From NCBI RefSeq assembly GCF_022012415.1, contig NZ_JAKLTR010000002.1:434001-498000 (forward strand): a stretch of 64,000 nucleotides of DNA. The letters run 5' to 3'. This document shows, in pieces, positions 1 through 64,000 of the stretch. The position numbers and the translations under genes are program-made. This DNA is from Terrimonas ginsenosidimutans. Its GTDB lineage: Bacteria > Bacteroidota > Bacteroidia > Chitinophagales > Chitinophagaceae. The number at the start of each line of letters is the position of its first letter. The first letter of the stretch is position 1. A model generated the notes under the pieces. That model was not told the DNA's origin. It saw only the letters and a program-made list of their open reading frames with translations, and did no database searches.

Positions 1-24
1 GGTCAATATCCGGCTGATCGCTGG

Positions 25-912
25 TCAGGAGTTATCATTCACGTTACGGTAGAAATTATTAACGTATTCGGAAGGAGATAAAGCGGTCACGCTTTTGAAC
101 ACCCGGTTGAAATTGGTGATGCTGTTAAACCCACACCGGTAGGCGATGGTGGAAATGCTGTCGTAAGCTCCATCCGTCAGTTGTTTGCAGGCTTCATTGA
201 TCCGTACTTCATTTAAGAAAGAAACGAATGTATGCCGGGTATGTTTCTTGAAATAACGGCAGAATGCATGCGGCGTCATATGCGCTTGTTTGGCAACATC
301 CTCCAGCATCACTGCTTTATGGTAATGCTGCATGACGTAATTATAAATACCTGCTATACGTAGTCCTTCATGTTCGCTGTATTGCTGCGGCTGGGAAAAA
401 GAAGACAGGGGTGGAAGCTTTCCATAGTTAAAAAGGTGTTGCAGTATATTAATAAAATGCTCGATCCTGTCTGCCCCTTTAGCATTCAGAACTTTCACCA
501 TCAGGCTTCCGATCTCTCCAACATTTTGATGTGGTACCTGGAATCCCGACCCCTGCTGCTGAATAAACTTTTTGATATTCTTCATCTCAGGTAGATCGAA
601 CAATGGAGAAAGTGATCCTGACGGGTTGAAAAAGATAGTAACAGCATTTATTATTTTTTTACTCTTGGGTAAAAAATAAGAAGGTTCGCTTTTGAAAACA
701 TGTGGCTGGTTGGCCCCCAGCCAGAAAATCTCATTTGCCCCGAAATTGTGCATGTTATTGTCAGCTACTAAAGTTCCTTCGCCTTTTTGTATCCAGGTCA
801 GCTGGATCTCTTCATGCCTGTGGAGGTGAGGATAGAAATATGGTAAGGCCTCGTGTTGCGCGATGATCGTTTGGTTTGCGGGTACCGGTATGGTAAACTG
901 CAACACTTTCAT
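25..912 (-). CDS. AraC family transcriptional regulator
   Basis: Complete 295-residue one-component regulator. The N-terminal half (about residues 15-110) is a cupin-like sensor with the His-rich stretch YPHLHRHEEIQ typical of sugar-sensing AraC proteins. The last 100 residues are a double helix-turn-helix DNA-binding domain, ending in the usual second-HTH signature (IAYRCGFNSITNFNRVFK). The ATG at 912 sits close upstream of the sensor. It is divergent from the GH97/GH51 pair at 1114-5786 with a 201-bp shared intergenic region, so it is a reasonable candidate regulator of those glycosidases (inference). The ligand is unknown. Confidence 0.93.
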   Translation of the reverse strand: MKVLQFTIPVPANQTIIAQHEALPYFYPHLHRHEEIQLTWIQKGEGTLVADNNMHNFGANEIFWLGANQPHVFKSEPSYFLPKSKKIINAVTIFFNPSGSLSPLFDLPEMKNIKKFIQQQGSGFQVPHQNVGEIGSLMVKVLNAKGADRIEHFINILQHLFNYGKLPPLSSFSQPQQYSEHEGLRIAGIYNYVMQHYHKAVMLEDVAKQAHMTPHAFCRYFKKHTRHTFVSFLNEVRINEACKQLTDGAYDSISTIAYRCGFNSITNFNRVFKSVTALSPSEYVNNFYRNVNDNS

Positions 913-1113
913 GATAGAGTAGTTTCATTGAGTTAAGCAATATTCTTCGTAGCACCACAAAGTAAGAGTAAAACCCGATTGAACATGCGTTATGATCACA
1001 ACATTGCAAACTTGAACAATATCTGGTAATAGTAGGTCAATATATGTAAAGGCGCAGGTACCGGAGAGGCTTACTTTTAATCTTACCTGTTACATAAACT
1101 GCAGATCCGTTGT
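913..1113. promoter_or_regulatory. Divergent intergenic promoter region (araC-type / GH97)
   Basis: A 201-bp spacer between divergently transcribed regulator and glycosidase genes must hold both promoters. No clear operator dyad stands out by eye. This is inferred from gene layout rather than from a recognised motif. Confidence 0.4.
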
Positions 1114-3123
1114 ATGCAAATGCCATTTTTATCTTTTCATAAGAAGCCTTTTGTCGCAATTTTATTTTTTGTTTCACTTGTGCTGATATCCGCAACAGCT
1201 CATGCATACGCAGGTAAATGGGAGTTGACTTCGCCGGATGGGAAAATCTTGGTCAGCATAGAATCGGCGGAAGAATTAAAGTGGTCGGTTCGTTTTAATA
1301 ATGATGTGATCCTGATCCCTTCTGCAATAGGCATGCAGTTCAGTAACGGAATAAATGCGGGCAATTCGCCTTCAGTGAAAAGCGTAAAGCGGGCCTCAGT
1401 AAATAAAATGATCGAAGCCGTTGTTCCTGTGAAGTCAAAGCTTATTCCTGATCTGTATAATGAGGTCCGGGTTAATTTCAAAGAAGGATATTCGGTTGTC
1501 TTCAGGGCATATAATGATGGGGTGGCTTATCGCTTTGAAACATCCTTCAGGGATGAAAAGCTGCAGGTGAAGAATGAAAAAGCCGATCTGAACTTTGCTG
1601 AGGATCAAAGGGTGTTCTGGCCTATAGAAACAGATAAGGAGTTTCAGTCACATTATGAATCCCTGTATAAGGATTCAGTTCTTTCTGCATTTAATGAGCA
1701 GCAACACGGAGCGTTACCGTTCCTGGTAAAAACAAAGGCAGGTACTAATCTGCTGGTAAGCGAATCAGATCTGTATGACTACCCGAATCTTTTTCTGAAA
1801 GGGACGGGTGGGCCTGCATTAAGGTCAACGTTTCCAAAAGTGATCCTGGATAAGGTTCCGTTCCGCGATAGAGGATATCGCATCACAAAACTGGCCGATT
1901 ATATCGCTGAGACCAAAGGTACACGCGTCTATCCATGGCGGAGTATCGCGATCTGCCCGCAGGCAAAAGATCTCCTTGAAAATAATCTGACTTTCAAACT
2001 GGCAAGTGAGAACACGCTGCCCGATACAAAATGGATCAAACCGGGAAAAGTAGCCTGGGACTGGTGGAATGCCAATAACATCTATGGTGTTGATTTCAAA
2101 GCAGGATTGAACACCGAGACCTATAAGTACTATGTTGATTTTGCATCCGCTTACGGGCTTGAATATGTGATACTCGACGAGGGCTGGTCGATCACCACTA
2201 CCAACGTTTTGCAGGCCCGTAAAGAAATCGATCTGCCAGCGTTGATCCGATATGCAACATCCAAGAACGTTGGAATTATTCTTTGGACACTTTGGAATCC
2301 GCTCGATGATAATATGGACGCAATACTCGATCAGTTTGCGAAATGGGGAGTAAAAGGGATCAAGGTGGATTTTATGGCGAGAGCTGATCAGTACATGGTA
2401 AATTATTATGAACGCGTGGCAGTTGCCGCTGCAAAGCGCAAATTGCTTGTTGATCTTCACGGAGCTTATAAGCCCGTAGGGCTGAACAGGAAATACCCCA
2501 ATGTTCTTAGCTATGAAGGTGTGCGTGGGCTGGAGAACGATAAGTGGAGTGAAGATATCACACCGAAGCATGACGTAACGCTTCCATTCATCCGCATGGC
2601 GGCGGGGCCAATGGATTATACTCCGGGCGCAATGATCAATGCCGGCAGATCCAATTTCCGGATCGTCTTTACTGAACCTATGAGCCAGGGTACGAGAGCG
2701 CACCAGGCGGCAATGTACGTGGTTTATGAAAGTCCTTTACAAATGCTGGCAGATAATCCATCCAACTATCTGAAAGAGCCTGTCTTCACAAAGTATATTT
2801 CGAAGATGCCTACAACATGGGATACCACCATTGCTATACAGGGAGAACCCGGCGAGTTTGTTGCAGTGGCCAGGCGTAAAGAAACCCAATGGTTTGTTGG
2901 CGCCATGACGAACTGGAGTCCGCGCAAGCTGACCCTTGATCTTTCATTCCTGCCCCCTGGGCAGAAGTATTCTATGGAAGTACTCGAAGATGGACCCAAT
3001 GCCATGCAGCACGCTGCGGATTATAAGATCTCCCACCGCATCGTATCTGCAGGTGAAAAGGTAGAGATCTCGATGAGTTCCGGTGGAGGCTGGTCCGCAA
3101 CACTTTCCCCGTCTGATAAGTAA
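1114..3123 (+). CDS. GH97 glycoside hydrolase, retaining-type (alpha-galactosidase / beta-L-arabinopyranosidase-like)
   Basis: A 669-residue exported enzyme with an N-terminal signal peptide (hydrophobic stretch to about residue 32, cut after AHAYA), an N-terminal beta-sandwich (about 33-300), a catalytic TIM barrel (about 310-560) and a C-terminal beta domain, the GH97 layout. GH97 has inverting (SusB-like) and retaining members. Here Asp419 in the GIKVDFM segment sits where retaining members carry their nucleophile, and Glu468 in YEGVRG fits the acid/base. This argues for alpha-galactosidase or beta-L-arabinopyranosidase activity rather than SusB-like alpha-glucosidase. The arabinofuranosidase 92 bp downstream supports a role in trimming arabinan/galactan side chains. 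An alternative start lies at 1120. Confidence 0.93.
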   Translation: MQMPFLSFHKKPFVAILFFVSLVLISATAHAYAGKWELTSPDGKILVSIESAEELKWSVRFNNDVILIPSAIGMQFSNGINAGNSPSVKSVKRASVNKMIEAVVPVKSKLIPDLYNEVRVNFKEGYSVVFRAYNDGVAYRFETSFRDEKLQVKNEKADLNFAEDQRVFWPIETDKEFQSHYESLYKDSVLSAFNEQQHGALPFLVKTKAGTNLLVSESDLYDYPNLFLKGTGGPALRSTFPKVILDKVPFRDRGYRITKLADYIAETKGTRVYPWRSIAICPQAKDLLENNLTFKLASENTLPDTKWIKPGKVAWDWWNANNIYGVDFKAGLNTETYKYYVDFASAYGLEYVILDEGWSITTTNVLQARKEIDLPALIRYATSKNVGIILWTLWNPLDDNMDAILDQFAKWGVKGIKVDFMARADQYMVNYYERVAVAAAKRKLLVDLHGAYKPVGLNRKYPNVLSYEGVRGLENDKWSEDITPKHDVTLPFIRMAAGPMDYTPGAMINAGRSNFRIVFTEPMSQGTRAHQAAMYVVYESPLQMLADNPSNYLKEPVFTKYISKMPTTWDTTIAIQGEPGEFVAVARRKETQWFVGAMTNWSPRKLTLDLSFLPPGQKYSMEVLEDGPNAMQHAADYKISHRIVSAGEKVEISMSSGGGWSATLSPSDK

Positions 3124-3215
3124 CTTTATCGACGATGACGATCTGCTGAAAGACAGTAAGCTATTTACGGATGCTTTATTGCCGTAAGAAACCTGGTTTC
3201 GAATAAACGATAATT

Positions 3216-5786
3216 ATGATGAAGATGCATACGATGAAGCAATGGCTGTTTTGTGTACTGGCTGCCTGTGGCCAGTTTTCGGGCAATGCCCAGCAGGCAT
3301 CTATTTCGATTGATGTAACAAAACCCGGAAGCTCTATTCCTCCAACATTGCATGGGATATTCTTTGAAGAGATCAGTCATGCGGGAGAAGGAGGCATCTA
3401 TGCTGAACTTATCCAGAACCGCGGCTTTGAAGAAAGCCGGATCCCTGCCGGTACAAAACTGGAAAATGGATTCCTGGTTCCCTGGCCAGAGAAACCTCAT
3501 TTCATGATCGAGCCTAAAAAGACCGACTGGAAGCTGGAATGGCCGTATAAAACACAATGGCCCGCATGGTCTGTGGTGTCGAAGAACGGAGCAGGGGCTG
3601 ATGTTTCTTTATCAGAAGACAAGCCGTTGAACAGCGCTACACCAAAGTCGCTTCAGATCATTTTAAAGAAGACTGATCAAAATGGATCAACGGATGTTAT
3701 CAACGAAGGCTTCTGGGGCATTAAAGTAAATGCCGGGGAATATTACAATCTCGTTTTTTACGCCCGTACTGATGAGGCATACAAAGCGCCGGTGAATGTG
3801 TCGCTGCAATCTCCGGATGGAAAGATCCTTTCTTCACATCAATTCCAAACGATCAATGGCAAAAACTGGAAGAAATATTCCTGCACATTGAAGGCTGATG
3901 CTGGTGACGACAAAGCGAGGTTTGTCATTTCCCTGCGTGGATCAGGCCAGGTGTGGCTTGACTTTGTTTCATTGTTTCCTGCAAAAACCTTTAAGGGGCG
4001 AGCAAATGGGCTTCGCACGGATCTGGCGGGATTGATCGAAGGATTGAAGCCCTCCTTTGTAAGATGGCCGGGCGGTTGTTATGTTGAGGGGATCACCATA
4101 GAAAGTGCGCCTGACTGGAAGAACACGATCGGTCCGTTGGAAAGCCGGCCGGGAACATTCAGTCCATGGGGATACTGGAGTAGTGATGGGTTTGGGTATC
4201 ACGAATACCTTCAGTTCTGCGAAGATATTAAGGCTGATGCTTTATATGTTTTCAACGCAGGTGTGTCATGCGAATACAGAAGCGGAACTTACGTTCCGGA
4301 GCAGGATCTCCAGCCATATATACAGAATGCCCTTGATGCGATAGAGTATGCGATCGGTCCGGTAACAACAAAGTATGGCCGGATGAGAGCCGCAAATGGG
4401 CATGCTAAACCTTTTCCCTTAAAATATATAGAGATCGGGAATGAACAGCATGGCCCGAAATATGCCAGCCGTTACAACCTTTTTTATGAAGCCATCCGCA
4501 AAAAATATCCATCACTCCGGATCATGGCGAGTATGGGGATCGGTGATGTGAACCAGCGCACGCTGAACGGAATGAAAGAGGTAGATATCGTGGATGAACA
4601 TGCATACAAAGATGCGTACTGGAGTATGCGCAATACGGATCATTTCGATAAGTACAAGCGGGGTCAATGGGATATGTATGTTGGTGAATACGCCACGAAT
4701 GCAGGAGTGGGTGCAGGAAACATGCGTGCGGCACTTGCGGATGCAGTTTACATTCTCGGTATGGAAAGAAATGCTGACCTCGTTAAATGGAGCAGCTATG
4801 CGCCGTTGCTGGTGAATGCCAATGATGTTGACTGGCCGGTAAACCTGATCAACTTTGATGCCGCCAAAAGCTTCGGGCGGATCTCCTATTACACCATCAA
4901 GATGTTCAGCGACAACCGGGCAGACAGAAACATCACCACGACAGTCGAATTGCCGCCCGTAAATACTTCCGCACCGTTGTTCACCGGCGGAATTGGCTTA
5001 GGAACATGGGATACACAAGCCGAGTTCAAAGACATCGAGGTAAGCCGCGGTGATAAAATTCTATACAGATCTGATTTCATTAATAATGAGAAAGAGTGGT
5101 CTAAGATAAGAGGCGAGTGGAGCGTGAAAGACGGAGCTTTTGCCCAAACGGCGGAAGGTCCGCAGCGGCTTGCAATGACTGCACAGCAGTTTGATACCTG
5201 CACTATCAGCCTGAAAGCCCGGAGAACCGGTGGGCTGAATGCCTTTATGATCCCGTTTGCTGTAAAAGACAGCAACACGTATCTGCGGGCACATATCGGC
5301 TCCTGGTGGAATGCAAGCTGCGTATTTGAAAGCGTCACCGGCGGTTATGAAGTGGCTGGCATCTCAGATCAGAAGCGACTGGCAAAGCCAATTGAAACAG
5401 GGCGGTGGTATGATGTTCGCGTAGTTGTTGGAACGGAGAAAGTAGATTGTTATTTGGACGGTGAGCTGCTGATGAGCTATACACCTCCGCCAAAAGTATT
5501 TGCATTGGCAGGACATGATGATAAAACCGGAGAGATCATACTGAAGATGGTCAACGCCGGTAATACGCCGTTAAAGACAGCCATCAATATAAATGGTGCC
5601 GGTAACTTGATCCCTGAAGCTATGCTTTCTTCGATAGCCGCGGCGTCTGACCTTGTCGAGAATTCGTTTGATAAGCCGGCACTCTATGTGCCTGTTGTTA
5701 AGAAGGTCAAGCTTGATCCTTTGAAGCCGGAAATAGAATGGCCCGCATTTTCGGTGAACGTATTGCGGATCAAAGTGAAGAAGTGA
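3216..5786 (+). CDS. GH51 alpha-L-arabinofuranosidase with inserted carbohydrate-binding-like module
   Basis: An 856-residue exported enzyme that releases terminal arabinofuranose from arabinan, arabinoxylan or pectin. A short signal peptide ends near SGNAQQ; ATGs at 3216 and 3234 are both possible starts. A CBM4-like beta-sandwich lies at about residues 110-255, followed by a GH51 barrel with acid/base Glu410 (EIGNEQ) and nucleophile Glu491 (VGEYAT). Around residues 585-760 a LamG-like jelly-roll (LFTGGIGLGTW ... YDVRVVVG ... CYLDGELL) interrupts the C-terminal beta domain, which resumes at GEIILKMVN. This explains the length, well above simple GH51 enzymes. Likely cotranscribed with the GH97 gene. 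Confidence 0.95.
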   Translation: MMKMHTMKQWLFCVLAACGQFSGNAQQASISIDVTKPGSSIPPTLHGIFFEEISHAGEGGIYAELIQNRGFEESRIPAGTKLENGFLVPWPEKPHFMIEPKKTDWKLEWPYKTQWPAWSVVSKNGAGADVSLSEDKPLNSATPKSLQIILKKTDQNGSTDVINEGFWGIKVNAGEYYNLVFYARTDEAYKAPVNVSLQSPDGKILSSHQFQTINGKNWKKYSCTLKADAGDDKARFVISLRGSGQVWLDFVSLFPAKTFKGRANGLRTDLAGLIEGLKPSFVRWPGGCYVEGITIESAPDWKNTIGPLESRPGTFSPWGYWSSDGFGYHEYLQFCEDIKADALYVFNAGVSCEYRSGTYVPEQDLQPYIQNALDAIEYAIGPVTTKYGRMRAANGHAKPFPLKYIEIGNEQHGPKYASRYNLFYEAIRKKYPSLRIMASMGIGDVNQRTLNGMKEVDIVDEHAYKDAYWSMRNTDHFDKYKRGQWDMYVGEYATNAGVGAGNMRAALADAVYILGMERNADLVKWSSYAPLLVNANDVDWPVNLINFDAAKSFGRISYYTIKMFSDNRADRNITTTVELPPVNTSAPLFTGGIGLGTWDTQAEFKDIEVSRGDKILYRSDFINNEKEWSKIRGEWSVKDGAFAQTAEGPQRLAMTAQQFDTCTISLKARRTGGLNAFMIPFAVKDSNTYLRAHIGSWWNASCVFESVTGGYEVAGISDQKRLAKPIETGRWYDVRVVVGTEKVDCYLDGELLMSYTPPPKVFALAGHDDKTGEIILKMVNAGNTPLKTAININGAGNLIPEAMLSSIAAASDLVENSFDKPALYVPVVKKVKLDPLKPEIEWPAFSVNVLRIKVKK

Positions 5787-6395
5787 TTGAGGAAGGAAAG
5801 CTGCGCGTAACCGGAAATTATTTTTGTAGAGAGAAGGATACAAAGTAGGAGGTCTTTTTCAACATACAAAAAACAATGCTGAAGTTATAATAGGATGTAA
5901 GTGCGAACTGGTAGCATCCGAATTCCCAAAGGGTTTTAGCGAAAAAAATGAGGGAACTGTTTGATCAAGCTTCTTCCATAACTGAAGCAATTCTCTGGGC
6001 TGCCATTTATGAATACAACAGAAAGTGAAGCTGCTGCATGATCGTTTCTGCAGGGCCGTTAATCACGCTATATCATCCGATATGCTACTGCCCGATAATA
6101 GTTTCAATATGACCGTTTAAGAGCTCTGTATGTTTCATGAGGGATAAATAAAGACGTAGAATATACCCGTATAAGTCGTCTACGCTAGTAATAACCCTGA
6201 GCTCTCGCGAAATTGTCGACTTTTCGGGTATGATTTTTTCTCTATTTTTACCACTTACCGGGATTTCTTTCTTAGATTTTTACGCCGTCTTTATCTTTAC
6301 GACATAGTTGCCGCTACATGTTAAGTGGATTGATCCTGTGTTACCAGGATGCAATGGTAATGGGCGGCCAAATACAAACCCTATTGAAACGTAAG
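5787..6395. other. Gene-poor interval
   Basis: About 600 bp without a convincing gene. The only coherent short frame is a 26-codon ORF at 5948-6028 (+) beginning MRELFDQA, with no visible context. No terminator, tRNA or repeat was recognised here. Confidence 0.4.
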
Positions 6396-6737
6396 ATGAG
6401 AATCACGATTGGAAAATATCGATTTACAGTCATACTGTATGATAGCGCCACGGCAGCTGCGTTGCGATCTCTTCTACCCCTCACACTGGAGATGATAGAG
6501 CTGAATGGCAACCGGAAATATGCTGAATTGTCCGACACTCTTCCCGTCAATGATTCGGTTCCGGAAATAATAAACAGCGGAGACCTGATGCTGTATGGCA
6601 GTTCAACACTGGTACTTTTCTACAAAACATTTTCCACCACATACAGCTATACGGAGATCGGCCGGATAGAAAATGTCAGTGACCTCGCCGATGCACTTGG
6701 CAGCGGGGACGTGATGATCATTTATGAGCAGGACTAG
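6396..6737 (+). CDS. Cyclophilin-like fold protein
   Basis: About 113 residues from the ATG at 6396 (MRITIGKYRF). The frame is open back to an ATG at 6318, but the extra 26 residues look unrelated, so the internal start is preferred. The protein resembles the cyclophilin_like2 family: short beta strands, a hydrophobic LLPLTLEM segment, then GDLMLYG and LVLFYKTF strands and a terminal GDVMIIYEQ. Family members are small single-domain proteins of poorly known role; prolyl isomerase activity should not be assumed. It is monocistronic and convergent with the hypothetical gene at 6773. Confidence 0.75.
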   Translation: MRITIGKYRFTVILYDSATAAALRSLLPLTLEMIELNGNRKYAELSDTLPVNDSVPEIINSGDLMLYGSSTLVLFYKTFSTTYSYTEIGRIENVSDLADALGSGDVMIIYEQD

Positions 6738-6772
6738 TGAACTGTTCCTGAAACGTCGCTTTACTTCCTGTC

Positions 6773-7246
6773 TTAATAAGGGAATGCTGTCATGAACTCA
6801 TCCAGACTCTTTTTATCAGCATTCTTACTGTCGGCTGAGAAGCAGTACAGCCCGCGCGTCCAGGCGAAGAAAGCGATCTTCGGCCCGATAAAATGGATGA
6901 AGGCCGGATCGGCTTTTAGCTCGATGGTTCTGGCTTCCGTTGTTTTGTTGGTTTTAACTTCGTCCAGGATCGTCTGCATTGTTTCCCTGAGATCCGCTTT
7001 GCTATCCGCCTTACTGAAAAGCATAAAGATCTCTTTGGAGCCAGCGCGATAAGTGGCTTCGCCATCGAGGCCGGGAGAGGGGTCTTTGTATTCAACCCGG
7101 TTAAACTGCCCGACTTTCAGCGGCAGTAACTTACTAAAGTCATTGCCTGCAGGCTGACGTCGTTCGCTGATGTTATAAGGTATCATGATTGCGAGAAAAA
7201 CAGCTGGAAGAAAGCTTAAGAAAAAGGCTGAGGAGATAAGTTTCAT
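6773..7246 (-). CDS. Hypothetical membrane-anchored or exported protein
   Basis: About 157 residues from the ATG at 7246; a longer frame from 7273 overlaps the upstream gene and adds a hydrophilic leader ahead of the signal-like segment, so it is not preferred. Residues 1-22 are hydrophobic (MKLISSAFFLSFLPAVFLAI), an uncleaved anchor or signal peptide. The rest is a small mixed alpha/beta domain with no recognised motif. It starts 5 bp after the GNAT stop codon, so the two are probably translated from one transcript. Function unknown. Confidence 0.7.
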   Translation of the reverse strand: MKLISSAFFLSFLPAVFLAIMIPYNISERRQPAGNDFSKLLPLKVGQFNRVEYKDPSPGLDGEATYRAGSKEIFMLFSKADSKADLRETMQTILDEVKTNKTTEARTIELKADPAFIHFIGPKIAFFAWTRGLYCFSADSKNADKKSLDEFMTAFPY

Positions 7247-7251
7247 TGAAA

Positions 7252-7800
7252 TTATATTTTGTTTTTGAACCATTTGTATCCGCCTTCCACTGTTCCGCCT
7301 GAATTAAATCCGTTTTTCTGTAATACGGTTACAGAGGCATTATCGATGGATGCTGTATATGCTACAGCAGTGCTGACGGAAGGATGAACAAAGATGAACT
7401 GTAGGATGGCTGCGAGTGCTTCTGAAGCAAGTCCTTTGTTTTCAAATGTCCGGTTTATAAAGTATCCAATCGACACTTCGCCGGCGGCATCCGGCAAGCC
7501 AGACATTCCCATGCCTCCGGCAAGACAGTTTTCGGTTTTGTGAATAAGCATCCATTGAGTGAACCAGCGATAATCATCCGGGTTGGCGGCGACAGATGGA
7601 ACAGTATGTGATCTGATGGCTTCAAAGAATTCTTCCATAAACGCTGGTGGAGCGTTTAGTTCAAACGAAGCCGGGGTAAGTCCGAGGCATTGTTCCAGGG
7701 CGACAAAATCGGTTTCGATCAACGATAATTGAGCAAGTGTAAGTGGCAGGAGCCGGAGCCGTTCCGTTTCTACTGTAAAGGGCTGACTGTTTTCTTTCAT
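7252..7800 (-). CDS. GNAT family N-acetyltransferase (RimJ/RimL-like)
   Basis: A 182-residue cytoplasmic acetyl-CoA-dependent acetyltransferase. It begins with the TERLRLLPLT strand common to the RimJ/RimL group, has a central substrate-binding part, then the acetyl-CoA core (GEVSIGYFINRTFENKGLASEALAA) and the late NAxVTVLQKNGF motif. The acceptor cannot be predicted; such proteins acetylate protein N termini, antibiotics or small amines. Followed closely by the hypothetical gene at 6773. Confidence 0.9.
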   Translation of the reverse strand: MKENSQPFTVETERLRLLPLTLAQLSLIETDFVALEQCLGLTPASFELNAPPAFMEEFFEAIRSHTVPSVAANPDDYRWFTQWMLIHKTENCLAGGMGMSGLPDAAGEVSIGYFINRTFENKGLASEALAAILQFIFVHPSVSTAVAYTASIDNASVTVLQKNGFNSGGTVEGGYKWFKNKI

Positions 7801-7935
7801 TTACACAATGATGGGCATAACTTCCCATTTGTGGAATGATCTTTTCGTGGAAGGAGTGTTTGAGTTAGTAACGGGCAGTATGTTGCCCGGCGATATACTT
7901 TGGGAACACTGATCTGTAACAGCTGCCTGTAATGG

Positions 7936-8727
7936 CTACTTTCCCTGATACTTTTTGATATACTCTGCAACGTCTATCATCGGCGCGATCCAGATCTCTT
8001 TTTCATGTTGCTTCAGGTATGTCAGGAACTGCCTGTGCGCATCAAGTGATACATTTAAGCTGTTTCCTCCACCGACGCCGTGAAACAACACAACAAGGAG
8101 CGAGTTGCTTTCAAGTGCTTGTTTTGCCCAGGCGGTCAGTTGGTCTCCCGACTCACCGTTCACACCGTAACAATCTACATTATCCAATTGCACTTTGTCG
8201 ATGGGATGCATCAGCGAACGTACTCCGCGCATCGCAACGAAATCGTTTTTCAAAAGGGCAGAGAAAGAAGTGTCTCCTATCCTGGTATCGCCGCAGGTGA
8301 ATGCAAGGGTGCGCCTGATTTTCCCATCCATCGATTGCAGGAGGAGATTCGTGGCCCGGGTTTCATCAAGTATGCGTTTGACCGAATAATTGCGCAGGTC
8401 ATAGTCGGGCTTTACCCATTCCCTTCCAGGCCCACCCGTGCAGGGATGATAGAGTGTATGATTTCCCAACTCATGTCCATTGACGGAGATGTTTTTCCAG
8501 TCGTTCAGCCTTTTCTGCATGGAGTTGGAAAAGCCGGTAATATAAAATGTGGCTTTCAGTCCCAGGGAATCCAGCACAGGAATGGCGTTGTTCAGGTGTT
8601 CATCAATGGCATCGTCATACGTGATGACAACGGCAGCTTTTTTGCCGTTCCAGGTGCGGCTGGATTGAGCGGAGGAATCGGCAAGTACAAACATGGCAAG
8701 CGAGCTGATGATGATATTCCTGATCAT
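7936..8727 (-). CDS. Polysaccharide deacetylase (NodB/CE4-like)
   Basis: A 263-residue exported hydrolase. The signal peptide ends at about residue 20 (LADSSAQSS). The NodB fold begins with VVITYDDA, giving the catalytic/metal Asp pair, followed by ELGNHTLYHP with the two metal-binding His of the HxxxH motif. A late LLVVLFHGVG strand supplies the last histidine motif. CE4 enzymes deacetylate chitin, peptidoglycan or xylan; which applies here cannot be told. It stands alone, with a repeat-derived upstream region (8834-8998). Confidence 0.9.
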   Translation of the reverse strand: MIRNIIISSLAMFVLADSSAQSSRTWNGKKAAVVITYDDAIDEHLNNAIPVLDSLGLKATFYITGFSNSMQKRLNDWKNISVNGHELGNHTLYHPCTGGPGREWVKPDYDLRNYSVKRILDETRATNLLLQSMDGKIRRTLAFTCGDTRIGDTSFSALLKNDFVAMRGVRSLMHPIDKVQLDNVDCYGVNGESGDQLTAWAKQALESNSLLVVLFHGVGGGNSLNVSLDAHRQFLTYLKQHEKEIWIAPMIDVAEYIKKYQGK

Positions 8728-8833
8728 GGCCTGGAGGTATATGAAGAGTATTATGCAATGGGGTTAATTCAACTAATATAGCGAATAACCGGCAATTGAT
8801 ATCCATTGGAGGTGCAACTGTGAAAGATTTTAA

Positions 8834-8998
8834 TGCAATGTCGTTTAAGAGATCTACCTGCACCAGCTCGATGGCCGATGGAGGGGTGCCGCATTTGGAT
8901 GGAAGCTATCGCTGTTAATTGGTATAGAGTATTGACACTACTTAGGTATATGTATTTTCGGCCAACGTCCATCGGTCATCGGCCATCGAATGAACTTT
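8834..8998. repeat. Diverged copy of the 60.7-kb MITE-like element
   Basis: Two blocks match the element at 60678-60782 in inverted orientation: 8834-8876 (an end resembling its terminal inverted repeat, through a GCTCGATGGCC core) and 8969-8998, a 30-bp block identical to the reverse complement of 60708-60737. About 90 bp separates the blocks here and the far terminal repeat is not recognisable, so this is a decayed or interrupted copy. It occupies much of the intergenic region between the deacetylase and PhzF genes. Confidence 0.7.
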
Positions 8999-9142
8999 AA
9001 TGGGATTGCGCAGGCCATATCCTTTTCTTACCCGATCATTAAATGCTATCTGCCAGGTGACGGGTTAGTTATTGACATTTTTGTTAGCAGTTGATCCGTT
9101 TTGTACTTTTTCCTCCTGCCGTCATACGATACTTTCGCGCCT

Positions 9143-10024
9143 ATGAATATAGTATTACAGGTAATTAACGCATTTAGTATAAATGAACAGGGGGGCAATC
9201 CGGCAGGGGTAGTATTTGATGCAGACAAATTATCCCCGCTGCAGAAGCAGGAGATCGCCCGACTTGCAGGGTTTCCTGAAACAGCCTTTGTATCCCGGTC
9301 AGATGTTGCAGATTATAAGCTGGATTTTTTCACCCCACTAAAGCAGATCGCGCATTGCGGGCATGCAACAATTGCCACCTTCAGCTATTTGAAGAGAACG
9401 GGACAAATTGCAGGAGATCTCAGCACGAAAGAGACGATTGACGGAAACCGTAGGATCGTGTTCAAAGGTGGACAGGCATTCATGGAACAGCAGTCGCCGG
9501 CGATCAGCAAAACTCCCGCTCTTAATGTCATACTTGAATCGTTGCGAATTTCCAGTTCCGATCTTCAGCAGGGGTTATTGCCATCGATCGTTAATACGGG
9601 AAATGGCTTTTTGATAGTTCCTGTACGGAACGAAGCTATTCTCGCTGGTGTTGATTACGATCGGGAAGCGGTCTACCGCATTTCAGAGCAATATGGCCTG
9701 ATCGGGTTTTATCTCTATACCGTGAGTAATGATTTTGATGCCACTACCCGGATGTTTGCCCCGTTTTACGGGATCGATGAGGAGGCTGCCACAGGAATGG
9801 CCGCAGGCCCATTGGCGGCTTATCTATGGGAGGTTGCAGGAGTGAAGAAGCAGGATTACCTCATAGAGCAGGGGCGTTTTATGCACCCGGCTTCACCAAG
9901 CCTGATAAAGGTTGAATTGAGTGTATCAGACTCAAAGATCGAGCGGTTGTATGCGGGCGGCGGAGCACATCTGTCACACGTGGTGAACATCGGGCTGGAT
10001 CAGCCGCGGATGCACGAGCTATGA
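9143..10024 (+). CDS. PhzF family isomerase/epimerase
   Basis: About 293 residues from the ATG at 9143 (MNIVLQVINAFS); the frame extends to 9101 but the added residues do not fit the family. PhzF proteins are two-domain diaminopimelate-epimerase-like enzymes. The general acid/base is Glu46 in GFPETAFV. The conserved GNPAGVV near the N terminus, HCGHATIAT (about residues 71-79) and the second-half EEAATGMAAGPLAAYL are all present. Most family members outside phenazine clusters have no assigned substrate and no phenazine genes are nearby. A strong hairpin follows at 10050-10106. Confidence 0.93.
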   Translation: MNIVLQVINAFSINEQGGNPAGVVFDADKLSPLQKQEIARLAGFPETAFVSRSDVADYKLDFFTPLKQIAHCGHATIATFSYLKRTGQIAGDLSTKETIDGNRRIVFKGGQAFMEQQSPAISKTPALNVILESLRISSSDLQQGLLPSIVNTGNGFLIVPVRNEAILAGVDYDREAVYRISEQYGLIGFYLYTVSNDFDATTRMFAPFYGIDEEAATGMAAGPLAAYLWEVAGVKKQDYLIEQGRFMHPASPSLIKVELSVSDSKIERLYAGGGAHLSHVVNIGLDQPRMHEL

Positions 10025-10049
10025 TATTTTCTCGGCTAACATTATTGAC

Positions 10050-10106
10050 AACGCCCATTCCTGTTCGATCCATTGATATGACCGGAGCGGAACAGGTATG
10101 GGCGTT
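10050..10106. terminator. Hairpin terminator after PhzF
   Basis: An inverted repeat with 17-nt arms, AACGCCCAT.CCTGTTC at 10050-10066 and its complement at 10090-10106, one mismatch, with a short T-containing tail. It lies between PhzF and the broken HxlR gene that converges on it, and could terminate either direction. Confidence 0.7.
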
Positions 10107-10167
10107 CTGCTTTATTCTTCCAGGGAATAATAACAGATCACTTTTCAAACTTCTTCATAATGACGGA

Positions 10168-10496
10168 TCATAACGTGTCCGCATTTTCATCGCCCCAGCT
10201 TCCTAAAAGAGTGATAGCAGATATCAGGGTTTTCCAAATTCAGTCAGACTGTATTCAACTTTGGGGGGTATGACAGGATAGATCTTCCTCGTGATCAACC
10301 CGTGCTCTTCCAATTCTTTCAATTGCAGACTTAGTACTCTCCGTGTTGCCTCAGGCATTCTCCGTTGCAGTTCACTGGGCCTTTGCATTCCTTCGTTAAT
10401 GAACCACAGGAGATGGATCTTTCATTTTCCAAAGATCAAATCTCCAATGAGGTCGAGGCCGCATTGGAGATTTGGGATCGCTTTTCTTTCGTACAT
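10168..10496 (-). pseudogene. Broken HxlR family transcriptional regulator
   Basis: Reading the minus strand from an ATG at 10496 gives an almost complete HxlR winged-helix protein (MYERKAIPNLQCGLDLI..., then FGK*KIHLLWFINEG, RPSELQRRMPEATRRVL, LKELEEHGLITRKIYP, PPKVEYSLTEFGK). Two lesions break it. A TGA at 10422-10424 replaces the conserved Trp codon of the GKWK motif, and one base is missing from the run at 10230-10233, shifting the frame just before the C-terminal LISAITLLGSWGDEN helix. HxlR proteins usually control neighbouring oxidoreductases. The region also underlies the 5' part of the plus-strand AraC frame. Confidence 0.75.
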
Positions 10497-11267
10497 ACAG
10501 TTGCAAATTTGCTGTACCGGCTCTTGGTTAACGCATTGGGAAAATGTTCATCTGATGGGTGTGAATTCAACCTCCTTCCGAGAATGGTCTATTTCAACAA
10601 TCCCGGACATATCAAAAAGTTCAGTATTGACATTTTGGAAGATCTTCACTACATCACGATGAGTGAAGGGTTTCTGAAGGAAAATGTGCATCCGGATATT
10701 TTTAACGGCTTTTCTTTTCTGCTTTGTGAAACAACCAATCCGAAAATAGTATCGGAAGAGCAATTCAATGAGTTTGAAGATATCTACCGGCAGCTTTATA
10801 AAGCATTCCAATCAGATTCCCCCTACAGGAATAAACTCATCGGTCATCTTTTCGTAGCGATCCTGATCAAGATCAAGGAGTATGTCTGGAAAGATTCAGT
10901 TGATATAAAAGAGATCGGCAGGACCTCGGAGATCGTACGGGAGTTTAAAATACTAATGGAGAAACACTATCGGGAATTAAGCATGGGCACGCTTGAAAAG
11001 GCAAATCGTGTGCAGGAGTATGCTGATCAATTATTTCTTCATCCAAATTATCTCAATAGCGTCATCAAAAATGCTACCGGCAAGTCGGTTGGCAACTGGA
11101 TCACGGAAAAAACGATCACGGAAGCCAAGTCTTTGCTTCGTAATTCTGATATCCCCCTGAAGGAGATCTCTTATCGCCTGGGCTTTATGGAGCCACAGAA
11201 TTTCAGCACCTTTTTTAAGAAGCATACACAGCGTACACCACTAATGTTCCGACAGGGAAGCCTTTGA
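10365..11267 (+). CDS. AraC family regulator with damaged N terminus
   Basis: The open frame is 300 codons, but AraC-like similarity is visible only from about 10557-10584 (LLPRMVYFNNPGHIKKF, then ITMSEGFLKENVHP). The first 45-65 codons are the antisense of the broken HxlR gene and are unlikely to be an ancestral N terminus. Starts at 10365, 10413 or 10584 are possible. The second half of the sensor and a full C-terminal double HTH (about 200-300, ending GFMEPQNFSTFFKKHTQRTP) are intact. It precedes the GlcG/SDR genes and may once have regulated them. It may be a pseudogene or may still act as a ligand-independent DNA-binding protein. Confidence 0.75.
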   Translation: MQFTGPLHSFVNEPQEMDLSFSKDQISNEVEAALEIWDRFSFVHTVANLLYRLLVNALGKCSSDGCEFNLLPRMVYFNNPGHIKKFSIDILEDLHYITMSEGFLKENVHPDIFNGFSFLLCETTNPKIVSEEQFNEFEDIYRQLYKAFQSDSPYRNKLIGHLFVAILIKIKEYVWKDSVDIKEIGRTSEIVREFKILMEKHYRELSMGTLEKANRVQEYADQLFLHPNYLNSVIKNATGKSVGNWITEKTITEAKSLLRNSDIPLKEISYRLGFMEPQNFSTFFKKHTQRTPLMFRQGSL

Positions 11268-11279
11268 AGTGAGCCATTA

Positions 11280-11311
11280 GCAGAACGCCTTTCTTCAAAA
11301 AGGCGTTCTGC
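11280..11311 (+). terminator. Hairpin terminator after AraC gene
   Basis: A perfect 13-bp stem, GCAGAACGCCTTT at 11280-11292 and its complement at 11299-11311, with a 6-nt loop, 13 bp after the AraC stop. It lacks a strong U tract, so it may act as a transcript-stabilising end. Confidence 0.65.
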
Positions 11312-11508
11312 ATTAGTGCTTGTCCGGTGAGTCATTTCTTAGTGACAATATCTATTATTCTTACCGATCAAGGCAATCATCATCGCCGTCACTACAGAAT
11401 CTTTGAAATTCATAATATACCCTTTGAATTCGATACAGATCAGGCTTTCGGATCGTTGCATCTTTGATCTATCAAAACAGGATATAAAAAAAACCAAAAA
11501 TCAAAGAC

Positions 11509-11901
11509 ATGAACATCACTAACAACCAGGCAAGCAAGGCGCTTTATCAGGCAATTGATAAGGCGAATGAAATAGGTGTAAGTGCAAACATCACCATCCT
11601 TGATACGGCGGGTCATCTGAAACTGTTTGCACGAATGGATGACGCGTTTCTTGGATCCATTGATATTTCGATGGGGAAAGCAAAGACCGCAATGCTTTTC
11701 AGAATGAACTCTGAGAAAGTGGGAGAGTTCCTCGCACCGGAAATGGGTACTTATGGAATGCTGCAAACAAGCGGTGGACTAGTAGGATTCAAAGGCGGCA
11801 TGCCGGTGACGACGGGCACAGAAATACTCGCCTATATCGGAGTGTCCGGTGGAAGTCCTGATCAGGATTTCGAGATCGCTAAAGCGGGCAGCACTATTTG
11901 A
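11509..11901 (+). CDS. GlcG/HbpS family heme-binding-like protein
   Basis: A 130-residue cytoplasmic single-domain protein of the GlcG/HbpS (DUF336) family, with the ANITILDTAGHLKLFARMDDA segment, the SMGKAKTA helix and the GGMPVTTGTEILAYIGVSGGS glycine-rich strand. Family members are octameric; some bind heme or cobalamin or modulate oxidative stress responses. Lies 55 bp upstream of an SDR and is probably cotranscribed with it. No signal peptide. Confidence 0.9.
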   Translation: MNITNNQASKALYQAIDKANEIGVSANITILDTAGHLKLFARMDDAFLGSIDISMGKAKTAMLFRMNSEKVGEFLAPEMGTYGMLQTSGGLVGFKGGMPVTTGTEILAYIGVSGGSPDQDFEIAKAGSTI

Positions 11902-11956
11902 TCAATCGTTTCAAATCTGACACTAACTATAATCATCAACCTCAAAATCAAAAACA

Positions 11957-12769
11957 ATGGCAAACAGTAAAACAATCTTAATTACCGGAGCAGGCTCTGG
12001 TTTTGGCGAAGGCGTAGCAATCGGACTCGCACAACTCGGACACAAAGTGATCGCAGGCGTACAGATCTCACCACAGGTAACGCCGCTGCGTGAGAAAGCC
12101 GCCAAGCTTGGCCTCGAAGCAAACCTCCGCGTTGAAAAACTCGATATACTCGATTCTTATGATGTTGCCTATGCACTCACCTGGGATATCGATGTATTGT
12201 TCAGTAATGCGGGTATTGGTGAAGCAGGACCAGTATTCGAGATCCCGATGGATCTTGTTCGCAGGAATTTCGAAACAAACGTTTTTGCTCCGCTGAACCT
12301 TGCTCAGCAGTTCATTAAAAAATTCATCGATGGAAAGAAAAAGGGTAAAGTTGTGTTTACTTCTTCTATGGGTGGATTGTTTACCCCGGCCGGGTTCGGG
12401 ATCTATGTTTCCACCAAACATGCCCTGGAGTCTGTGGCAGAAGCGCTGCAACAGGAAGTAAAACCATTTGGCATACAGATACAGACTGTCAATCCCGGAC
12501 CATACCTTACCGGTTACAATGAAACCATGGCTGAAACTCCATTCAGATGGCTGGACGACAATAAGAATTATACCAAAAAAGCAGATCTGAAAGCAACGTT
12601 TGACGCAATGCTTGGCGTACCAGAAGGCAGACTGGATCCAAATGAAATGATCGAAGCAATGATCAGGATCGTTCCCGCAGAGACCGGCAAGTTCCGTAAC
12701 GTAGTACCACAAGCTATCGAAGACATGCTGAAAGAAAGCCAGAAAAAGGGTTGGGAAAATACTATCTAG
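11957..12769 (+). CDS. SDR family NAD(P)-dependent oxidoreductase
   Basis: A 270-residue classical short-chain dehydrogenase. Cofactor motif GAGSGFG at about residues 11-17, the NAG motif (FSNAGIG), the catalytic Ser in TSSMGG and catalytic Tyr150/Lys154 (YVSTK), followed by PGPYLTGY. The substrate is not evident; the relatively long loop after PGP is common in SDRs acting on hydrophobic ketones. A rho-independent terminator follows at 12790. Confidence 0.93.
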   Translation: MANSKTILITGAGSGFGEGVAIGLAQLGHKVIAGVQISPQVTPLREKAAKLGLEANLRVEKLDILDSYDVAYALTWDIDVLFSNAGIGEAGPVFEIPMDLVRRNFETNVFAPLNLAQQFIKKFIDGKKKGKVVFTSSMGGLFTPAGFGIYVSTKHALESVAEALQQEVKPFGIQIQTVNPGPYLTGYNETMAETPFRWLDDNKNYTKKADLKATFDAMLGVPEGRLDPNEMIEAMIRIVPAETGKFRNVVPQAIEDMLKESQKKGWENTI

Positions 12770-12789
12770 CCTCAGCGAAGCTGGACAGG

Positions 12790-12829
12790 AAAAGGGCTGA
12801 TTCAATATGATTTTGAGTCAGCCCTTTTT
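12790..12829 (+). terminator. Rho-independent terminator after SDR
   Basis: Stem AAAAGGGCTGA at 12790-12800 pairs with 12818-12828, a 17-nt loop and a run of five T at 12825-12829. Placed 20 bp after the SDR stop codon. Confidence 0.8.
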
Positions 12830-13052
12830 CATTTGTTCTCCAGGAGATACAGGTTATTGACATTTGTTCAGGTTCCTTCCCCAGCTGGTCGCAGGCGTGC
12901 TTTTATTTCTTTATACTCTGTCATTGGACCAGGCTAACGCGGGGTTGATCATTGATAGCAGAGCGTCAAACTCATGATTTTCCTGCTCAAATAAAAGAAC
13001 GGGTGAACCTTTTGCACACGATCTTGTTTAGGATCTGACAAACTACGCTGTA

Positions 13053-14480
13053 ATGAGACTACTTTCCCACCCATCTGTTCCTGTATTCTTTCTGGTATCG
13101 TTTTTCCAGGTGTTATTTGATTTTGACGCTTGTGCGCAACCAGCAAAAAAAGATTATATCATCCTTCACGGGGTGATCAAAAATCTGCCTCCACAGCCCG
13201 ATGGCAGAAGACAGATCGAACTGAGTTTTCCCTATGAATTCAACCTGCCGGATAAGAAGATCGAGGTGGCGGAAGACGGGTCTTTCCGGGACACACTTCC
13301 CAATCAAACCGGCGTGTATACGATCTGGGACGAAAAAACACCGGTATTGTTGTACATGGACAGATCAAAGCGTTACAGTATTGGGTACGATGCGGATCAT
13401 TTCAAGGACGGGGCGGTACTGGCCGGTGGAGATGATGTCAGCATTAACCAGTATTTTATTCTCAGGGCGCAGCAGCGACAATTTTTTGACCCTTCCGGGG
13501 AAGGCATGAATGAAGAAGCGTTCCGCAAATTCCTTTATGAGAGAAAGCTCAAGTCTCTCACGCGGATCCGTAACGCAAAACTACCGTCCGCCCTGACGCA
13601 TAGCGAAACCCAGGCAACAACGTATGAATACCTTTCGAACCTTTTTCTTTTCCTGGCTTTACGAGAACTTGAAGATCCGGCATTCAGGCCCGGGATGATC
13701 TCGCAGAAAGAACTGGCCATTAATTATTCCAACGAAGATCATTACAGAAAGTATGGTCAGTACCGGCGTCTTGTATTTGAATATTACCAGCGGCAATTGC
13801 GGATAAAGGAGGCTGAATTCCTGAAAACCGATTCGTCCTATTCGCTGACACAAAACAGGATCAGCCTGCTGGCATCAATCGTTCCCAATGAATATATACG
13901 CAACAAGCAGATTGCGGAGATCGCCCTGTTCGATCTGAAACAAGCCGGAGATATCATTGCACTCTACAGTGATTTTGAAAAGTATTACACCGGTGATGAT
14001 GAAAGGTTCAGGGAAAAGATGGCTGATGCTTTTCTACGACTGACCAGGTTAAAAAAAGGCACACCCTCTCCGGAATTCTCAGGCTATCTGAATTACAACG
14101 GCGGTACGAGTTCGCTCAGCGATTTTCGTGGGAAGTATGTCTACATTGATCTGTGGGCCAGCTGGTGTGGTAACTGCCCGGGGGAAGTGCCGTATCTTAA
14201 AGAACTTATGCGGAAGTACGAAGCCAAAAATATTGCCATTCTCAGCATCTCGGTAGACAAAGATGCCGCGAAGTGGACCGATGCGATAAAACGCCAGAAG
14301 ATGGAAGGAATACAGCTGCTGGCTAGCGATCAGGGAGGATCTTTTACCAAAGAGTATGCAGTGTATGGGATCCCGCGTTATATCCTTATCGACCCGGCGG
14401 GTGCGATCGTTGAGTATAACGCACCGCGTCCATCCGACACGGCAGCACTGGCTGCTTTGCTGGCGAGTGTAGGGCTTTGA
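13053..14480 (+). CDS. TlpA family thiol-disulfide oxidoreductase
   Basis: A 475-residue exported protein. Residues 1-30 form a signal peptide (cut near DACAQP), followed by a beta-rich N-terminal domain of the DUF4369 kind (about 30-120), a helical middle region and a C-terminal TlpA/AhpC-like thioredoxin fold (about 340-475) with the redox pair Cys372/Cys375 in ASWCGNC and a cis-Pro loop in YGIPRYILID. Proteins of this form are abundant in Bacteroidota and act in periplasmic thiol redox; the partner is unknown. It stands alone between terminators and the convergent MNIO cassette. Confidence 0.92.
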   Translation: MRLLSHPSVPVFFLVSFFQVLFDFDACAQPAKKDYIILHGVIKNLPPQPDGRRQIELSFPYEFNLPDKKIEVAEDGSFRDTLPNQTGVYTIWDEKTPVLLYMDRSKRYSIGYDADHFKDGAVLAGGDDVSINQYFILRAQQRQFFDPSGEGMNEEAFRKFLYERKLKSLTRIRNAKLPSALTHSETQATTYEYLSNLFLFLALRELEDPAFRPGMISQKELAINYSNEDHYRKYGQYRRLVFEYYQRQLRIKEAEFLKTDSSYSLTQNRISLLASIVPNEYIRNKQIAEIALFDLKQAGDIIALYSDFEKYYTGDDERFREKMADAFLRLTRLKKGTPSPEFSGYLNYNGGTSSLSDFRGKYVYIDLWASWCGNCPGEVPYLKELMRKYEAKNIAILSISVDKDAAKWTDAIKRQKMEGIQLLASDQGGSFTKEYAVYGIPRYILIDPAGAIVEYNAPRPSDTAALAALLASVGL

Positions 14481-14636
14481 GGTGACAGGTCAGTATAGCA
14501 GACCGTAGCTCCCGAATCACCAATATCAACCAGACAAATCAATACCGGGGCGGTCATGCAATGAACTCCGGGCGGATCCAGATTATGGGGCTAGCCATGA
14601 TTTTATAATTGTAGTGAAAGGCAATACATCGAATGA

Positions 14637-15230
14637 TCATTCCGCTTCGGCGGGTTCCATTTCCACCTTATCATTGTTTATATAGATCTTGTAGCGGCAA
14701 ACAGAAGGAGGGACGTCTGCATCATCGAGGCTGCCATCGGCCAGGGCCCTGAGTACAAAAAAAATATCATGTTCAAAAGTAAGTATCCTGTGTTCGCCTT
14801 CCGGGAGATAGCTTAGTTCATTCATAGCGATCTCCAGTTGAAGAACTTCTTTCAGGTAAGGCTGACAAATTGCTCCCGTACTGATCTTATTTGTCAGAAA
14901 GGCTCCGAATTCAAGCACTTCTTCTTTGAATTGAAGACTGGGTTTCGTTAAATGCAGCCAGAATTCTTCTACCAAAGGGACCAGTTCGTCTTTCAATAGC
15001 ATGCAGGTGTTTGAGAGCTGGGAGTAAACCGGTGTGATCCTGTTCATCCTGTATAATGAACAACAGGCGGAGATCCCCCTTTGCCTTACGATCCCGTGCA
15101 AGCGTAACTTTTCCTTTTCAGTCAGGCTGAAGCGGGTAAAGAATGGTTCCTCTTCTGTCAATATCTCACAGCAGGTTTCGGGAGATGCGATCAGTGAAGC
15201 AATTGCCAGTTGGAAATCACGCGCACTCAT
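14637..15230 (-). CDS. HvfC-like MNIO partner protein (DUF2063-type)
   Basis: About 197 residues from the ATG at 15230 (MSARDFQLAI). The start overlaps the MNIO stop by 14 bp, suggesting translational coupling; an upstream in-frame start at 15275 would lie well inside the MNIO gene. All-helical N-terminal part with the HvfC/DUF2063 pattern: a YRMNR segment, an LVPLVEEFW helix, a PS..F.EEVLEFGAFL loop and a YLKEVLQLEIAMNEL helix. In characterised MNIO systems this partner recruits the precursor peptide to the enzyme. Similarity is by pattern, not strong identity, so the assignment is mainly contextual. Confidence 0.75.
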   Translation of the reverse strand: MSARDFQLAIASLIASPETCCEILTEEEPFFTRFSLTEKEKLRLHGIVRQRGISACCSLYRMNRITPVYSQLSNTCMLLKDELVPLVEEFWLHLTKPSLQFKEEVLEFGAFLTNKISTGAICQPYLKEVLQLEIAMNELSYLPEGEHRILTFEHDIFFVLRALADGSLDDADVPPSVCRYKIYINNDKVEMEPAEAE

Positions 15231-16122
15231 ATGCTGGTTTTTTATGGTGATATTTGTTCCAGGTGTTCCTGGCAAGCTCTATCTGCCTGTTTAGGCCCCC
15301 GAACTGTAAAAGCGGAAAATAAGATTCATGGAACTCGAAAGTGATCCCGCGAAGGTTCGGTGCTTTGCTTACCGCGTAGTCAAGTAACTCCCACACTTCA
15401 TCAGGGCATGGGCCTGCATGCGAATCCATGTAGAAGCCATTCATATCATTGCCTCCGGCGATATGCATTTCCATTACGGCAGACATGTCTAGTTCGTCGA
15501 TATAAGTTCTGGCGCATGTTCCCTGGTTTATTGCATTGGTATACAGGTTATGAATGTCGAGCAGGATATTGCAATGGTGGCCTTTTACCAGCTTGTTTAC
15601 AAAAGCGGTTTCTGTATAATCCTGTTCAGGATATTCTACAAAGTAAACATTGTTCTCCAGGAGAAAAGGAATCTCTATCGTGCTTTGTATAAAGTCGACT
15701 TTCTTTCCGATCATTTCCAGGTATTCTTCATCGTACGGAACGGGAATGGCTATTCCTGCATTGTGATCATGTGGTCCTTTGGTTGGCAGCTTGAGAAAGG
15801 AGAGGTGATCGCTATGCCATTTGAACTGATATCGTTCATGCATTTTCTGCATGAACCGGATATATTCTTCATCAAAATAATCGATAGTGCCAATGGATAT
15901 CCCGATGTTATGTGCTACCAGCGGCAGTCGCCCGGCTATCCAATCCAGTTGACGCATCCATTTGGGCAGTGGACGGAACCGGGGATTCTTACCTCTTCCT
16001 TCGTCGGACCAGAACATATCGGGTATGATCTCGATATAATCCAGCTGCTCAAAATGTTCTTTAAGGTATTCGGGTAATGCGGCATTATAGAGAATGCCTA
16101 TTCCCAACTGTTCAGTATTCAT
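15217..16122 (-). CDS. MNIO (DUF692) multinuclear iron oxidative enzyme
   Basis: About 301 residues from the ATG at 16122 (MNTEQLGIGI). MNIO enzymes have a TIM-barrel fold binding two or three iron ions and oxidise Cys, Asp or other residues of ribosomal peptides. Expected ligand motifs are all visible: LVAHNIG (His71), WHSDHLSF (His103, Asp105, His106), LLENN (Glu156), LLDIHNLYTNA (Asp189, His191), EMHIAGG (Glu218, His220) and the HAGP loop (His235). It lies 73 bp downstream of a small CxxC peptide gene and overlaps the partner gene, the classic order precursor, MNIO, partner. A hairpin sits just upstream at 16161-16190. Confidence 0.93.
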   Translation of the reverse strand: MNTEQLGIGILYNAALPEYLKEHFEQLDYIEIIPDMFWSDEGRGKNPRFRPLPKWMRQLDWIAGRLPLVAHNIGISIGTIDYFDEEYIRFMQKMHERYQFKWHSDHLSFLKLPTKGPHDHNAGIAIPVPYDEEYLEMIGKKVDFIQSTIEIPFLLENNVYFVEYPEQDYTETAFVNKLVKGHHCNILLDIHNLYTNAINQGTCARTYIDELDMSAVMEMHIAGGNDMNGFYMDSHAGPCPDEVWELLDYAVSKAPNLRGITFEFHESYFPLLQFGGLNRQIELARNTWNKYHHKKPAYECA

Positions 16123-16160
16123 TGATGAATTGTTTTGCAGCGTGAATGTCATTTAAATAA

Positions 16161-16190
16161 ATGTGTACGGCCACTGCCGGCCGTACACAT
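16161..16190 (-). terminator. Hairpin between peptide and MNIO genes
   Basis: A perfect 12-bp stem, ATGTGTACGGCC at 16161-16172 and its complement at 16179-16190, with a 6-nt loop. On the minus strand it lies 5 bp after the peptide stop codon and is followed by a T/A-rich tail. It probably acts as a leaky terminator or RNA end that keeps the peptide transcript in excess of the enzyme transcript (inference). Confidence 0.7.
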
Positions 16191-16195
16191 TGTCT

Positions 16196-16447
16196 TCAGG
16201 CCTTAGTGGCCAGTCCCCCGCGCAACGCCGGGATGTTAACAGGCAGTACTTTTTCGAACCTCTCACGAATAATGAAATGCTGGCCCGATAAACAAGCCTG
16301 GCAACCGGAAGGTCTGAACTGGGAAAGCAGGTCTCCCAATGTTACTTTGGCGAGTTCCTTATGGGACATGCCTTCCGGAATAACGATCTCAAGAGAATTG
16401 CGGAATTTGTCGTTTCTTAAACGCGCTTCGATTTTGAGCTCTGTCAT
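16196..16447 (-). CDS. Candidate MNIO substrate peptide (RiPP precursor-like)
   Basis: An 83-residue cytoplasmic protein without a signal peptide. The N-terminal 45 residues are charged and could be a leader (KIEARLRNDKFRNSLEIVIP...LAKVTLGDLLSQF). A short core follows with Cys49-Gln-Ala-Cys52 inside RPSGCQACLSGQHF, then a basic and hydrophobic tail ending LRGGLATKA. The only two cysteines are in this CxxC. Position directly ahead of MNIO and partner genes makes it the probable substrate. The peptide itself is not one I recognise; it is not a multi-Cys bufferin and carries no Sec signal. Confidence 0.7.
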   Translation of the reverse strand: MTELKIEARLRNDKFRNSLEIVIPEGMSHKELAKVTLGDLLSQFRPSGCQACLSGQHFIIRERFEKVLPVNIPALRGGLATKA

Positions 16448-16999
16448 GATGCTGAATTTTTATGATGAAGAATGAATGACTCATCAGGCAGCTACAGGCA
16501 TTAACCAATGCAATGTTTCATAAGAGTGGAAAAGTCGCTAGTGGAGTGGTTATCTGCGAAGTCAAAATTAGACCAAAGGGAAATGCCTTCCGTAGCCATT
16601 TAGTGGTAATTTGAATGGAACTATCGGATGATCTCTGCAAGGAAATAAGCATTAACGTTCAGTGACCTTACCGATGAATGGTAGTGTGCTCTATTATCTC
16701 ATCAACTCATCAATCATTTGTGGGACATTTTTATTTCCAGGGAATACTTCAGGGTTTAGCTATGGAAATATTGCTGTCGAATAAAGCATGGCTTCAGGCT
16801 GACTTCATCAATCGGTCAATGCTTTCCACGGCATTCAGCGCGAGGGATAGGCCCGGGTCAGATAGAACAGGCAGGCTGGCGTGACATAACCAAATTATCA
16901 CCCGTTTCTAATCCTCCACAAAGGGCAGGCTGAAGAAATGGGCCTAACTTGCCGGGTATCTTTTACCGGCGCGGTTCAGGGCGCTTAAAATTCAACTCA
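16448..16999. other. Intergenic region with MNIO-cassette promoter
   Basis: About 550 bp between divergent genes. It must contain the minus-strand promoter for the peptide/MNIO operon and the plus-strand promoter for the DUF808 gene. Short frames here (for example 16678-16884 +) look non-coding. No repeat was recognised. Confidence 0.4.
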
Positions 17000-17866
17000 A
17001 TGCCTTCTGGTTTTTTTGCGATCCTCGATGATATAGCAGCGTTAATGGATGATGTGGCGGTCAGCGTAAAACTCGCCACACGTAAAACAGCGGGCATCCT
17101 TGGAGATGATCTCGCCGTTAATGCTGAAAAGGCGACCGGGTTTCTCTCGTCCCGTGAGCTGCCTGTCATCTGGGCCATTACCAAAGGATCGTTCATCAAC
17201 AAACTTATTATCCTGCCGGCGGTATTCCTGCTGGAGTTCTTTTTCCCGGTTGTGATCACTTATGTCCTCGTGGCCGGCGGTCTGTTCCTGGCGTATGAAG
17301 GCATGCACAAGATCTATGAATTCCTTTTTCACCGCAAAAAAGATACCCGGGAGGCTGCAGAAAAGGTAACTGAGCAATCCCCGGCAGACGAAAAGGCAAA
17401 GATCCGTTCTGCGATCACGACAGATTTTATTCTGTCGGTCGAGATCGTGATCATCGCTCTTGGCACTGTGATCGATAAAGACCTGACGACACAGATCCTT
17501 ACGGTTTCGTTCGTGGCGATCATTGCTACTGTGGGGGTTTACGGACTGGTAGCGTTGATCGTTCGAATGGATGATGCAGGCTTAAAGCTGATCAAAAACA
17601 GTAACGATAAGGGGCTCATTTCAAAACTCGGGCATTTCCTCGTCAAGCTGCTACCTAGAGTGATCAACTTATTAAGTATCGTTGGTACTCTTGCCCTGCT
17701 GCTGGTAGCTGGAGGCATCTTTAGTCATAATATTCCTTTTGCACATGACCTGTTTCCAGGTTTGCCTGTTATGGTGAAAGATTTCCTGCTTGGAGTGTTC
17801 GGAGGTATCCCGGTGTTATTAATCGTAATTATTGCAACCAGGATCTTTAAGAAGAACAAAGGGTAG
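17000..17866 (+). CDS. DUF808 (YedI-like) inner membrane protein
   Basis: About 288 residues from the ATG at 17000 (MPSGFFAILDDIAALMDD), which matches the usual family N terminus better than the upstream in-frame ATG at 16949. Five or six hydrophobic segments are visible, including LPAVFLLEFFFPVVITYVLVAGG (about 72-95), ILSVEIVIIALG, ILTVSFVAIIATVGVYGLVALIV, and a C-terminal pair. The cytosolic helix with VSVKLATRKTAGILGDDLAVN is characteristic of the family. Function is unknown. Confidence 0.9.
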   Translation: MPSGFFAILDDIAALMDDVAVSVKLATRKTAGILGDDLAVNAEKATGFLSSRELPVIWAITKGSFINKLIILPAVFLLEFFFPVVITYVLVAGGLFLAYEGMHKIYEFLFHRKKDTREAAEKVTEQSPADEKAKIRSAITTDFILSVEIVIIALGTVIDKDLTTQILTVSFVAIIATVGVYGLVALIVRMDDAGLKLIKNSNDKGLISKLGHFLVKLLPRVINLLSIVGTLALLLVAGGIFSHNIPFAHDLFPGLPVMVKDFLLGVFGGIPVLLIVIIATRIFKKNKG

Positions 17867-18233
17867 AGGCTCCAGGGAGAATATGTTTCTTCAGCATATT
17901 TATGGAAGGGAGGATAATTGTTTTTTGCCGATAGGCGCAGATGCCGGAATGATGATCATCCCGAGTGGTTGGATAGTCCCGTAGTAAATCAAAAATATTC
18001 ACGCAGCTATACAGGCAATACCATCCGTAAATAACAACCGGCACATCCACAGACCTGCCAGGGACCTCGCCATCAAACGCCTTTGGCATTGATATTGGGG
18101 GGCAACACCGTAGATCAAACCGGATTTTCCTGTAAATGTCATCCCCTGTGTATGAATATACGCCCGGAGCGTGTGATAGTTGAATGATCTGTTCAGGGCC
18201 CGGTGAATGCATAACAGCGTGTTTTAGTACCAA
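17847..18233 (-). CDS. Doubtful 128-codon ORF
   Basis: The only sizeable frame in the 379-bp gap between DUF808 and the spermidine-synthase-like gene. It is rich in His, Pro and Cys, has no recognised motif or domain pattern and overlaps the DUF808 stop. Most likely non-coding or the remnant of a gene; listed because the interval holds nothing else. Confidence 0.15.
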   Translation of the reverse strand: MVLKHAVMHSPGPEQIIQLSHAPGVYSYTGDDIYRKIRFDLRCCPPISMPKAFDGEVPGRSVDVPVVIYGWYCLYSCVNIFDLLRDYPTTRDDHHSGICAYRQKTIILPSINMLKKHILPGASTLCSS

Positions 18234-18245
18234 AAGTGTCCCTGG

Positions 18246-18935
18246 TTGAAAACTCCCTTTTATAAACGGCTGCTCAGTTTTTTATACCCTGTCTGTATAG
18301 AACAGCGGTCGAGTCCGCTTCACCCCGTGTTGGACCTGTACCTGTACCGTAATCAATGGCAACTTGGTACTAAGGATGCATGGTATTCCGATGGGAAACG
18401 TTATCGTCCGCTGCGCACTGCTTTCAGAAAGATCAGGCATGAGCTCTCAGGGACTCATCATGTACTCGTGCTGGGAACGGGGCTTGCAAGTGCCGTTCAT
18501 ATTCTTGAAGACATGGGGTTTCATCCTGCCTATACGCTTGTTGATATAGACAACGATATTCTGCTCCTGGCGGTTGAACTGATGCCGGCGTATGATCTGA
18601 CCCGGGTCGAGCTTGTGTGTATGGATGCACAACTTTTCATGCAGCATAATCAAAAGAAGTATCCGCTGATCGTTTGCGATGTTTTTATGGGAAGGAATGT
18701 CCCCGGTTTTGTTTCCTCTGCGACGTTCCTGGAACAATGCAAAGCTGGTTTGCAACCGGGTGGTCGTCTTATCCTGAATTATCTTGAAAAAGGCAAACCT
18801 CTATACCAGGAGATGTGTCAGTTGATGGATCGGGTGTTTCCGGGTTATGTGCTGATCGAATTCGGGATCAATAAAATATTCTTGACTCCGTTGCAGGGTT
18901 CCTTTACACATGTGAGTGAGGGAGAAATTGGGTAA
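18246..18935 (+). CDS. Spermidine-synthase-like methyltransferase-fold protein
   Basis: A 229-residue cytoplasmic protein with a Rossmann-type class I methyltransferase fold: motif I VLVLGTGLASAVHIL (about residues 75-89), an acidic strand end in YTLVDIDNDILLLA, then VCMDAQLF and the PLIVCDVFMG strand that aligns with the spermidine-synthase-like catalytic region. The N-terminal beta domain of true spermidine synthases is short here, so polyamine activity is uncertain. Neighbours give no hint of the substrate. Confidence 0.75.
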   Translation: MKTPFYKRLLSFLYPVCIEQRSSPLHPVLDLYLYRNQWQLGTKDAWYSDGKRYRPLRTAFRKIRHELSGTHHVLVLGTGLASAVHILEDMGFHPAYTLVDIDNDILLLAVELMPAYDLTRVELVCMDAQLFMQHNQKKYPLIVCDVFMGRNVPGFVSSATFLEQCKAGLQPGGRLILNYLEKGKPLYQEMCQLMDRVFPGYVLIEFGINKIFLTPLQGSFTHVSEGEIG

Positions 18936-19203
18936 GCAGATCTGCGGGAGGATAAGTCCATGACAGGATCGTCTCTTTGTTTTTATGTCCGCTTACGATC
19001 CAATGAAGCAGATGGCGATCATCTTTTGTGCACGTGCCGGCTGAATTAATGTTGATCTGACCACCTTCACGTTGCAATGGTCCGTTTTTTGAGAGGTTGA
19101 ATCTGTGCTGACCGTACCGCTTAGGATCATTAATAAAGTAATATTCCTTTTTTAAAGTCCGTAACTTCAGAACACCCCTCAAACATACAACATGGAAGAT
19201 CAA
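18904..19203 (-). CDS. Possible small hypothetical protein
   Basis: A 99-codon frame filling the gap before the molybdenum dehydrogenase genes. Its composition is more protein-like than most spurious frames (KKEYYFINDPKRYGQH, QININSAGTC, ILSWTYPPADLL), but both ends overlap flanking plus-strand genes and no domain is recognised. Either a small gene with a downstream start or a gene remnant. Confidence 0.25.
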   Translation of the reverse strand: MIFHVVCLRGVLKLRTLKKEYYFINDPKRYGQHRFNLSKNGPLQREGGQININSAGTCTKDDRHLLHWIVSGHKNKETILSWTYPPADLLTQFLPHSHV

Positions 19204-20001
19204 CCCAAGTTTCCGGACCTGACGGCCGATGAACGAAAGGTCATTGAAGAGCTCATGCCTGATGAAATGAGTGAGATCATTACTTCAGGGATCAAACGAC
19301 GCCACTTCCTTAAACTCATCACCTTTACCGGTACCGGTCTGCTTGCTGCGCACCTGCTTGGCATAGAGCAACTGATGGCCCGGAGTATCACCACACCGCC
19401 GCCTGCCCCGGTCGGCATCGAGAATGGGGTAAATCTTTCATTCAAAGTGAACGGCAATGCCCGCCAGCTGATGGTGGACTCCCGCATGACCCTGCTGGAT
19501 ACACTTCGTGAACGCCTTGAACTAACAGGTTCAAAGAAAGGATGTGATCATGGCCAATGCGGAGCGTGTACCGTTATCGTCGATGACCGGCGCGTACTTT
19601 CCTGCCTTACACTGGCGGCGTCCTGTGAAGATAAGCATGTCACCACTATCGAAGGGCTGGCCGATGGAAACGACCTACATCCGATGCAAACTGCATTCAT
19701 CAAACATGACGGCTTTCAATGCGGCTATTGTACGCCAGGTCAGATCTGTTCTGCTGTGGCGTTGATCAGTGAAGCAAAAAACGGGGAGGCAAGTTATGTA
19801 ACCGGCAATGTCCGCAAGAAAGAAAAGAACCTGAAACTGTCTGATGAGGAGATCAGGGAACGCATGTCCGGAAATATATGCCGCTGCGGCGCTTATCCCA
19901 ATATTGTGGACGCCATCCGCGAAGTTCATGGCAACAAAGCCGTTGCACAGCTGTGGCAATTTGCTGACGGTACTATTGATCATCCAAGCAATTTATCATG
20001 A
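19192..20001 (+). CDS. paoA: Aldehyde dehydrogenase iron-sulfur subunit (PaoA-like)
   Basis: A 269-residue [2Fe-2S] electron-transfer subunit of a molybdenum-containing aldehyde oxidoreductase of the xanthine oxidase family. The N terminus carries a twin-arginine motif (KRRHFLKL, Arg36/Arg37) followed by a hydrophobic stretch, indicating Tat export of the assembled complex to the periplasm. A plant-type ferredoxin cluster lies in GCDHGQCGACTV, and the second cluster in FQCGYCTPGQI with NICRCGAYPNI. It overlaps the FAD subunit by 4 bp. About 40 residues longer at the N terminus than cytosolic homologues because of the Tat leader. Confidence 0.93.
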   Translation: MEDQPKFPDLTADERKVIEELMPDEMSEIITSGIKRRHFLKLITFTGTGLLAAHLLGIEQLMARSITTPPPAPVGIENGVNLSFKVNGNARQLMVDSRMTLLDTLRERLELTGSKKGCDHGQCGACTVIVDDRRVLSCLTLAASCEDKHVTTIEGLADGNDLHPMQTAFIKHDGFQCGYCTPGQICSAVALISEAKNGEASYVTGNVRKKEKNLKLSDEEIRERMSGNICRCGAYPNIVDAIREVHGNKAVAQLWQFADGTIDHPSNLS

Positions 20002-21017
20002 GAGCATTCAAATTTTCAAAAGCTGCTGATGCAGGTAACGCTATTACCCTGGTGTCGGCAAATACCGGCGCAAGGTTTTTAGGTGGCGGAACAAACCTCG
20101 TGGACCTGATGAAGGAAGATGTGATGCATCCTACCGAACTGGTGGATATTACGCGGTTGAAATATGCCGATATCAAAAAGACTGGTGGCGGTGTGCAGAT
20201 CGGAAGCACGGCGACGAATTCTTATACCGCCAATCATGAAACCATCCGCCAGGAATATCCGCTACTGTCAATGGCGATCCTTGCAGGTGCCAGCGCACAG
20301 ATCAGGAATATGGCGACCAATGGTGGTAATATTAATCAACGCACACGCTGTTCCTACTTTTATGATGTTGATATGCCCTGTAATAAACGCGAACCCGGTT
20401 CCGGCTGCGGGGCATTGAGAGGCATCAACCGCAATCACGCGATATTAGGATGGTCGGAAAAATGCGTGGCAGTGTTCCCTTCAGACATGGCCGTTGCATT
20501 AACCGCACTCGGCGCCGTCGTGAATGTGGAAGGAGCGCAGCAAACAAAACGCAGTATTCCCATCGGAGATTATCATCGTCTGCCGGGCGACAATCCAGAA
20601 AAAGACAATACACTGAAGCAGGGAGAATTCATTACTTCCATAGAGCTTCCGGAAAATGATCTGGCAGATCATTCTTATTACCTCAAGATCCGTGAACGGT
20701 CTTCGTATGCCTTTGCACTGGTTTCCGTTGCGGCAGCATTATCGCTGAATGGAAGCCGGATCAGCCATGTGCGCATTGCGATGGGTGGTGTCGCACATAA
20801 ACCATGGAGAGCATCCCTCGCTGAAAAATGGCTGGCAGGTAAAGATGCAACGGAAGAGAATTTCAAAGCCGCTGCCGAGGCTGAATTAAAACAGGCAAGG
20901 CCGCTTGAACATAACAAGTTCAAAATCGCTCTTGCAAAGAAGGCGATCATCCGTGCATTGCAGGGAGCAATGGCTGGCGGAGCTTACGGGCTTCATGATA
21001 AAACGGATCAGGGATAG
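19998..21017 (+). CDS. paoB: Aldehyde dehydrogenase FAD subunit (PaoB-like)
   Basis: A 339-residue FAD-binding subunit that passes electrons from the iron-sulfur subunit to the acceptor. It begins MRAFKFSKAADAGNAI and holds the FAD pyrophosphate loop in ARFLGGGTNLVDLMKE and GASAQIRNMATNGGNI. The insert NQRTRCSYFYDVDMPCNKREPGSGC carries the extra cysteines known to bind a [4Fe-4S] cluster in E. coli PaoB, separating it from ordinary xanthine dehydrogenase FAD subunits. Translationally coupled to the preceding gene. Confidence 0.93.
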   Translation: MRAFKFSKAADAGNAITLVSANTGARFLGGGTNLVDLMKEDVMHPTELVDITRLKYADIKKTGGGVQIGSTATNSYTANHETIRQEYPLLSMAILAGASAQIRNMATNGGNINQRTRCSYFYDVDMPCNKREPGSGCGALRGINRNHAILGWSEKCVAVFPSDMAVALTALGAVVNVEGAQQTKRSIPIGDYHRLPGDNPEKDNTLKQGEFITSIELPENDLADHSYYLKIRERSSYAFALVSVAAALSLNGSRISHVRIAMGGVAHKPWRASLAEKWLAGKDATEENFKAAAEAELKQARPLEHNKFKIALAKKAIIRALQGAMAGGAYGLHDKTDQG

Positions 21018-21050
21018 GAACGAATGTCGATTCACTAAAAAACGAAAGCA

Positions 21051-23333
21051 ATGAGTGAAACAGGTAAACCGATCAACCGGATAGACGGGCGGCTGAAAGT
21101 AAGCGGCAAAGCTACTTATTCAGCAGAATTCAACCAGCCAAATATGGCATATGCGTTTCCCGTAAGGGCGACCATCGCAAAAGGAAAGATCGCTTCCATA
21201 GATGATGCTGCTGTAAAGAAAGAGCCCGGCGTACTCAGCGTGATCAGCCATAAGAACGCATTCAGGTTGAAACCACTCGATATACAAGCGCAGATGAAAG
21301 CCGGCGCGGCATTCCTGGGAGAGAACCTGCCACCATTACAGAGTAATATTGTGCATTACCCCGGACAGTTCATTGCCGTTGTGGTTGCGGAAAGCTATGA
21401 GCAGGCCCGTGCGGCTGCGTATAAATTAAAAGTCCGTTACACGGTTGAAAAAGGGGCAACGGACCTGAAGACCGAATTGCTGAAAAGCAAAAAGCCAAAA
21501 ATGTTCATGGGCGAAGAAGCGCAGGTGAATGAGGGCAAGGCGGCAGCATCACTGGCAAGCTCCACCAATCGCGTGGATCATACTTATTCAACGCCGGTTG
21601 AACATCATCATCCGATGGAACCTCATGCAACCGTTGCGCTTTGGGAAAACAGCGATCAGCTTACGTTGTATGACGCGACGCAAGGCGTGGGACTTACGGG
21701 TACCATTGCCGCTTATTTCTTTGGCCTGAAACCGGAGAATGTGCGTGTGATCGCACCGTTTGTCGGTGGTGGCTTTGGCTGTAAAGGACTGTGGTTGCAT
21801 ACACTGCTGGTGGCGATGGCTGCAAAGGCTGCGGGCAGGCCGGTAAAACTTGCCCTGACGCGACAGATGATGCAAACCAATGTCGGTCATCGTGCGGCCA
21901 CCATACAACGGGTAGCATTAGGAACGGATGCAAACGGCAAACTGAGCGTGATGCGTCATCATACAGATTCCTATAACAACCTGACCGAGTTCTTTGAACC
22001 AAGCGGGAAACAGTCGCTCGTGCTGTATGAAGCACCACTCCGTGAGGTGACGTATAACGTCGCGAAACTAAATCGCGGTACACCTACATTCATGCGAGCA
22101 CCCGGCGAAACACCCGGGACTTTCGCACTGGAATCTGCCATGGATGAGATGGCCTACAAGTTAAAGATCGATCCGGTTGAATTCCGGATAAAAAATCATA
22201 CAACAAAGGATCCGATGAAAGGCCATGAATTCTCCAGTGAATTCCTGCTTGACTGTTACCGCATTGGCGCGGAAAGATTCGGATGGTCATCACGAAATCT
22301 TGAACCAAGGCAAAAGCGCAACGGAAAGTACCTGGTTGGCTATGGAATGGCAACGGCTACATACCCCGCAGGACGCAGTGCGTCTTCCGTTAAAGTAGTG
22401 ATGAAGAGCAACGGTGACGTGACCCTGTTGACTGCCTCCATTGATATCGGCACCGGAACCTATACCGTACTTGCGCAAACTGCCAGCGATGCGCTCGGTG
22501 TGCCCGTGGAAAGAATTGAGGTGAAGATCGGTGATTCCGCATTACCACCTTCTCCACTTGCCGGCGGCTCACAAACCACGGCCAGTATTCATCCTGCTGC
22601 ACTGGAAGCCTGCAAGCTATTGCGCGCTCAACTGGCAGCACTGGCGACCGCCGATCCAGCCTCCAAACTCAATGGACGCAAACCTGAAGACATCGGATAT
22701 GCCGATGGGAAATTATTTGTGACCGCAGATCCAAATAAAGCGGAATCATATACCGATATCCTGAAGCGTGCAAAACGAAATGAGATGGAAGCCTGCGCAA
22801 CCACTCAGCCCATATCCGGAGCAGGGCTTACGATTCCCGGTGCACTATGTACACCCCGTGAAATACCCGCTGATCAGAACAGTGATATCAAACAACATGC
22901 TTTTCATTCGTTCGGTGCACAGTTTGCCGAAGTATGGGTGGATGAAGATTTCGGAACGATCCGCGTAACACGTTTCACCAGTGTACAGGATGTTGGCCGC
23001 ATCATGAATGAAAAAACAGCCCGTTCACAGATCATCGGTGGCGTTATTTTCGGGATCGGTGCTGCACTGATGGAAGCAACCGAATATGACAAGCGCTGGG
23101 GCAATGCAGTGGTAAGGACGCTGGCAGACTATCATGTTCCAGTGCATCTGGACGTGCCGCCAATTGATGTACATTTTATTGGCAAACCGGATCCGCATAT
23201 ATCTCCTATAGGCGCGAGGGGAATAGGGGAGATCGGGATCACGGGTGTATCTGCAGCGATTGCCAATGCGGTTTTCAATGCTACGGGTAAGCGGGTGAGG
23301 GATCTTCCATTGACACCGGATAAGTTATTGTAG
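21051..23333 (+). CDS. paoC: Aldehyde dehydrogenase molybdenum subunit (PaoC-like)
   Basis: A 760-residue catalytic subunit binding the molybdenum cofactor, oxidising aldehydes to acids. Key segments: the VGGGFGCKG cofactor loop (about residues 237-245), FMRAPGETPGTFALESAMDEMA, GGSQTTASIHP and the catalytic base Glu727 in ARGIGEIGITG. Length and order match the Pao (YagR) type and not three-domain eukaryotic enzymes. It follows the FAD gene by 33 bp. A PaoD/XdhC-type maturation chaperone is not adjacent and must lie elsewhere if it exists. Confidence 0.93.
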   Translation: MSETGKPINRIDGRLKVSGKATYSAEFNQPNMAYAFPVRATIAKGKIASIDDAAVKKEPGVLSVISHKNAFRLKPLDIQAQMKAGAAFLGENLPPLQSNIVHYPGQFIAVVVAESYEQARAAAYKLKVRYTVEKGATDLKTELLKSKKPKMFMGEEAQVNEGKAAASLASSTNRVDHTYSTPVEHHHPMEPHATVALWENSDQLTLYDATQGVGLTGTIAAYFFGLKPENVRVIAPFVGGGFGCKGLWLHTLLVAMAAKAAGRPVKLALTRQMMQTNVGHRAATIQRVALGTDANGKLSVMRHHTDSYNNLTEFFEPSGKQSLVLYEAPLREVTYNVAKLNRGTPTFMRAPGETPGTFALESAMDEMAYKLKIDPVEFRIKNHTTKDPMKGHEFSSEFLLDCYRIGAERFGWSSRNLEPRQKRNGKYLVGYGMATATYPAGRSASSVKVVMKSNGDVTLLTASIDIGTGTYTVLAQTASDALGVPVERIEVKIGDSALPPSPLAGGSQTTASIHPAALEACKLLRAQLAALATADPASKLNGRKPEDIGYADGKLFVTADPNKAESYTDILKRAKRNEMEACATTQPISGAGLTIPGALCTPREIPADQNSDIKQHAFHSFGAQFAEVWVDEDFGTIRVTRFTSVQDVGRIMNEKTARSQIIGGVIFGIGAALMEATEYDKRWGNAVVRTLADYHVPVHLDVPPIDVHFIGKPDPHISPIGARGIGEIGITGVSAAIANAVFNATGKRVRDLPLTPDKLL

Positions 23334-23991
23334 TGTTTACGATCGAATCAATTGGATCGCATGGTCGTAGACAGCGTGTTTAAAAGGTTCGTCTGTAGAA
23401 ACTGTCAAAGGAAAGACCCAGCCTTCGAAGTCTATTAGAGCTATGGGGCCGTACATCAGCGTTACGTAAAGGCAGATGGTGGGCTCCGTTGGTGCACGTC
23501 CAAAGTGTGAATTGCGCGAAAAAAACGTCTTCGCTTAAGCTTCGACAGGCAGAGTAGGTACTACGAGAGCCGGACTCTTATCGAAAACGATTATAATCAA
23601 TTCTTCCATTAGCTCACAGCTAAGCGACTCATGGATTTACTCAATGTTTTAAATGTCGGTAACGAGGACTCTGATTTATGCATCTGGCATCAATTGGATT
23701 CTCTCGCAAAACGAGCCCCCCGGTGAATAAAGCATCCAATTCTTTATTTCTACCGGAGTAAAAGCAAATTGTCCATTGATCCGGGTAATATTCCCCAACC
23801 TGCAATAACCGGCCCGGTCTGGTCAACCAATCCCATAAAAGGATCCTTATTCCTGGTCTTATAAACGAACCGGCCCGCTCCGTTAAGGAGAAGATGGAAA
23901 CACATCTTGAAGCAGATCTCAGCGTGCCGGGTCATGCAGCGCTTAGCACATGCGAGGACTTTCTGCCGAATACTTTTATGACCTCCCTGAT
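23334..23991. other. Gene-poor interval between paoC and the transporter
   Basis: About 660 bp between convergent genes. Minus-strand frames here (23641-23826, 23750-24025) lack motifs and look non-coding. No terminator hairpin, tRNA or repeat could be recognised by eye. Confidence 0.35.
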
Positions 23992-24801
23992 CTATCCGGA
24001 AACCGGGATCTCTGTTTTTTTCCAACGGTGTGTCAGGTAAAGAGCCAATGCGGTAAATACGACACCGCCCAGAATATTACCTAATGTGGCAGGCAATTGG
24101 TTGGACAGCCACCAATCCTGAAAACTCACTTTCGCTCCTAGCAGCATACCCGCAGGGATCACAAACATATTGACTACCGCATGTTCAAATCCCTGGGCAA
24201 AAAATATGAACACGGGTAACCACGCAGCAAGGATCTTTCCCAATGTTGAGGTTGAGGTTAAGGACATTACTACGCCCATTGTTACCATCCAATTGCATAA
24301 AATGCCTTTCGTGATCACGGTTACCACACCAGCAGCTCCGAATTGCGAATACCCGGTAGTTTTTGCTTCGGCGATCTTAATAATGGCGGCGGCAAGTTGC
24401 GAGTTTTCTGTATGTCCGAAATTAGTGATAGAGATCCAGAATAGTATGGCATAAAGTAAAGCGCCGAAGAGGTTAGCTACGAAAACTATGAAAAGATTTT
24501 TAAGCATGCTTTGCATGCCGATCTTCTTATCAAAATATGCGGCTGGTAAAACAGCAAAGCTTCCGGTGACGAGTTCAAACCCCATCAATACCACGATCAC
24601 AAAACATGCGGGAAATATCAGCGCACCAATAATACCCAGGCCGGTTTGTACGGTGGCCGTTACAGCAAGCGTGGTTCCAAAACCAAGTATTGCACCCGAT
24701 AATGCTCCGCGGATAAAAAGATCCAATGAAGATAGCTTGATCTTATCCACTCCGGCCTGGATAATGGATTCGACAACGTCAGCTGGTTTTTTGTAGTCCA
24801 T
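23992..24801 (-). CDS. Formate/nitrite transporter family protein
   Basis: A 269-residue inner-membrane channel of the FocA/NirC family with six hydrophobic segments. Typical family features are the GALSGAILGFGTTLAV segment, the FELVTGSFAVLPAAYF stretch with the re-entrant loop motif, KGILCNWMVTMGV and FEHAVVNMFVIPAGMLLG. Being last in the nirB-nirD-porin-transporter run, it most likely imports nitrite or exports excess (inference from context; formate cannot be excluded). Confidence 0.92.
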   Translation of the reverse strand: MDYKKPADVVESIIQAGVDKIKLSSLDLFIRGALSGAILGFGTTLAVTATVQTGLGIIGALIFPACFVIVVLMGFELVTGSFAVLPAAYFDKKIGMQSMLKNLFIVFVANLFGALLYAILFWISITNFGHTENSQLAAAIIKIAEAKTTGYSQFGAAGVVTVITKGILCNWMVTMGVVMSLTSTSTLGKILAAWLPVFIFFAQGFEHAVVNMFVIPAGMLLGAKVSFQDWWLSNQLPATLGNILGGVVFTALALYLTHRWKKTEIPVSG

Positions 24802-24818
24802 AACAGATTTTTTGGTAG

Positions 24819-26135
24819 TTATTTAAAAAGAAATGATGGTTTGATATTGATCATGAGATAAGCCCAGTTAGCCTGGCTTTTTGCATTGACAATATTCTTT
24901 GCAGCAGGAGAGGAGAGCAAAGGATCGGAGAAGAAATGGCTGTAACCTGCTTCAAAGGAAATTTCCTTTGTAAGGGTATAGGTTGCGACAATATCAGTCT
25001 CCTGCCCATAGCTGCGCGAATAACCGGCAACAGATGAAGCAGGAGAAAACTGATGAAAGTCGGCGGCGATAAGCAATCTGTCAGAGGTCTTTATTTTTGT
25101 TTTTATATAATAGTCGGCAAGCCCGTTGTTGCCGAAAAGGCTTCCCGCATAGAAATAATCCATTAATCCCCAGAACTTGTGTGGCGTTCCATACAGTGGA
25201 TCAAACTGTGGAGTTGTTATATCGGTGCCTGCCCCAACACTTAACCTGCCCGGGTTATAAGATCCTGCGATAGAGAACAGTCTTCCGTTGATCTTTTTTC
25301 CAAATCCATTTTTTCCAAATTGATGATAGGCGGAAGCGGATAGTTCGATCGTATTAAAAGTGTGTGTCAGATAAATTCCGGTAGTGAATCGCGACCAGCT
25401 GCCGGTGGTCAATGTTTTTGAAATATTTCCGCCGGCAGTATCAGTGAGGTACGTATTGAATTGGTCGGCGAAAAAAAGAAGGGATATTTTCCCTTTAGGC
25501 TGCCGCAGGGAAGCATGTAAAAATTCCATGCTTTTGTACATCGGCGCCCCGTTTGTGCTCGCAGTATATGCGCCCGGCGGTGTATTGTCATATACGGTGC
25601 CGCTGCCCTGTTCCTTATTTTGATTGAACGCACCGCCGGTATGCAACGCGAAACGTTCATGGGTGTATTTCAGCACAGCGGCATCATGCCGTCGTCCCTG
25701 CTGAAGCCAATCAAGATTTCCAAGCAGACGCTGGTCATCGTAGATGAGCTCCTGCCGGCCAAGCTTGAGTTGTAGTGGATTTTTCTTTGAGGCAGTGTCT
25801 GAAAGGACGATCTCTGCCCAGGCTTCATGGAGCATAAAGCCGTTGTTGGCAGCTGCAGTGGTCCTGTTGATCATTGATGCATCCTGACCCCAGACACGTA
25901 CATCCTGGAAGGTGAGATTGGTTTTGATCCGGGGAGTGTTAAAGAGCAACCCGAGGCGCGACCGTTGTGATGTAAAGACCGCAGGACGCTGCCCTCTGGA
26001 AAGAGGAGCGCCCTGTCCATCTCTCCACTCAGTCCGTGTGCGAAGTTGTCCGGAAAGCGATAGTTGCGCTTTCCCCGTAATGCTGATGATGCATGCTGTA
26101 AGCATCAGCATTGATCTAGTCCGTTTGATCCTCAT
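24819..26135 (-). CDS. Alginate-export-family outer membrane porin
   Basis: About 438 residues from the ATG at 26135; an upstream in-frame ATG at 26183 overlaps nirD. A signal peptide ends near ISITGKAQ. The remainder is an antiparallel beta-barrel (alternating aromatic and polar strands such as GQLRTRTEWRDGQGAPL, LKLGRQELIYDDQRLLGNLDW), like the AlgE/alginate-export (PF13372) family. Porins of this family are often found with nitrate/nitrite genes in Bacteroidota and probably admit the anion across the outer membrane; the alginate name should not be taken literally. Confidence 0.85.
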   Translation of the reverse strand: MRIKRTRSMLMLTACIISITGKAQLSLSGQLRTRTEWRDGQGAPLSRGQRPAVFTSQRSRLGLLFNTPRIKTNLTFQDVRVWGQDASMINRTTAAANNGFMLHEAWAEIVLSDTASKKNPLQLKLGRQELIYDDQRLLGNLDWLQQGRRHDAAVLKYTHERFALHTGGAFNQNKEQGSGTVYDNTPPGAYTASTNGAPMYKSMEFLHASLRQPKGKISLLFFADQFNTYLTDTAGGNISKTLTTGSWSRFTTGIYLTHTFNTIELSASAYHQFGKNGFGKKINGRLFSIAGSYNPGRLSVGAGTDITTPQFDPLYGTPHKFWGLMDYFYAGSLFGNNGLADYYIKTKIKTSDRLLIAADFHQFSPASSVAGYSRSYGQETDIVATYTLTKEISFEAGYSHFFSDPLLSSPAAKNIVNAKSQANWAYLMINIKPSFLFK

Positions 26136-26529
26136 AAGCATCAGTTTGAATGGTTGATGTAAATGGTTGATTGAGGGCAGCAATATTGATGAACACTTTT
26201 CCTTCTTCCACCTTTACCGGGTAGGTGCGGATGGAAAGCCCTTCTTCGCTGTTCAGGCACCGGCCATCCGTTAATGAAAAAGTTTTTTTATGGAATGGGC
26301 AGGCTACTTTTGGTTCGCCGTGATGCGAACCGAGCATGCCGCGACTGATGGCCATCTGTTTTCGGTGCGGGCATTCGTTGTCAGATGCGAACCATTCATC
26401 CCGGTGTGCAAAATGAAAAAGAGCGATCTGTGTATCTTCAACTTTTACACATACACCGCCGTTATGCGGCACGTCAGTGATATGGCAGGCGAAATACCAT
26501 TCCACTGCAGAATTAGCTATAACATTCAT
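26116..26529 (-). CDS. nirD: Nitrite reductase small subunit NirD (Rieske-type)
   Basis: A 137-residue cytoplasmic small subunit of assimilatory NAD(P)H-nitrite reductase. It has a Rieske fold with both metal-ligand pairs, ECPHRK and ACPFHKK (CxH ... CxxH), so unlike some enterobacterial NirD proteins it should bind a [2Fe-2S] cluster. Lies 20 bp downstream of nirB; its end overlaps the likely porin start. Confidence 0.92.
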   Translation of the reverse strand: MNVIANSAVEWYFACHITDVPHNGGVCVKVEDTQIALFHFAHRDEWFASDNECPHRKQMAISRGMLGSHHGEPKVACPFHKKTFSLTDGRCLNSEEGLSIRTYPVKVEEGKVFINIAALNQPFTSTIQTDAYEDQTD

Positions 26530-26549
26530 AAGAATTATTTTAAACGGTA

Positions 26550-29039
26550 TTACCAGCCAGCGGCTTTCTTTTGATCTCTCAGTGTTTCAAATTGTACGTT
26601 CGGATCTTTTTCACCGGGAGCATTCACGAAATGGTTGAAACGTTTCCGCAGTTCGGGTGAGTCGACCACCTGTTTCCATTCGCACTGGTAACTGTCCACC
26701 AGCGCCTGCATTTCCTGTTCCAGCTGTCCGCAGATGCCGAGGCTATCGTTTACTACAACGTTTCTGAGGTAATCGATCCCGCCTTCCATTTTGTTCAGCC
26801 AGGTGGCCGTTCTTGCAAGCGGATCTGCCGTGCGGATATAGAACATCAGGAAGCGGTCAATGTACCTGATGCAGGTGTCGGAATCGAGATCGCTCGCCAG
26901 CAGTAATGCATGTTGTGGTTTCGAGCCACCATTGCCGCAGACATACAGGTTCCATCCTTTTTCCGTAGCGATGATGCCAAAGTCTTTCGACTGTGCTTCT
27001 GCACACTCCCTGATGCAACCCGAAACCGCAGATTTGATCTTATGCGGAGCCCGCAGACCGCGATAACGTTCTTCGATACGGATGGCATAACTCACACTAT
27101 CATGCAAACCAAACCTGCACCAGGTAGACCCGACACAACTCTTTACTGTACGCAGCGCTTTTCCGTATGCATGACCGCTTTCAAAACCTGCCGCGATCAG
27201 CTCCTCCCACATCAGCGGGAGATCGCTGACGTGCGCACCAAACAGATCGATGCGCTGACCGCCGGTGATCTTTGTATAGAGATTGTATTTTTTGGCCACT
27301 TCGCCGATCACGATCAGTTTATCCGGAGTGATCTCACCGCCAGGGATCCGGGGAACAACTGAATATGTTCCGCCCTTTTGAATATTGGCGAGGAAGCGGT
27401 CGTTGGTATCCTGTGAGGTATGATTTTCTTTTTTTAATACAATCTCATTCCACAATGACGCAAGTAGCGAGCTGACCACCGGGCGGCAGATCTCACAGCC
27501 ATCGCCTTTACCATAAGTATCCAGCACCGCATCGAAATCTTTTAATTCTTTCAGACGGATCAGGTCAAATAATTCCTGGCGCGAATACTGAAAATGCTCG
27601 CAGATCACATTCCGGATATAGCGGCCCTGCTGTTTCATCGTATGCAGGAGAATATCTTTCACCATCGGTACACAGCCGCCGCACCCGGTTCCTGCTTTGG
27701 TGCATTTTTTTAACGCATCAACTGTCTCGCAGCCATGCGCGGACATGGCATCTGTGAGATCAGCCTTGGTTACATTTTCGCAACTGCAGACCAATGCATC
27801 CGCGGGAAGAGCGTCGACACCAGCCATGCTGCTTCCCTGGCGCGGTTTGATGATCAGATCCATGGGGTCGGGTGGGAGTGTCATTTGGTTGCGGCAAACC
27901 TGCTGAAGCATGTTATAGGAGCTCGCGTCTCCAACCAAAATACCGCCAAGAAGCTGTTTACCGTCAGGTGTGAAATTGATCCGCTTATAGATGCCGTTAT
28001 GGCTATCTTCAAATACAATCGTTTTTGCTTCTTCTCCGCCGATAAAAGGATCTCCGAAGCTTGCCACGTCAATGCCGATCAGCTTGAGCTTTGTACTCAT
28101 ATCAAAACCACAGAACATTTTTGACGCACCCGAAAGATGCGCCACCACTGTATCCGCCATATCATAACCGGGCGCCACCAGGCCATAGATCATATTATTA
28201 TGAAGCGCACATTCCCCGATGGCATAGATGGAGGGATCTGCTGTTTGCATCAGGTCGTTTACAATAATTCCACCACGATGCCCCACCGGCAGTTCGCAGG
28301 CTTTCGCCAGTTCATCGCGCGGCTTGATACCGGCTGATATTACCAGCATATCGGCATGCAGCATACTTCCATCGCTGAACATAATGCCCCGCACCGATTC
28401 ATTTCCCAATACAGCAATCGTGTTTTTATTAAGATGACAGGTAATGCCCAGTGCGCTGAGCTTCTGTTGTAAAATAACTGAAGCATTATGATCGAGCTGT
28501 CTCGGCATAAGCCTTGGCGCAAACTCCACAACATGTGTATCGGTAATGCCGAGGTCGAGCATGGCTTTCGCCGCTTCAAGGCCCAGCAACCCGCCGCCGA
28601 TAACAATGGCTTTGCGGCTGAGCGGAGCATGACGCTGTATGAGGTGCAGGTCTTCGAGCGTCCGGTAAGCAAAAACACCCTCTTTGTCGATGCCGGGGAT
28701 GGCAGGAATAAAGGGCGCGGACCCTGTAGCCATTACAAGATAGTCATAGGCGGTTTCAGCGCCCGAAAATGAATGGATCTTCTTCTGCGTCCGGTCGATG
28801 CGAACGATCGGATTGCCAAGTTCAAGTTTTACGTCATTATCAGCATACCACGAAAATTCTGTCATAGACAGATCAGCCAGCGTTTTGCCGGCGAAGTATT
28901 CGCTCAGGTGCACCCGATCGTAAGCCGGGAACATTTCTTCACCGAATACTGTTAGCTCAAGGCCTGGTAAACTTTTGGCAATCAGCTTTTCGCAGAACTT
29001 ATAGCCGACCATGCCGTTACCAATAACTACTACTTTCAT
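26550..29039 (-). CDS. nirB: Nitrite reductase large subunit NirB
   Basis: An 829-residue siroheme enzyme reducing nitrite to ammonium with NAD(P)H. Domain order is as expected: FAD-binding pyridine nucleotide oxidoreductase (VVVIGNGMVGYKF at the N terminus, NAD loop VIGGGLLGLEAAKA at about residue 146), a BFD-like [2Fe-2S] domain (VCSCENVTKADL ... GTGCGGC), a second Cys-containing helical region, the ferredoxin-like half domain and the siroheme/[4Fe-4S] domain with CVGSTWC and GCIRECAEA. First gene of the minus-strand operon and divergent from cobA, which makes the siroheme precursor. Confidence 0.96.
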   Translation of the reverse strand: MKVVVIGNGMVGYKFCEKLIAKSLPGLELTVFGEEMFPAYDRVHLSEYFAGKTLADLSMTEFSWYADNDVKLELGNPIVRIDRTQKKIHSFSGAETAYDYLVMATGSAPFIPAIPGIDKEGVFAYRTLEDLHLIQRHAPLSRKAIVIGGGLLGLEAAKAMLDLGITDTHVVEFAPRLMPRQLDHNASVILQQKLSALGITCHLNKNTIAVLGNESVRGIMFSDGSMLHADMLVISAGIKPRDELAKACELPVGHRGGIIVNDLMQTADPSIYAIGECALHNNMIYGLVAPGYDMADTVVAHLSGASKMFCGFDMSTKLKLIGIDVASFGDPFIGGEEAKTIVFEDSHNGIYKRINFTPDGKQLLGGILVGDASSYNMLQQVCRNQMTLPPDPMDLIIKPRQGSSMAGVDALPADALVCSCENVTKADLTDAMSAHGCETVDALKKCTKAGTGCGGCVPMVKDILLHTMKQQGRYIRNVICEHFQYSRQELFDLIRLKELKDFDAVLDTYGKGDGCEICRPVVSSLLASLWNEIVLKKENHTSQDTNDRFLANIQKGGTYSVVPRIPGGEITPDKLIVIGEVAKKYNLYTKITGGQRIDLFGAHVSDLPLMWEELIAAGFESGHAYGKALRTVKSCVGSTWCRFGLHDSVSYAIRIEERYRGLRAPHKIKSAVSGCIRECAEAQSKDFGIIATEKGWNLYVCGNGGSKPQHALLLASDLDSDTCIRYIDRFLMFYIRTADPLARTATWLNKMEGGIDYLRNVVVNDSLGICGQLEQEMQALVDSYQCEWKQVVDSPELRKRFNHFVNAPGEKDPNVQFETLRDQKKAAGW

Positions 29040-29178
29040 ATACCGATCATTTAAAGGTTAATGTCGGCAGGCAATCATATTGAATATAAATATATGTAAT
29101 AAATATAGTGAACTATTGAACAAATTGTTCCAAATTAGCTGATATAAATTATATATTTATTTGAATAATATAAAATGT
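29040..29178. promoter_or_regulatory. Divergent AT-rich promoter region, nirB / cobA
   Basis: A very AT-rich 139-bp spacer between divergent genes. It holds a dyad, GAACAA-A-TTGTTC at 29118-29130, whose arms pair perfectly about one odd base. It resembles a regulator-binding site and a Crp/Fnr-type gene is one gene away, but it is not a canonical TTGA-N6-TCAA box. Assignment as operator is inference. Confidence 0.5.
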
Positions 29179-29940
29179 ATGGCTAAACTATCCCTGGTTG
29201 GAGCAGGTCCGGGCGATCCCGAGCTGATCACATTGAAAGCGATCAGGGTTCTGCAAAAGGCGGATGTAATATTATATGATGCCCTCGCCAACGAAGAGCT
29301 GCTGCGCTATGCCGGTTCCTCCGCTATTCTCCATTTTGCCGGAAAACGCTTCGGCTGTCACTCCCTGTCCCAGCAGGAGATCAATCAATGCATTGTTGAT
29401 TATGGTGCAAAGCATGCAAACATTGTGAGATTAAAAGGGGGTGATCCGTTTGTCTTTGCCCGGGCGATGGAGGAGCTGGAAGCAGCGCGTGCTGCAGGAA
29501 TGGAAGTGGAAGTGGTGCCGGGAATTTCCAGTTGTATTGCGGCACCTGTTTCGGCAATGATCCCGCTGACCTGTCGCGGTGTGAACGAGAGCTTCTGGGT
29601 AACTACCGGTACTACGCAGTCTGGTGAGATCTCGCCTTACGTACAGATCGCAGCAGGCTCTTCGGCAACGGTTATCATATTAATGGCCATGAATAAGCTG
29701 GAGCAGATCGCGGATATATTTGCAGGAGCAGGTAAAGCCAGCACTCCGGTTGCGATCATTCATGAAGCTACCACAACCCGGCAGAAAATCGTCACCGGCA
29801 CCATCAGGGATATTGTGTTTAGAAGTCAGCATGCGGGACTGACGAATCCTGCTGTGATCATCATCGGTGAAGTGGTCAGCAAAAGGCTGGCACTCGATAC
29901 GGTACTTTCCTGCTTCAAATCGACCCAAGTGAGTGCGTGA
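29179..29940 (+). CDS. cobA: Uroporphyrinogen-III C-methyltransferase
   Basis: About 253 residues from the ATG at 29179 (MAKLSLVGAGPGDPELIT); the frame begins at a TTG six codons earlier. A SAM-dependent enzyme that makes precorrin-2, the entry to siroheme. Family motifs present: VGAGPGDPELITLKA, VRLKGGDPFVFARAMEE, VVPGISSCIAAP and the LTCRG segment. No CysG-type dehydrogenase/ferrochelatase domain is attached, so that step needs another gene. It serves the siroheme-requiring NirB divergent from it and overlaps the frame of the Crp/Fnr gene. Confidence 0.94.
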   Translation: MAKLSLVGAGPGDPELITLKAIRVLQKADVILYDALANEELLRYAGSSAILHFAGKRFGCHSLSQQEINQCIVDYGAKHANIVRLKGGDPFVFARAMEELEAARAAGMEVEVVPGISSCIAAPVSAMIPLTCRGVNESFWVTTGTTQSGEISPYVQIAAGSSATVIILMAMNKLEQIADIFAGAGKASTPVAIIHEATTTRQKIVTGTIRDIVFRSQHAGLTNPAVIIIGEVVSKRLALDTVLSCFKSTQVSA

Positions 29941-29969
29941 TTAATTTAAATTATGCTACATTCATCCCG

Positions 29970-30668
29970 ATGAAAACGTTGAAGCAACCCTGCAACCAGG
30001 ATCGGTGCCTCTTGTGCAAGCTATGTCTGAAAGAATGGCTTCCCGCTATCGCCGCCAGTCATAAAAATTTCGAGCTGAAAAAAGGCGAGTTACTTTTCCG
30101 CGAAGGAGAATTGATGACCGGCATCTATTTCGTTTATCAGGGCACGGTGAAGGTGCACAAACACTGGGGTAATGACAAGGAGCTGATCGTCCGCTTTGCA
30201 AGAGATGGTCAGATCGTGGGCCACAGGGGGCTTGGTGGCGATAATCATTATCCTGTATCAGCGACGGCGTTGGAGAAAACAGTTGTGTGTTTTATTGATA
30301 ATGATCTTTTTTATGCTTCCCTCAAAGTAAATCATGAATTACTTCTTCAGCTGATGCTGTTCTTTGCCGGTGAATTGAAAGAGTCGGAAAAGAACATGCG
30401 CAATCTCGCGCACATGCCGGTAAAGGGCCGGATAGCACAGGCTTTTCTTACGCTGTCAGCTCATTTCGGTGATCAATTTCATGAAACGATCAATGAAAAA
30501 ATATCCCGGCAGGATCTGGCCTCCTACGTTGGCACCACTTATGAAACGCTTTTCCGGATGTTGAACGAAATGGATGCGGAGGGGCTTATTGTTTTTAATG
30601 ATAAGCAGATCAGTATTAACAGTCAGGAAGTTCTCAGGTCTTATATTGGCGGATTTAATATCGGCTAA
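29970..30668 (+). CDS. Crp/Fnr family regulator with N-terminal cysteine cluster
   Basis: About 232 residues from the ATG at 29970, 30 bp after cobA. N-terminal cysteines Cys8, Cys13, Cys16 and Cys19 could ligate an iron-sulfur cluster or sense redox/NO. Then a cyclic-nucleotide-binding-like beta roll (ELKKGELLFREGELMTGIYFVYQGTVKV), a dimer helix and a winged HTH (SRQDLASYVGTTYETLFRMLNEMDAEGLI). By position a likely regulator of nirBD and cobA. The usual Crp cAMP-contact residues are not evident. Confidence 0.9.
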   Translation: MKTLKQPCNQDRCLLCKLCLKEWLPAIAASHKNFELKKGELLFREGELMTGIYFVYQGTVKVHKHWGNDKELIVRFARDGQIVGHRGLGGDNHYPVSATALEKTVVCFIDNDLFYASLKVNHELLLQLMLFFAGELKESEKNMRNLAHMPVKGRIAQAFLTLSAHFGDQFHETINEKISRQDLASYVGTTYETLFRMLNEMDAEGLIVFNDKQISINSQEVLRSYIGGFNIG

Positions 30669-31450
30669 ATCTCCCTTTGACGGCTTAGCTGCTGAGAACA
30701 GAAAAATCAGTTCTGGTAGCTTTTACTTTATCATGGAATTTGCCTGGCGTTGCTGAGCGCCATTAGTGTTTAGCCGGATCACACACCGGAGTAAGGAGGT
30801 GAAATCCGCAGGCAGGGCAAATGAAAAAAGACACCAGTTGGACCGATCAATCGACCATTCAGCCAATCCATTGCACTGTCAGATAATACCCGTTCCGCCA
30901 GCTCTGCGATGTGGCTTTTCAGGTAACGCAGAATAGACCGGTATAAAGCAATCGAAATTTCTGTAATGCGATTGCGTAAGAGTATAGATCCTGAAAATGC
31001 AGATGCCTTTTATCAGCATGTCTGTTATCCGGTGGCCGGTGCATAATGGATGAATAAAAAATCCTGTACAGGGATAGGGCTTATTTATACGCCAAACAGA
31101 GCCGCTTGAACGCACATAATTTTGCACAATTCTCCCAGGCAGCTTAGGCTAACATCGTGAAGGAGAAGTGTATTTCAATCAGTACTGGCCAACCGGAAAT
31201 GGAAGTATATAATGTAAATGAATCGGAGAAACCTTGCTGTTTATCGACCGCAGGAATTACCAGAGTTCAGCATCGACGGGAGCAACAACAGCTCCATTTC
31301 GCCGCAGGGATACAGAAAATAGGCGACGTGCAGTCTTCCATACAACGTGGCTTAGGAAACCTGCCTATAAATAAGAAATTTGCCGTATTAACCGTTTATT
31401 TGTGCATTCTCCGACAGAGATTTCATTGATCATTAAAACACTACTATCAG
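30669..31450. other. Gene-poor interval
   Basis: About 780 bp without a confident gene. A plus-strand frame at 31157-31429 (90 codons) and a minus-strand frame at 30879-31127 have no recognisable motif. Phases of protein-like sequence in more than one plus frame around 31180-31400 suggest possible gene debris, but no family could be named. Confidence 0.3.
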
Positions 31451-32275
31451 ATGACCGGTCTACCATTTGATGATTACGCGGGCGCCGCAGCCTATTTTGG
31501 GGCACCAATACCCCGCCTGTTCTTCAAATATCTTAAGGCGATAGACCGTTTTTGCCAGGAGCGTGGATATGTTACCCTGGATACTTTGTTTGAGGTCTTT
31601 GGGATCTTGCGGCTATCAGGCATGGAGGCTCGCTATCAGCAAACACCGGTCGAGTTATTCCCTTTTGCCAGTACGGGCGGCGATGGTATTCACTTTGGAT
31701 TTGTTGCCCATACCCTTGATGAAGTTGATTATCCATCGGGCGAACTCTGCCCGATGGACGACGATGGCATAGTACTCATCGGGCACAATACCACGGTAAT
31801 GTTCCAGGAACTTCTTCGTAACTCTGATGCCCTTGAACCTTTTAAAGATCTGATCACCTCACTTGGATTACAGCCTGAAGAAGCACCGCAAGCGCGTTAT
31901 GATGCTGCGGGTCAGTCTTTACGGATACGCCCTCTTGCTAAGCCAGGCTGGCGTTTTGTTGACACCAGCGATGGTGCCGGGGTTTTCGCTGATGCACGCC
32001 ATTTTGCGGAGAACCACATTTTCGATTATCAGCCGCTGGACCGCTCGCGATCCGGCACCCATTATGCTGCAATAGCGGAGGAAATGCGGCTTAAGGGACT
32101 TTATGGGTCACAACTCTTTTACCTGAAGGAACTGTACTGGCACGAGTGGACAAATTATACACTCGCCAAACAATATCTGAAGGAAATGTTATCAGCTTAT
32201 GAAGGGCTTGACCGGCCACATCTTTATGAAATGGCGAATACGCTATTAAACAGTTTCGATCAACGATACCGTTAA
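31451..32275 (+). CDS. SMI1/KNR4 (SUKH)-like hypothetical protein
   Basis: A 274-residue cytoplasmic protein. The stretch PFASTGGDGIHFGFVAHTLDEVD and the following CPMDDDGIVLIGHNTTVMFQELL resemble the SUKH fold (F-A-G-D-G-x-x-F), a domain common among toxin-immunity proteins in Bacteroidota. The C-terminal part is helical with a LYGSQLFYLKELYWHEWTN segment. No toxin partner or secretion gene is adjacent, so an immunity role is only a possibility. Confidence 0.65.
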   Translation: MTGLPFDDYAGAAAYFGAPIPRLFFKYLKAIDRFCQERGYVTLDTLFEVFGILRLSGMEARYQQTPVELFPFASTGGDGIHFGFVAHTLDEVDYPSGELCPMDDDGIVLIGHNTTVMFQELLRNSDALEPFKDLITSLGLQPEEAPQARYDAAGQSLRIRPLAKPGWRFVDTSDGAGVFADARHFAENHIFDYQPLDRSRSGTHYAAIAEEMRLKGLYGSQLFYLKELYWHEWTNYTLAKQYLKEMLSAYEGLDRPHLYEMANTLLNSFDQRYR

Positions 32276-32443
32276 TCTGCTACAGCAGTTTTGGTATGAT
32301 TGTGTATAACAGCAGGCTATTTGCTTTGTTTAGCGTTCTTTTTGAGAACAGTAGTCATCATATTTGTCTCTCCATGAAGAATGAATATCCAGAGATCATT
32401 ATGCTTCACCTGCTCTGCGTGGCATTTTCGCAGTGGCCTATCA

Positions 32444-32881
32444 TTATCTGGATTCCTGAATGGAGATCATCCAATTAATGCCGAACTGATCAGTCAGCAT
32501 GCCGAACACGGGACCCCAGAACTGTCTGCTTAAAGGCAGGGTGATCTTACCCGCCTGGCTCAGTTTGGAAAAATAACCTTCAAGCAATGTTTTGTCGGTA
32601 CCGCTTATGGACAGGCTGAACTCCTGGCCGGAATGTTTTACGGGATGTTCGGGGTTATCACTCGCCATGATCACGAAAGGACCACTTAATCGGGCATGCA
32701 TGATCAGGTCTTTTGTTTCGGCACTGGCCGTCTTACTATCACCATGTGCCCCCGCCGGGGCTTCTCCAAATGTCGAGAGCTCCAGCTTACCCCCGAAGAT
32801 CTCGTTATAGAATTCCATGGCCTGGCGGCAATTGCCACCAAAAAAAAGGTAGGGCTCCAGTATCAATGATGAGGTTTGCAT
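32444..32881 (-). CDS. VOC family protein (PhnB-like)
   Basis: A 145-residue cytoplasmic glyoxalase/bleomycin-resistance fold protein of the PhnB/3-demethylubiquinone type: LEPYLFFGGNCRQAMEFYNEIFGGKLE at the N terminus, the IMHARLSGPFVIMASD strand, and GPVFGMLTDQFGINWMI at the end. Family members of this type often lack a demonstrated activity. Stands alone. Confidence 0.9.
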   Translation of the reverse strand: MQTSSLILEPYLFFGGNCRQAMEFYNEIFGGKLELSTFGEAPAGAHGDSKTASAETKDLIMHARLSGPFVIMASDNPEHPVKHSGQEFSLSISGTDKTLLEGYFSKLSQAGKITLPLSRQFWGPVFGMLTDQFGINWMISIQESR

Positions 32882-33203
32882 TATCAGGTTTTTAGTTATC
32901 CAATTTACAGCCTTTTTTGCGTGGCATCGAAGATTACATTCCTGCCTGTATTTGCCTCCAGGGTTCCCGCCACTATCTCTTTTATTGATTATTTTGCCTT
33001 ATCGTGGATCATTTTACAACTTATCGCTGCATGCCTGCGGACAGGAATATGTGGCCCTGCCCGCGCAGGGCTTCGCCCCCGGATCATTACCGCCAGTTAT
33101 CGGATGTTGAACGATGCATGATCATCTTTTACTTTCGAAATGAATGATTGCCATAAACATCAGGCGTTTTATTTCATATACAACAAACGGAGCAATTAAC
33201 CTG

Positions 33204-33356
33204 TCATCGGTAGACCTGGATATAAAGCCGGGGTACTTCGGTCTTCGCATAGAGGCTGTCCCAATCAGTGGCTCTGAGATCCGCAACAGAAGCCCTTTTG
33301 TCCCCGATCATTTTTAATGACCATAATCTTTTCAGGGTCATATAGCGCTTTACCCA
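33204..33356 (-). pseudogene. C-terminal gene fragment
   Basis: A short minus-strand frame, open from about 33356 and containing an ATG at 33341, reads KMIGDKRASVADL, WDSLYAKTEVP, RLYIQVYR and then stops. It looks like the C terminus of a larger protein whose 5' part is gone. It sits just downstream of the ABC permease on the same strand. The parent family is not recognised. Confidence 0.25.
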
Positions 33357-33410
33357 TTGTTATGAACCCACCATTTTGATTCCAACACATATTTTGCTCC
33401 GGCGCTTTCT

Positions 33411-35813
33411 CTATTCACTCCGTAATGCCTTTACCGGATTTGCAACCGCGGCCCTGATCGCCTGTGAAGCGGTAGTAATCAGGGAGAGAATGATAATGAG
33501 CAATGCTGCGATCAGGTAAATACCAACGTTCATATCCACACGGTAAGAAAAATTCTGCAGCCAACTATGCATGATCCACCAGGCGAAAGGAGATGCAATT
33601 AATATTGCTATCACTACCAGTTTAAGAAAATCCGCGGATAACATGACCACGATGTCTGTTACAGATGCGCCAATTACTTTCCGGACGCCGATTTCCGCTC
33701 TTCGCCTTGCGGCAGTAAATGCAGCAAGACCCAAAAGACCAAGGCATGAAATGATGATGACAATACCCGCGAAGTATCTTGATAGCGTGGATATTCTATC
33801 CTCGGTCGCGTATAGTAGATCATAATCTTCGTCAAGGAACCTGTATTCGAAGGGAAGCCCCATATTGTATTGTTTATAAAAAGTACCAATGGCCGCCAGC
33901 GATTTTCTTTCCTGGCCGGCATTTATTTTGACATAAACCATGTTATTGTTTGGTACATATCGAAGAAAAAAAGGATTTACTTTCTTGTACATGGATTCGA
34001 ACTGAAAATCTTTTACGATGCCAATAATCTGTTTAGGTTTGCCCCAGACGTTAACTGTTTTACCAATAGGGTTTTCAAGTTTCATTGCAGCAATCGCAGT
34101 TTCGTTAAAGATGATACTATTAGTATCTGATGTGTGATCTGTCGAAAAACTGCGTCCCTCTTTAATGGTGAGGTCAAGCAACTCCATCATTCCGGACCCC
34201 AAATCAAGGCCGTCGAATTCGATTCCTTTTCCTTCTGTTTTTCCAGGCCATTCAATACGGCTGCCGGATTGGCTGAATCTCCCGGTGGTCGTGCCGCTCA
34301 TACTGGATACTCCGATCACACCAGGAATTTTTTGTACCTCGGTTATGAACGCGGACAAGCCTTCTTTACGCAGTTTTCCCATGCCTGAGAAGCGGATGAT
34401 GTTATCTTTACTATATCCCAGATTCTTCTCCTGTATCAATTTCATTTGCATGTTTACAACCAGCACAGAGATGATCATAACCGCAGAAACAGTAAACTGG
34501 AAAACCACCAATCCTTTTCGTACACGCGATTCAGTCAGGGATGTAGACAGTTTGCCTTTCAAAACCCGAACGGGTTTAAAACCGGAGAGAAATATTGCAG
34601 GATAACTTCCGGCGGTAATTCCGGTAAGAAATGCAGTGCAGAATATGCTTATAAAGAATTGTATATTCACGGGGAATGATAGCTGCTTGCCCGTTATATT
34701 ATTGAATGGCTCAAGGAAAACAAAAACCAAACCGATGGCAATCAATAACGAAAAAATTGACATCAAAACTGATTCTGTCATAAATCGTAAAATCAGGCCG
34801 CTTCGACTGGCTCCCATTAATTTCCGGACACCAATTTCCTTCATCCGGGCTGATGCGCGGGCAGTTGACAGATTCATAAAATTAACGCAGGCGATAAGCA
34901 GAATGAAGACAGCAATAAGCGAAAATAGATTTACATATTGAATACGCCCTCCATTCTGTTTGCCGTTCTCGAAATGATTATACAGGTATCTGTCGGAATA
35001 CCGCTGCAGAAAAATTGAACCTTCCTTATTGATCTTTTCGTCATTCTTTCCATGAAGCGCTATCAGCTTGTTTCTTGTATAATCCCGGATCTTGTCATTA
35101 AAGGCTTTGGTGTCGGTGCCATTTTTCAATAATAAGAAAGTTCGCATGCTGTTACTGCTCCAATCTGCAACATCTTCCGCTTTTTTCTGAGTATAGAGAT
35201 CATATGAGAATAGAATATCGAATTGATCGGTTGATCCCGTAGGCGGTTGCTCAAAAATTCCGGCAACGGTATATAATCCGCTGAATTCATTTCCCCTGTT
35301 CCAATTGATCGTCTGTCCGATGATATTTCCGGAACCGTCAAATAAAGCTTTTGCCATGTTCGCGGAGAGAAGTATACCAGCAGTGCCGGTCAGCATGGTT
35401 TCCTTATTTCCTGCAAGAATCTTGTAAGAGAACACCTTTAAAAAATCCCTGCCCGCAAAACTTGCCCTGGCCGTCAGGTTCTTATCGCCAGCCCCAATGA
35501 TTCCCGTTCCATCACTCTTAACAGATACTGAATACTCCACTTCCGGCAGTTCCTCCGCCACAGATTTTGCGAGCATACCCTGCGTGGTCTCCATAGTACG
35601 GATAGAACCATCTGCATTGGTGAAATTTTTCATCACCAGGAACAACCTGTTATCATTTTCATTAAACCGGTCAACCTCTTTTTCACTGGACACCCACATA
35701 AAAATGAAAAGTGCACAGGCAAGCCCGGTAGACAGGCCTGCAATATTCAGAATGCTGAATTGGCGCTCCTTCAACAGGTTACGCCGGAATAATTTCAAGT
35801 AGCTGGCTGGCAT
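33411..35813 (-). CDS. FtsX-like ABC transporter permease (MacB-type)
   Basis: An 800-residue inner-membrane protein with the double MacB_PCD/FtsX architecture common in Bacteroidota. First membrane helix at about residues 20-40 (ILNIAGLSTGLACALFIFMWV), periplasmic domain, three-helix FtsX block at about 285-430, one further helix, a second periplasmic domain and a final FtsX block at about 680-795. The conserved motif before each block is visible (ARASARMKEIGVRKLMGASR and ARRRAEIGVRKVIGAS). No ATPase or membrane-fusion gene is adjacent; it needs an ATPase elsewhere. Substrate unknown. Confidence 0.93.
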   Translation of the reverse strand: MPASYLKLFRRNLLKERQFSILNIAGLSTGLACALFIFMWVSSEKEVDRFNENDNRLFLVMKNFTNADGSIRTMETTQGMLAKSVAEELPEVEYSVSVKSDGTGIIGAGDKNLTARASFAGRDFLKVFSYKILAGNKETMLTGTAGILLSANMAKALFDGSGNIIGQTINWNRGNEFSGLYTVAGIFEQPPTGSTDQFDILFSYDLYTQKKAEDVADWSSNSMRTFLLLKNGTDTKAFNDKIRDYTRNKLIALHGKNDEKINKEGSIFLQRYSDRYLYNHFENGKQNGGRIQYVNLFSLIAVFILLIACVNFMNLSTARASARMKEIGVRKLMGASRSGLILRFMTESVLMSIFSLLIAIGLVFVFLEPFNNITGKQLSFPVNIQFFISIFCTAFLTGITAGSYPAIFLSGFKPVRVLKGKLSTSLTESRVRKGLVVFQFTVSAVMIISVLVVNMQMKLIQEKNLGYSKDNIIRFSGMGKLRKEGLSAFITEVQKIPGVIGVSSMSGTTTGRFSQSGSRIEWPGKTEGKGIEFDGLDLGSGMMELLDLTIKEGRSFSTDHTSDTNSIIFNETAIAAMKLENPIGKTVNVWGKPKQIIGIVKDFQFESMYKKVNPFFLRYVPNNNMVYVKINAGQERKSLAAIGTFYKQYNMGLPFEYRFLDEDYDLLYATEDRISTLSRYFAGIVIIISCLGLLGLAAFTAARRRAEIGVRKVIGASVTDIVVMLSADFLKLVVIAILIASPFAWWIMHSWLQNFSYRVDMNVGIYLIAALLIIILSLITTASQAIRAAVANPVKALRSE

Positions 35814-35974
35814 AAGTTTAGGTTTAACACTCCTCTTATCGGGGTGTAAAGCCCATTACGTATGAAAGCTTTCAATGTTACATGCGTGTGGTAGGATTAT
35901 TTAGACAGACCTGAAGGAGATAATTTGAAGAATCGCACATAAGACTTCCCCGATATTATTTCCCCGTCTTTTTA

Positions 35975-37354
35975 TTATTTCAGGAATTTTACCTTGTTGT
36001 GAATATTTTGCGCTGTTTTTATTCCCTGTTTTGTGCCTTCTTCCACCGCATGACGGGTATGAATACCGCCATAAACTCTTGAAATCGCAATGGCATTGGC
36101 GAATTCATAAAAAGAATTGTAGGAATAGGTACCCATGTCCTCCGGACCTTTTCCCAAATCGATCATTTGACCTTTATAAGTACTGTTGATGAAGGACACA
36201 TGATCACCGAAAATGGTGGTAAGTGCTTCCGCGAATGAACCACTAAAAGTTGCGTGATTTGCAGGGAAATCTGGATGGCCCGGTGTGGAAATAAATGGTT
36301 TCCACCAGGTGGCCGGGTCAGTGGAGGGTGCGATCACCCTGCGAATAAACTGAAACGGTCTTTCCTGCATGAACCGGAATTTTGCTTTCATGGAACCAAT
36401 CGTTGCATCAAACAGGGTGATGCCTGTTTTAGCATAAGCAAATGCGGAGATATCGAGTGCCGGATTTTTTTGCTCCAGGATTTGTTTGAATACAGGAATA
36501 TAGCTTGCTCCGGAGGGATAACCATTAACAGCCGGGTCATCATAATATTTGGCCAGACGCTTTTGCTCATAGGTCAGGCTTTTCGACAGGTCATATATTT
36601 CCTTAAAATCTTTATAATAAGAAGAAGCAGCATCCGCATCATTATATGCATAAGGCGCTGAGGTTACATTATCGATGCTGCCGGCAACCATGGTGCGGGT
36701 ATCACCCCAATAAGCAACACCGTTCGCAATGGTGGGGTTGTTATTTTCCGGCCACCAAAGGCCCGGACTGTTGCTGGTCAGTACCAGGGGTGACCAGGAA
36801 GACCATGGACGATCTGTATTGGACCAGTTAAAGACTTTTTCGGCTACCGCTTTTCCAAAGGCCTTTGACCGTTCAAAGATTGCATCATCTTGGATTTCCG
36901 TTTTATAGGCGCTATTTAATTCATCTTCGAGCTTCTGCACCGCATCGTTCGTTGCAGAAGTAAAGGTGAAAAGCTTCCTGGTCATTTCAGCCAAAGCGGC
37001 ATTGGCGCAGGTTGGCCAATGATATGCCTGACCCGGCTCCGTTTGAGGCATTTGCGGCATCTCGTTTAACTGGCCGGATAGACTCTTATACGAAGGCATG
37101 CCGGGCACTACAGCTTCGTATAAGGCTACACCGCAATAAGCCATGTATCTGCCCGCATTAATTCCATAAGAAGCCGGAGGGGAATACAACAGAGGCAATT
37201 GAACACCCAGCCATTTTCTTACCACATCTGAAGAATAAGTTTTGGTTTGTTGCAGATGACCATTGGTCTCCTGGTCTGAATCTTTCTTACAGGAAAGACT
37301 AAATAATGATGCAGTTGCAACCAGCAACATGGCAGAAGCGATTCTTTGTTTCAT
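35975..37354 (-). CDS. Vanadium-dependent haloperoxidase-related PAP2 lipoprotein
   Basis: A 459-residue lipoprotein (lipobox LFSLSC, then KKD) of the vanadium-haloperoxidase / PAP2 acid phosphatase superfamily. C-terminal helical domain with the three anion-binding motifs: KFRFMQERP (KxxxxxxRP), FPANHATFSGSFAEA (variant of PSGH) and SRVYGGIHTRHAVEEG (SRxxxGxH). The Asp usually found after the last His is Ala here, a change seen in many unassigned Bacteroidota relatives. Bromo/chloroperoxidase, iodoperoxidase or phosphatase activity cannot be chosen. Monocistronic. Confidence 0.88.
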   Translation of the reverse strand: MKQRIASAMLLVATASLFSLSCKKDSDQETNGHLQQTKTYSSDVVRKWLGVQLPLLYSPPASYGINAGRYMAYCGVALYEAVVPGMPSYKSLSGQLNEMPQMPQTEPGQAYHWPTCANAALAEMTRKLFTFTSATNDAVQKLEDELNSAYKTEIQDDAIFERSKAFGKAVAEKVFNWSNTDRPWSSWSPLVLTSNSPGLWWPENNNPTIANGVAYWGDTRTMVAGSIDNVTSAPYAYNDADAASSYYKDFKEIYDLSKSLTYEQKRLAKYYDDPAVNGYPSGASYIPVFKQILEQKNPALDISAFAYAKTGITLFDATIGSMKAKFRFMQERPFQFIRRVIAPSTDPATWWKPFISTPGHPDFPANHATFSGSFAEALTTIFGDHVSFINSTYKGQMIDLGKGPEDMGTYSYNSFYEFANAIAISRVYGGIHTRHAVEEGTKQGIKTAQNIHNKVKFLK

Positions 37355-37819
37355 GGTTGAGTGTTTAATATTGGTTAATGATACATTGCGATCAGTGAAA
37401 GGTGCTATCTTAAAACCGAATGCCGTTTTTACTTCTTTTAACCGGGCTTGTGACTGGCCTTTTTGATAACTGCCTAAAGGTTTTCCTCCGGCCTGTCATT
37501 CCGGTTGCTTAGGCATCAGGGACACATTTGGCAGCAGCACAAAAAGAGCCGCTGAAAGGATTGCATCTTGTGTGCACCTCAGGAAAATCGGGCGACCATC
37601 TAACGCAGCGGAAAAATAGACACAGCTTTGCCTATTATAAATTCAAATCGCTTAACAGATCTGTTTCCCGTAACAAGGCAATTAAAACACGCTTGTGGTC
37701 TTCCGGTGGAAAAAGTGTTGTTTGTCTGCGATTGAGTGTTGTTTGTCTATTTTACTTTCAGGTAAAGTAGCCATGTAGTTTAATTTCTTAAATTGTGGAA
37801 AGCAAGCTTCAGTCTTTGT
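37355..37819. promoter_or_regulatory. Divergent promoter region with phased 14-bp direct repeat
   Basis: A 465-bp spacer between the haloperoxidase-like gene and the LytS/LytTR operon. A 14-bp sequence AGTGTTGTTTGTCT occurs at 37714-37727 and again at 37735-37748, exactly 21 bp apart, that is on the same face of the helix. LytTR regulators bind two direct repeats about 21-22 bp apart, so this is a candidate autoregulatory site 72 bp before the kinase start. A small ACTTT/AAAGT inverted repeat follows. Confidence 0.55.
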
Positions 37820-38917
37820 ATGATCAGAACGAACGAGATAATTTTTTCCCCGAAATACGGGGTGCTGCGGCACGTCTCGTTCTGGCTGTTATGGCTTTTA
37901 GGATGGGCTGGTTTCCTCACATTGATCTGGTCAACATTCACCGGTAATTTTATTCGCATCGGACTTTGGATCCCTGCATTTATCCTCTTCAGTTATCCTA
38001 TTGCATACATTGCTATTCCAAAGCTGTTGTTAAAAAGCAAATACCTGGTATTCCTGGGTTCAATTATCAGCTGGCTTGTAGTTGGGTGGTTCCTGAGCGT
38101 CTATTATCTTAAGTATATATCCGCTCCGGTGTTAGATCTGATGCACATGCCGCGCGGTGATAATTATGTATGGCAATGTTTCCTTTGTGTGATGACCACC
38201 GCAGCTTGCTTCTCTTCTTTATCCTTAGGGAAGCAATGGTTATTAAAGCAGAGAGACTTTCTGCGAGCCCAACAGGAAAAAATGACGGCAGAGCTGCAGC
38301 TGCTGAAAGCACAGGTGCATCCTCATTTTTTATTTAATACGCTTAATAATATTTATTCCTTTTCTCTCGACGGATCTCCTAAAACGCCGGAACTTATTTT
38401 GAAACTTTCATCATTGCTCAGCTACATGCTTTATGATTGCAAGGCAGAAGAAGTGAGGCTGGACAAAGAAGTGGAGATCATGAAAGATTATATTGACCTG
38501 GAAAAAGAGCGCTATGGGAATAAGCTGGAAATATCGTGGACGGTGGAAGGTGACATCAGGGGTAATTTCATATCACCTTTGCTGATGCTTCCTTTCCTGG
38601 AAAATGCATTTAAGCACGGCGCATCTGAACAAATTGAAAAACCCTGGATGGGAATAGATATATCGGTCTCGAACAGTATATTGAAATTTAAAATAGCCAA
38701 TAGCAAAAACGAATATATTTCGCACAGCGATAACGGGATCGGTATCAACAATGTGAAAAAACGTCTCGGATTTCTTTACCCGGGAAAATATGAGCTGAAG
38801 ATAAATGATGAAGGAGATTTCTTTTCAGTTTCATTAATGGTTAAACTGGGCGGCAGCATATCAGATTATGCGATCGCACCTCTGTCTTCTGTAACTGCTC
38901 AAACCATTACAGCATGA
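37820..38917 (+). CDS. LytS-type sensor histidine kinase
   Basis: About 365 residues from the ATG at 37820; the frame opens at a TTG nine codons earlier. Four hydrophobic helices (about residues 18-40, 45-66, 77-100 and 115-135) form a membrane sensor without a large extracellular domain. The coiled coil with LQLLKAQVHPHFLFNTLNNIYSFS carries the phosphoacceptor His of the His_kinase (PF06580) family, and the HATPase region includes the N box (LLMLPFLENAFKHG) and DNGIGINNVKKRL. Overlaps the response regulator by 4 bp (ATGA). Confidence 0.93.
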   Translation: MIRTNEIIFSPKYGVLRHVSFWLLWLLGWAGFLTLIWSTFTGNFIRIGLWIPAFILFSYPIAYIAIPKLLLKSKYLVFLGSIISWLVVGWFLSVYYLKYISAPVLDLMHMPRGDNYVWQCFLCVMTTAACFSSLSLGKQWLLKQRDFLRAQQEKMTAELQLLKAQVHPHFLFNTLNNIYSFSLDGSPKTPELILKLSSLLSYMLYDCKAEEVRLDKEVEIMKDYIDLEKERYGNKLEISWTVEGDIRGNFISPLLMLPFLENAFKHGASEQIEKPWMGIDISVSNSILKFKIANSKNEYISHSDNGIGINNVKKRLGFLYPGKYELKINDEGDFFSVSLMVKLGGSISDYAIAPLSSVTAQTITA

Positions 38918-39636
38918 AACTTCGCTGCCTGCTTGTAGATGATGAGCCTCCGGCATTGAAAGTGCTGGCTACATATATTTCGTCCCTTAACGACATGGAA
39001 ATTGTAGGGCAGTGCAGAAACGCGATTGAAGCACTTGGTGTATTGCGGCACAAAACGGTTGATATTATCTTCCTCGATATTAAGATGCCCAGTATCATCG
39101 GTACTGATTTTCTAAAAAATCTTTCCCATCCACCAAAGGTGATCTTTGTTACAGCTTACAGGGAATATGCCATTGACGGTTTTGAATTGGATGCAGTGGA
39201 TTACCTGGTGAAGCCTGTGTCCTTTGAACGATTTTTTAAAGCCATCTCGAAATTAAACCGGATGATGGGCCGTGAAATGTCCCTGACCGCCATAAATGAA
39301 ACGCCTGACCCGGCCGCTTTCATTTACCTGAAAGTAGACAGGGATATGAAAAAAGTGTTTGTGAATGAAATTGAGTACGTCGAGAGCTGGAAAGATTATG
39401 TAAAGATCTTTCTAACTGGAGGCCGGCATTTGCTGGTAAAGCGCGCCATTAGTGTAATTGAAAATATTTTGTCCGATCACAAGTTTGTCCGGGTGCATCG
39501 GTCGTACATTGTCTCCCTCAGCAAAATTTCCGGTTATAATGCGCTGGCCGTGCAGGTAGGGCAATGTCAGATCCCCATCGGGAGATTGTATAAGCAATCG
39601 GTGATGGAACGGCTGCAGGGCAGGGAGTCGGCATGA
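38914..39636 (+). CDS. LytTR family response regulator
   Basis: A 240-residue two-component regulator. Receiver domain with the acidic pair in LLVDDEPPA, phosphoacceptor Asp55 (FLDIKMP), Thr in FVTAY and Lys in VDYLVKP. C-terminal LytTR DNA-binding domain of about 100 residues (FIYLKVDRDMKKVFVNEI, YVESWKDYVKIF, FVRVHRSYIVSLSKI). Pairs with the preceding kinase. Targets are unknown; the phased direct repeat at 37714-37748 suggests autoregulation. Confidence 0.93.
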   Translation: MKLRCLLVDDEPPALKVLATYISSLNDMEIVGQCRNAIEALGVLRHKTVDIIFLDIKMPSIIGTDFLKNLSHPPKVIFVTAYREYAIDGFELDAVDYLVKPVSFERFFKAISKLNRMMGREMSLTAINETPDPAAFIYLKVDRDMKKVFVNEIEYVESWKDYVKIFLTGGRHLLVKRAISVIENILSDHKFVRVHRSYIVSLSKISGYNALAVQVGQCQIPIGRLYKQSVMERLQGRESA

Positions 39637-40119
39637 GTTCAATCGGTCTTTGAGCGCCTGGATAAATTAAGTGAAGATTGTTTGTGGTTTTCCTTTCTTC
39701 CTTACCTCTAACGAACCCAAACAACTCTTAAGCGTTGCGGGTATGTCTTTGACTACGCACCGGTTTCAAAGAAACCGTCCGCCCACTTTCACAACGAGTA
39801 CTTCGATAATGCGCCCTTATTCGCTCATTTTCTCCCAAAATGCAACAGCCAGATACACCTATGTGGTCATAGTTTTGCCGGGTTTTACAGACAAACAGGC
39901 AACTCGTAGACCCTTCAAATTACCAGAGATTATCAGGACAATTCATACTATAAACTAACTAAGTATTTACGCCACTCATCCACCCTCGCGCTTTTTTAAT
40001 TTAACTGGTAAAAGAGTAATTCGGAAAACCGTTTACTATTTGCGTACATTACATTATACACACGTTGTGTGTAGTACCGCATAACTCCTCAAACCTTCTC
40101 CCATTTTAAAATTCATGTT
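39637..40119. other. Intergenic region downstream of LytTR gene
   Basis: About 480 bp holding repeat copy A (39698-39784) and otherwise no recognised gene. The plus frame at 39671-39958 runs through the repeat and is not considered coding. The promoter of the next gene presumably lies in the AT-rich last 120 bp. Confidence 0.4.
39698..39784 (+). repeat. Structured repeat copy A
   Basis: An 87-nt element aligning at roughly 70-75 percent with 42902-42986 and, inverted, with 43111-43180. It has an imperfect first hairpin (around 39736-39758) and a perfect second hairpin, CGGTTTC at 39761-39767 and GAAACCG at 39771-39777, followed by TCCGCCC. Lies about 60 bp after the LytTR gene. Confidence 0.65.
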
Positions 40120-40839
40120 ATGACACCGAAAAAAAATTACCAGATCGGCTGCAACGACAATAAAGCAAACAGATCTAATATTCTAAAAAAGTCTTCATTG
40201 TCTTTTCTGATTATGATAGCCGCTTTTATTCCGGGCGCATTACCTGCGCAAACGAATAAAGACACCACCACATCCGTATATTCGGCATCAGAGGATACAT
40301 ATAAACAAATGCTTGATTACTCCAGGCCGGGAAAATATCACCAGTTACTTGCCGACCTGGTAGGCAGATGGATTTTTAAAGGCAGACACTTCGAATGGAC
40401 AGATTCTGTCACAAGCAAAGTTTCATTAGAGTACAGCGGCACTGTTGTAAGAGAATCATTTGCCAATGGACGTTATTTTATTGTAAATGTCACCTCCGAC
40501 GGTAAATTAGAAATGCCTGTTCAGGAAGGAAAAATGAAAGAAGTAAAATTTCAAGGCTTCGAGATTGAAGGCTATGATAATGTGAAAAAGAAATTCGTGA
40601 GATCATCCATAGGCAATCATCTCAACAGTTTTATCGCTGCATCAGAAGGTGCTTATGATTCAACGACAAGAACCATTACATTTGATTCTGAATTTGAACC
40701 CATCCCGGGAATGAAGACAAAAGACCATTTCCGCTTTATCTTTATTGACACGGATCACTACAAATGGGAGGTTGATCAGGAAGAAAAGGGGAAATACCGA
40801 AGAGGAAGTGAAATTGAGTTTACAAGAGTTAAAAGATGA
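40120..40839 (+). CDS. DUF1579-like exported protein
   Basis: A 239-residue protein with a long leader and a hydrophobic signal-like segment at about residues 28-44 (SLSFLIMIAAFIPGALPAQ). The mature part has the lipocalin-like pattern of the DUF1579 family: LLADLVGRWIFKGRHF, repeated beta strands, the GYDNVKKKFVRSSIGNH strand and an acidic GAYDSTTRTITFDSEF. Usually of unknown function in bacteria. Monocistronic. A start at an internal methionine (residue 31) would give a conventional signal peptide, but it is not preferred. Confidence 0.7.
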   Translation: MTPKKNYQIGCNDNKANRSNILKKSSLSFLIMIAAFIPGALPAQTNKDTTTSVYSASEDTYKQMLDYSRPGKYHQLLADLVGRWIFKGRHFEWTDSVTSKVSLEYSGTVVRESFANGRYFIVNVTSDGKLEMPVQEGKMKEVKFQGFEIEGYDNVKKKFVRSSIGNHLNSFIAASEGAYDSTTRTITFDSEFEPIPGMKTKDHFRFIFIDTDHYKWEVDQEEKGKYRRGSEIEFTRVKR

Positions 40840-41285
40840 CTGAAGATCCTGCTGGTTCCCGGATACAACCTCATTTTTTTATCTCTTACAGGCTGATCAG
40901 AATGTAACGGATAGCCATTATTTAGCTTTAATTCACGTCTATTAGAATGAGATAAATCCTTAAACAGGTATGCGGGATCGATGTACCACAAAATGAATTG
41001 GTAGTCGTACTAGCGATCTCCCTCTTCATCTGGTACTTGGCTAACGGTACACATTTTACCGCAAAAATGGATGTTTTAAAATTTCGCCAGGTAAGGAAAT
41101 TTTTAAGACCGCCGGATCCAGAATATACCTTACCCTGGAGTATCCGGATGAACCAGTTTTACTTTCCATAAGATCCCTTCTCTTAAGAAAGTCATATATT
41201 TGGTTTAAGGAAGAAAATGGATCGTATCTACTGAGCGTCCATTTCCAGACTGAAGAATATTCCATCCATTTCATCGCTTAATTCA
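40840..41285. other. Intergenic region with an orphan reading frame
   Basis: About 445 bp. From about 41044 to 41280 (+) a frame without an ATG reads like protein (FKTAGSRIYLTLEYPDEP, VHFQTEEYSIHFIA) and stops at 41280, five bases before the next start. It may be the remnant of a gene that has lost its 5' end. No family recognised. Confidence 0.3.
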
Positions 41286-42227
41286 ATGAGAAAGACGTCC
41301 CCTTATCTTACTACAGGCTGGATGCGATCATTTGACGTATTCTTTTTGATCTGCCTGTTATTGCCGGTAATATCGTTCGCACAACCCGCCCGTATTGTCG
41401 TGATTGGTCTTGATGGGCTGAGTGTGGATGGGTATAAAACTGCAAAACATCCCAATATCGACAGGCTGCTGGAGAAAGGCGTATTGTCGCTTACGACGCG
41501 TCCGGTGATGCCTTCCGTGACGCTGCCCAACTGGACAAGTCATTTTACTGCTTCAGGTCCGGAAGAGCATGGCGTAACAAGTAATACCTGGACTGTAGCG
41601 CAGCATTCACTGCAACCTCTTCAGGCAGATGAAAGCGGTTATTATCCTTCTATATTCAAGCTTGCGAAAGATAAGGTCCTGAATGTGAAAACAGCTTTTT
41701 ATTACAATTGGCCGGAGCTGATCAATGCATTTAATAAGAACTATTTTGACCGGTTGCTCTTTCAGCAGGGAGATGGTTTTGACAGTTTGTACAATGATGC
41801 GTTCGACTTTATAAAAGCCAACCGGCAATCTCCCGAACTGGTATTCCTGTACAGTGTTCATACAGACCATGCCGGGCATACGTATAAGTGGATGTCTCCG
41901 CAGTATATCTCCGCAATTGAAAAAGCAGACACCGCTATCGGAGTATTCATAGACAAATTAAAAAATGAGAAATTATTTGATGACACCCATTTCCTGCTGA
42001 TCACGGATCATGGTGGCCATGTTTCTACCGGGCATGGCGGTACGAGCATGGACGAAATGCAGGTGCCCTGGGGATTAACGGGGCCAAAGATCCGGCATGC
42101 CGGACTTGTTGATTTTTTCAACAGCAATAAAAATACGGCCATCGTGATCGCTAAATTATTAGGGATCCGGGATAAGGATCTGCCGGTCTGCTGGACAGGG
42201 CAACTTCCGGATGGATTGCTTAAGTGA
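41286..42227 (+). CDS. Alkaline phosphatase superfamily (nucleotide pyrophosphatase/phosphodiesterase-like) protein
   Basis: A 313-residue exported hydrolase. Signal peptide to about residue 33 (LLPVISFAQP). The NPP-type pattern is clear: IGLDGLSVDGY gives the first metal Asp, PSVTLPNWTSHFTAS the Thr nucleophile region, HTDHAGH and LLITDHGGH the further metal-ligand Asp/His sets. Such enzymes cleave phosphodiester or pyrophosphate bonds in the periplasm. Shorter than eukaryotic NPPs, typical of bacterial ones. Monocistronic. Confidence 0.9.
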   Translation: MRKTSPYLTTGWMRSFDVFFLICLLLPVISFAQPARIVVIGLDGLSVDGYKTAKHPNIDRLLEKGVLSLTTRPVMPSVTLPNWTSHFTASGPEEHGVTSNTWTVAQHSLQPLQADESGYYPSIFKLAKDKVLNVKTAFYYNWPELINAFNKNYFDRLLFQQGDGFDSLYNDAFDFIKANRQSPELVFLYSVHTDHAGHTYKWMSPQYISAIEKADTAIGVFIDKLKNEKLFDDTHFLLITDHGGHVSTGHGGTSMDEMQVPWGLTGPKIRHAGLVDFFNSNKNTAIVIAKLLGIRDKDLPVCWTGQLPDGLLK

Positions 42228-42288
42228 CTTGTTATCCCTAATCAAGTATGTTAAGCGACGAAGAAAGGCCTGGCATAGAAACCTTTGA

Positions 42289-42510
42289 ATGGAGCTAGTT
42301 GCCCGTCCCGGGTGGGCGTCGATTGGGATTGTTAAAGTATGGCAGTTGGATGCCCGTGATGACAATGAGTTTTTCAGTTATTGGCCTAGGTACGAAGGAA
42401 AGCAAGCCGGGCTTAGTGAGAAATTTTTGGAGGCGTTGCAACACTGCTACCAACAATTGGCGGAACAGCCCACTTATTACAATTATATAGATGAAGATCC
42501 CTGGAAATAG
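42289..42510 (+). pseudogene. RelE/ParE-type toxin fragment
   Basis: A 73-codon frame whose second half reads like a ParE-family toxin (RYEGKQAGLSEKFLEALQHCYQQLAEQPTYYNYID). The N-terminal beta strand and the C-terminal strands expected after the last motif are missing; the frame ends at DPWK. No antitoxin gene is found upstream. Interpreted as the central fragment of a degraded toxin gene. Confidence 0.45.
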
Positions 42511-42645
42511 ACTTTGATTTTGCCATAAAATCGATTTTTCGTATTTTACAACTCAGTAGATCAATATACAAATATTCAGTCGATGCATACATGGTCGGCT
42601 GATTGATTTTGCTTCACCCAGGCTATTTTGAGCCTTTTTGAGTCT

Positions 42646-42738
42646 TTGGGACATTTTGGGATTTCTTGGGACATTTTGGGACCTTACACAGACTTTTAGC
42701 AGACATTAACCGGACAATAAGCAGACATTCGGCAGACA
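42646..42738. repeat. Short phased direct repeats
   Basis: TTGGGACATTTTGGGA occurs at 42646-42661 and 42666-42681, a 20-bp period. It is followed by GCAGACATT at 42699-42707 and 42721-42729, with GCAGACA again at 42732. Lies in the gene-poor tract; no function is evident. Confidence 0.5.
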
Positions 42739-42901
42739 CAGCTCCTCCTGTTCTCCATACTATCTTCATTCTGTCTCTATAAAATATCTATTTCACAAGG
42801 TCTTTCAACATATGATCAGACGCATAATCAAGAATATCAAATAATAAATGATCGCGCTGATCATTTTATCCACTATTATAGCTTGACCGCAGTCCTCTTT
42901 G

Positions 42902-42986
42902 TTCCTTACCAGTAACGAACTCAACAACATTCAAGAGTTATGCGTATGTCTCCGATTACGCATCGGCTTTGCAGAAGCCGCCCGCC
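42902..42986 (+). repeat. Structured repeat copy B
   Basis: Aligns with 39698-39784. First hairpin TGCGTA at 42941-42946 with TACGCA at 42957-42962; second hairpin CGGCTT at 42964-42969 with AAGCCG at 42975-42980, where a T-to-C change in one arm is matched by A-to-G in the other relative to copy A. Ends in CCCGCC. Confidence 0.65.
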
Positions 42987-43110
42987 TCCTGTCATCAGCC
43001 AGTTAGTGACCGATATATCGCCAACTGATTTTTTTGCGCCTTTGAAGAAGGCCTATAATGCCAGGGACTTTTCGATACCAGATTAAACTGCTACCACCTG
43101 AAATCTGCAA

Positions 43111-43180
43111 GCGGACGGTTTTTTCGAAACCGGTATGTAGTCACAGACTACATACAATCCTCGACATTTGTTGAGTTCAT
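43111..43180 (-). repeat. Structured repeat copy C (inverted)
   Basis: Reverse complement aligns with copies A and B. First hairpin is a perfect 10-bp stem, GTATGTAGTC at 43133-43142 with GACTACATAC at 43146-43155. Second hairpin CGGTTT at 43116-43121 with AAACCG at 43127-43132, flanked by GCGGA. Together with copy B it forms a roughly 280-bp inverted pair. Confidence 0.65.
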
Positions 43181-43518
43181 TTCATGTGGGATAAAGAATG
43201 TAGTAAGTTAAACGATGTATCGAGCCGTCTACTTACAAACCATGAAAGTAGCATTCCCTTTCATGCAAGAAAATCAATCTCCAGCAAACCGCACTTCTTT
43301 CCCGAGCGGTAATCTCTCGCACTGCTGTACAGGCAGTGCGGTTGTTCTTGATCTTATCTCCGTCACGCATTGGCTCAAAAAATATAAAATAATCCTCGTC
43401 ACTAAGACCAGGCAAGAGCGACTTCGATTTCGCAAGCTTTAAAAACAAAGACCCTAATCATTCTTTGGCACGCTAAGGGAAACTCATTATTTTTATCGCC
43501 ATTCACTTGCCACACGTC

Positions 43519-44085
43519 ATGGATAAAATGAACATCTTACCGGATACTTCCCTACTCACACAATTGCAGGCTGGCAGCCATGATGCATTTAATGAGATCT
43601 ATGACCGTTACTGGAACAAGCTTTATTTTGTCGCATACAAACATCTGGGTGAGGCTGCGGATGCCGAGGAGATCGTGCAGGAAGTGTTTATCACGCTGTG
43701 GAGCAAAAAAAGCGCACTGCAAATTGACTCTCTGGCAGCCTATCTTGCCGCAATGACCCGCTATGCCGTATATCATAAATTGAAGCAACGGAAGAAGATA
43801 CATATTACCACACTTGAAAAACTGGATGACGGGAGCCTTCGGCATGCAATGGAAGAAGGAAGCTTTGAAAACAAGCTGCTGCTGGAAATTGTTAACCGCC
43901 TGGCCAATGACCTCCCTGAAAAATGCCGTCTTGTTTTTATCAATAACAAATTGCTGGATCGCCCCCTGCCCGAAGTTGCCGAAGGCCTCGGGATCTCTAT
44001 TAAAACCGCGGAAGCTCATCTCTCCAAAGCGTTGAAAATCATCCGTACAAAAATGGGTGATACCTTTTTTTCACTGTTTCTGTAA
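43519..44085 (+). CDS. ECF RNA polymerase sigma factor
   Basis: About 188 residues from the ATG at 43519; a TTG four codons earlier opens the frame. Sigma-70 region 2 (FNEIYDRYWNKLYFVAYKHLGEAADAEEIVQEVF) and region 4 with the HTH LLDRPLPEVAEGLGISIKTAEAHLSKALKIIR are both clear, joined by the short linker typical of ECF factors. First gene of the sigma/FecR/SusCD run, a standard Bacteroidota signalling arrangement in which the outer-membrane transporter signals to the anti-sigma factor. Confidence 0.94.
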   Translation: MDKMNILPDTSLLTQLQAGSHDAFNEIYDRYWNKLYFVAYKHLGEAADAEEIVQEVFITLWSKKSALQIDSLAAYLAAMTRYAVYHKLKQRKKIHITTLEKLDDGSLRHAMEEGSFENKLLLEIVNRLANDLPEKCRLVFINNKLLDRPLPEVAEGLGISIKTAEAHLSKALKIIRTKMGDTFFSLFL

Positions 44086-44153
44086 CTTTTTTTTGAAACC
44101 ACTAAGGGTAAACTGTTTTAAAAACACTCTTAGTAAATACACCAGTTTGTTTT

Positions 44154-45323
44154 ATGCAAAACGAAAGGATAGATCTGCTTGCTTCAAAATTTCTCGATGG
44201 CTCCGCTACGGAGGCAGAGAAAGCGGAATTACATGCGTGGTATGATGAATGGAAAGATGATGAATTGGTTGTGGTGACGGAACTGCCCGGCAATGAAGAG
44301 GCGGTTAAGGAACGTATTCTTTCCGGGATATTACAGGCGATGAAACCTGATGAACAAATACCTGTTGCGCCGGTAAGATCGTTACGCCGCTATTGGAAGG
44401 CCGCCGCAGCTGCTGTTCTTTTACTGATTGCAGGAGCCGGTACTTATCTTGCTGTGAAGAAGGATGCTCTGCCTGAACAGACCATTGCAAGCGATGGTCT
44501 TTATAGGAATGACGTGGCGCCTGGTAAAGATATCGCAACCTTACAGCTTGCAGATGGAAGCGTTATTAACCTGGCAGATTCTATCCAGCCCGGATTGCAA
44601 CAGGGAAACGCATCCCTGAATAAAGAAGAAGAGGGCCTTCTTGTTTATACCGCCCCCTCTTCATTAAAAAATGAAGCAGCATCTGTTTCTTATAATACCA
44701 TTTCGACACCCAATGGAGGGGAATTCAAAATAGTTTTATCGGATGGCTCTAAAGTATGGCTGAACGCCGCAAGCTCATTGCGATTCCCGGCTGCTTTTAC
44801 GGGTAAAGAACGGAACGTCGAATTGTCTGGCGAAGCATATTTTGAGATCGCACATAATGCATCTCAACCTTTTACTGTGACCGCCGCGGGCACAACTACC
44901 AGGGTGCTCGGAACGCATTTCAATATCAAGGCCTATAATGATGAAGAAGATGTGACGACAACACTTCTTGAAGGTTCGGTAAGAATGGAGACCGGTCAGC
45001 AGCAGAAAAATCTTACTCCCGGACAACAGGCATTGATCCGGAATGGAGCTAAAAAGATTGATGTCTCAGCGGCTGATGTAGATGATGCCGTAGCCTGGAA
45101 GAACGGATATTTTACATTCCGGAATGAGAATATCAGGGATATCATGCGGCGGATCTCCAGGTGGTATGATGTCAGGGTGACGTACGAGGCCGGCGTGGAA
45201 GCGAGTGCATTTGGAGGAACTTTCTCCCGTACAAAAAGTCTGAAGCAATTATTGAAGAGTCTCGAGATCACCAATACAATACATTTTAAAATCGAAGGTA
45301 AAAATGTAACGGTCATGCCCTGA
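44154..45323 (+). CDS. FecR family anti-sigma factor
   Basis: A 389-residue inner-membrane protein. Cytosolic N-terminal anti-sigma part (residues 1-80, with LASKFLDGSATEAEKAELHAWY), a single membrane helix at about residues 83-100 (AAAAVLLLIAGAGTYLAV), a periplasmic FecR domain (ISTPNGGEFKIVLSDGSKVWLNAASSL is split across strands) and a C-terminal DUF4974/STN-like domain (FRNENIRDIMRRISRWYDV). It holds the upstream ECF factor until signalled by the SusC protein carrying an STN domain. Confidence 0.94.
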   Translation: MQNERIDLLASKFLDGSATEAEKAELHAWYDEWKDDELVVVTELPGNEEAVKERILSGILQAMKPDEQIPVAPVRSLRRYWKAAAAAVLLLIAGAGTYLAVKKDALPEQTIASDGLYRNDVAPGKDIATLQLADGSVINLADSIQPGLQQGNASLNKEEEGLLVYTAPSSLKNEAASVSYNTISTPNGGEFKIVLSDGSKVWLNAASSLRFPAAFTGKERNVELSGEAYFEIAHNASQPFTVTAAGTTTRVLGTHFNIKAYNDEEDVTTTLLEGSVRMETGQQQKNLTPGQQALIRNGAKKIDVSAADVDDAVAWKNGYFTFRNENIRDIMRRISRWYDVRVTYEAGVEASAFGGTFSRTKSLKQLLKSLEITNTIHFKIEGKNVTVMP

Positions 45324-45401
45324 CAAAAGAGTCGCGCGATCTTTTGCACCAGGGAACAGGTTAAGGCACACCAGCTGCTAATATGAAATAAAAACAACGA
45401 A

Positions 45402-48400
45402 ATGCTGCTTACTAATCATTTGTTCGGGGATTGCGGAATGCCGCAGTCTCTTATGAGAAAGCTATTGCCCGGAAAATCAATACTGCTTTTGATCATTTTA
45501 AGTATTTTTTCCTGCATCGGGTTGAGGGCTCAATCCATTACCATTAACCAGAAATCTATCCCTTTGATCAAAGTGATCCCGTTGCTGAAACAGCAGACCG
45601 GATACGACTTTTTGTACAACGCAGAACTGTTTAAAGACGACAAACCGGTTGATATTGTGGTAACAAATATTAGTCTTGCGAATATGCTTGACAAGTATTT
45701 CGTTCCGCGTGGGATCACCTACGATATCAATAAGAATGAAAAAACAGTTGTTTTCAAAAGAAAGCAAACGATTCCCGCGGCCCCGCCGGAAAATCCTTCT
45801 GCGGAGATCACACTGACCGGGCGGATCACTAACGAAAAAAATGAGCCGCTCTACCGGGCAACTATCAATGTAAAAGGCACCGGCAATGCGTCCACTGCCG
45901 ACTCTCTTGGTTTATATACGCTGAATATCCGGGAAAGCAAGACGCCTGTGGTCTTACTGATCTCGATGATCGGTTACGAACTTACAGAGGTCAACGCAAA
46001 TGGCCGCTCCGTTGTAAACGTTTCAATGAAGGAAATGCCAAAAGAGATGGAAGACGTGGTGGTTATTGGCTATGGAACAGTGCAACGGAAAGATCTTACA
46101 GGCGCTGTTTCCGCGCTCACAGATAAAGACCTGAAGGATATTCCGATCAACTCCGCGGCCCAGGCATTGCAGGGACGATTGGCCGGCGTGCAGATCGTGG
46201 TAGGGGAAGGAGCTCCCGGCGCTCCGGTTGATGTATTTATCAGGGGCAGGAGCTCTATTACGCAATCCGGTTCACCACTATACGTGGTAGATGGCGTTCA
46301 GGTGGAAAATGCGCTGGATGTATTGTCGCCCCAGGACATTGAATCGATCAACGTATTAAAAGATGCCGCATCCACGGCTATCTATGGCGCGAGAGGAGCT
46401 AACGGTGTGGTGATCATCACTACAAAAGGCGGCAAAAATACCAATGGTAAGTACACAGTCGGCTTTAACACGTTTGCCGGTGTGAATAAACTGACGAAGC
46501 AGCTGGATATGATGGATCCATACCAGTTTGTGATGTACCAGTATGAGAAAGCAAAATATACGGCCAGCACGAATGATATGAACTCTGTGAGCAAATACAT
46601 CCGTGACCCGAATAACTTCGATACGATCGCGCCCACCTTTATGAATTATCCCGATGCGATGGACTGGCAGGATCGCATGATGGGCCGGAATGCTTTTCAG
46701 ACAACACAGAACCTGAATGTATCCGGCGGTAACCAGGCGACTCAGTTCAACCTGAGTTTAACCAATAATATACAGGAGGGTCTGTTACTCTATTCAAAGC
46801 TCGACAGGAAGCTGGTGAATTTTCGTCTTGATCAGAAGATCAGCAACGCGATCAAGATGGGATTCAATGTCCGCTACAATAACCAGCGCATTACCGGAGC
46901 AGGCACGTCTGATGCGGGTAGTGCCAATGCGAATCGCCTGAGACAGTATACAAGATACAGGCCGCTTTTTCTTCCGGGACAGGATGAAGAATTTTATGAC
47001 CAGGCACTCAGCGATTTTAATCCCGGCAATCAGCTGAACCTGATCAATCCGCTTTTGCTTTCGCAGGCGGAATACCGGTTGTCGGCTGCCGTGTTGTATA
47101 ATTTCAACGGGTATGTTAATATAAACCTGTTCAAAGGCGTTTCTTTCAGGAGCACATTTGGTTATGATTTCACGAATACACAGGGAAAGAGTTTTGATGA
47201 TACGATCACAGCGAATTCCAAGAATAATGGCGCAAGGATGCCCATTGCCGGACTTTCTGACACCAGGCGTTCGGTGATCAATAACTCAAACGTGTTCACA
47301 TATTCCAACAATCGTTTTCTGGGAGCCGGTAGCAGGTTAACGGTGCTTGCGGGACAGGAGATCTTCGAAACGCGGACTGTCTCAAACAGCCAGATCGTTC
47401 GTTATTTCCCGATAGGGACAACACAGGAGATTGCCTTTGCCAATTTTGGACTGGCGACTCCACCGGTGGGATTTACCCAGCCCAAACCCACTTCGGCAGA
47501 TATCCGCACAAGACAACTGTCTTTTTTTACAAGATGGTCTTATGATTTTAAACAGAAATACCTGTTCTCATTTAACATGCGTGCTGATGGATCCTCCTTA
47601 TTCGGGCCCGATTACAGCAACGTCTTTGTTTCTCCAGACTCGATGAATAATAAATGGGGATTCTTTCCGTCGGCATCAGCAGCCTGGAAGTTTTCGCAGG
47701 AAGGATTCATGAAAAATATCTCCTTTGTCAACGATGCGAAGATCAGGCTGAGCTATGGTGTATCGGGAAATAACAGGATCGATCCGTATGGTTATGCAAC
47801 AAATTTTTCAACGGCAGCGAATTCAGGCTATGGACTCAATGATGTGCTGAATTACACGCTGCTCCCACCTGCAAGATTTGGTAATGCGAATATAAAGTGG
47901 GAATCCCTAAGCTCGGCCAACTTTGGCATCGATCTTTCGTTGTTCAACCGCCGGCTTGATGTAACGGTAGATGTTTACAGCAACCGCACGAAAAACCTTT
48001 TGGTGGAAAATTCATTCCCCGGAAATACGGGATACCGCACGCAGTATCAGAATGTCGGCACTGTCCGAAATAATGGTGTAGAGATTCAACTGGGAGGAAC
48101 GGTGATCAAAAAGAAAGATTTCTCCTGGAGCAGTAATTTCAACATATCCTTCAATAAAAATAAGGTGGTTAGTCTTGGAGATCAGCAACAGTTCATGGCT
48201 TCTTCCGGCTTCTTCGCCACAGCAGGTAATCCGGCAGACTATCTCATCCGCAAAGGGCAACCAATCGGAACCGTGTTCGGACTGAAAGTGGAAGGGTTTT
48301 ATACTGTAGATGATTTTGACACCAACCCGATCACCAATGCAGGTTTTCCCGGGCTTACCTACCAGTACACACTCAAGCAGGGACTGCCTAATCCACAGGC

Positions 48401-49079
48401 GGTGATCTCTGACCTGGTTCAGCCGGGACAGATCAAATATGCAGACGTTAATGGTGATGGTAAGATCGACCTCGATGACCGAACAGTGATCGGGAACGTG
48501 TTGCCTACTTTCACCGGCGGCTTTACCCAGCAATTCGCTTACAGGAATTTTGATCTGAGTGTGTTCATGAATTTCTCGTATGGAAATGATGTATACAATG
48601 CAAATAAGCTTGAACTTTCCACCGCTTATAACCTTGATGCAAATATGCTGGCGCTGATGGATGAGCGTTGGAGGGTGATCGACGCAAACGGCCAGTTGGT
48701 GCAGAAACAGCTGAACTCAACCACCGTCATAGGCGTTTCCCCGGAAGAGCTTTCCGCATTGAATAGCGGAGCCAGGATCTGGACACCAAGCCGCAGCCTG
48801 CTCGGTTACTATCCCAGTTCCTTTGCCGTGGAAGACGGCTCTTATCTCCGGATCAATAACATCACGCTTGGTTATACATTCTCAAAGATCGCAATGAAAA
48901 AGATCAAGATAGCGAGCCTGAGATTGTATGGCACTGCCAATAATATCGCGACGATCACCGGGTACAGCGGCTATGACCCTGACGTGAGTTCAAGGAGAAG
49001 CATCCTTACACCCGGTGTTGACTATTCTGCCTATCCGCGTGGCAAATCATTTATCGTAGGATTGAATGTTATTTTCTAA
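45402..49079 (+). CDS. SusC/RagA family TonB-linked outer membrane protein with STN signalling domain
   Basis: A 1225-residue outer-membrane glycan importer. Signal peptide to about residue 44 (CIGLRAQS), then an STN secretin/TonB signalling domain (about 45-120), a carboxypeptidase-like CNA-B domain (about 140-215), the SusC plug signature (EDVVVIGYGTVQRKDLTGAV, LAGVQI, PLYVVDGVQV, STAIYGARGANGVVIITTK) and a 22-strand TonB-dependent barrel ending in an aromatic residue (FIVGLNVIF). The STN domain fits control by the adjacent FecR/ECF pair. SusD follows after 14 bp. Confidence 0.96.
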   Translation: MLLTNHLFGDCGMPQSLMRKLLPGKSILLLIILSIFSCIGLRAQSITINQKSIPLIKVIPLLKQQTGYDFLYNAELFKDDKPVDIVVTNISLANMLDKYFVPRGITYDINKNEKTVVFKRKQTIPAAPPENPSAEITLTGRITNEKNEPLYRATINVKGTGNASTADSLGLYTLNIRESKTPVVLLISMIGYELTEVNANGRSVVNVSMKEMPKEMEDVVVIGYGTVQRKDLTGAVSALTDKDLKDIPINSAAQALQGRLAGVQIVVGEGAPGAPVDVFIRGRSSITQSGSPLYVVDGVQVENALDVLSPQDIESINVLKDAASTAIYGARGANGVVIITTKGGKNTNGKYTVGFNTFAGVNKLTKQLDMMDPYQFVMYQYEKAKYTASTNDMNSVSKYIRDPNNFDTIAPTFMNYPDAMDWQDRMMGRNAFQTTQNLNVSGGNQATQFNLSLTNNIQEGLLLYSKLDRKLVNFRLDQKISNAIKMGFNVRYNNQRITGAGTSDAGSANANRLRQYTRYRPLFLPGQDEEFYDQALSDFNPGNQLNLINPLLLSQAEYRLSAAVLYNFNGYVNINLFKGVSFRSTFGYDFTNTQGKSFDDTITANSKNNGARMPIAGLSDTRRSVINNSNVFTYSNNRFLGAGSRLTVLAGQEIFETRTVSNSQIVRYFPIGTTQEIAFANFGLATPPVGFTQPKPTSADIRTRQLSFFTRWSYDFKQKYLFSFNMRADGSSLFGPDYSNVFVSPDSMNNKWGFFPSASAAWKFSQEGFMKNISFVNDAKIRLSYGVSGNNRIDPYGYATNFSTAANSGYGLNDVLNYTLLPPARFGNANIKWESLSSANFGIDLSLFNRRLDVTVDVYSNRTKNLLVENSFPGNTGYRTQYQNVGTVRNNGVEIQLGGTVIKKKDFSWSSNFNISFNKNKVVSLGDQQQFMASSGFFATAGNPADYLIRKGQPIGTVFGLKVEGFYTVDDFDTNPITNAGFPGLTYQYTLKQGLPNPQAVISDLVQPGQIKYADVNGDGKIDLDDRTVIGNVLPTFTGGFTQQFAYRNFDLSVFMNFSYGNDVYNANKLELSTAYNLDANMLALMDERWRVIDANGQLVQKQLNSTTVIGVSPEELSALNSGARIWTPSRSLLGYYPSSFAVEDGSYLRINNITLGYTFSKIAMKKIKIASLRLYGTANNIATITGYSGYDPDVSSRRSILTPGVDYSAYPRGKSFIVGLNVIF

Positions 49080-49093
49080 AATTTCCGATTGTA

Positions 49094-51034
49094 ATGCGTA
49101 TGAAATATTTGTTTTCTTTTAAAAGAGTTCAACTGATACTTTTCGCCGTGACCGGCCTTTCTTTCGCTTCCTGTAAAAAGTACCTGTCTCCAGAGCCGCT
49201 GTCTTCCTTTGATACCGGAATTGTTTTCGGGAATACGGTCAATGCGAGAGCCGCTTTGATGGGCGCTTACATGGCCATGGCAGGCGATGCAGCTTACGGA
49301 TTGTTTACCAGCTACCAGTATGTATATGATGATGATGCAATTTTAGGCGGTGGCGCCGGGTTGGATGTGGCGCGCAGGCAACAGGCCCATTATACCCTGA
49401 ATGCAACTAACGGCGAAATATTTACCACCTATAACCAGTTTTACCAGGGCATAGAACGCGCAAATAATTGCATCTACTACATCCCTAAAATGAGCCAATA
49501 CGCGGAAGACGGTACATCCGGCGAATTGAAAAGGATGCATGGAGAGGCGCTGGTGTTAAGAGCGCAATATTATTTTGAATTAACCAGGATATTCGGAGAT
49601 ATTCCGGAGCAGCGTGTGCCGACTGCGTTCATTGGTTCACCTTTCCTGGGAAGAACTCATCGTGACAGTATACTGACGCATGTGATCGCTGATCTTGAGC
49701 AAGCGAAAACCTTATTACCCTGGCGTACCGAGGTGGCGCAGGATGAACGCTTCACGAAAGGCACTGCAATGGCATTAAGGGCAAGGCTGGCGCTCACAAG
49801 AGGTGGCTATGCTTTGCGGGCAAATGGCCAGATAGAGAGAGCTGCCGACTATCTTGATTACTACCAGGTAGCCAGAACCGAATGCGATTCATTATTAAAA
49901 AGAAGAGACCAGCACACGCTGATGCAGGAGTACAAAGCTATTTTTAAAGATGTGATCAATGCACATGTGGCGATGGATCCAAAGGGAGAACTGATGATGC
50001 AGGTGGCAACAGCATTGGGCAACAGCGCATCTGACAGCCGCATTGGTATCGCCAGCGGCACAAGGATGAATGGCGTTGGCGGCCCGTTCGGACCGGCATT
50101 GCCTACATACTTTTACCTGTTCGATTCAACTGATGTCCGCCGGGATGTTACACTTGTGCCTTACCAGATCGTACTTGACATATATGGCCGCGCAAATGCG
50201 AGTCATTCTATTTATGATGGAAAATTCCGGCGCGACTGGGTGTCGAATCCATCCTATTATTTCAGCAGCGGTGTTACAACGGGAACAAACCCGGTTACAC
50301 TAACGCCGGCTTCCAATGCGTCACTTACTACGATGCAGTTGAACTGGCCCCTGATACGCTTCTCTGATGTATTGCTGATGTTTGCTGAAGCCGATAATGA
50401 ACTGAATAACGGGCCTTCAGCTGATGCGCAGGCCGCATTCCGCGAGGTAAGCCTGCGTGGGCACTCAGGAAATTCATCCCTTGTTCCTGCAATACCAACG
50501 GATAAAGATGGGTTCTTCAAACTGCTGGTAAAAGAAAGGGCACTGGAATTTGGAGGAGAAGGCATTCGTAAGTACGATCTTATACGCTGGAACCTGCTTG
50601 GTGTGGCACTGGCCGAAACAAAAGCAAACCTTATACGTATGGCAGCCGGCACCGCCATGCAGGCTTATTCCTATATGGCAGCTCCTCCTGGCTATACACT
50701 ATCGGCAACCTTACCAAGATTCATGTATTTCTATTCCCGTGTGAACGGAGTACAAAGCGGGAATATCTGGGCCAACTCATTTTATAAAGCATCCCCTGCA
50801 AGCGGAAGCGGCATCAGGGATAATACCATAACGCCCGCCATTGCAGATATTACTTTGCCAAACTCGGGGGCAAATGTTAATCGGGTTGTCTGGGTTGCCA
50901 ATGCTGCGATCACAACCACATTCGTGAATTTCTATGCTTATGGATTTCAAACCGGGAAAAGTGAACTATATCCATTGCCACAGGCGGCCATGGAGGCAAA
51001 TTATAATTTAAAACCACAAAACCCGGGCTATTGA
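49094..51034 (+). CDS. SusD/RagB family nutrient-binding lipoprotein
   Basis: A 646-residue surface lipoprotein that caps the SusC barrel and binds the target glycan. Lipobox in LSFASC (then KK). The TPR-containing SusD fold is shown by AALMGAYMAMAGDAAYG, the QYYFELTRIFGDIP segment, AMALRARLALTRGGYA and the C-terminal WPLIRFSDVLLMFAEADNEL and LVKERALEFGGEGIRKYDLIRW motifs. Somewhat longer than average SusD proteins. Paired with the SusC gene immediately upstream. Confidence 0.95.
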   Translation: MRMKYLFSFKRVQLILFAVTGLSFASCKKYLSPEPLSSFDTGIVFGNTVNARAALMGAYMAMAGDAAYGLFTSYQYVYDDDAILGGGAGLDVARRQQAHYTLNATNGEIFTTYNQFYQGIERANNCIYYIPKMSQYAEDGTSGELKRMHGEALVLRAQYYFELTRIFGDIPEQRVPTAFIGSPFLGRTHRDSILTHVIADLEQAKTLLPWRTEVAQDERFTKGTAMALRARLALTRGGYALRANGQIERAADYLDYYQVARTECDSLLKRRDQHTLMQEYKAIFKDVINAHVAMDPKGELMMQVATALGNSASDSRIGIASGTRMNGVGGPFGPALPTYFYLFDSTDVRRDVTLVPYQIVLDIYGRANASHSIYDGKFRRDWVSNPSYYFSSGVTTGTNPVTLTPASNASLTTMQLNWPLIRFSDVLLMFAEADNELNNGPSADAQAAFREVSLRGHSGNSSLVPAIPTDKDGFFKLLVKERALEFGGEGIRKYDLIRWNLLGVALAETKANLIRMAAGTAMQAYSYMAAPPGYTLSATLPRFMYFYSRVNGVQSGNIWANSFYKASPASGSGIRDNTITPAIADITLPNSGANVNRVVWVANAAITTTFVNFYAYGFQTGKSELYPLPQAAMEANYNLKPQNPGY

Positions 51035-51347
51035 TCAGGCTGGGCCTGCTTCATCTGTAACGTCCTTGTTTGCTGATAAGCGATGTTGCAGGATCAGGAT
51101 TATAACTGATCTGTCGCAGGCGTAAACAGCCCGGCGAACAATATCGCCATGTCATTCACCTGATATCATCAATAAGAAAACAACCATACGATGAAGTACT
51201 TTTTATGCCTGATCCATTCTGTGTTGGTTTTCCTGCCGGAAGAGATATCAAATTGTTGAAACGATAAGTGATCATAGTATCCAGCTGCCCGTTTTCGGAA
51301 ATATCGGTCAACGGGCAAATCATCGGAAAGTAAATACGCAATAAAAA
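51035..51347. other. Spacer between susD and first GH28 gene
   Basis: A 313-bp gap inside the PUL. No gene or clear hairpin was recognised. It is long enough to carry an additional promoter for the enzyme genes. Confidence 0.4.
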
Positions 51348-52883
51348 ATGACAAGTTTTAACTCGAGGATCATCTGTGTTTTTCTTGCGATCCTGTTTGT
51401 TGGTGAATCAGCGCTCGGACAGAACGATGTACTGCCGTATCCGTTATTGACCGGAGAGACGAGCAAGATCTTTACTGTAAAGGCAAACGGTTTAACTATT
51501 CCCGTTTCATCTTATAAGGGCATCCATTATGCCCGGTTTGGGCAGAACGGGAAAGCAAAACTGGAGATAGGTTTTCAACAAGCGGGAGAGGTCAGGGTCA
51601 GTCCGCAGCATGCATTCGCTTCAGCAAAAGATGGCATCCGGCTCGAACTTGAAAAGCCCGGGTACTATGTATTATCAGTAGGTGAAAATGAAAAACTCTT
51701 TGTTCTTGCCGACCTCCCGGATGTTTTCACTGCGCAGGAAAAGAAAGATCTCGTATCGGTCAGGACCTTTAATGTTGATGGAAGCGGCAAAACCCTTTCT
51801 ACGAAGGAAATACAAAGAGCTATTGATGAGACATCAGCTAATGGAAAGATCCTGTTCTTTGACGCAGGGGTTTATAAAACAGGGACGCTGACAATCGGCA
51901 GTAATGCGCGGATCTATTTTTCAGAAGGATGCCTGATCGATGGCTCATATGATACCTCTCATTATATTGTTGACAAAGGATTCAAAGAGGCCAATAAGCT
52001 GAGGGACGGCAAAGCTTTTTCTGATAACGGGCAACATATGACCTACAGCAGGTTGATCCTTGTGGAAGATGCTGCCAATGTAAAGATCTGGGGAAAGGGG
52101 ATCATCAATGGAAATGGTGCAGAGGTACGTAATACAGGTAAGCCGGCAAATCTTATCCGGATCCGAAATAGCAGAAATGTCCTGATAGAAGGTGTCTGTT
52201 CTTTCGATCCGGCTGCCTGGAATACGCATATCCTGTATAGTGACAGCGTTACGATACGCCACGTGAAATTGATCAATGACCTGAATGTTCCCAATACCGA
52301 CGGATTTGATCCGGACGCGTCCAGTCATGTCCGGATCCAGGATTGCTTCGCTTTTTGCAGCGACGATAATGTCGCGATCAAGACATCCAATAACAGCAAC
52401 CTTCTTCGCGATTGCCATGATATCAAAGTGGAAGGATGTGTTTTTCTTACAAAAAAATCAGCCCTGAAAGTGGGGACTGAAACAAAGGCAACCGTAATGC
52501 GGGATATTATTTTTCAGAATAATTATATCGTGATGGCAGACAGGGGGCTGGTTCTTTATTGTTACGATGGCGCACGCTTTGAAAATGTACAATTCCTGAA
52601 TAATTACTTTGAAAAAGGTTTTGCTGATTTTGAAAAAAAGGCGATCCATTTTTCCATCAAAGAAAGAAGTGGAAAAGGCGTGATCCGGGATGTGCTGGTG
52701 AAAGATTGTTATTTCTCATCTGATTTTCATAGTGCCATTGCAATAAACGGTTTGAGTAAGGGCCATGAAGTGGAAGGACTTGTTTTCGAAAACATTTGTC
52801 TTCTTGGGAAAAAGGTAACTACCGTTAGCGGGTTGAATATACAGCAGAACGAATTTGTTGGTAGAATCGAACTGAAAAAATAA
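51348..52883 (+). CDS. GH28-like glycoside hydrolase (N-terminal beta domain plus beta-helix)
   Basis: A 511-residue exported enzyme. Signal peptide to about residue 24 (GESALGQ), a beta-sandwich domain (about 25-135), then a right-handed parallel beta-helix of the pectinase type starting at FNVDGSGKTLSTKEIQRAID. Catalytic-type residues are Asp318 (NTDGFD) and Asp339/Asp340 (CSDDN). The usual GHG motif is replaced by a GTE segment, so substrate or mechanism may differ from classical polygalacturonases; GH49-like relatives are possible. Ends 10 bp before the next GH28 gene. Confidence 0.85.
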   Translation: MTSFNSRIICVFLAILFVGESALGQNDVLPYPLLTGETSKIFTVKANGLTIPVSSYKGIHYARFGQNGKAKLEIGFQQAGEVRVSPQHAFASAKDGIRLELEKPGYYVLSVGENEKLFVLADLPDVFTAQEKKDLVSVRTFNVDGSGKTLSTKEIQRAIDETSANGKILFFDAGVYKTGTLTIGSNARIYFSEGCLIDGSYDTSHYIVDKGFKEANKLRDGKAFSDNGQHMTYSRLILVEDAANVKIWGKGIINGNGAEVRNTGKPANLIRIRNSRNVLIEGVCSFDPAAWNTHILYSDSVTIRHVKLINDLNVPNTDGFDPDASSHVRIQDCFAFCSDDNVAIKTSNNSNLLRDCHDIKVEGCVFLTKKSALKVGTETKATVMRDIIFQNNYIVMADRGLVLYCYDGARFENVQFLNNYFEKGFADFEKKAIHFSIKERSGKGVIRDVLVKDCYFSSDFHSAIAINGLSKGHEVEGLVFENICLLGKKVTTVSGLNIQQNEFVGRIELKK

Positions 52884-52893
52884 TACCGAAGCT

Positions 52894-54297
52894 ATGAGAA
52901 CATCTTTCCTGTTACTCTTTACATTGTTGTCCTCCTACTGGTTGCATGCACAGGTTGACCATAATATCACCACGTATAAAGCGAAAGGAGACGGTAAAAC
53001 CCTGAACACAAAAGCTATCCAGGCGGCGATAGATAACTGCGCTTTGAAAGGAGGAGGCACGGTTTGGGTACCGGCTGGCATATTTGTAACCGGTTGTATT
53101 TACCTGAAGGATAATGTAAACCTTCATCTTTCAAATGGTGCTGTGCTGAAAGCAACGCCTGAATTGTCTGAGTACGACCGAAAGACAATGGCATTAGTGT
53201 ATGTCAGAAATGCAGTCAACGTGTCCATCACAGGCATGGGAATAATTAATGGAAACGGCAAGAATTTCAAATTTGTGGAAGAAGGTCCGGACCGGCCTTT
53301 TGTGGTACTGGTTGAATCAAGCAAACAGGTGATCATCCGGGACGTTAAGCTCTATGATGGGGCCAGGTGGACGCTAAAGTTGTTTGACAGCGATCATGTA
53401 CAGGTGAGCGGAGTAACTATCTATTCCCATTCCAATCATAATAATGACGGGATTGATATTGACAGCCGGAATGTGACAATATCTGATTGCATCATTGACA
53501 GTGATGATGATGCCATTTGTTTAAAGAGCGAGAATCCGAACAGGATCACGGAAAACATCACCGTGACTAATTGCATAGTGTCATCCAACTGCAATTTTAT
53601 TAAGATGGGGACAGGATCCTTCAGCGGGTTCAGAAATATTTCCATTACAAACTGCGTCCTGAAGGCTGCGGCTGAAACACCGTTCTGGAAATGGCACAAT
53701 ATTGTAAAAGGCGTAAAAGATACTATCTCAGGCCTTGCAGGAATTGCATTGGAGATCGTTGATGGCGGCATGATGGACCAGATCGTTATCTCGAATATTA
53801 CTATGACGGGTGTGCAAACGCCTGTATTTATTCGTCTTGGCAATCGCAAAAATGCTGTGGGTTCTTTAAAGAATGTACTCATCTCTAATATCACAGCCAC
53901 TGCGAACAGCCTGATCCCTTCCATCATTGCAGCGGTTCCCGGTTTTTATATTGAGAATGTTACATTCAGAGATATGATACTCCGGCATACAGGCGGAGGT
54001 ACGGAGGAAGATGTAAAACGTGCCGTGCCGGAGAATGAAGCGAAATACCCGGAGAACAGGATGCTTGGCCATACGCTGCCGGCTTACGGTCTGTATGTAA
54101 GGCATGCCCGGAATATCACGCTTGATAATATCCAATTCATAATAGCCGCTGCAGATGCAAGACCAGCTATCTGGCTGGAAGACGTAAAGGGTGTGTATAT
54201 AAAAGATTTTTCTCCCGGCAATAATGCCAGGCCTTCTGCCATGATCAGGCAAACCAATGTAACAGATTTCTTTTACCAGAACTTACGCGAACACTAA
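52894..54297 (+). CDS. GH28 glycoside hydrolase (polygalacturonase-like)
   Basis: A 467-residue exported pectinase-family enzyme with a signal peptide (LLSSYWLHAQ) and a right-handed beta-helix starting at ITTYKAKGDGKTLNTKAIQAAID. Catalytic-type Asp185 (NNDGIDID) and the Asp204-Asp206 run (SDDDAICLK) are present; the third motif is a variant, KMGTGSFSG. Similar enzymes act on homogalacturonan or rhamnogalacturonan backbones or side chains. Stop and next start overlap by 1 bp (TAATG), showing operon organisation. Confidence 0.9.
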   Translation: MRTSFLLLFTLLSSYWLHAQVDHNITTYKAKGDGKTLNTKAIQAAIDNCALKGGGTVWVPAGIFVTGCIYLKDNVNLHLSNGAVLKATPELSEYDRKTMALVYVRNAVNVSITGMGIINGNGKNFKFVEEGPDRPFVVLVESSKQVIIRDVKLYDGARWTLKLFDSDHVQVSGVTIYSHSNHNNDGIDIDSRNVTISDCIIDSDDDAICLKSENPNRITENITVTNCIVSSNCNFIKMGTGSFSGFRNISITNCVLKAAAETPFWKWHNIVKGVKDTISGLAGIALEIVDGGMMDQIVISNITMTGVQTPVFIRLGNRKNAVGSLKNVLISNITATANSLIPSIIAAVPGFYIENVTFRDMILRHTGGGTEEDVKRAVPENEAKYPENRMLGHTLPAYGLYVRHARNITLDNIQFIIAAADARPAIWLEDVKGVYIKDFSPGNNARPSAMIRQTNVTDFFYQNLREH

Positions 54298-56498
54298 TGA
54301 AGATCATCATTCCTGTTATTTGCATCTTTTTTACTGCTGTATCCGTTGCGCAGCCATCCTCATACACAAGTTTTGTGAATCCGATGATCGGGACAGATGG
54401 CACGGGACATACATTTCCCGGAGCAACAGTTCCTTTTGGATTGGTGCAGTTAAGTCCCGAAACAGGTTTCGCCGGCTGGGACTATTGTTCAGGTTATCGC
54501 TACGCGGATAAAAAGATCTATGGATTTTCACATACGCATCTCAGCGGAACAGGCGCGAAAGATCTTGGTGATATACTGATGATGCCTTTCACCGGCACGC
54601 CGGGGGATACGGTTGTCAGTACATTCAGTCATGACAAAGAAAAAGCCTCGCCCGGTTACTATGCAGTTGAGCTGGATGACTACAATATAAAAGCCGCATT
54701 TACGGCAACTGCACATGCCGGCTTACATCAGTATTCGTACCCTTCAGCGGATAAAGTGGGCATAGTGATCAATCTGAAAGCAGGATTAGTCAACAAAATC
54801 GCTGACCTGGAAACGCATGTCCTGGAAAGTGCGATTTCTCTTGTAGACAGTCATACGCTCAGTGGGTACACGATCACCAGGGGCTGGGCGGGAAAGCAGC
54901 ACGTTCATTTTGTCATCAGGGCACAACAGCCAATTACTTCACATCAATGGCTTTCTGATTCAGCCGCGGGGCGTAATCACGTTCTGGCACTTTACTTTGG
55001 TGCTGGAAATGCATTTATGCAACAGATAAAAGTGGCGATCTCAACTGTCAGCACAAAGAATGCTGTTGAGAATCTGGAAGCAGAAATCCCTCACTGGGAT
55101 TTTGCGCGTGTCAAACAGGAAGCAGCGCTGGCATGGGAGTCAAGACTTAGCAAGATCCAGATAGAGGGCAGCAAAGCAGAGAAGGAGATCTTCTATTCGG
55201 CCATGTATCACTCCTTTATTGCCCCTAATAATATTGCCGATGTGAACGGCCAGTATCGCGGTGCTGATAATGAAGTTCATCACGCCAGCAACAAGGTCTA
55301 TTACTCCACGTTATCCCTTTGGGATACCTTTCGTGCATTGAATCCTCTTTTTACTATTATCCTTCCGGAAGAGACGAAGAACATTGTCCGTTCAATGCTT
55401 GCGCATGACAGCGTACAGGGTTATTTGCCGATATGGACGTTGTGGGGGCATGAGAATTATTGTATGATCGGCAATCATGCTATCCCAACTTTAGCGGAGG
55501 CTTATGTTAAAGGTATCTGTACTGATAACATACAACAGGCGGTCGATGCCGTTCGCCGGAGCTCAATGGTTGATCATAAAGGTTCTGACTGGACAACCTA
55601 TCTGAAACATGGCTACTACCCGTCAGACATAACTACGCGGGAAGCAGTGTCAAAAACGCTGGAAAGTAGTTATGATGATTATGCGGTGGCGAAACTGGCG
55701 GCACTGTCCCGGAACACGCAGCTGAGTGACAGTTTCATGAAACGGGCTTCTTTCTACCAAACCCTCTTCGATAAAGAAACGGCTTTTATGCGTGGAAGAA
55801 ACGCGGATGGCAGCTGGGTTCAGGGTTTTGATCCATTTAAATTGTCGCATGCCGGTACAGCTGGTGGAGACTACACGGAAGGTAACGCCTGGCAATATAC
55901 CTGGCATGTTCAACATGATATTCCCGGCCTGATCGCGCTGATGGGCGGAAAGCAGGCTTTTCTTCAAAAACTAGATTCGCTGTTCGAACAACCGTCCCAT
56001 GTGTATGGCGACGGATCGACGCTGGACGTGACCGGGTTGATCGGACAATATGCACACGGGAATGAACCATGTCATCATGTAGCTTACCTGTATACACTAG
56101 CTGGTCAGCCCTGGAAGACAGCAGACAGGATCTCGCAGATCATCCCCTCATTCTACACTAACAAGCCGGATGGTTTAAGCGGAAACGACGATTGCGGGCA
56201 AATGAGCGCCTGGTATATTTTCAGTTCACTGGGTTTTTATCCTGTCGATCCTGTTTCAGCGACCTATGTTTTCGGCAGACCATTGCATAAAAAATCTACC
56301 ATCAGGGTAGGAGAGAAGTCTTTCGTCATAAATGCCAAAGGCCTTGATGCCAATAACAAATATATTCAGCAAATCCTGTTAAATGGAAAGCAATATCATA
56401 GCAGTTCTATAACTCACGCGGATCTGGTTAAAGGCGGCGAGCTGACATTTATCATGGGAAATAAACAAGTTGACTATACAAGAGAAATAAAAAAATAA
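54297..56498 (+). CDS. GH92 alpha-mannosidase
   Basis: A 733-residue exported calcium-dependent exo-alpha-mannosidase family protein. Signal peptide to residue 18 (AVSVAQP); N-terminal beta-sandwich opening with VNPMIGTDGTGHTFPGA and a (alpha/alpha)6 barrel. Catalytic residues are recognisable: Glu590 in the GNEPCHH motif as general acid, and Asp631/Asp632 in GNDDCGQMSAW for the base. GH92 usually removes mannose from N-glycans or mannans, unusual beside two GH28 enzymes. Confidence 0.94.
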   Translation: MKIIIPVICIFFTAVSVAQPSSYTSFVNPMIGTDGTGHTFPGATVPFGLVQLSPETGFAGWDYCSGYRYADKKIYGFSHTHLSGTGAKDLGDILMMPFTGTPGDTVVSTFSHDKEKASPGYYAVELDDYNIKAAFTATAHAGLHQYSYPSADKVGIVINLKAGLVNKIADLETHVLESAISLVDSHTLSGYTITRGWAGKQHVHFVIRAQQPITSHQWLSDSAAGRNHVLALYFGAGNAFMQQIKVAISTVSTKNAVENLEAEIPHWDFARVKQEAALAWESRLSKIQIEGSKAEKEIFYSAMYHSFIAPNNIADVNGQYRGADNEVHHASNKVYYSTLSLWDTFRALNPLFTIILPEETKNIVRSMLAHDSVQGYLPIWTLWGHENYCMIGNHAIPTLAEAYVKGICTDNIQQAVDAVRRSSMVDHKGSDWTTYLKHGYYPSDITTREAVSKTLESSYDDYAVAKLAALSRNTQLSDSFMKRASFYQTLFDKETAFMRGRNADGSWVQGFDPFKLSHAGTAGGDYTEGNAWQYTWHVQHDIPGLIALMGGKQAFLQKLDSLFEQPSHVYGDGSTLDVTGLIGQYAHGNEPCHHVAYLYTLAGQPWKTADRISQIIPSFYTNKPDGLSGNDDCGQMSAWYIFSSLGFYPVDPVSATYVFGRPLHKKSTIRVGEKSFVINAKGLDANNKYIQQILLNGKQYHSSSITHADLVKGGELTFIMGNKQVDYTREIKK

Positions 56499-56500
56499 AT

Positions 56501-57187
56501 ATGAAGAAGGGAATAATCAGCCTGGTTTGTCTTGCGATCATAGCCATGGCATTCCGGCAAGACAAACCGAAGAAACTTTTTTTGCTGGGTGATAGTATTT
56601 CAATGCAATACAGTCCTTTCCTGGAGAAAATGGTAAAAGGAAAATACACCATTATCCGAAAGCAGGACGATGGAGAAGGAATGCAGAACCTTGATATACC
56701 CAAGGGTTCTAATATTGGCAATTCCCGGATGGCTCTCAGCTATATTCGCTATAAACTCGCGGACGGAAAATTTCATCCTGATCTGATCACCCTTAATTGT
56801 GGCTTGCACGATATCAAACGAGATACAGCAACGGGCGCGCTTGCTGTTGATTCTGCTGAGTACAGAAGGAATCTGACAGAGATCGTCAACATCATAAAGC
56901 AAAAAAAGATTCCAATGATCTGGATCAGAAGTACACAGGTGGTTGATTCCATCCATAAAAAGAATAAAGCTTTTATTCGGTTGGCAACAGACCTCGAAGC
57001 CTTCAATGCCATTGCGGATGACGTTTTTAGAAAGGCAGGCATCAGTGTTCTGGACCTGTACTCATTCACAAAAAACATGGGTAACCGGCGGTTTGTGGAT
57101 CACGTGCATTATGATGACGATACCAAGGAGTTGCAAGCGGCTTATATCGCGGGGTATCTGGAGCAATGGGAGGCGGTATTCAAGTGA
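56501..57187 (+). CDS. SGNH/GDSL hydrolase
   Basis: A 228-residue exported esterase-type hydrolase, starting 2 bp after the GH92 stop. Signal peptide short (MKKGIISLVCLAIIAMA). SGNH blocks are present: LLGDSIS with Ser32, the NIGNSR Gly region, LNCGLHD with its Asn, and the Asp200-x-x-His203 dyad (VDHVHYD). In a pectinase locus the most natural role is removal of acetyl groups from the glycan. Last gene of the PUL. Confidence 0.9.
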   Translation: MKKGIISLVCLAIIAMAFRQDKPKKLFLLGDSISMQYSPFLEKMVKGKYTIIRKQDDGEGMQNLDIPKGSNIGNSRMALSYIRYKLADGKFHPDLITLNCGLHDIKRDTATGALAVDSAEYRRNLTEIVNIIKQKKIPMIWIRSTQVVDSIHKKNKAFIRLATDLEAFNAIADDVFRKAGISVLDLYSFTKNMGNRRFVDHVHYDDDTKELQAAYIAGYLEQWEAVFK

Positions 57188-57417
57188 TAGAACTCTGGTT
57201 GCCCGTAACGTATTTTTCAACGTAATCACGCGTTGCAATTATGTGCCTTGTCTGGCGAACCATTCGGAAGCTTCCTGTAAACCCGTGATTTTTTAAAAGG
57301 CTTCTGATGATAAAATTTGGGGTGCCGTCAGTGAAATGCCGTTGCTTAAGCGTCGTCGGGGCGGCAAGATGCGAATCCAATAGCACGTCCTCATGAGGAG
57401 GATATATCATCGGCCCG

Positions 57418-58035
57418 CTATTCAAGCAGGCCGATGGTTTTTAACCATTTTGTTACTTCACCATCTACATCCTTCTCCTTTTCTCCATGCATAACAAAGA
57501 GTTCTCCGTCCCGTTCCGAGCCTCCGCGTATGGATAATCCTCTTAAGAGTTCACTTTCCGGGCAAAGTTCATTCACTGTTTCAAAACTGGAGCCTGTACC
57601 ATATCCTCCGTTCGTATTAAAGGGGATTACTTTTTTCCCCTTCAAATTATACTGGCTGAGAAAACTTTTCATCGGTGGTGGTAGTTTCATCCCCCATGTC
57701 GGAAACCCTACAAACACGGCTTCATATTTTTCGATGCTGTCTATTTTAGTCTTCAGCGGTGGCAGGTACGAAGTTTCGTTTTCCTTCGCAACTTGTTCAA
57801 CCGTCTCCTGATAATTTTCGGGATACGGTTTCTGCGGTTCTATTTCCACCAGCTTGCCTCCAAGCTTTCGATGGATCATGTGCGCGACAGCTTTGGTATT
57901 CTTTGTTCGCGACAGGTACACGATCAGAATCCGGTCTTCCGATACAGGCTTTTGAGCTGCCGAACAGCCCGACAACAATATCATCCATGCTATTAGTGCA
58001 GAGATTGAAAGCACGATCTGTCTCATAGTAACCAT
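57418..58035 (-). CDS. Flavodoxin-like lipoprotein
   Basis: About 205 residues from the ATG at 58035; 58026 is an alternative and the frame is open to 58071. A hydrophobic segment and lipobox (LLSGC) precede a flavodoxin fold: ILIVYLSRTKNTKAVA is the FMN phosphate loop, FVGFPTWGMKLPPPM the second FMN loop and FNTNGGYGTGSSF the third. A flavodoxin placed outside the cytoplasm is unusual for electron transfer. Last gene of the minus-strand redox operon. Confidence 0.85.
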   Translation of the reverse strand: MVTMRQIVLSISALIAWMILLSGCSAAQKPVSEDRILIVYLSRTKNTKAVAHMIHRKLGGKLVEIEPQKPYPENYQETVEQVAKENETSYLPPLKTKIDSIEKYEAVFVGFPTWGMKLPPPMKSFLSQYNLKGKKVIPFNTNGGYGTGSSFETVNELCPESELLRGLSIRGGSERDGELFVMHGEKEKDVDGEVTKWLKTIGLLE

Positions 58036-58067
58036 ATTTAAGCGAAGAGAAGGTCCTAAGACCGGCA

Positions 58068-58550
58068 TCAATTATTATAGTCTGCGTCAGTTACTTCCTC
58101 CATCCAAACCGTTTCTCCTTTTTCCCTTCCTGTGATGGCGAGTTGAACGAACATTGTATCCGCACTGGCACCATGCCAATGTGAAACATTGGGAGCACAT
58201 TTGATAACGTCTCCTTTGCGCAGGATCTTCTTGACTCCACCTTTTTCCTGGTAATATCCAACACCATTTGTGACCAGCAGGATCTGCCCCGCCGGATGAG
58301 CATGCCATTTTGTTCTGGCGCCCGGCTCAAACGTAACATTCCCTACAGAATTCTGATTGATACTGTCCGACTGGATCAAATTGCTAAGCCATGCTGTGCC
58401 AGTGAAATTATTATTAGTAATTTTTTCACCCCTGGGAAAAATCATATTATTCAAGCTGGTTGTTTCAGTATTTTCAGTTTTCGTTTTGCTATCACAAGCT
58501 GTGAACGTTACAATGAAAACTAAAGCTGTGTAGTTTGTTATTTTATTCAT
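58068..58550 (-). CDS. Cupin domain lipoprotein
   Basis: A 160-residue protein with a signal peptide and lipobox (FTAC, then DSK). The mature part is a single cupin: GARTKWHAHPAGQ (metal-binding His motif 1) and APNVSHWHGA (motif 2). Similar to exported cupins found with carboxymuconolactone decarboxylase and flavodoxin genes. Enzymatic role unknown. Its end lies just after the flavodoxin start. Confidence 0.9.
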   Translation of the reverse strand: MNKITNYTALVFIVTFTACDSKTKTENTETTSLNNMIFPRGEKITNNNFTGTAWLSNLIQSDSINQNSVGNVTFEPGARTKWHAHPAGQILLVTNGVGYYQEKGGVKKILRKGDVIKCAPNVSHWHGASADTMFVQLAITGREKGETVWMEEVTDADYNN

Positions 58551-58659
58551 ATTGGTTTCGTACTGTTTAATGTGTGTTTAGCATTCCCTGTAGCATCCGG
58601 CATTATATTCCAATGAATTTTTAACAGGGGTACCTGCATGGGAAGAAAAGTGTAAGATG

Positions 58660-59391
58660 TTACTTTTTATTTTTCAGGACTTCATCCAAAACCTTTTGCG
58701 CGGCTTTCGCTTCTTTTTTACCGGTCTTCTGCATGAGGGTTTCCACAAATTGTTGTAATTGTTGCTGTGTCAGTCCTACATTCAGGCATAGGTTCAGATG
58801 TGCATTCAACATCGGCTCCACGCCGCCGATGCTGCTGAGCACCGATACCGTAACCAGTTCTCTTTCTTTATAAGTCAGTATATCGCGTTCAAAAATATCT
58901 GCGAAGAGATGCTCTTTCAGGAAAATTTCAATTTGCGGTGCAAATGCGGCATAACCAGATTTTGGTCCTTTTTCCTGCACACCGGATAATTGTTCCAATA
59001 TCGCTTTACCCCGTTCGTATTTGCTGCGTTGATCATTGACAGGTGACGCCTCAGCACCGATGCTGTCGGTGATCCCTTTTGTCTTACGCTCATTCATTAC
59101 TGCCATGAAAGTCTGTAATCCCCGGATACTTCGCGGAAACCCAGCATATGCATACACATGGACAAGCGCTTCCTTGATCTGATTAACTGTGAGACCTGCA
59201 TCAAGGCCGGCATTCAGTTCGGTTTTCAATTTTGACAGATCGCCTTTTCCTGTTGAAGCGCCGATGCCGATCAGGCTCTGTTCTTTAGGGCTAAGCATGC
59301 TGTGTTCCGTTGAAGTAACCTGCGCGTTTGCGGTAGAATAAATTGCATTCAAAGCAATCGCCAGTGCAAGAAGTATTTTGTTTTTTGCCAT
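58660..59391 (-). CDS. Exported carboxymuconolactone decarboxylase family protein (two domains)
   Basis: A 243-residue protein with a signal peptide (LALAIALNAIYSTANAQ). Two tandem CMD (AhpD-like) helical domains: about residues 35-110 (GLTVNQIKEALVHVYAYAGFPRSIRGL) and 135-235 (LLTYKERE-type LTYKERELVTVSVLSSIGG). Neither has the CxxC of AhpD, so a peroxidase-linked thiol role is unlikely. Between the cupin and the aldo/keto reductase genes. Confidence 0.9.
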   Translation of the reverse strand: MAKNKILLALAIALNAIYSTANAQVTSTEHSMLSPKEQSLIGIGASTGKGDLSKLKTELNAGLDAGLTVNQIKEALVHVYAYAGFPRSIRGLQTFMAVMNERKTKGITDSIGAEASPVNDQRSKYERGKAILEQLSGVQEKGPKSGYAAFAPQIEIFLKEHLFADIFERDILTYKERELVTVSVLSSIGGVEPMLNAHLNLCLNVGLTQQQLQQFVETLMQKTGKKEAKAAQKVLDEVLKNKK

Positions 59392-59592
59392 GATCAGTTT
59401 TTATTTTTTGAAAATTTCCCGATCACATCCAACTGCAGCCAGGTATTTAACTGATCGATTGTTCATTTTCTCCAATTTATATATGATGCGTTACTGATGC
59501 TCCGGACTGTTGCGATCAGCCAACTGGCGCATAGTATATTGCCCGGTCAATGTTTCTCATTCTCACTTCCCATACCGCATAATCTCAGCTCT

Positions 59593-61660
<2,068 letters not shown>

Positions 61661-61785
61661 CTATGAAGAGCAAAGGTCCAGCCAATCTGGTTGCCGGGCA
61701 TTATACAGATTCCGGTTTTACCTGCCATTATAGCGGATTGTGTGAAGTTTGGCACGTGTTGCGGCCGTCGCTTCGCTATGGCGTA

Positions 61786-61895
61786 GGGTTCCGACTGATG
61801 TACGCAGATATAACCAGGCAGATACGCAGATGAATTTCTGTCAACAAAATCATCTGCGCATCAGCGCCTTGATCCGCGTCCATCAGCGGGAACCC
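61786..61895. repeat. Large imperfect palindrome (REP-like)
   Basis: The 46-48-nt arms (about 61786-61832 and 61850-61895) are reverse complements with few mismatches and a loop of about 18 nt. Repeated ACGCAGAT / ATCTGCG units occur within the arms. A transcript from either strand would fold into a long hairpin. It lies between the AraC stop and the aldo/keto reductase start, both minus strand, and may act as a terminator as well as an intergenic repeat. Confidence 0.75.
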
Positions 61896-61924
61896 ACGCC
61901 ACTCAATTGTCGTGAGTTGCGCGG

Positions 61925-62821
61925 CTAATTAGAATTCCGGTATTGATTGGGCGTGATGCCAACGCGCTGTTTGAATAGCCTTGTAAAATGCTCAGGGTAT
62001 TTGAATCCCAGCTCTGCAGAAACCTGGCTGATGGACTTGCTCAGGTCAAAGATCTTTTCCTTAGCAACATCTATGATCCTGGATTGGATATATTCCTGCG
62101 CGGTCTTGCCGGTTTCTTTTTTTACGAGGTCACCAAAGTAGTTTGAAGAAAGATTCAGTTCGCCGGCGCAATACGCCACAGAGGGTAGTCCCAGCGTTTG
62201 GGCCTTGTCAGCTTTGAAATAAGCGTTCAGTAAGTTTTCAAAGCGCTCCAGTATCCCATGATTAACATTTTCGCGCGTGATGAACTGGCGGTCATAAAAC
62301 CGTTGTGCATAGTTTAGGAAGAGCTCTATGTTTGAAGCGATCAGTTTCCGGCTGTGTTTATCTATCGCGTGTTCCAGTTCGTACTGGATCTTTGAAAAGG
62401 AATCCAGTACAAGTTTTCTTTCGCGTTCAGAAATGTGAAGCGCTTCATTGGCTGAGTAAGAAAAGAAGGAATAATTCTGTATTGTTTTTCCGAGAGGCGT
62501 GCCATGAATAAGATCGGCATGGAATACAAGGGCGTGTCCTTTGGGCTGATAGATCTCACCATTACTATTCAGTCCGGCCACCTGGCCCGGTGCAAGAAAC
62601 ACCAACGTGCCTTCCTGGTAGTCATACAGATTTTTCCCATAGGTCAGGTCTCCGCACTTCACATCTTTCAAAAAGATCGTATAAAAACCGAAATACATTT
62701 TTGAACCTGAACGGGGATCGGCCTTGGAAAGATCCACCACACTGACCAGCGGGTGCAGTGTCTCATTCTTATTGAATAAGTTGTAGTCGGTTACGGTCTC
62801 GAAACGCCTCATATTATCCAT
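61925..62821 (-). CDS. AraC family transcriptional regulator
   Basis: A 298-residue regulator. N-terminal cupin-like sensor (GTLVFLAPGQVAGL, HALVFHADLIHGTPLG) of the type common in Bacteroidota AraC proteins, and a C-terminal double HTH (about 195-298, ending VSAELGFKYPEHFTRLFKQRVGITPNQYR). It lies upstream of the aldo/keto reductase operon on the same strand, the usual layout for such redox clusters, so it probably controls it (inference). Confidence 0.93.
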   Translation of the reverse strand: MDNMRRFETVTDYNLFNKNETLHPLVSVVDLSKADPRSGSKMYFGFYTIFLKDVKCGDLTYGKNLYDYQEGTLVFLAPGQVAGLNSNGEIYQPKGHALVFHADLIHGTPLGKTIQNYSFFSYSANEALHISERERKLVLDSFSKIQYELEHAIDKHSRKLIASNIELFLNYAQRFYDRQFITRENVNHGILERFENLLNAYFKADKAQTLGLPSVAYCAGELNLSSNYFGDLVKKETGKTAQEYIQSRIIDVAKEKIFDLSKSISQVSAELGFKYPEHFTRLFKQRVGITPNQYRNSN

Positions 62822-63016
62822 GACATCTGCGATTTAATGACCGAATTTAGTGTTTTTATCCCCTGCGGCGGGTTCCCAAAGCCAGGATCAGGAATTTTGG
62901 CAGTAAATACCGCAATATGTATAAGCCGGGGGCGAAATATTTACGGCAACTTTAGTGATTATCAGGACAGGCAGCAGTAAATCATTCAATTCCGCACTAT
63001 TATCCGCACCTAAAAC

Positions 63017-64000
63017 ATGATTGTTGACACTTACGATAGAGCGCACACTTACTTAAGGATCTCCCTTACGGATCTTTGCAATTTGCGTTGCGCATACTGT
63101 ATGCCCGAAGAACACTATCATTTTATGCCGGTGGCCCACCTGATGCAGCCAGCGGAGATTGAAACAATTGCGAAAACATTTGTATCACTAGGCGTAAACA
63201 AGATCCGGCTAACGGGTGGTGAGCCGCTGGCACGCTGCGATTTTAATGCGATCCTGAATAGATTATCGCCACTCCCGGTTGAATTGAGCCTGACCACTAA
63301 CGCCACATTGCTGCATCGTGAACTGGACAACATTCAAGCCGCTGGTATCAATAGTTTAAATATCAGCCTCGATACGTTATGCCGTGAAAAGTTCCGTGAA
63401 CTTACACACAGGGATCTGTTTGATCAGACCTTCCGGAATATCCATCTTGCTATTGAACGCCGGTTCAATGTTAAGATAAACATGGTAGTGATGAAAGGTG
63501 TAAATGAAAACGAGATCCTGGATTTCATCAAATGGACAAAAGAGCAACCTGTTGAGATCAGGCTGATTGAATTCATGCCCTTTGCAGGCAACCGGTGGAA
63601 AGGCGCGCAGGTATTTTCGCGAAAAGAAATGCTTGACCTCATCAGCGCCACTTATGAGATAGAGCAATTACCCGTTGCAGAGCATTCGACAAGTTCTGTC
63701 TTTCATATTCCGGAACATGCCGGAAATTTCGGCGTGATCAGTACCATGAGCGAACCGTTTTGTGCAGGATGCAATCGCATGCGGCTGACAGCAGACGGGA
63801 AAATGAAAAATTGCTTGTTCTCGAAAGACGAAACTGATCTGCTGTCTGCGCTAAGAAATGGCTTACCATTGGAACCGTTGATCAGGAATAATATTCTTGC
63901 GAAAGCAGCAAAACTCGGCGGTCAGTTCGGAAACAGTCCGATAGATGAATTAAAAGGAGATGAGCTGATCAATCGCAGCATGATCAGCATTGGCGGGTAG
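63017..64000 (+). CDS. moaA: GTP 3',8-cyclase MoaA
   Basis: A complete 327-residue radical SAM enzyme for the first step of molybdenum cofactor synthesis, ending on the last base of the window. N-terminal radical SAM cluster Cys21, Cys25, Cys28 (CNLRCAYC), the SAM-binding GGEPL, and the second [4Fe-4S] site Cys249, Cys252, Cys266 (FCAGCNR ... KNCLF). The C terminus is the required Gly-Gly tail (ISIGG). Cofactor made here is needed by PaoC at 21-23 kb. Probably the first gene of a moa operon continuing beyond the window. Confidence 0.96.
   Translation: MIVDTYDRAHTYLRISLTDLCNLRCAYCMPEEHYHFMPVAHLMQPAEIETIAKTFVSLGVNKIRLTGGEPLARCDFNAILNRLSPLPVELSLTTNATLLHRELDNIQAAGINSLNISLDTLCREKFRELTHRDLFDQTFRNIHLAIERRFNVKINMVVMKGVNENEILDFIKWTKEQPVEIRLIEFMPFAGNRWKGAQVFSRKEMLDLISATYEIEQLPVAEHSTSSVFHIPEHAGNFGVISTMSEPFCAGCNRMRLTADGKMKNCLFSKDETDLLSALRNGLPLEPLIRNNILAKAAKLGGQFGNSPIDELKGDELINRSMISIGG

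Follow-up and report, generated by a model that had tools for sequence, protein, structure and literature searches.

MNIO enzymes are described as carrying out very different oxidations from the same iron centre, and many of their subgroups stand without an assigned substrate (PMC12452194). Among the closest described systems is TglA/TglHI (3-thiaglutamate; PDB 8hci and 8hi7). TglH holds its iron through H71, H107, E151, D184, N187, H216, D229, H231, and E258, and it is described as lacking the catalytic Asp of the MbnB type and using Asn73, which is essential (PMC10880893). In ChrA and DybA, two cysteines end in one macrocycle beside a hydantoin (PMC12636315). Bufferins and captophorins (BufABC, FonABC, HvfABC) have a signal peptide, repeated or several cysteines, a DUF2063 partner (PME-type 1), and a conserved catalytic Asp; in this group, the thiooxazole-forming FonB needs Asp249, and its Ala variant gave unmodified peptide (PMC12668002). 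Signal-less CxxC precursors have also been predicted beside MNIO cluster 7 (adjamnio-7; representative WP_078758616 of Novilysobacter spongiicola), and partners of PME-type 2, with an NGO1945-related fold without the DUF2063 signature, have been tied to precursors without signal peptides (PMC12452194).

We analyzed a stretch of 64,000 nucleotides from Terrimonas ginsenosidimutans (contig NZ_JAKLTR010000002.1, positions 434,001 to 498,000), hereafter called the window. A preliminary description had noticed three genes on one strand, coding for a peptide, an MNIO, and a partner protein, with 14 bp shared by the MNIO and partner genes. The coordinates of the open reading frames bore this out (Table 1): the genes follow one another head to tail on the minus strand in the order peptide, MNIO, partner, and the ATG of the partner gene at 15230 precedes the end of the MNIO gene at 15217. 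The observation of a three-gene cassette was thereby confirmed. The same gene order and a Cys-bearing precursor are found in bufferins and captophorins. A Pfam scan of eight neighboring window proteins, one of them without any family, revealed no exporter or protease domain, so that the earlier statement that neither is adjacent holds for these eight proteins. The window contained no match to a Bacteroidota-type promoter pattern. In the whole genome (7.1 Mb), one MNIO and one such peptide were found.

Table 1. Features of the cassette (positions in the window).
Feature	Position	Strand	Basis
Putative precursor peptide, 83 residues	16196..16447	-	ORF, homologues, purifying selection
MNIO (DUF692, PF05114), 301 aa	15217..16122	-	Pfam; nine ligands; TglH 8hci profile match
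MNIO from alternative start, 311 aa	start at 16152	-	
Partner, 197 aa, PME-type 2 (helical domain and short RRE-like part)	14637..15230	-	Predicted fold
MNIO/partner gene overlap, 14 bp	15217..15230	-	Coordinates
Core motif P46-S-G-C49-Q-A-C52-L-S-G55, proposed modification site	16283..16312	-	Alignment of 17 peptides
Conserved post-motif tail QHFIIRERFEKVLPVNI, residues 56-72	16232..16282	-	Alignment of 17 peptides

The peptide was taken to be encoded by a real gene because homologous ORFs precede related MNIO genes and because the median dN/dS of the peptide gene was 0.14 over 70 of 78 Chitinophaga pairs, the other eight having been dropped as saturated or too close. It is 31-61% identical to 16 relatives. 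Residues P46, G48, C49, C52, S54, and G55 are invariant in the 17 peptides, both cysteines of the homologues thus being conserved, and the conserved motif is wider than CxxC, namely C-x-x-C-x-S-G. In the tail, H57, F58, I60, R61, E62, E65, V67, and V70 are near-invariant, and L086 and L087, both from Acidobacteriota, have a similar tail. The N-terminal sequence MTELKIEARLRNDKF is charged and contains no hydrophobic stretch, so that the absence of a signal peptide noted earlier was upheld by eye; with only two cysteines and no Pfam family, the peptide is also unlike bufferins, as had been stated. Searches of Pfam, NCBIfam, and PHROGs found no significant match to a known domain, including any of non-RiPP type. 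An NfuA match of the L004 peptide (E 0.052) and a match of the peptide to a phage family (E 0.086) were taken as chance. The AlphaFold model of the peptide was poor (pLDDT 56.8) and unsuited to fold search.

The enzyme matched PF05114 with an E value of 6.7e-54 (183.3 bits, the cut-off being 25), and its profile aligned with that of TglH (8hci) over nearly the full length. In this alignment the TglH ligands map to H71, H106, E156, D189, N192, H220, D233, H235, and E263, nine of nine, in agreement with the earlier claim that all the iron-ligand motifs are present; by Pfam match and ligand set the protein is an MNIO. All of its matches to NCBIfam models of characterized enzymes were far under the respective cut-offs: 155.7/310 bits for BufB, 133.2/360 for HvfB, 92.4/400 for ApyH, 58.4/600 for ChrH, and 17.8/325 for MbnB.

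A tree of 87 MNIO rows was constructed, the rows being collected by MNIO similarity and not by peptide. Left out of it were copies of kept loci (L022-L024, L063), the window itself in further guises (L001, L002, L020, L021, L062), and contigs shared with kept rows (L003, L006-L013, L015, L018, L019); L061 (16S) and L110-L115 were also outside the tree, as was L016, a separate locus of Chitinophaga sp. Ak27 that carries this cassette too. The window MNIO fell inside a clade of 24 Bacteroidota rows (support 100/99). Three Acidobacteriota rows extend it, through weak joining nodes (92/54 and 94/59), to a clade of 27 rows, which stand for 26 distinct loci because L017 and L027 are identical. The nine ligands are invariant in all 27 rows; in the other large clade of the tree, all 52 rows agree in eight of the ligands, and the remaining one, a Glu, is present in 45 and unreadable in 7.

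A CxxCxSG peptide was found within 900 nt upstream of the MNIO gene in every one of the 27 clade rows. The CxxC core is hence conserved beside these DUF692 genes, and over a range that the three Acidobacteriota loci make wider than Bacteroidota. By the same scan the motif occurred in 2 of the 60 other MNIO rows (L067 and L089), these comparison rows being the best-scoring matches, mostly with 1.5 kb flanks. L089 was set aside as a Cys-rich protein of another type, and antisense-frame matches in L031 and L048, seen in a both-strand scan, were taken as chance. On the tree, 3 changes sufficed to explain the CxxCxSG label, compared with 24.6 for shuffled labels, and 0 of 500 shuffles went as low, a contrast that near-copies help. 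The partner profile matched 27/27 clade rows and 0/60 of the others (E 1e-3); 17 of the 27 had helped to build the profile, and the ten independent rows (L028, L042, L044-L046, L064-L066, L086, and L087) matched at 1.5e-19 or better. The peptide profile matched 22 of the clade rows, 16 of which were in the profile by construction; among those outside it, L086 scored 1.2e-07 and L087 8.4e-07. A homologous peptide thus stands beside orthologous MNIOs in 22 rows, and the other five keep the motif only. The preliminary reading of the peptide as substrate, with Cys49 and Cys52 as the site, gained from the invariance of these cysteines and from the constant presence of the motif before the MNIO gene, and both residues are the likely modification site judging from the alignments.

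BLASTP comparison of the window neighborhood with those of 17 loci gave these three genes as the common ones, once antisense shadow frames were set aside. There were two exceptions: the Taibaiella locus shares only MNIO and partner with the window, and that of a Bryobacteraceae MAG shares only the MNIO, its partner being seen from Spirosoma terrae. The flanks differ between lineages, while Chitinophaga loci share flanks among themselves. A resemblance between ABC transporters is common to the S. terrae and Taibaiella loci.

The partner had been called HvfC/DUF2063-like. By sequence this did not hold: there was no significant Pfam or NCBIfam match (best Pfam E 0.09, chance level), and DUF2063 was matched in one of the 17 members of the partner alignment, at E 0.033. 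Searching PDB sequences with the partner profile yielded chance-level matches only, and a fold search was therefore needed. An AlphaFold2 model built on the alignment of 17 proteins (window and 16 relatives) reached a pLDDT of 84.6. With Foldseek, only two TglI chains were returned below E 0.001. A second structural aligner placed TglI at the top of 791 chains (Z 12.6 and 12.4; 187 and 186 residues aligned; rmsd 4.2), followed by the DUF2063 protein NGO1945 (Z 10.8, 126 aligned, rmsd 3.1), although Z values under about 13 in helical proteins may reflect a common arrangement only. The three best structural matches are all MNIO partners, and the earlier assignment is thus retained at the level of predicted fold. 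MbnC, with a Z of 5.6, did not stand above unrelated chains (from 5.3 down) and was rejected as a relative. By its position after the MNIO gene, the absence of a DUF2063 signature, and a predicted NGO1945/TglI-like fold, the partner agrees with PME-type 2, although it is shorter than TglI, whose chain has 268 residues to its 197.

The active site was considered with regard to the chemistry that the enzyme might perform. Asp249 of FonB was equated with the Asp of an E-x-D string that lies beyond the last Glu ligand, since its next residue in FonB is Phe250 and the EGKCG-type row L029 reads E-R-D-F; the equivalence is inferred from the L029 string and not from an alignment of FonB. At this position the 27 clade rows have His in 23 (His265 in the window), Asp in 3 (L064-L066), and Phe in 1. 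In the other large clade, all 41 readable rows have Asp there, and 11 more have a gap. The replacement of the Asp in 24 of 27 rows makes a bufferin-type chemistry less likely, that is, conversion of one or both motif cysteines into 5-thiooxazole, as in bufferins and captophorins, to give a copper-binding peptide. The two cysteines, the lack of an evident signal (by eye) and of a DUF2282 match, a partner that is not PME-type 1 by signature, and the position of the window MNIO outside the clade that holds the EGKCG-precursor rows all speak in the same direction. On the other hand, the best NCBIfam score, if below cut-off, is that of the bufferin maturase model, and 5-thiooxazole has been proposed for tens of thousands of MNIOs (PMC12668002). 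Since rows L064-L066 keep the Asp, the argument from the active site applies to part of the clade only. On the whole, we regard a thiooxazole metallophore as distinctly unlikely.

His in place of the E-x-D Asp would also suit an enzyme of the TglH kind, TglH likewise being without an MbnB-type catalytic Asp, and beta-carbon excision would turn one motif Cys into 2-mercaptoglycine plus formate. TglI is the best fold match of the partner, and the TglH alignment covers nearly the whole MNIO. Window Asn72 aligns with the essential Asn73 of TglH and is Asn in 19 of 27 clade rows against 0 of 52 in the other large clade, but the match depends on the placement of a one-residue gap, and 8 of the 27 rows carry His, Gly, or Ser instead. 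The two systems further differ in the substrate: the target of TglH is a C-terminal Cys appended to its peptide, whereas the window cysteines are internal and paired (residues 49 and 52 of 83), which departs from the C-terminal Cys that defines pearlins (TglHI). We consider beta-carbon excision unlikely when taken by itself.

A different oxidation is suggested by the spacing of the motif. ChrA and DybA share with the window peptide the arrangement C-x-x-C-x-x-G, with identical spacing, and the L064-L066 and L017 cores (CPACLSG, CPGCRSG, or CPACRSG) come near the CPACGMG of the ChrH-type rows L032 (Taibaiella) and L033 (Chitinophaga). A ChrH/DybH-like reaction would join the two cysteines in a macrocycle and rearrange the following backbone, as at CPACGMG; modified DybA was 4 Da lighter and had lost one alkylatable thiol (PMC12636315). 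The enzymes are far apart in the tree, however (branch length 6.7; the window lies on a branch separate from L032 and L033), the score against the ChrH model is well below its cut-off, and the core reads CQACLSG, so that the window cassette departs from a chryseobasin in all three respects. The motif is internal here, while the CPxCGxG core of the ChrA and DybA systems is mostly C-terminal, and the similarity of the motifs may be convergence. DybA, moreover, is a lipoprotein precursor. DybH is described as partner-independent (PMC12636315), whereas the examined clade rows all have a partner. Such a crosslink is a possibility that we hold to be somewhat unlikely on its own. One Chitinophaga genome (G776) holds both a ChrH-type and a window-type system. 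Based on the E-x-D replacement, the likeness to TglH, and the ChrA/DybA core spacing, a non-thiooxazole oxidation would rank above thiooxazole, with crosslink and carbon excision left unranked between themselves. The leading guess is accordingly worded as a Cys-based non-thiooxazole oxidation: either the two cysteines would be crosslinked as by DybH, with a loss of 4 Da and no 305 nm band, or a beta-carbon would be excised as by TglH, with a loss of 14 Da.

So strongly conserved a tail is not usual in a cleaved core and could just as well belong to a small protein that assists the MNIO. The peptide might then be an adaptor or metal donor, with the real substrate of the enzyme encoded elsewhere; its conservation along the whole length, tail included, and the lack of exporter or protease domains among the eight scanned neighbors are compatible with this. 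The precursors of other clade rows are informative in this respect. While 22 of 27 rows have a window-type precursor, with internal motif and conserved tail, five rows (four loci: L064-L066 and L017) keep the motif on a different precursor scaffold. The N-termini of the L064-L066 precursors resemble Bacteroidota leader peptides, a class I lanthipeptide leader being matched weakly (15.3/22 bits) in one of the two precursors of this type tested; their cores are CCPACLSG, CCPACRSG, or CCPGCRSG, and L064 and L065 have two tandem precursor genes each. Compared with the peptide profile, an L064-type precursor matched around the motif only (21 columns, probability 49%). The Taibaiella precursor combines a GG-type leader with CPACRSG in two copies; about 0.5 kb past the partner gene, the opposite strand encodes a C39 peptidase ABC transporter. 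Retention of CxxCxSG where the rest of the precursor differs fits a substrate better than an adaptor, and it is our best argument for placing the likely substrate site in the motif and not in the scaffold. The duplicated motif in Taibaiella and the tandem genes in L064 and L065 also speak against an accessory role, which we deem very improbable.

Other loci show variations on the cassette. L067, from the window's family, has a peptide GCPGCHSGFDIRF related to that of the window (hhalign probability 76%) and a 490-residue frame in which an MNIO is followed by a partner-like region (hhalign probability 59%) that remains below the partner-profile threshold. It is apparently a true relative of the cassette, and such a fusion is expected if MNIO and partner act together. 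Peptides with GCTACGLGG or similar strings accompany L082-L084, where the downstream protein is different and a comparison of one of the peptides with window-type peptides gave only 23%, and the L088 peptide carries GCEACGRIA.

When compared with the defined classes, the peptide differs from a bufferin (DUF2282, or 6/12 Cys with a Sec signal, together with a BufB score above cut-off) in having no Pfam family, two cysteines, and, by eye, no Sec signal, and in its low BufB score. Captophorins and EGKCG (oxazolin) peptides are defined by Lys-Cys or Cys-Lys motifs, a PME-type 1 partner, and the catalytic Asp; the window cassette has one CQAC, no DUF2063 match, and, by the mapping given above, His265 for the Asp. 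As far as its description allows comparison, adjamnio-7 shares the CxxC motif, the absence of a signal peptide (here by eye), and predicted MNIO substrates, and the present peptide family may be adjamnio-7 or a part of it. The cassette had been proposed as a new MNIO product class in Bacteroidota. It does recur, but it is found in three Acidobacteriota loci as well, and "new class" may be too strong a term because adjamnio-7 was already predicted (PMC12452194). To that prediction the present analysis adds the CxxCxSG motif, the recurring cassette, and a second scaffold type; it also reports members from Chitinophaga, Spirosoma, and Acidobacteriota and an active site that differs. No further mention of the motif or family was found in searches of open-access literature without supplements.

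Gene order, conservation, co-occurrence, the ligand set, and the predicted partner fold were the starting points from which we infer substrate, site, order of steps, and fate of the product. We think it probable that the three genes form a minimal RiPP-type cassette, in which a partner-presented peptide is oxidized by the MNIO at the cysteines of CxxCxSG and the product is a cytosolic modified protein. The TglI-like partner, through its helical domain and short RRE-like part, would bind the MNIO and present the peptide; a thiolate of C-x-x-C-x-S-G would become a ligand of the multi-iron centre, which would activate O2 and, in place, oxidize one or both cysteines of the motif. Neither the conserved N-terminal part of the peptide nor its C-terminal tail would probably be removed, and the window genome would accordingly yield a small modified cytosolic protein and not a core set free. 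The related pair in Taibaiella would serve a leader-type precursor near a C39 peptidase exporter. The recurrence of related cassettes in other bacteria suggests that the motif is probably what the MNIO modifies. A broader proposal, possible but held with less than even confidence, is that C-x-x-C-x-S-G is a scaffold-independent tag for a distinct MNIO/PME-type 2 pair with undescribed chemistry, acting on intracellular proteins in Bacteroidota and Acidobacteriota and on exported leader peptides, and spread as a three-gene cassette. Probable substrate, motif, partner, and active-site change (E-F-H) are defined together in a clade that includes the named strains Chitinophaga arvensicola DSM 3695, C. 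ginsengisegetis DSM 18108, and Spirosoma terrae KCTC 52035. Because one motif is found on two kinds of scaffold, recognition of the core can be told apart from that of the leader.

The distribution of the cassette was examined in genome samples, loci being taken from the best-scoring MNIO matches. When one genome per species was scanned, 17 loci were obtained with a related MNIO, whose identity to that of the window was 70% in S. terrae, 53-56% in 13 Chitinophaga genomes, 53% in a Bacteroidota MAG, 47% in Taibaiella sp. KBW10, and 35% in the Bryobacteraceae MAG. An MNIO match of some kind was present in 47 of 60 sampled Chitinophaga genomes. Sixteen genomes had a close relative (E below 1e-160), each with an NPRGCQACLSG peptide upstream. 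Close relatives were found in 5 of 244 genomes of the window's family, the window's included (E below 1e-100), with none in the other genome of its genus. A sample of 247 genomes from the phylum to which the Bryobacteraceae MAG belongs gave three (G780, G1132, and G1278, at E below 1e-99), one of them being the MAG itself. Searches with the peptide as a single sequence (394 family genomes) and as a profile (394 family and 395 phylum genomes) found the window alone, which is weak evidence of absence because at most 14 candidates were scored per genome; searches with the MNIO were more productive. The peptide had no match on plasmids or viral contigs, one of these searches being by exact pattern, and exact patterns found no MNIO in viral contigs; plasmid MNIO matches came from 354 records, all under 60% identity and at about 25-30% among the 30 listed. 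A mobile-element origin of the cassette is not supported by these searches. In the family of S. terrae, the only one of 220 genomes with a close relative was S. terrae itself, and this isolated 70% match hints at a transfer of the cassette between lineages.

Leader-type precursors carrying the CxxCxSG core were found ahead of related MNIO genes in the window's family, with the core written as CCPGCRSG, CCPACLSG or CCPACRSG, in three loci that all come from one genus (L064, L065 and L066, gathered by MNIO similarity); the precursor genes form a tandem pair in each of L064 and L065, and one was seen in L066. The precursor of Taibaiella sp. KBW10 contains two CPACRSG cores behind a GG-type leader, and a C39 peptidase ABC transporter is encoded near the MNIO and partner genes on the opposite strand. 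For the redoxin/thioredoxin-like protein, no counterpart was found in the related loci compared.

Table. Features of the window and of loci from other genomes
Feature	Locus	Position
Molybdopterin oxidoreductase, three genes ([2Fe-2S], FAD and molybdopterin subunits)	Window	19192-23333
Redoxin/thioredoxin-like protein gene, convergent with the cassette	Window	13053-14480
Leader-type precursors of the L064-L066 kind	L110	about 5530-6198
Leader-type precursors of the L064-L066 kind	L111	from 8957
GG-type-leader precursor, MNIO and partner region	L017 (Taibaiella sp. KBW10)	5674-10315
MNIO of the 490-residue frame	L067	from about 1500

ChrH-type MNIOs occur in a Taibaiella (L032) and a Chitinophaga (L033) locus, where lipoprotein-like precursors end in CPACGMG; the same genomes also contain the CxxCxSG cassette. 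In L067, a single 490-residue frame, preceded by a GCPGCHSGFDIRF peptide, consists of an MNIO followed by a partner-like region and is likely a natural fusion of both.

GC(T/L)(A/G)CGLGGRDL peptides in genomes of the Spirosoma family (L082, L083 and L084), whose MNIO is followed downstream by a protein of a different kind, perhaps represent another CxxC precursor group. The MNIOs of L071 and L085 each follow a long frame rich in Cys, about 200 residues in length (CHTLNNCRGQGGCG...), which could possibly be a large MNIO substrate.
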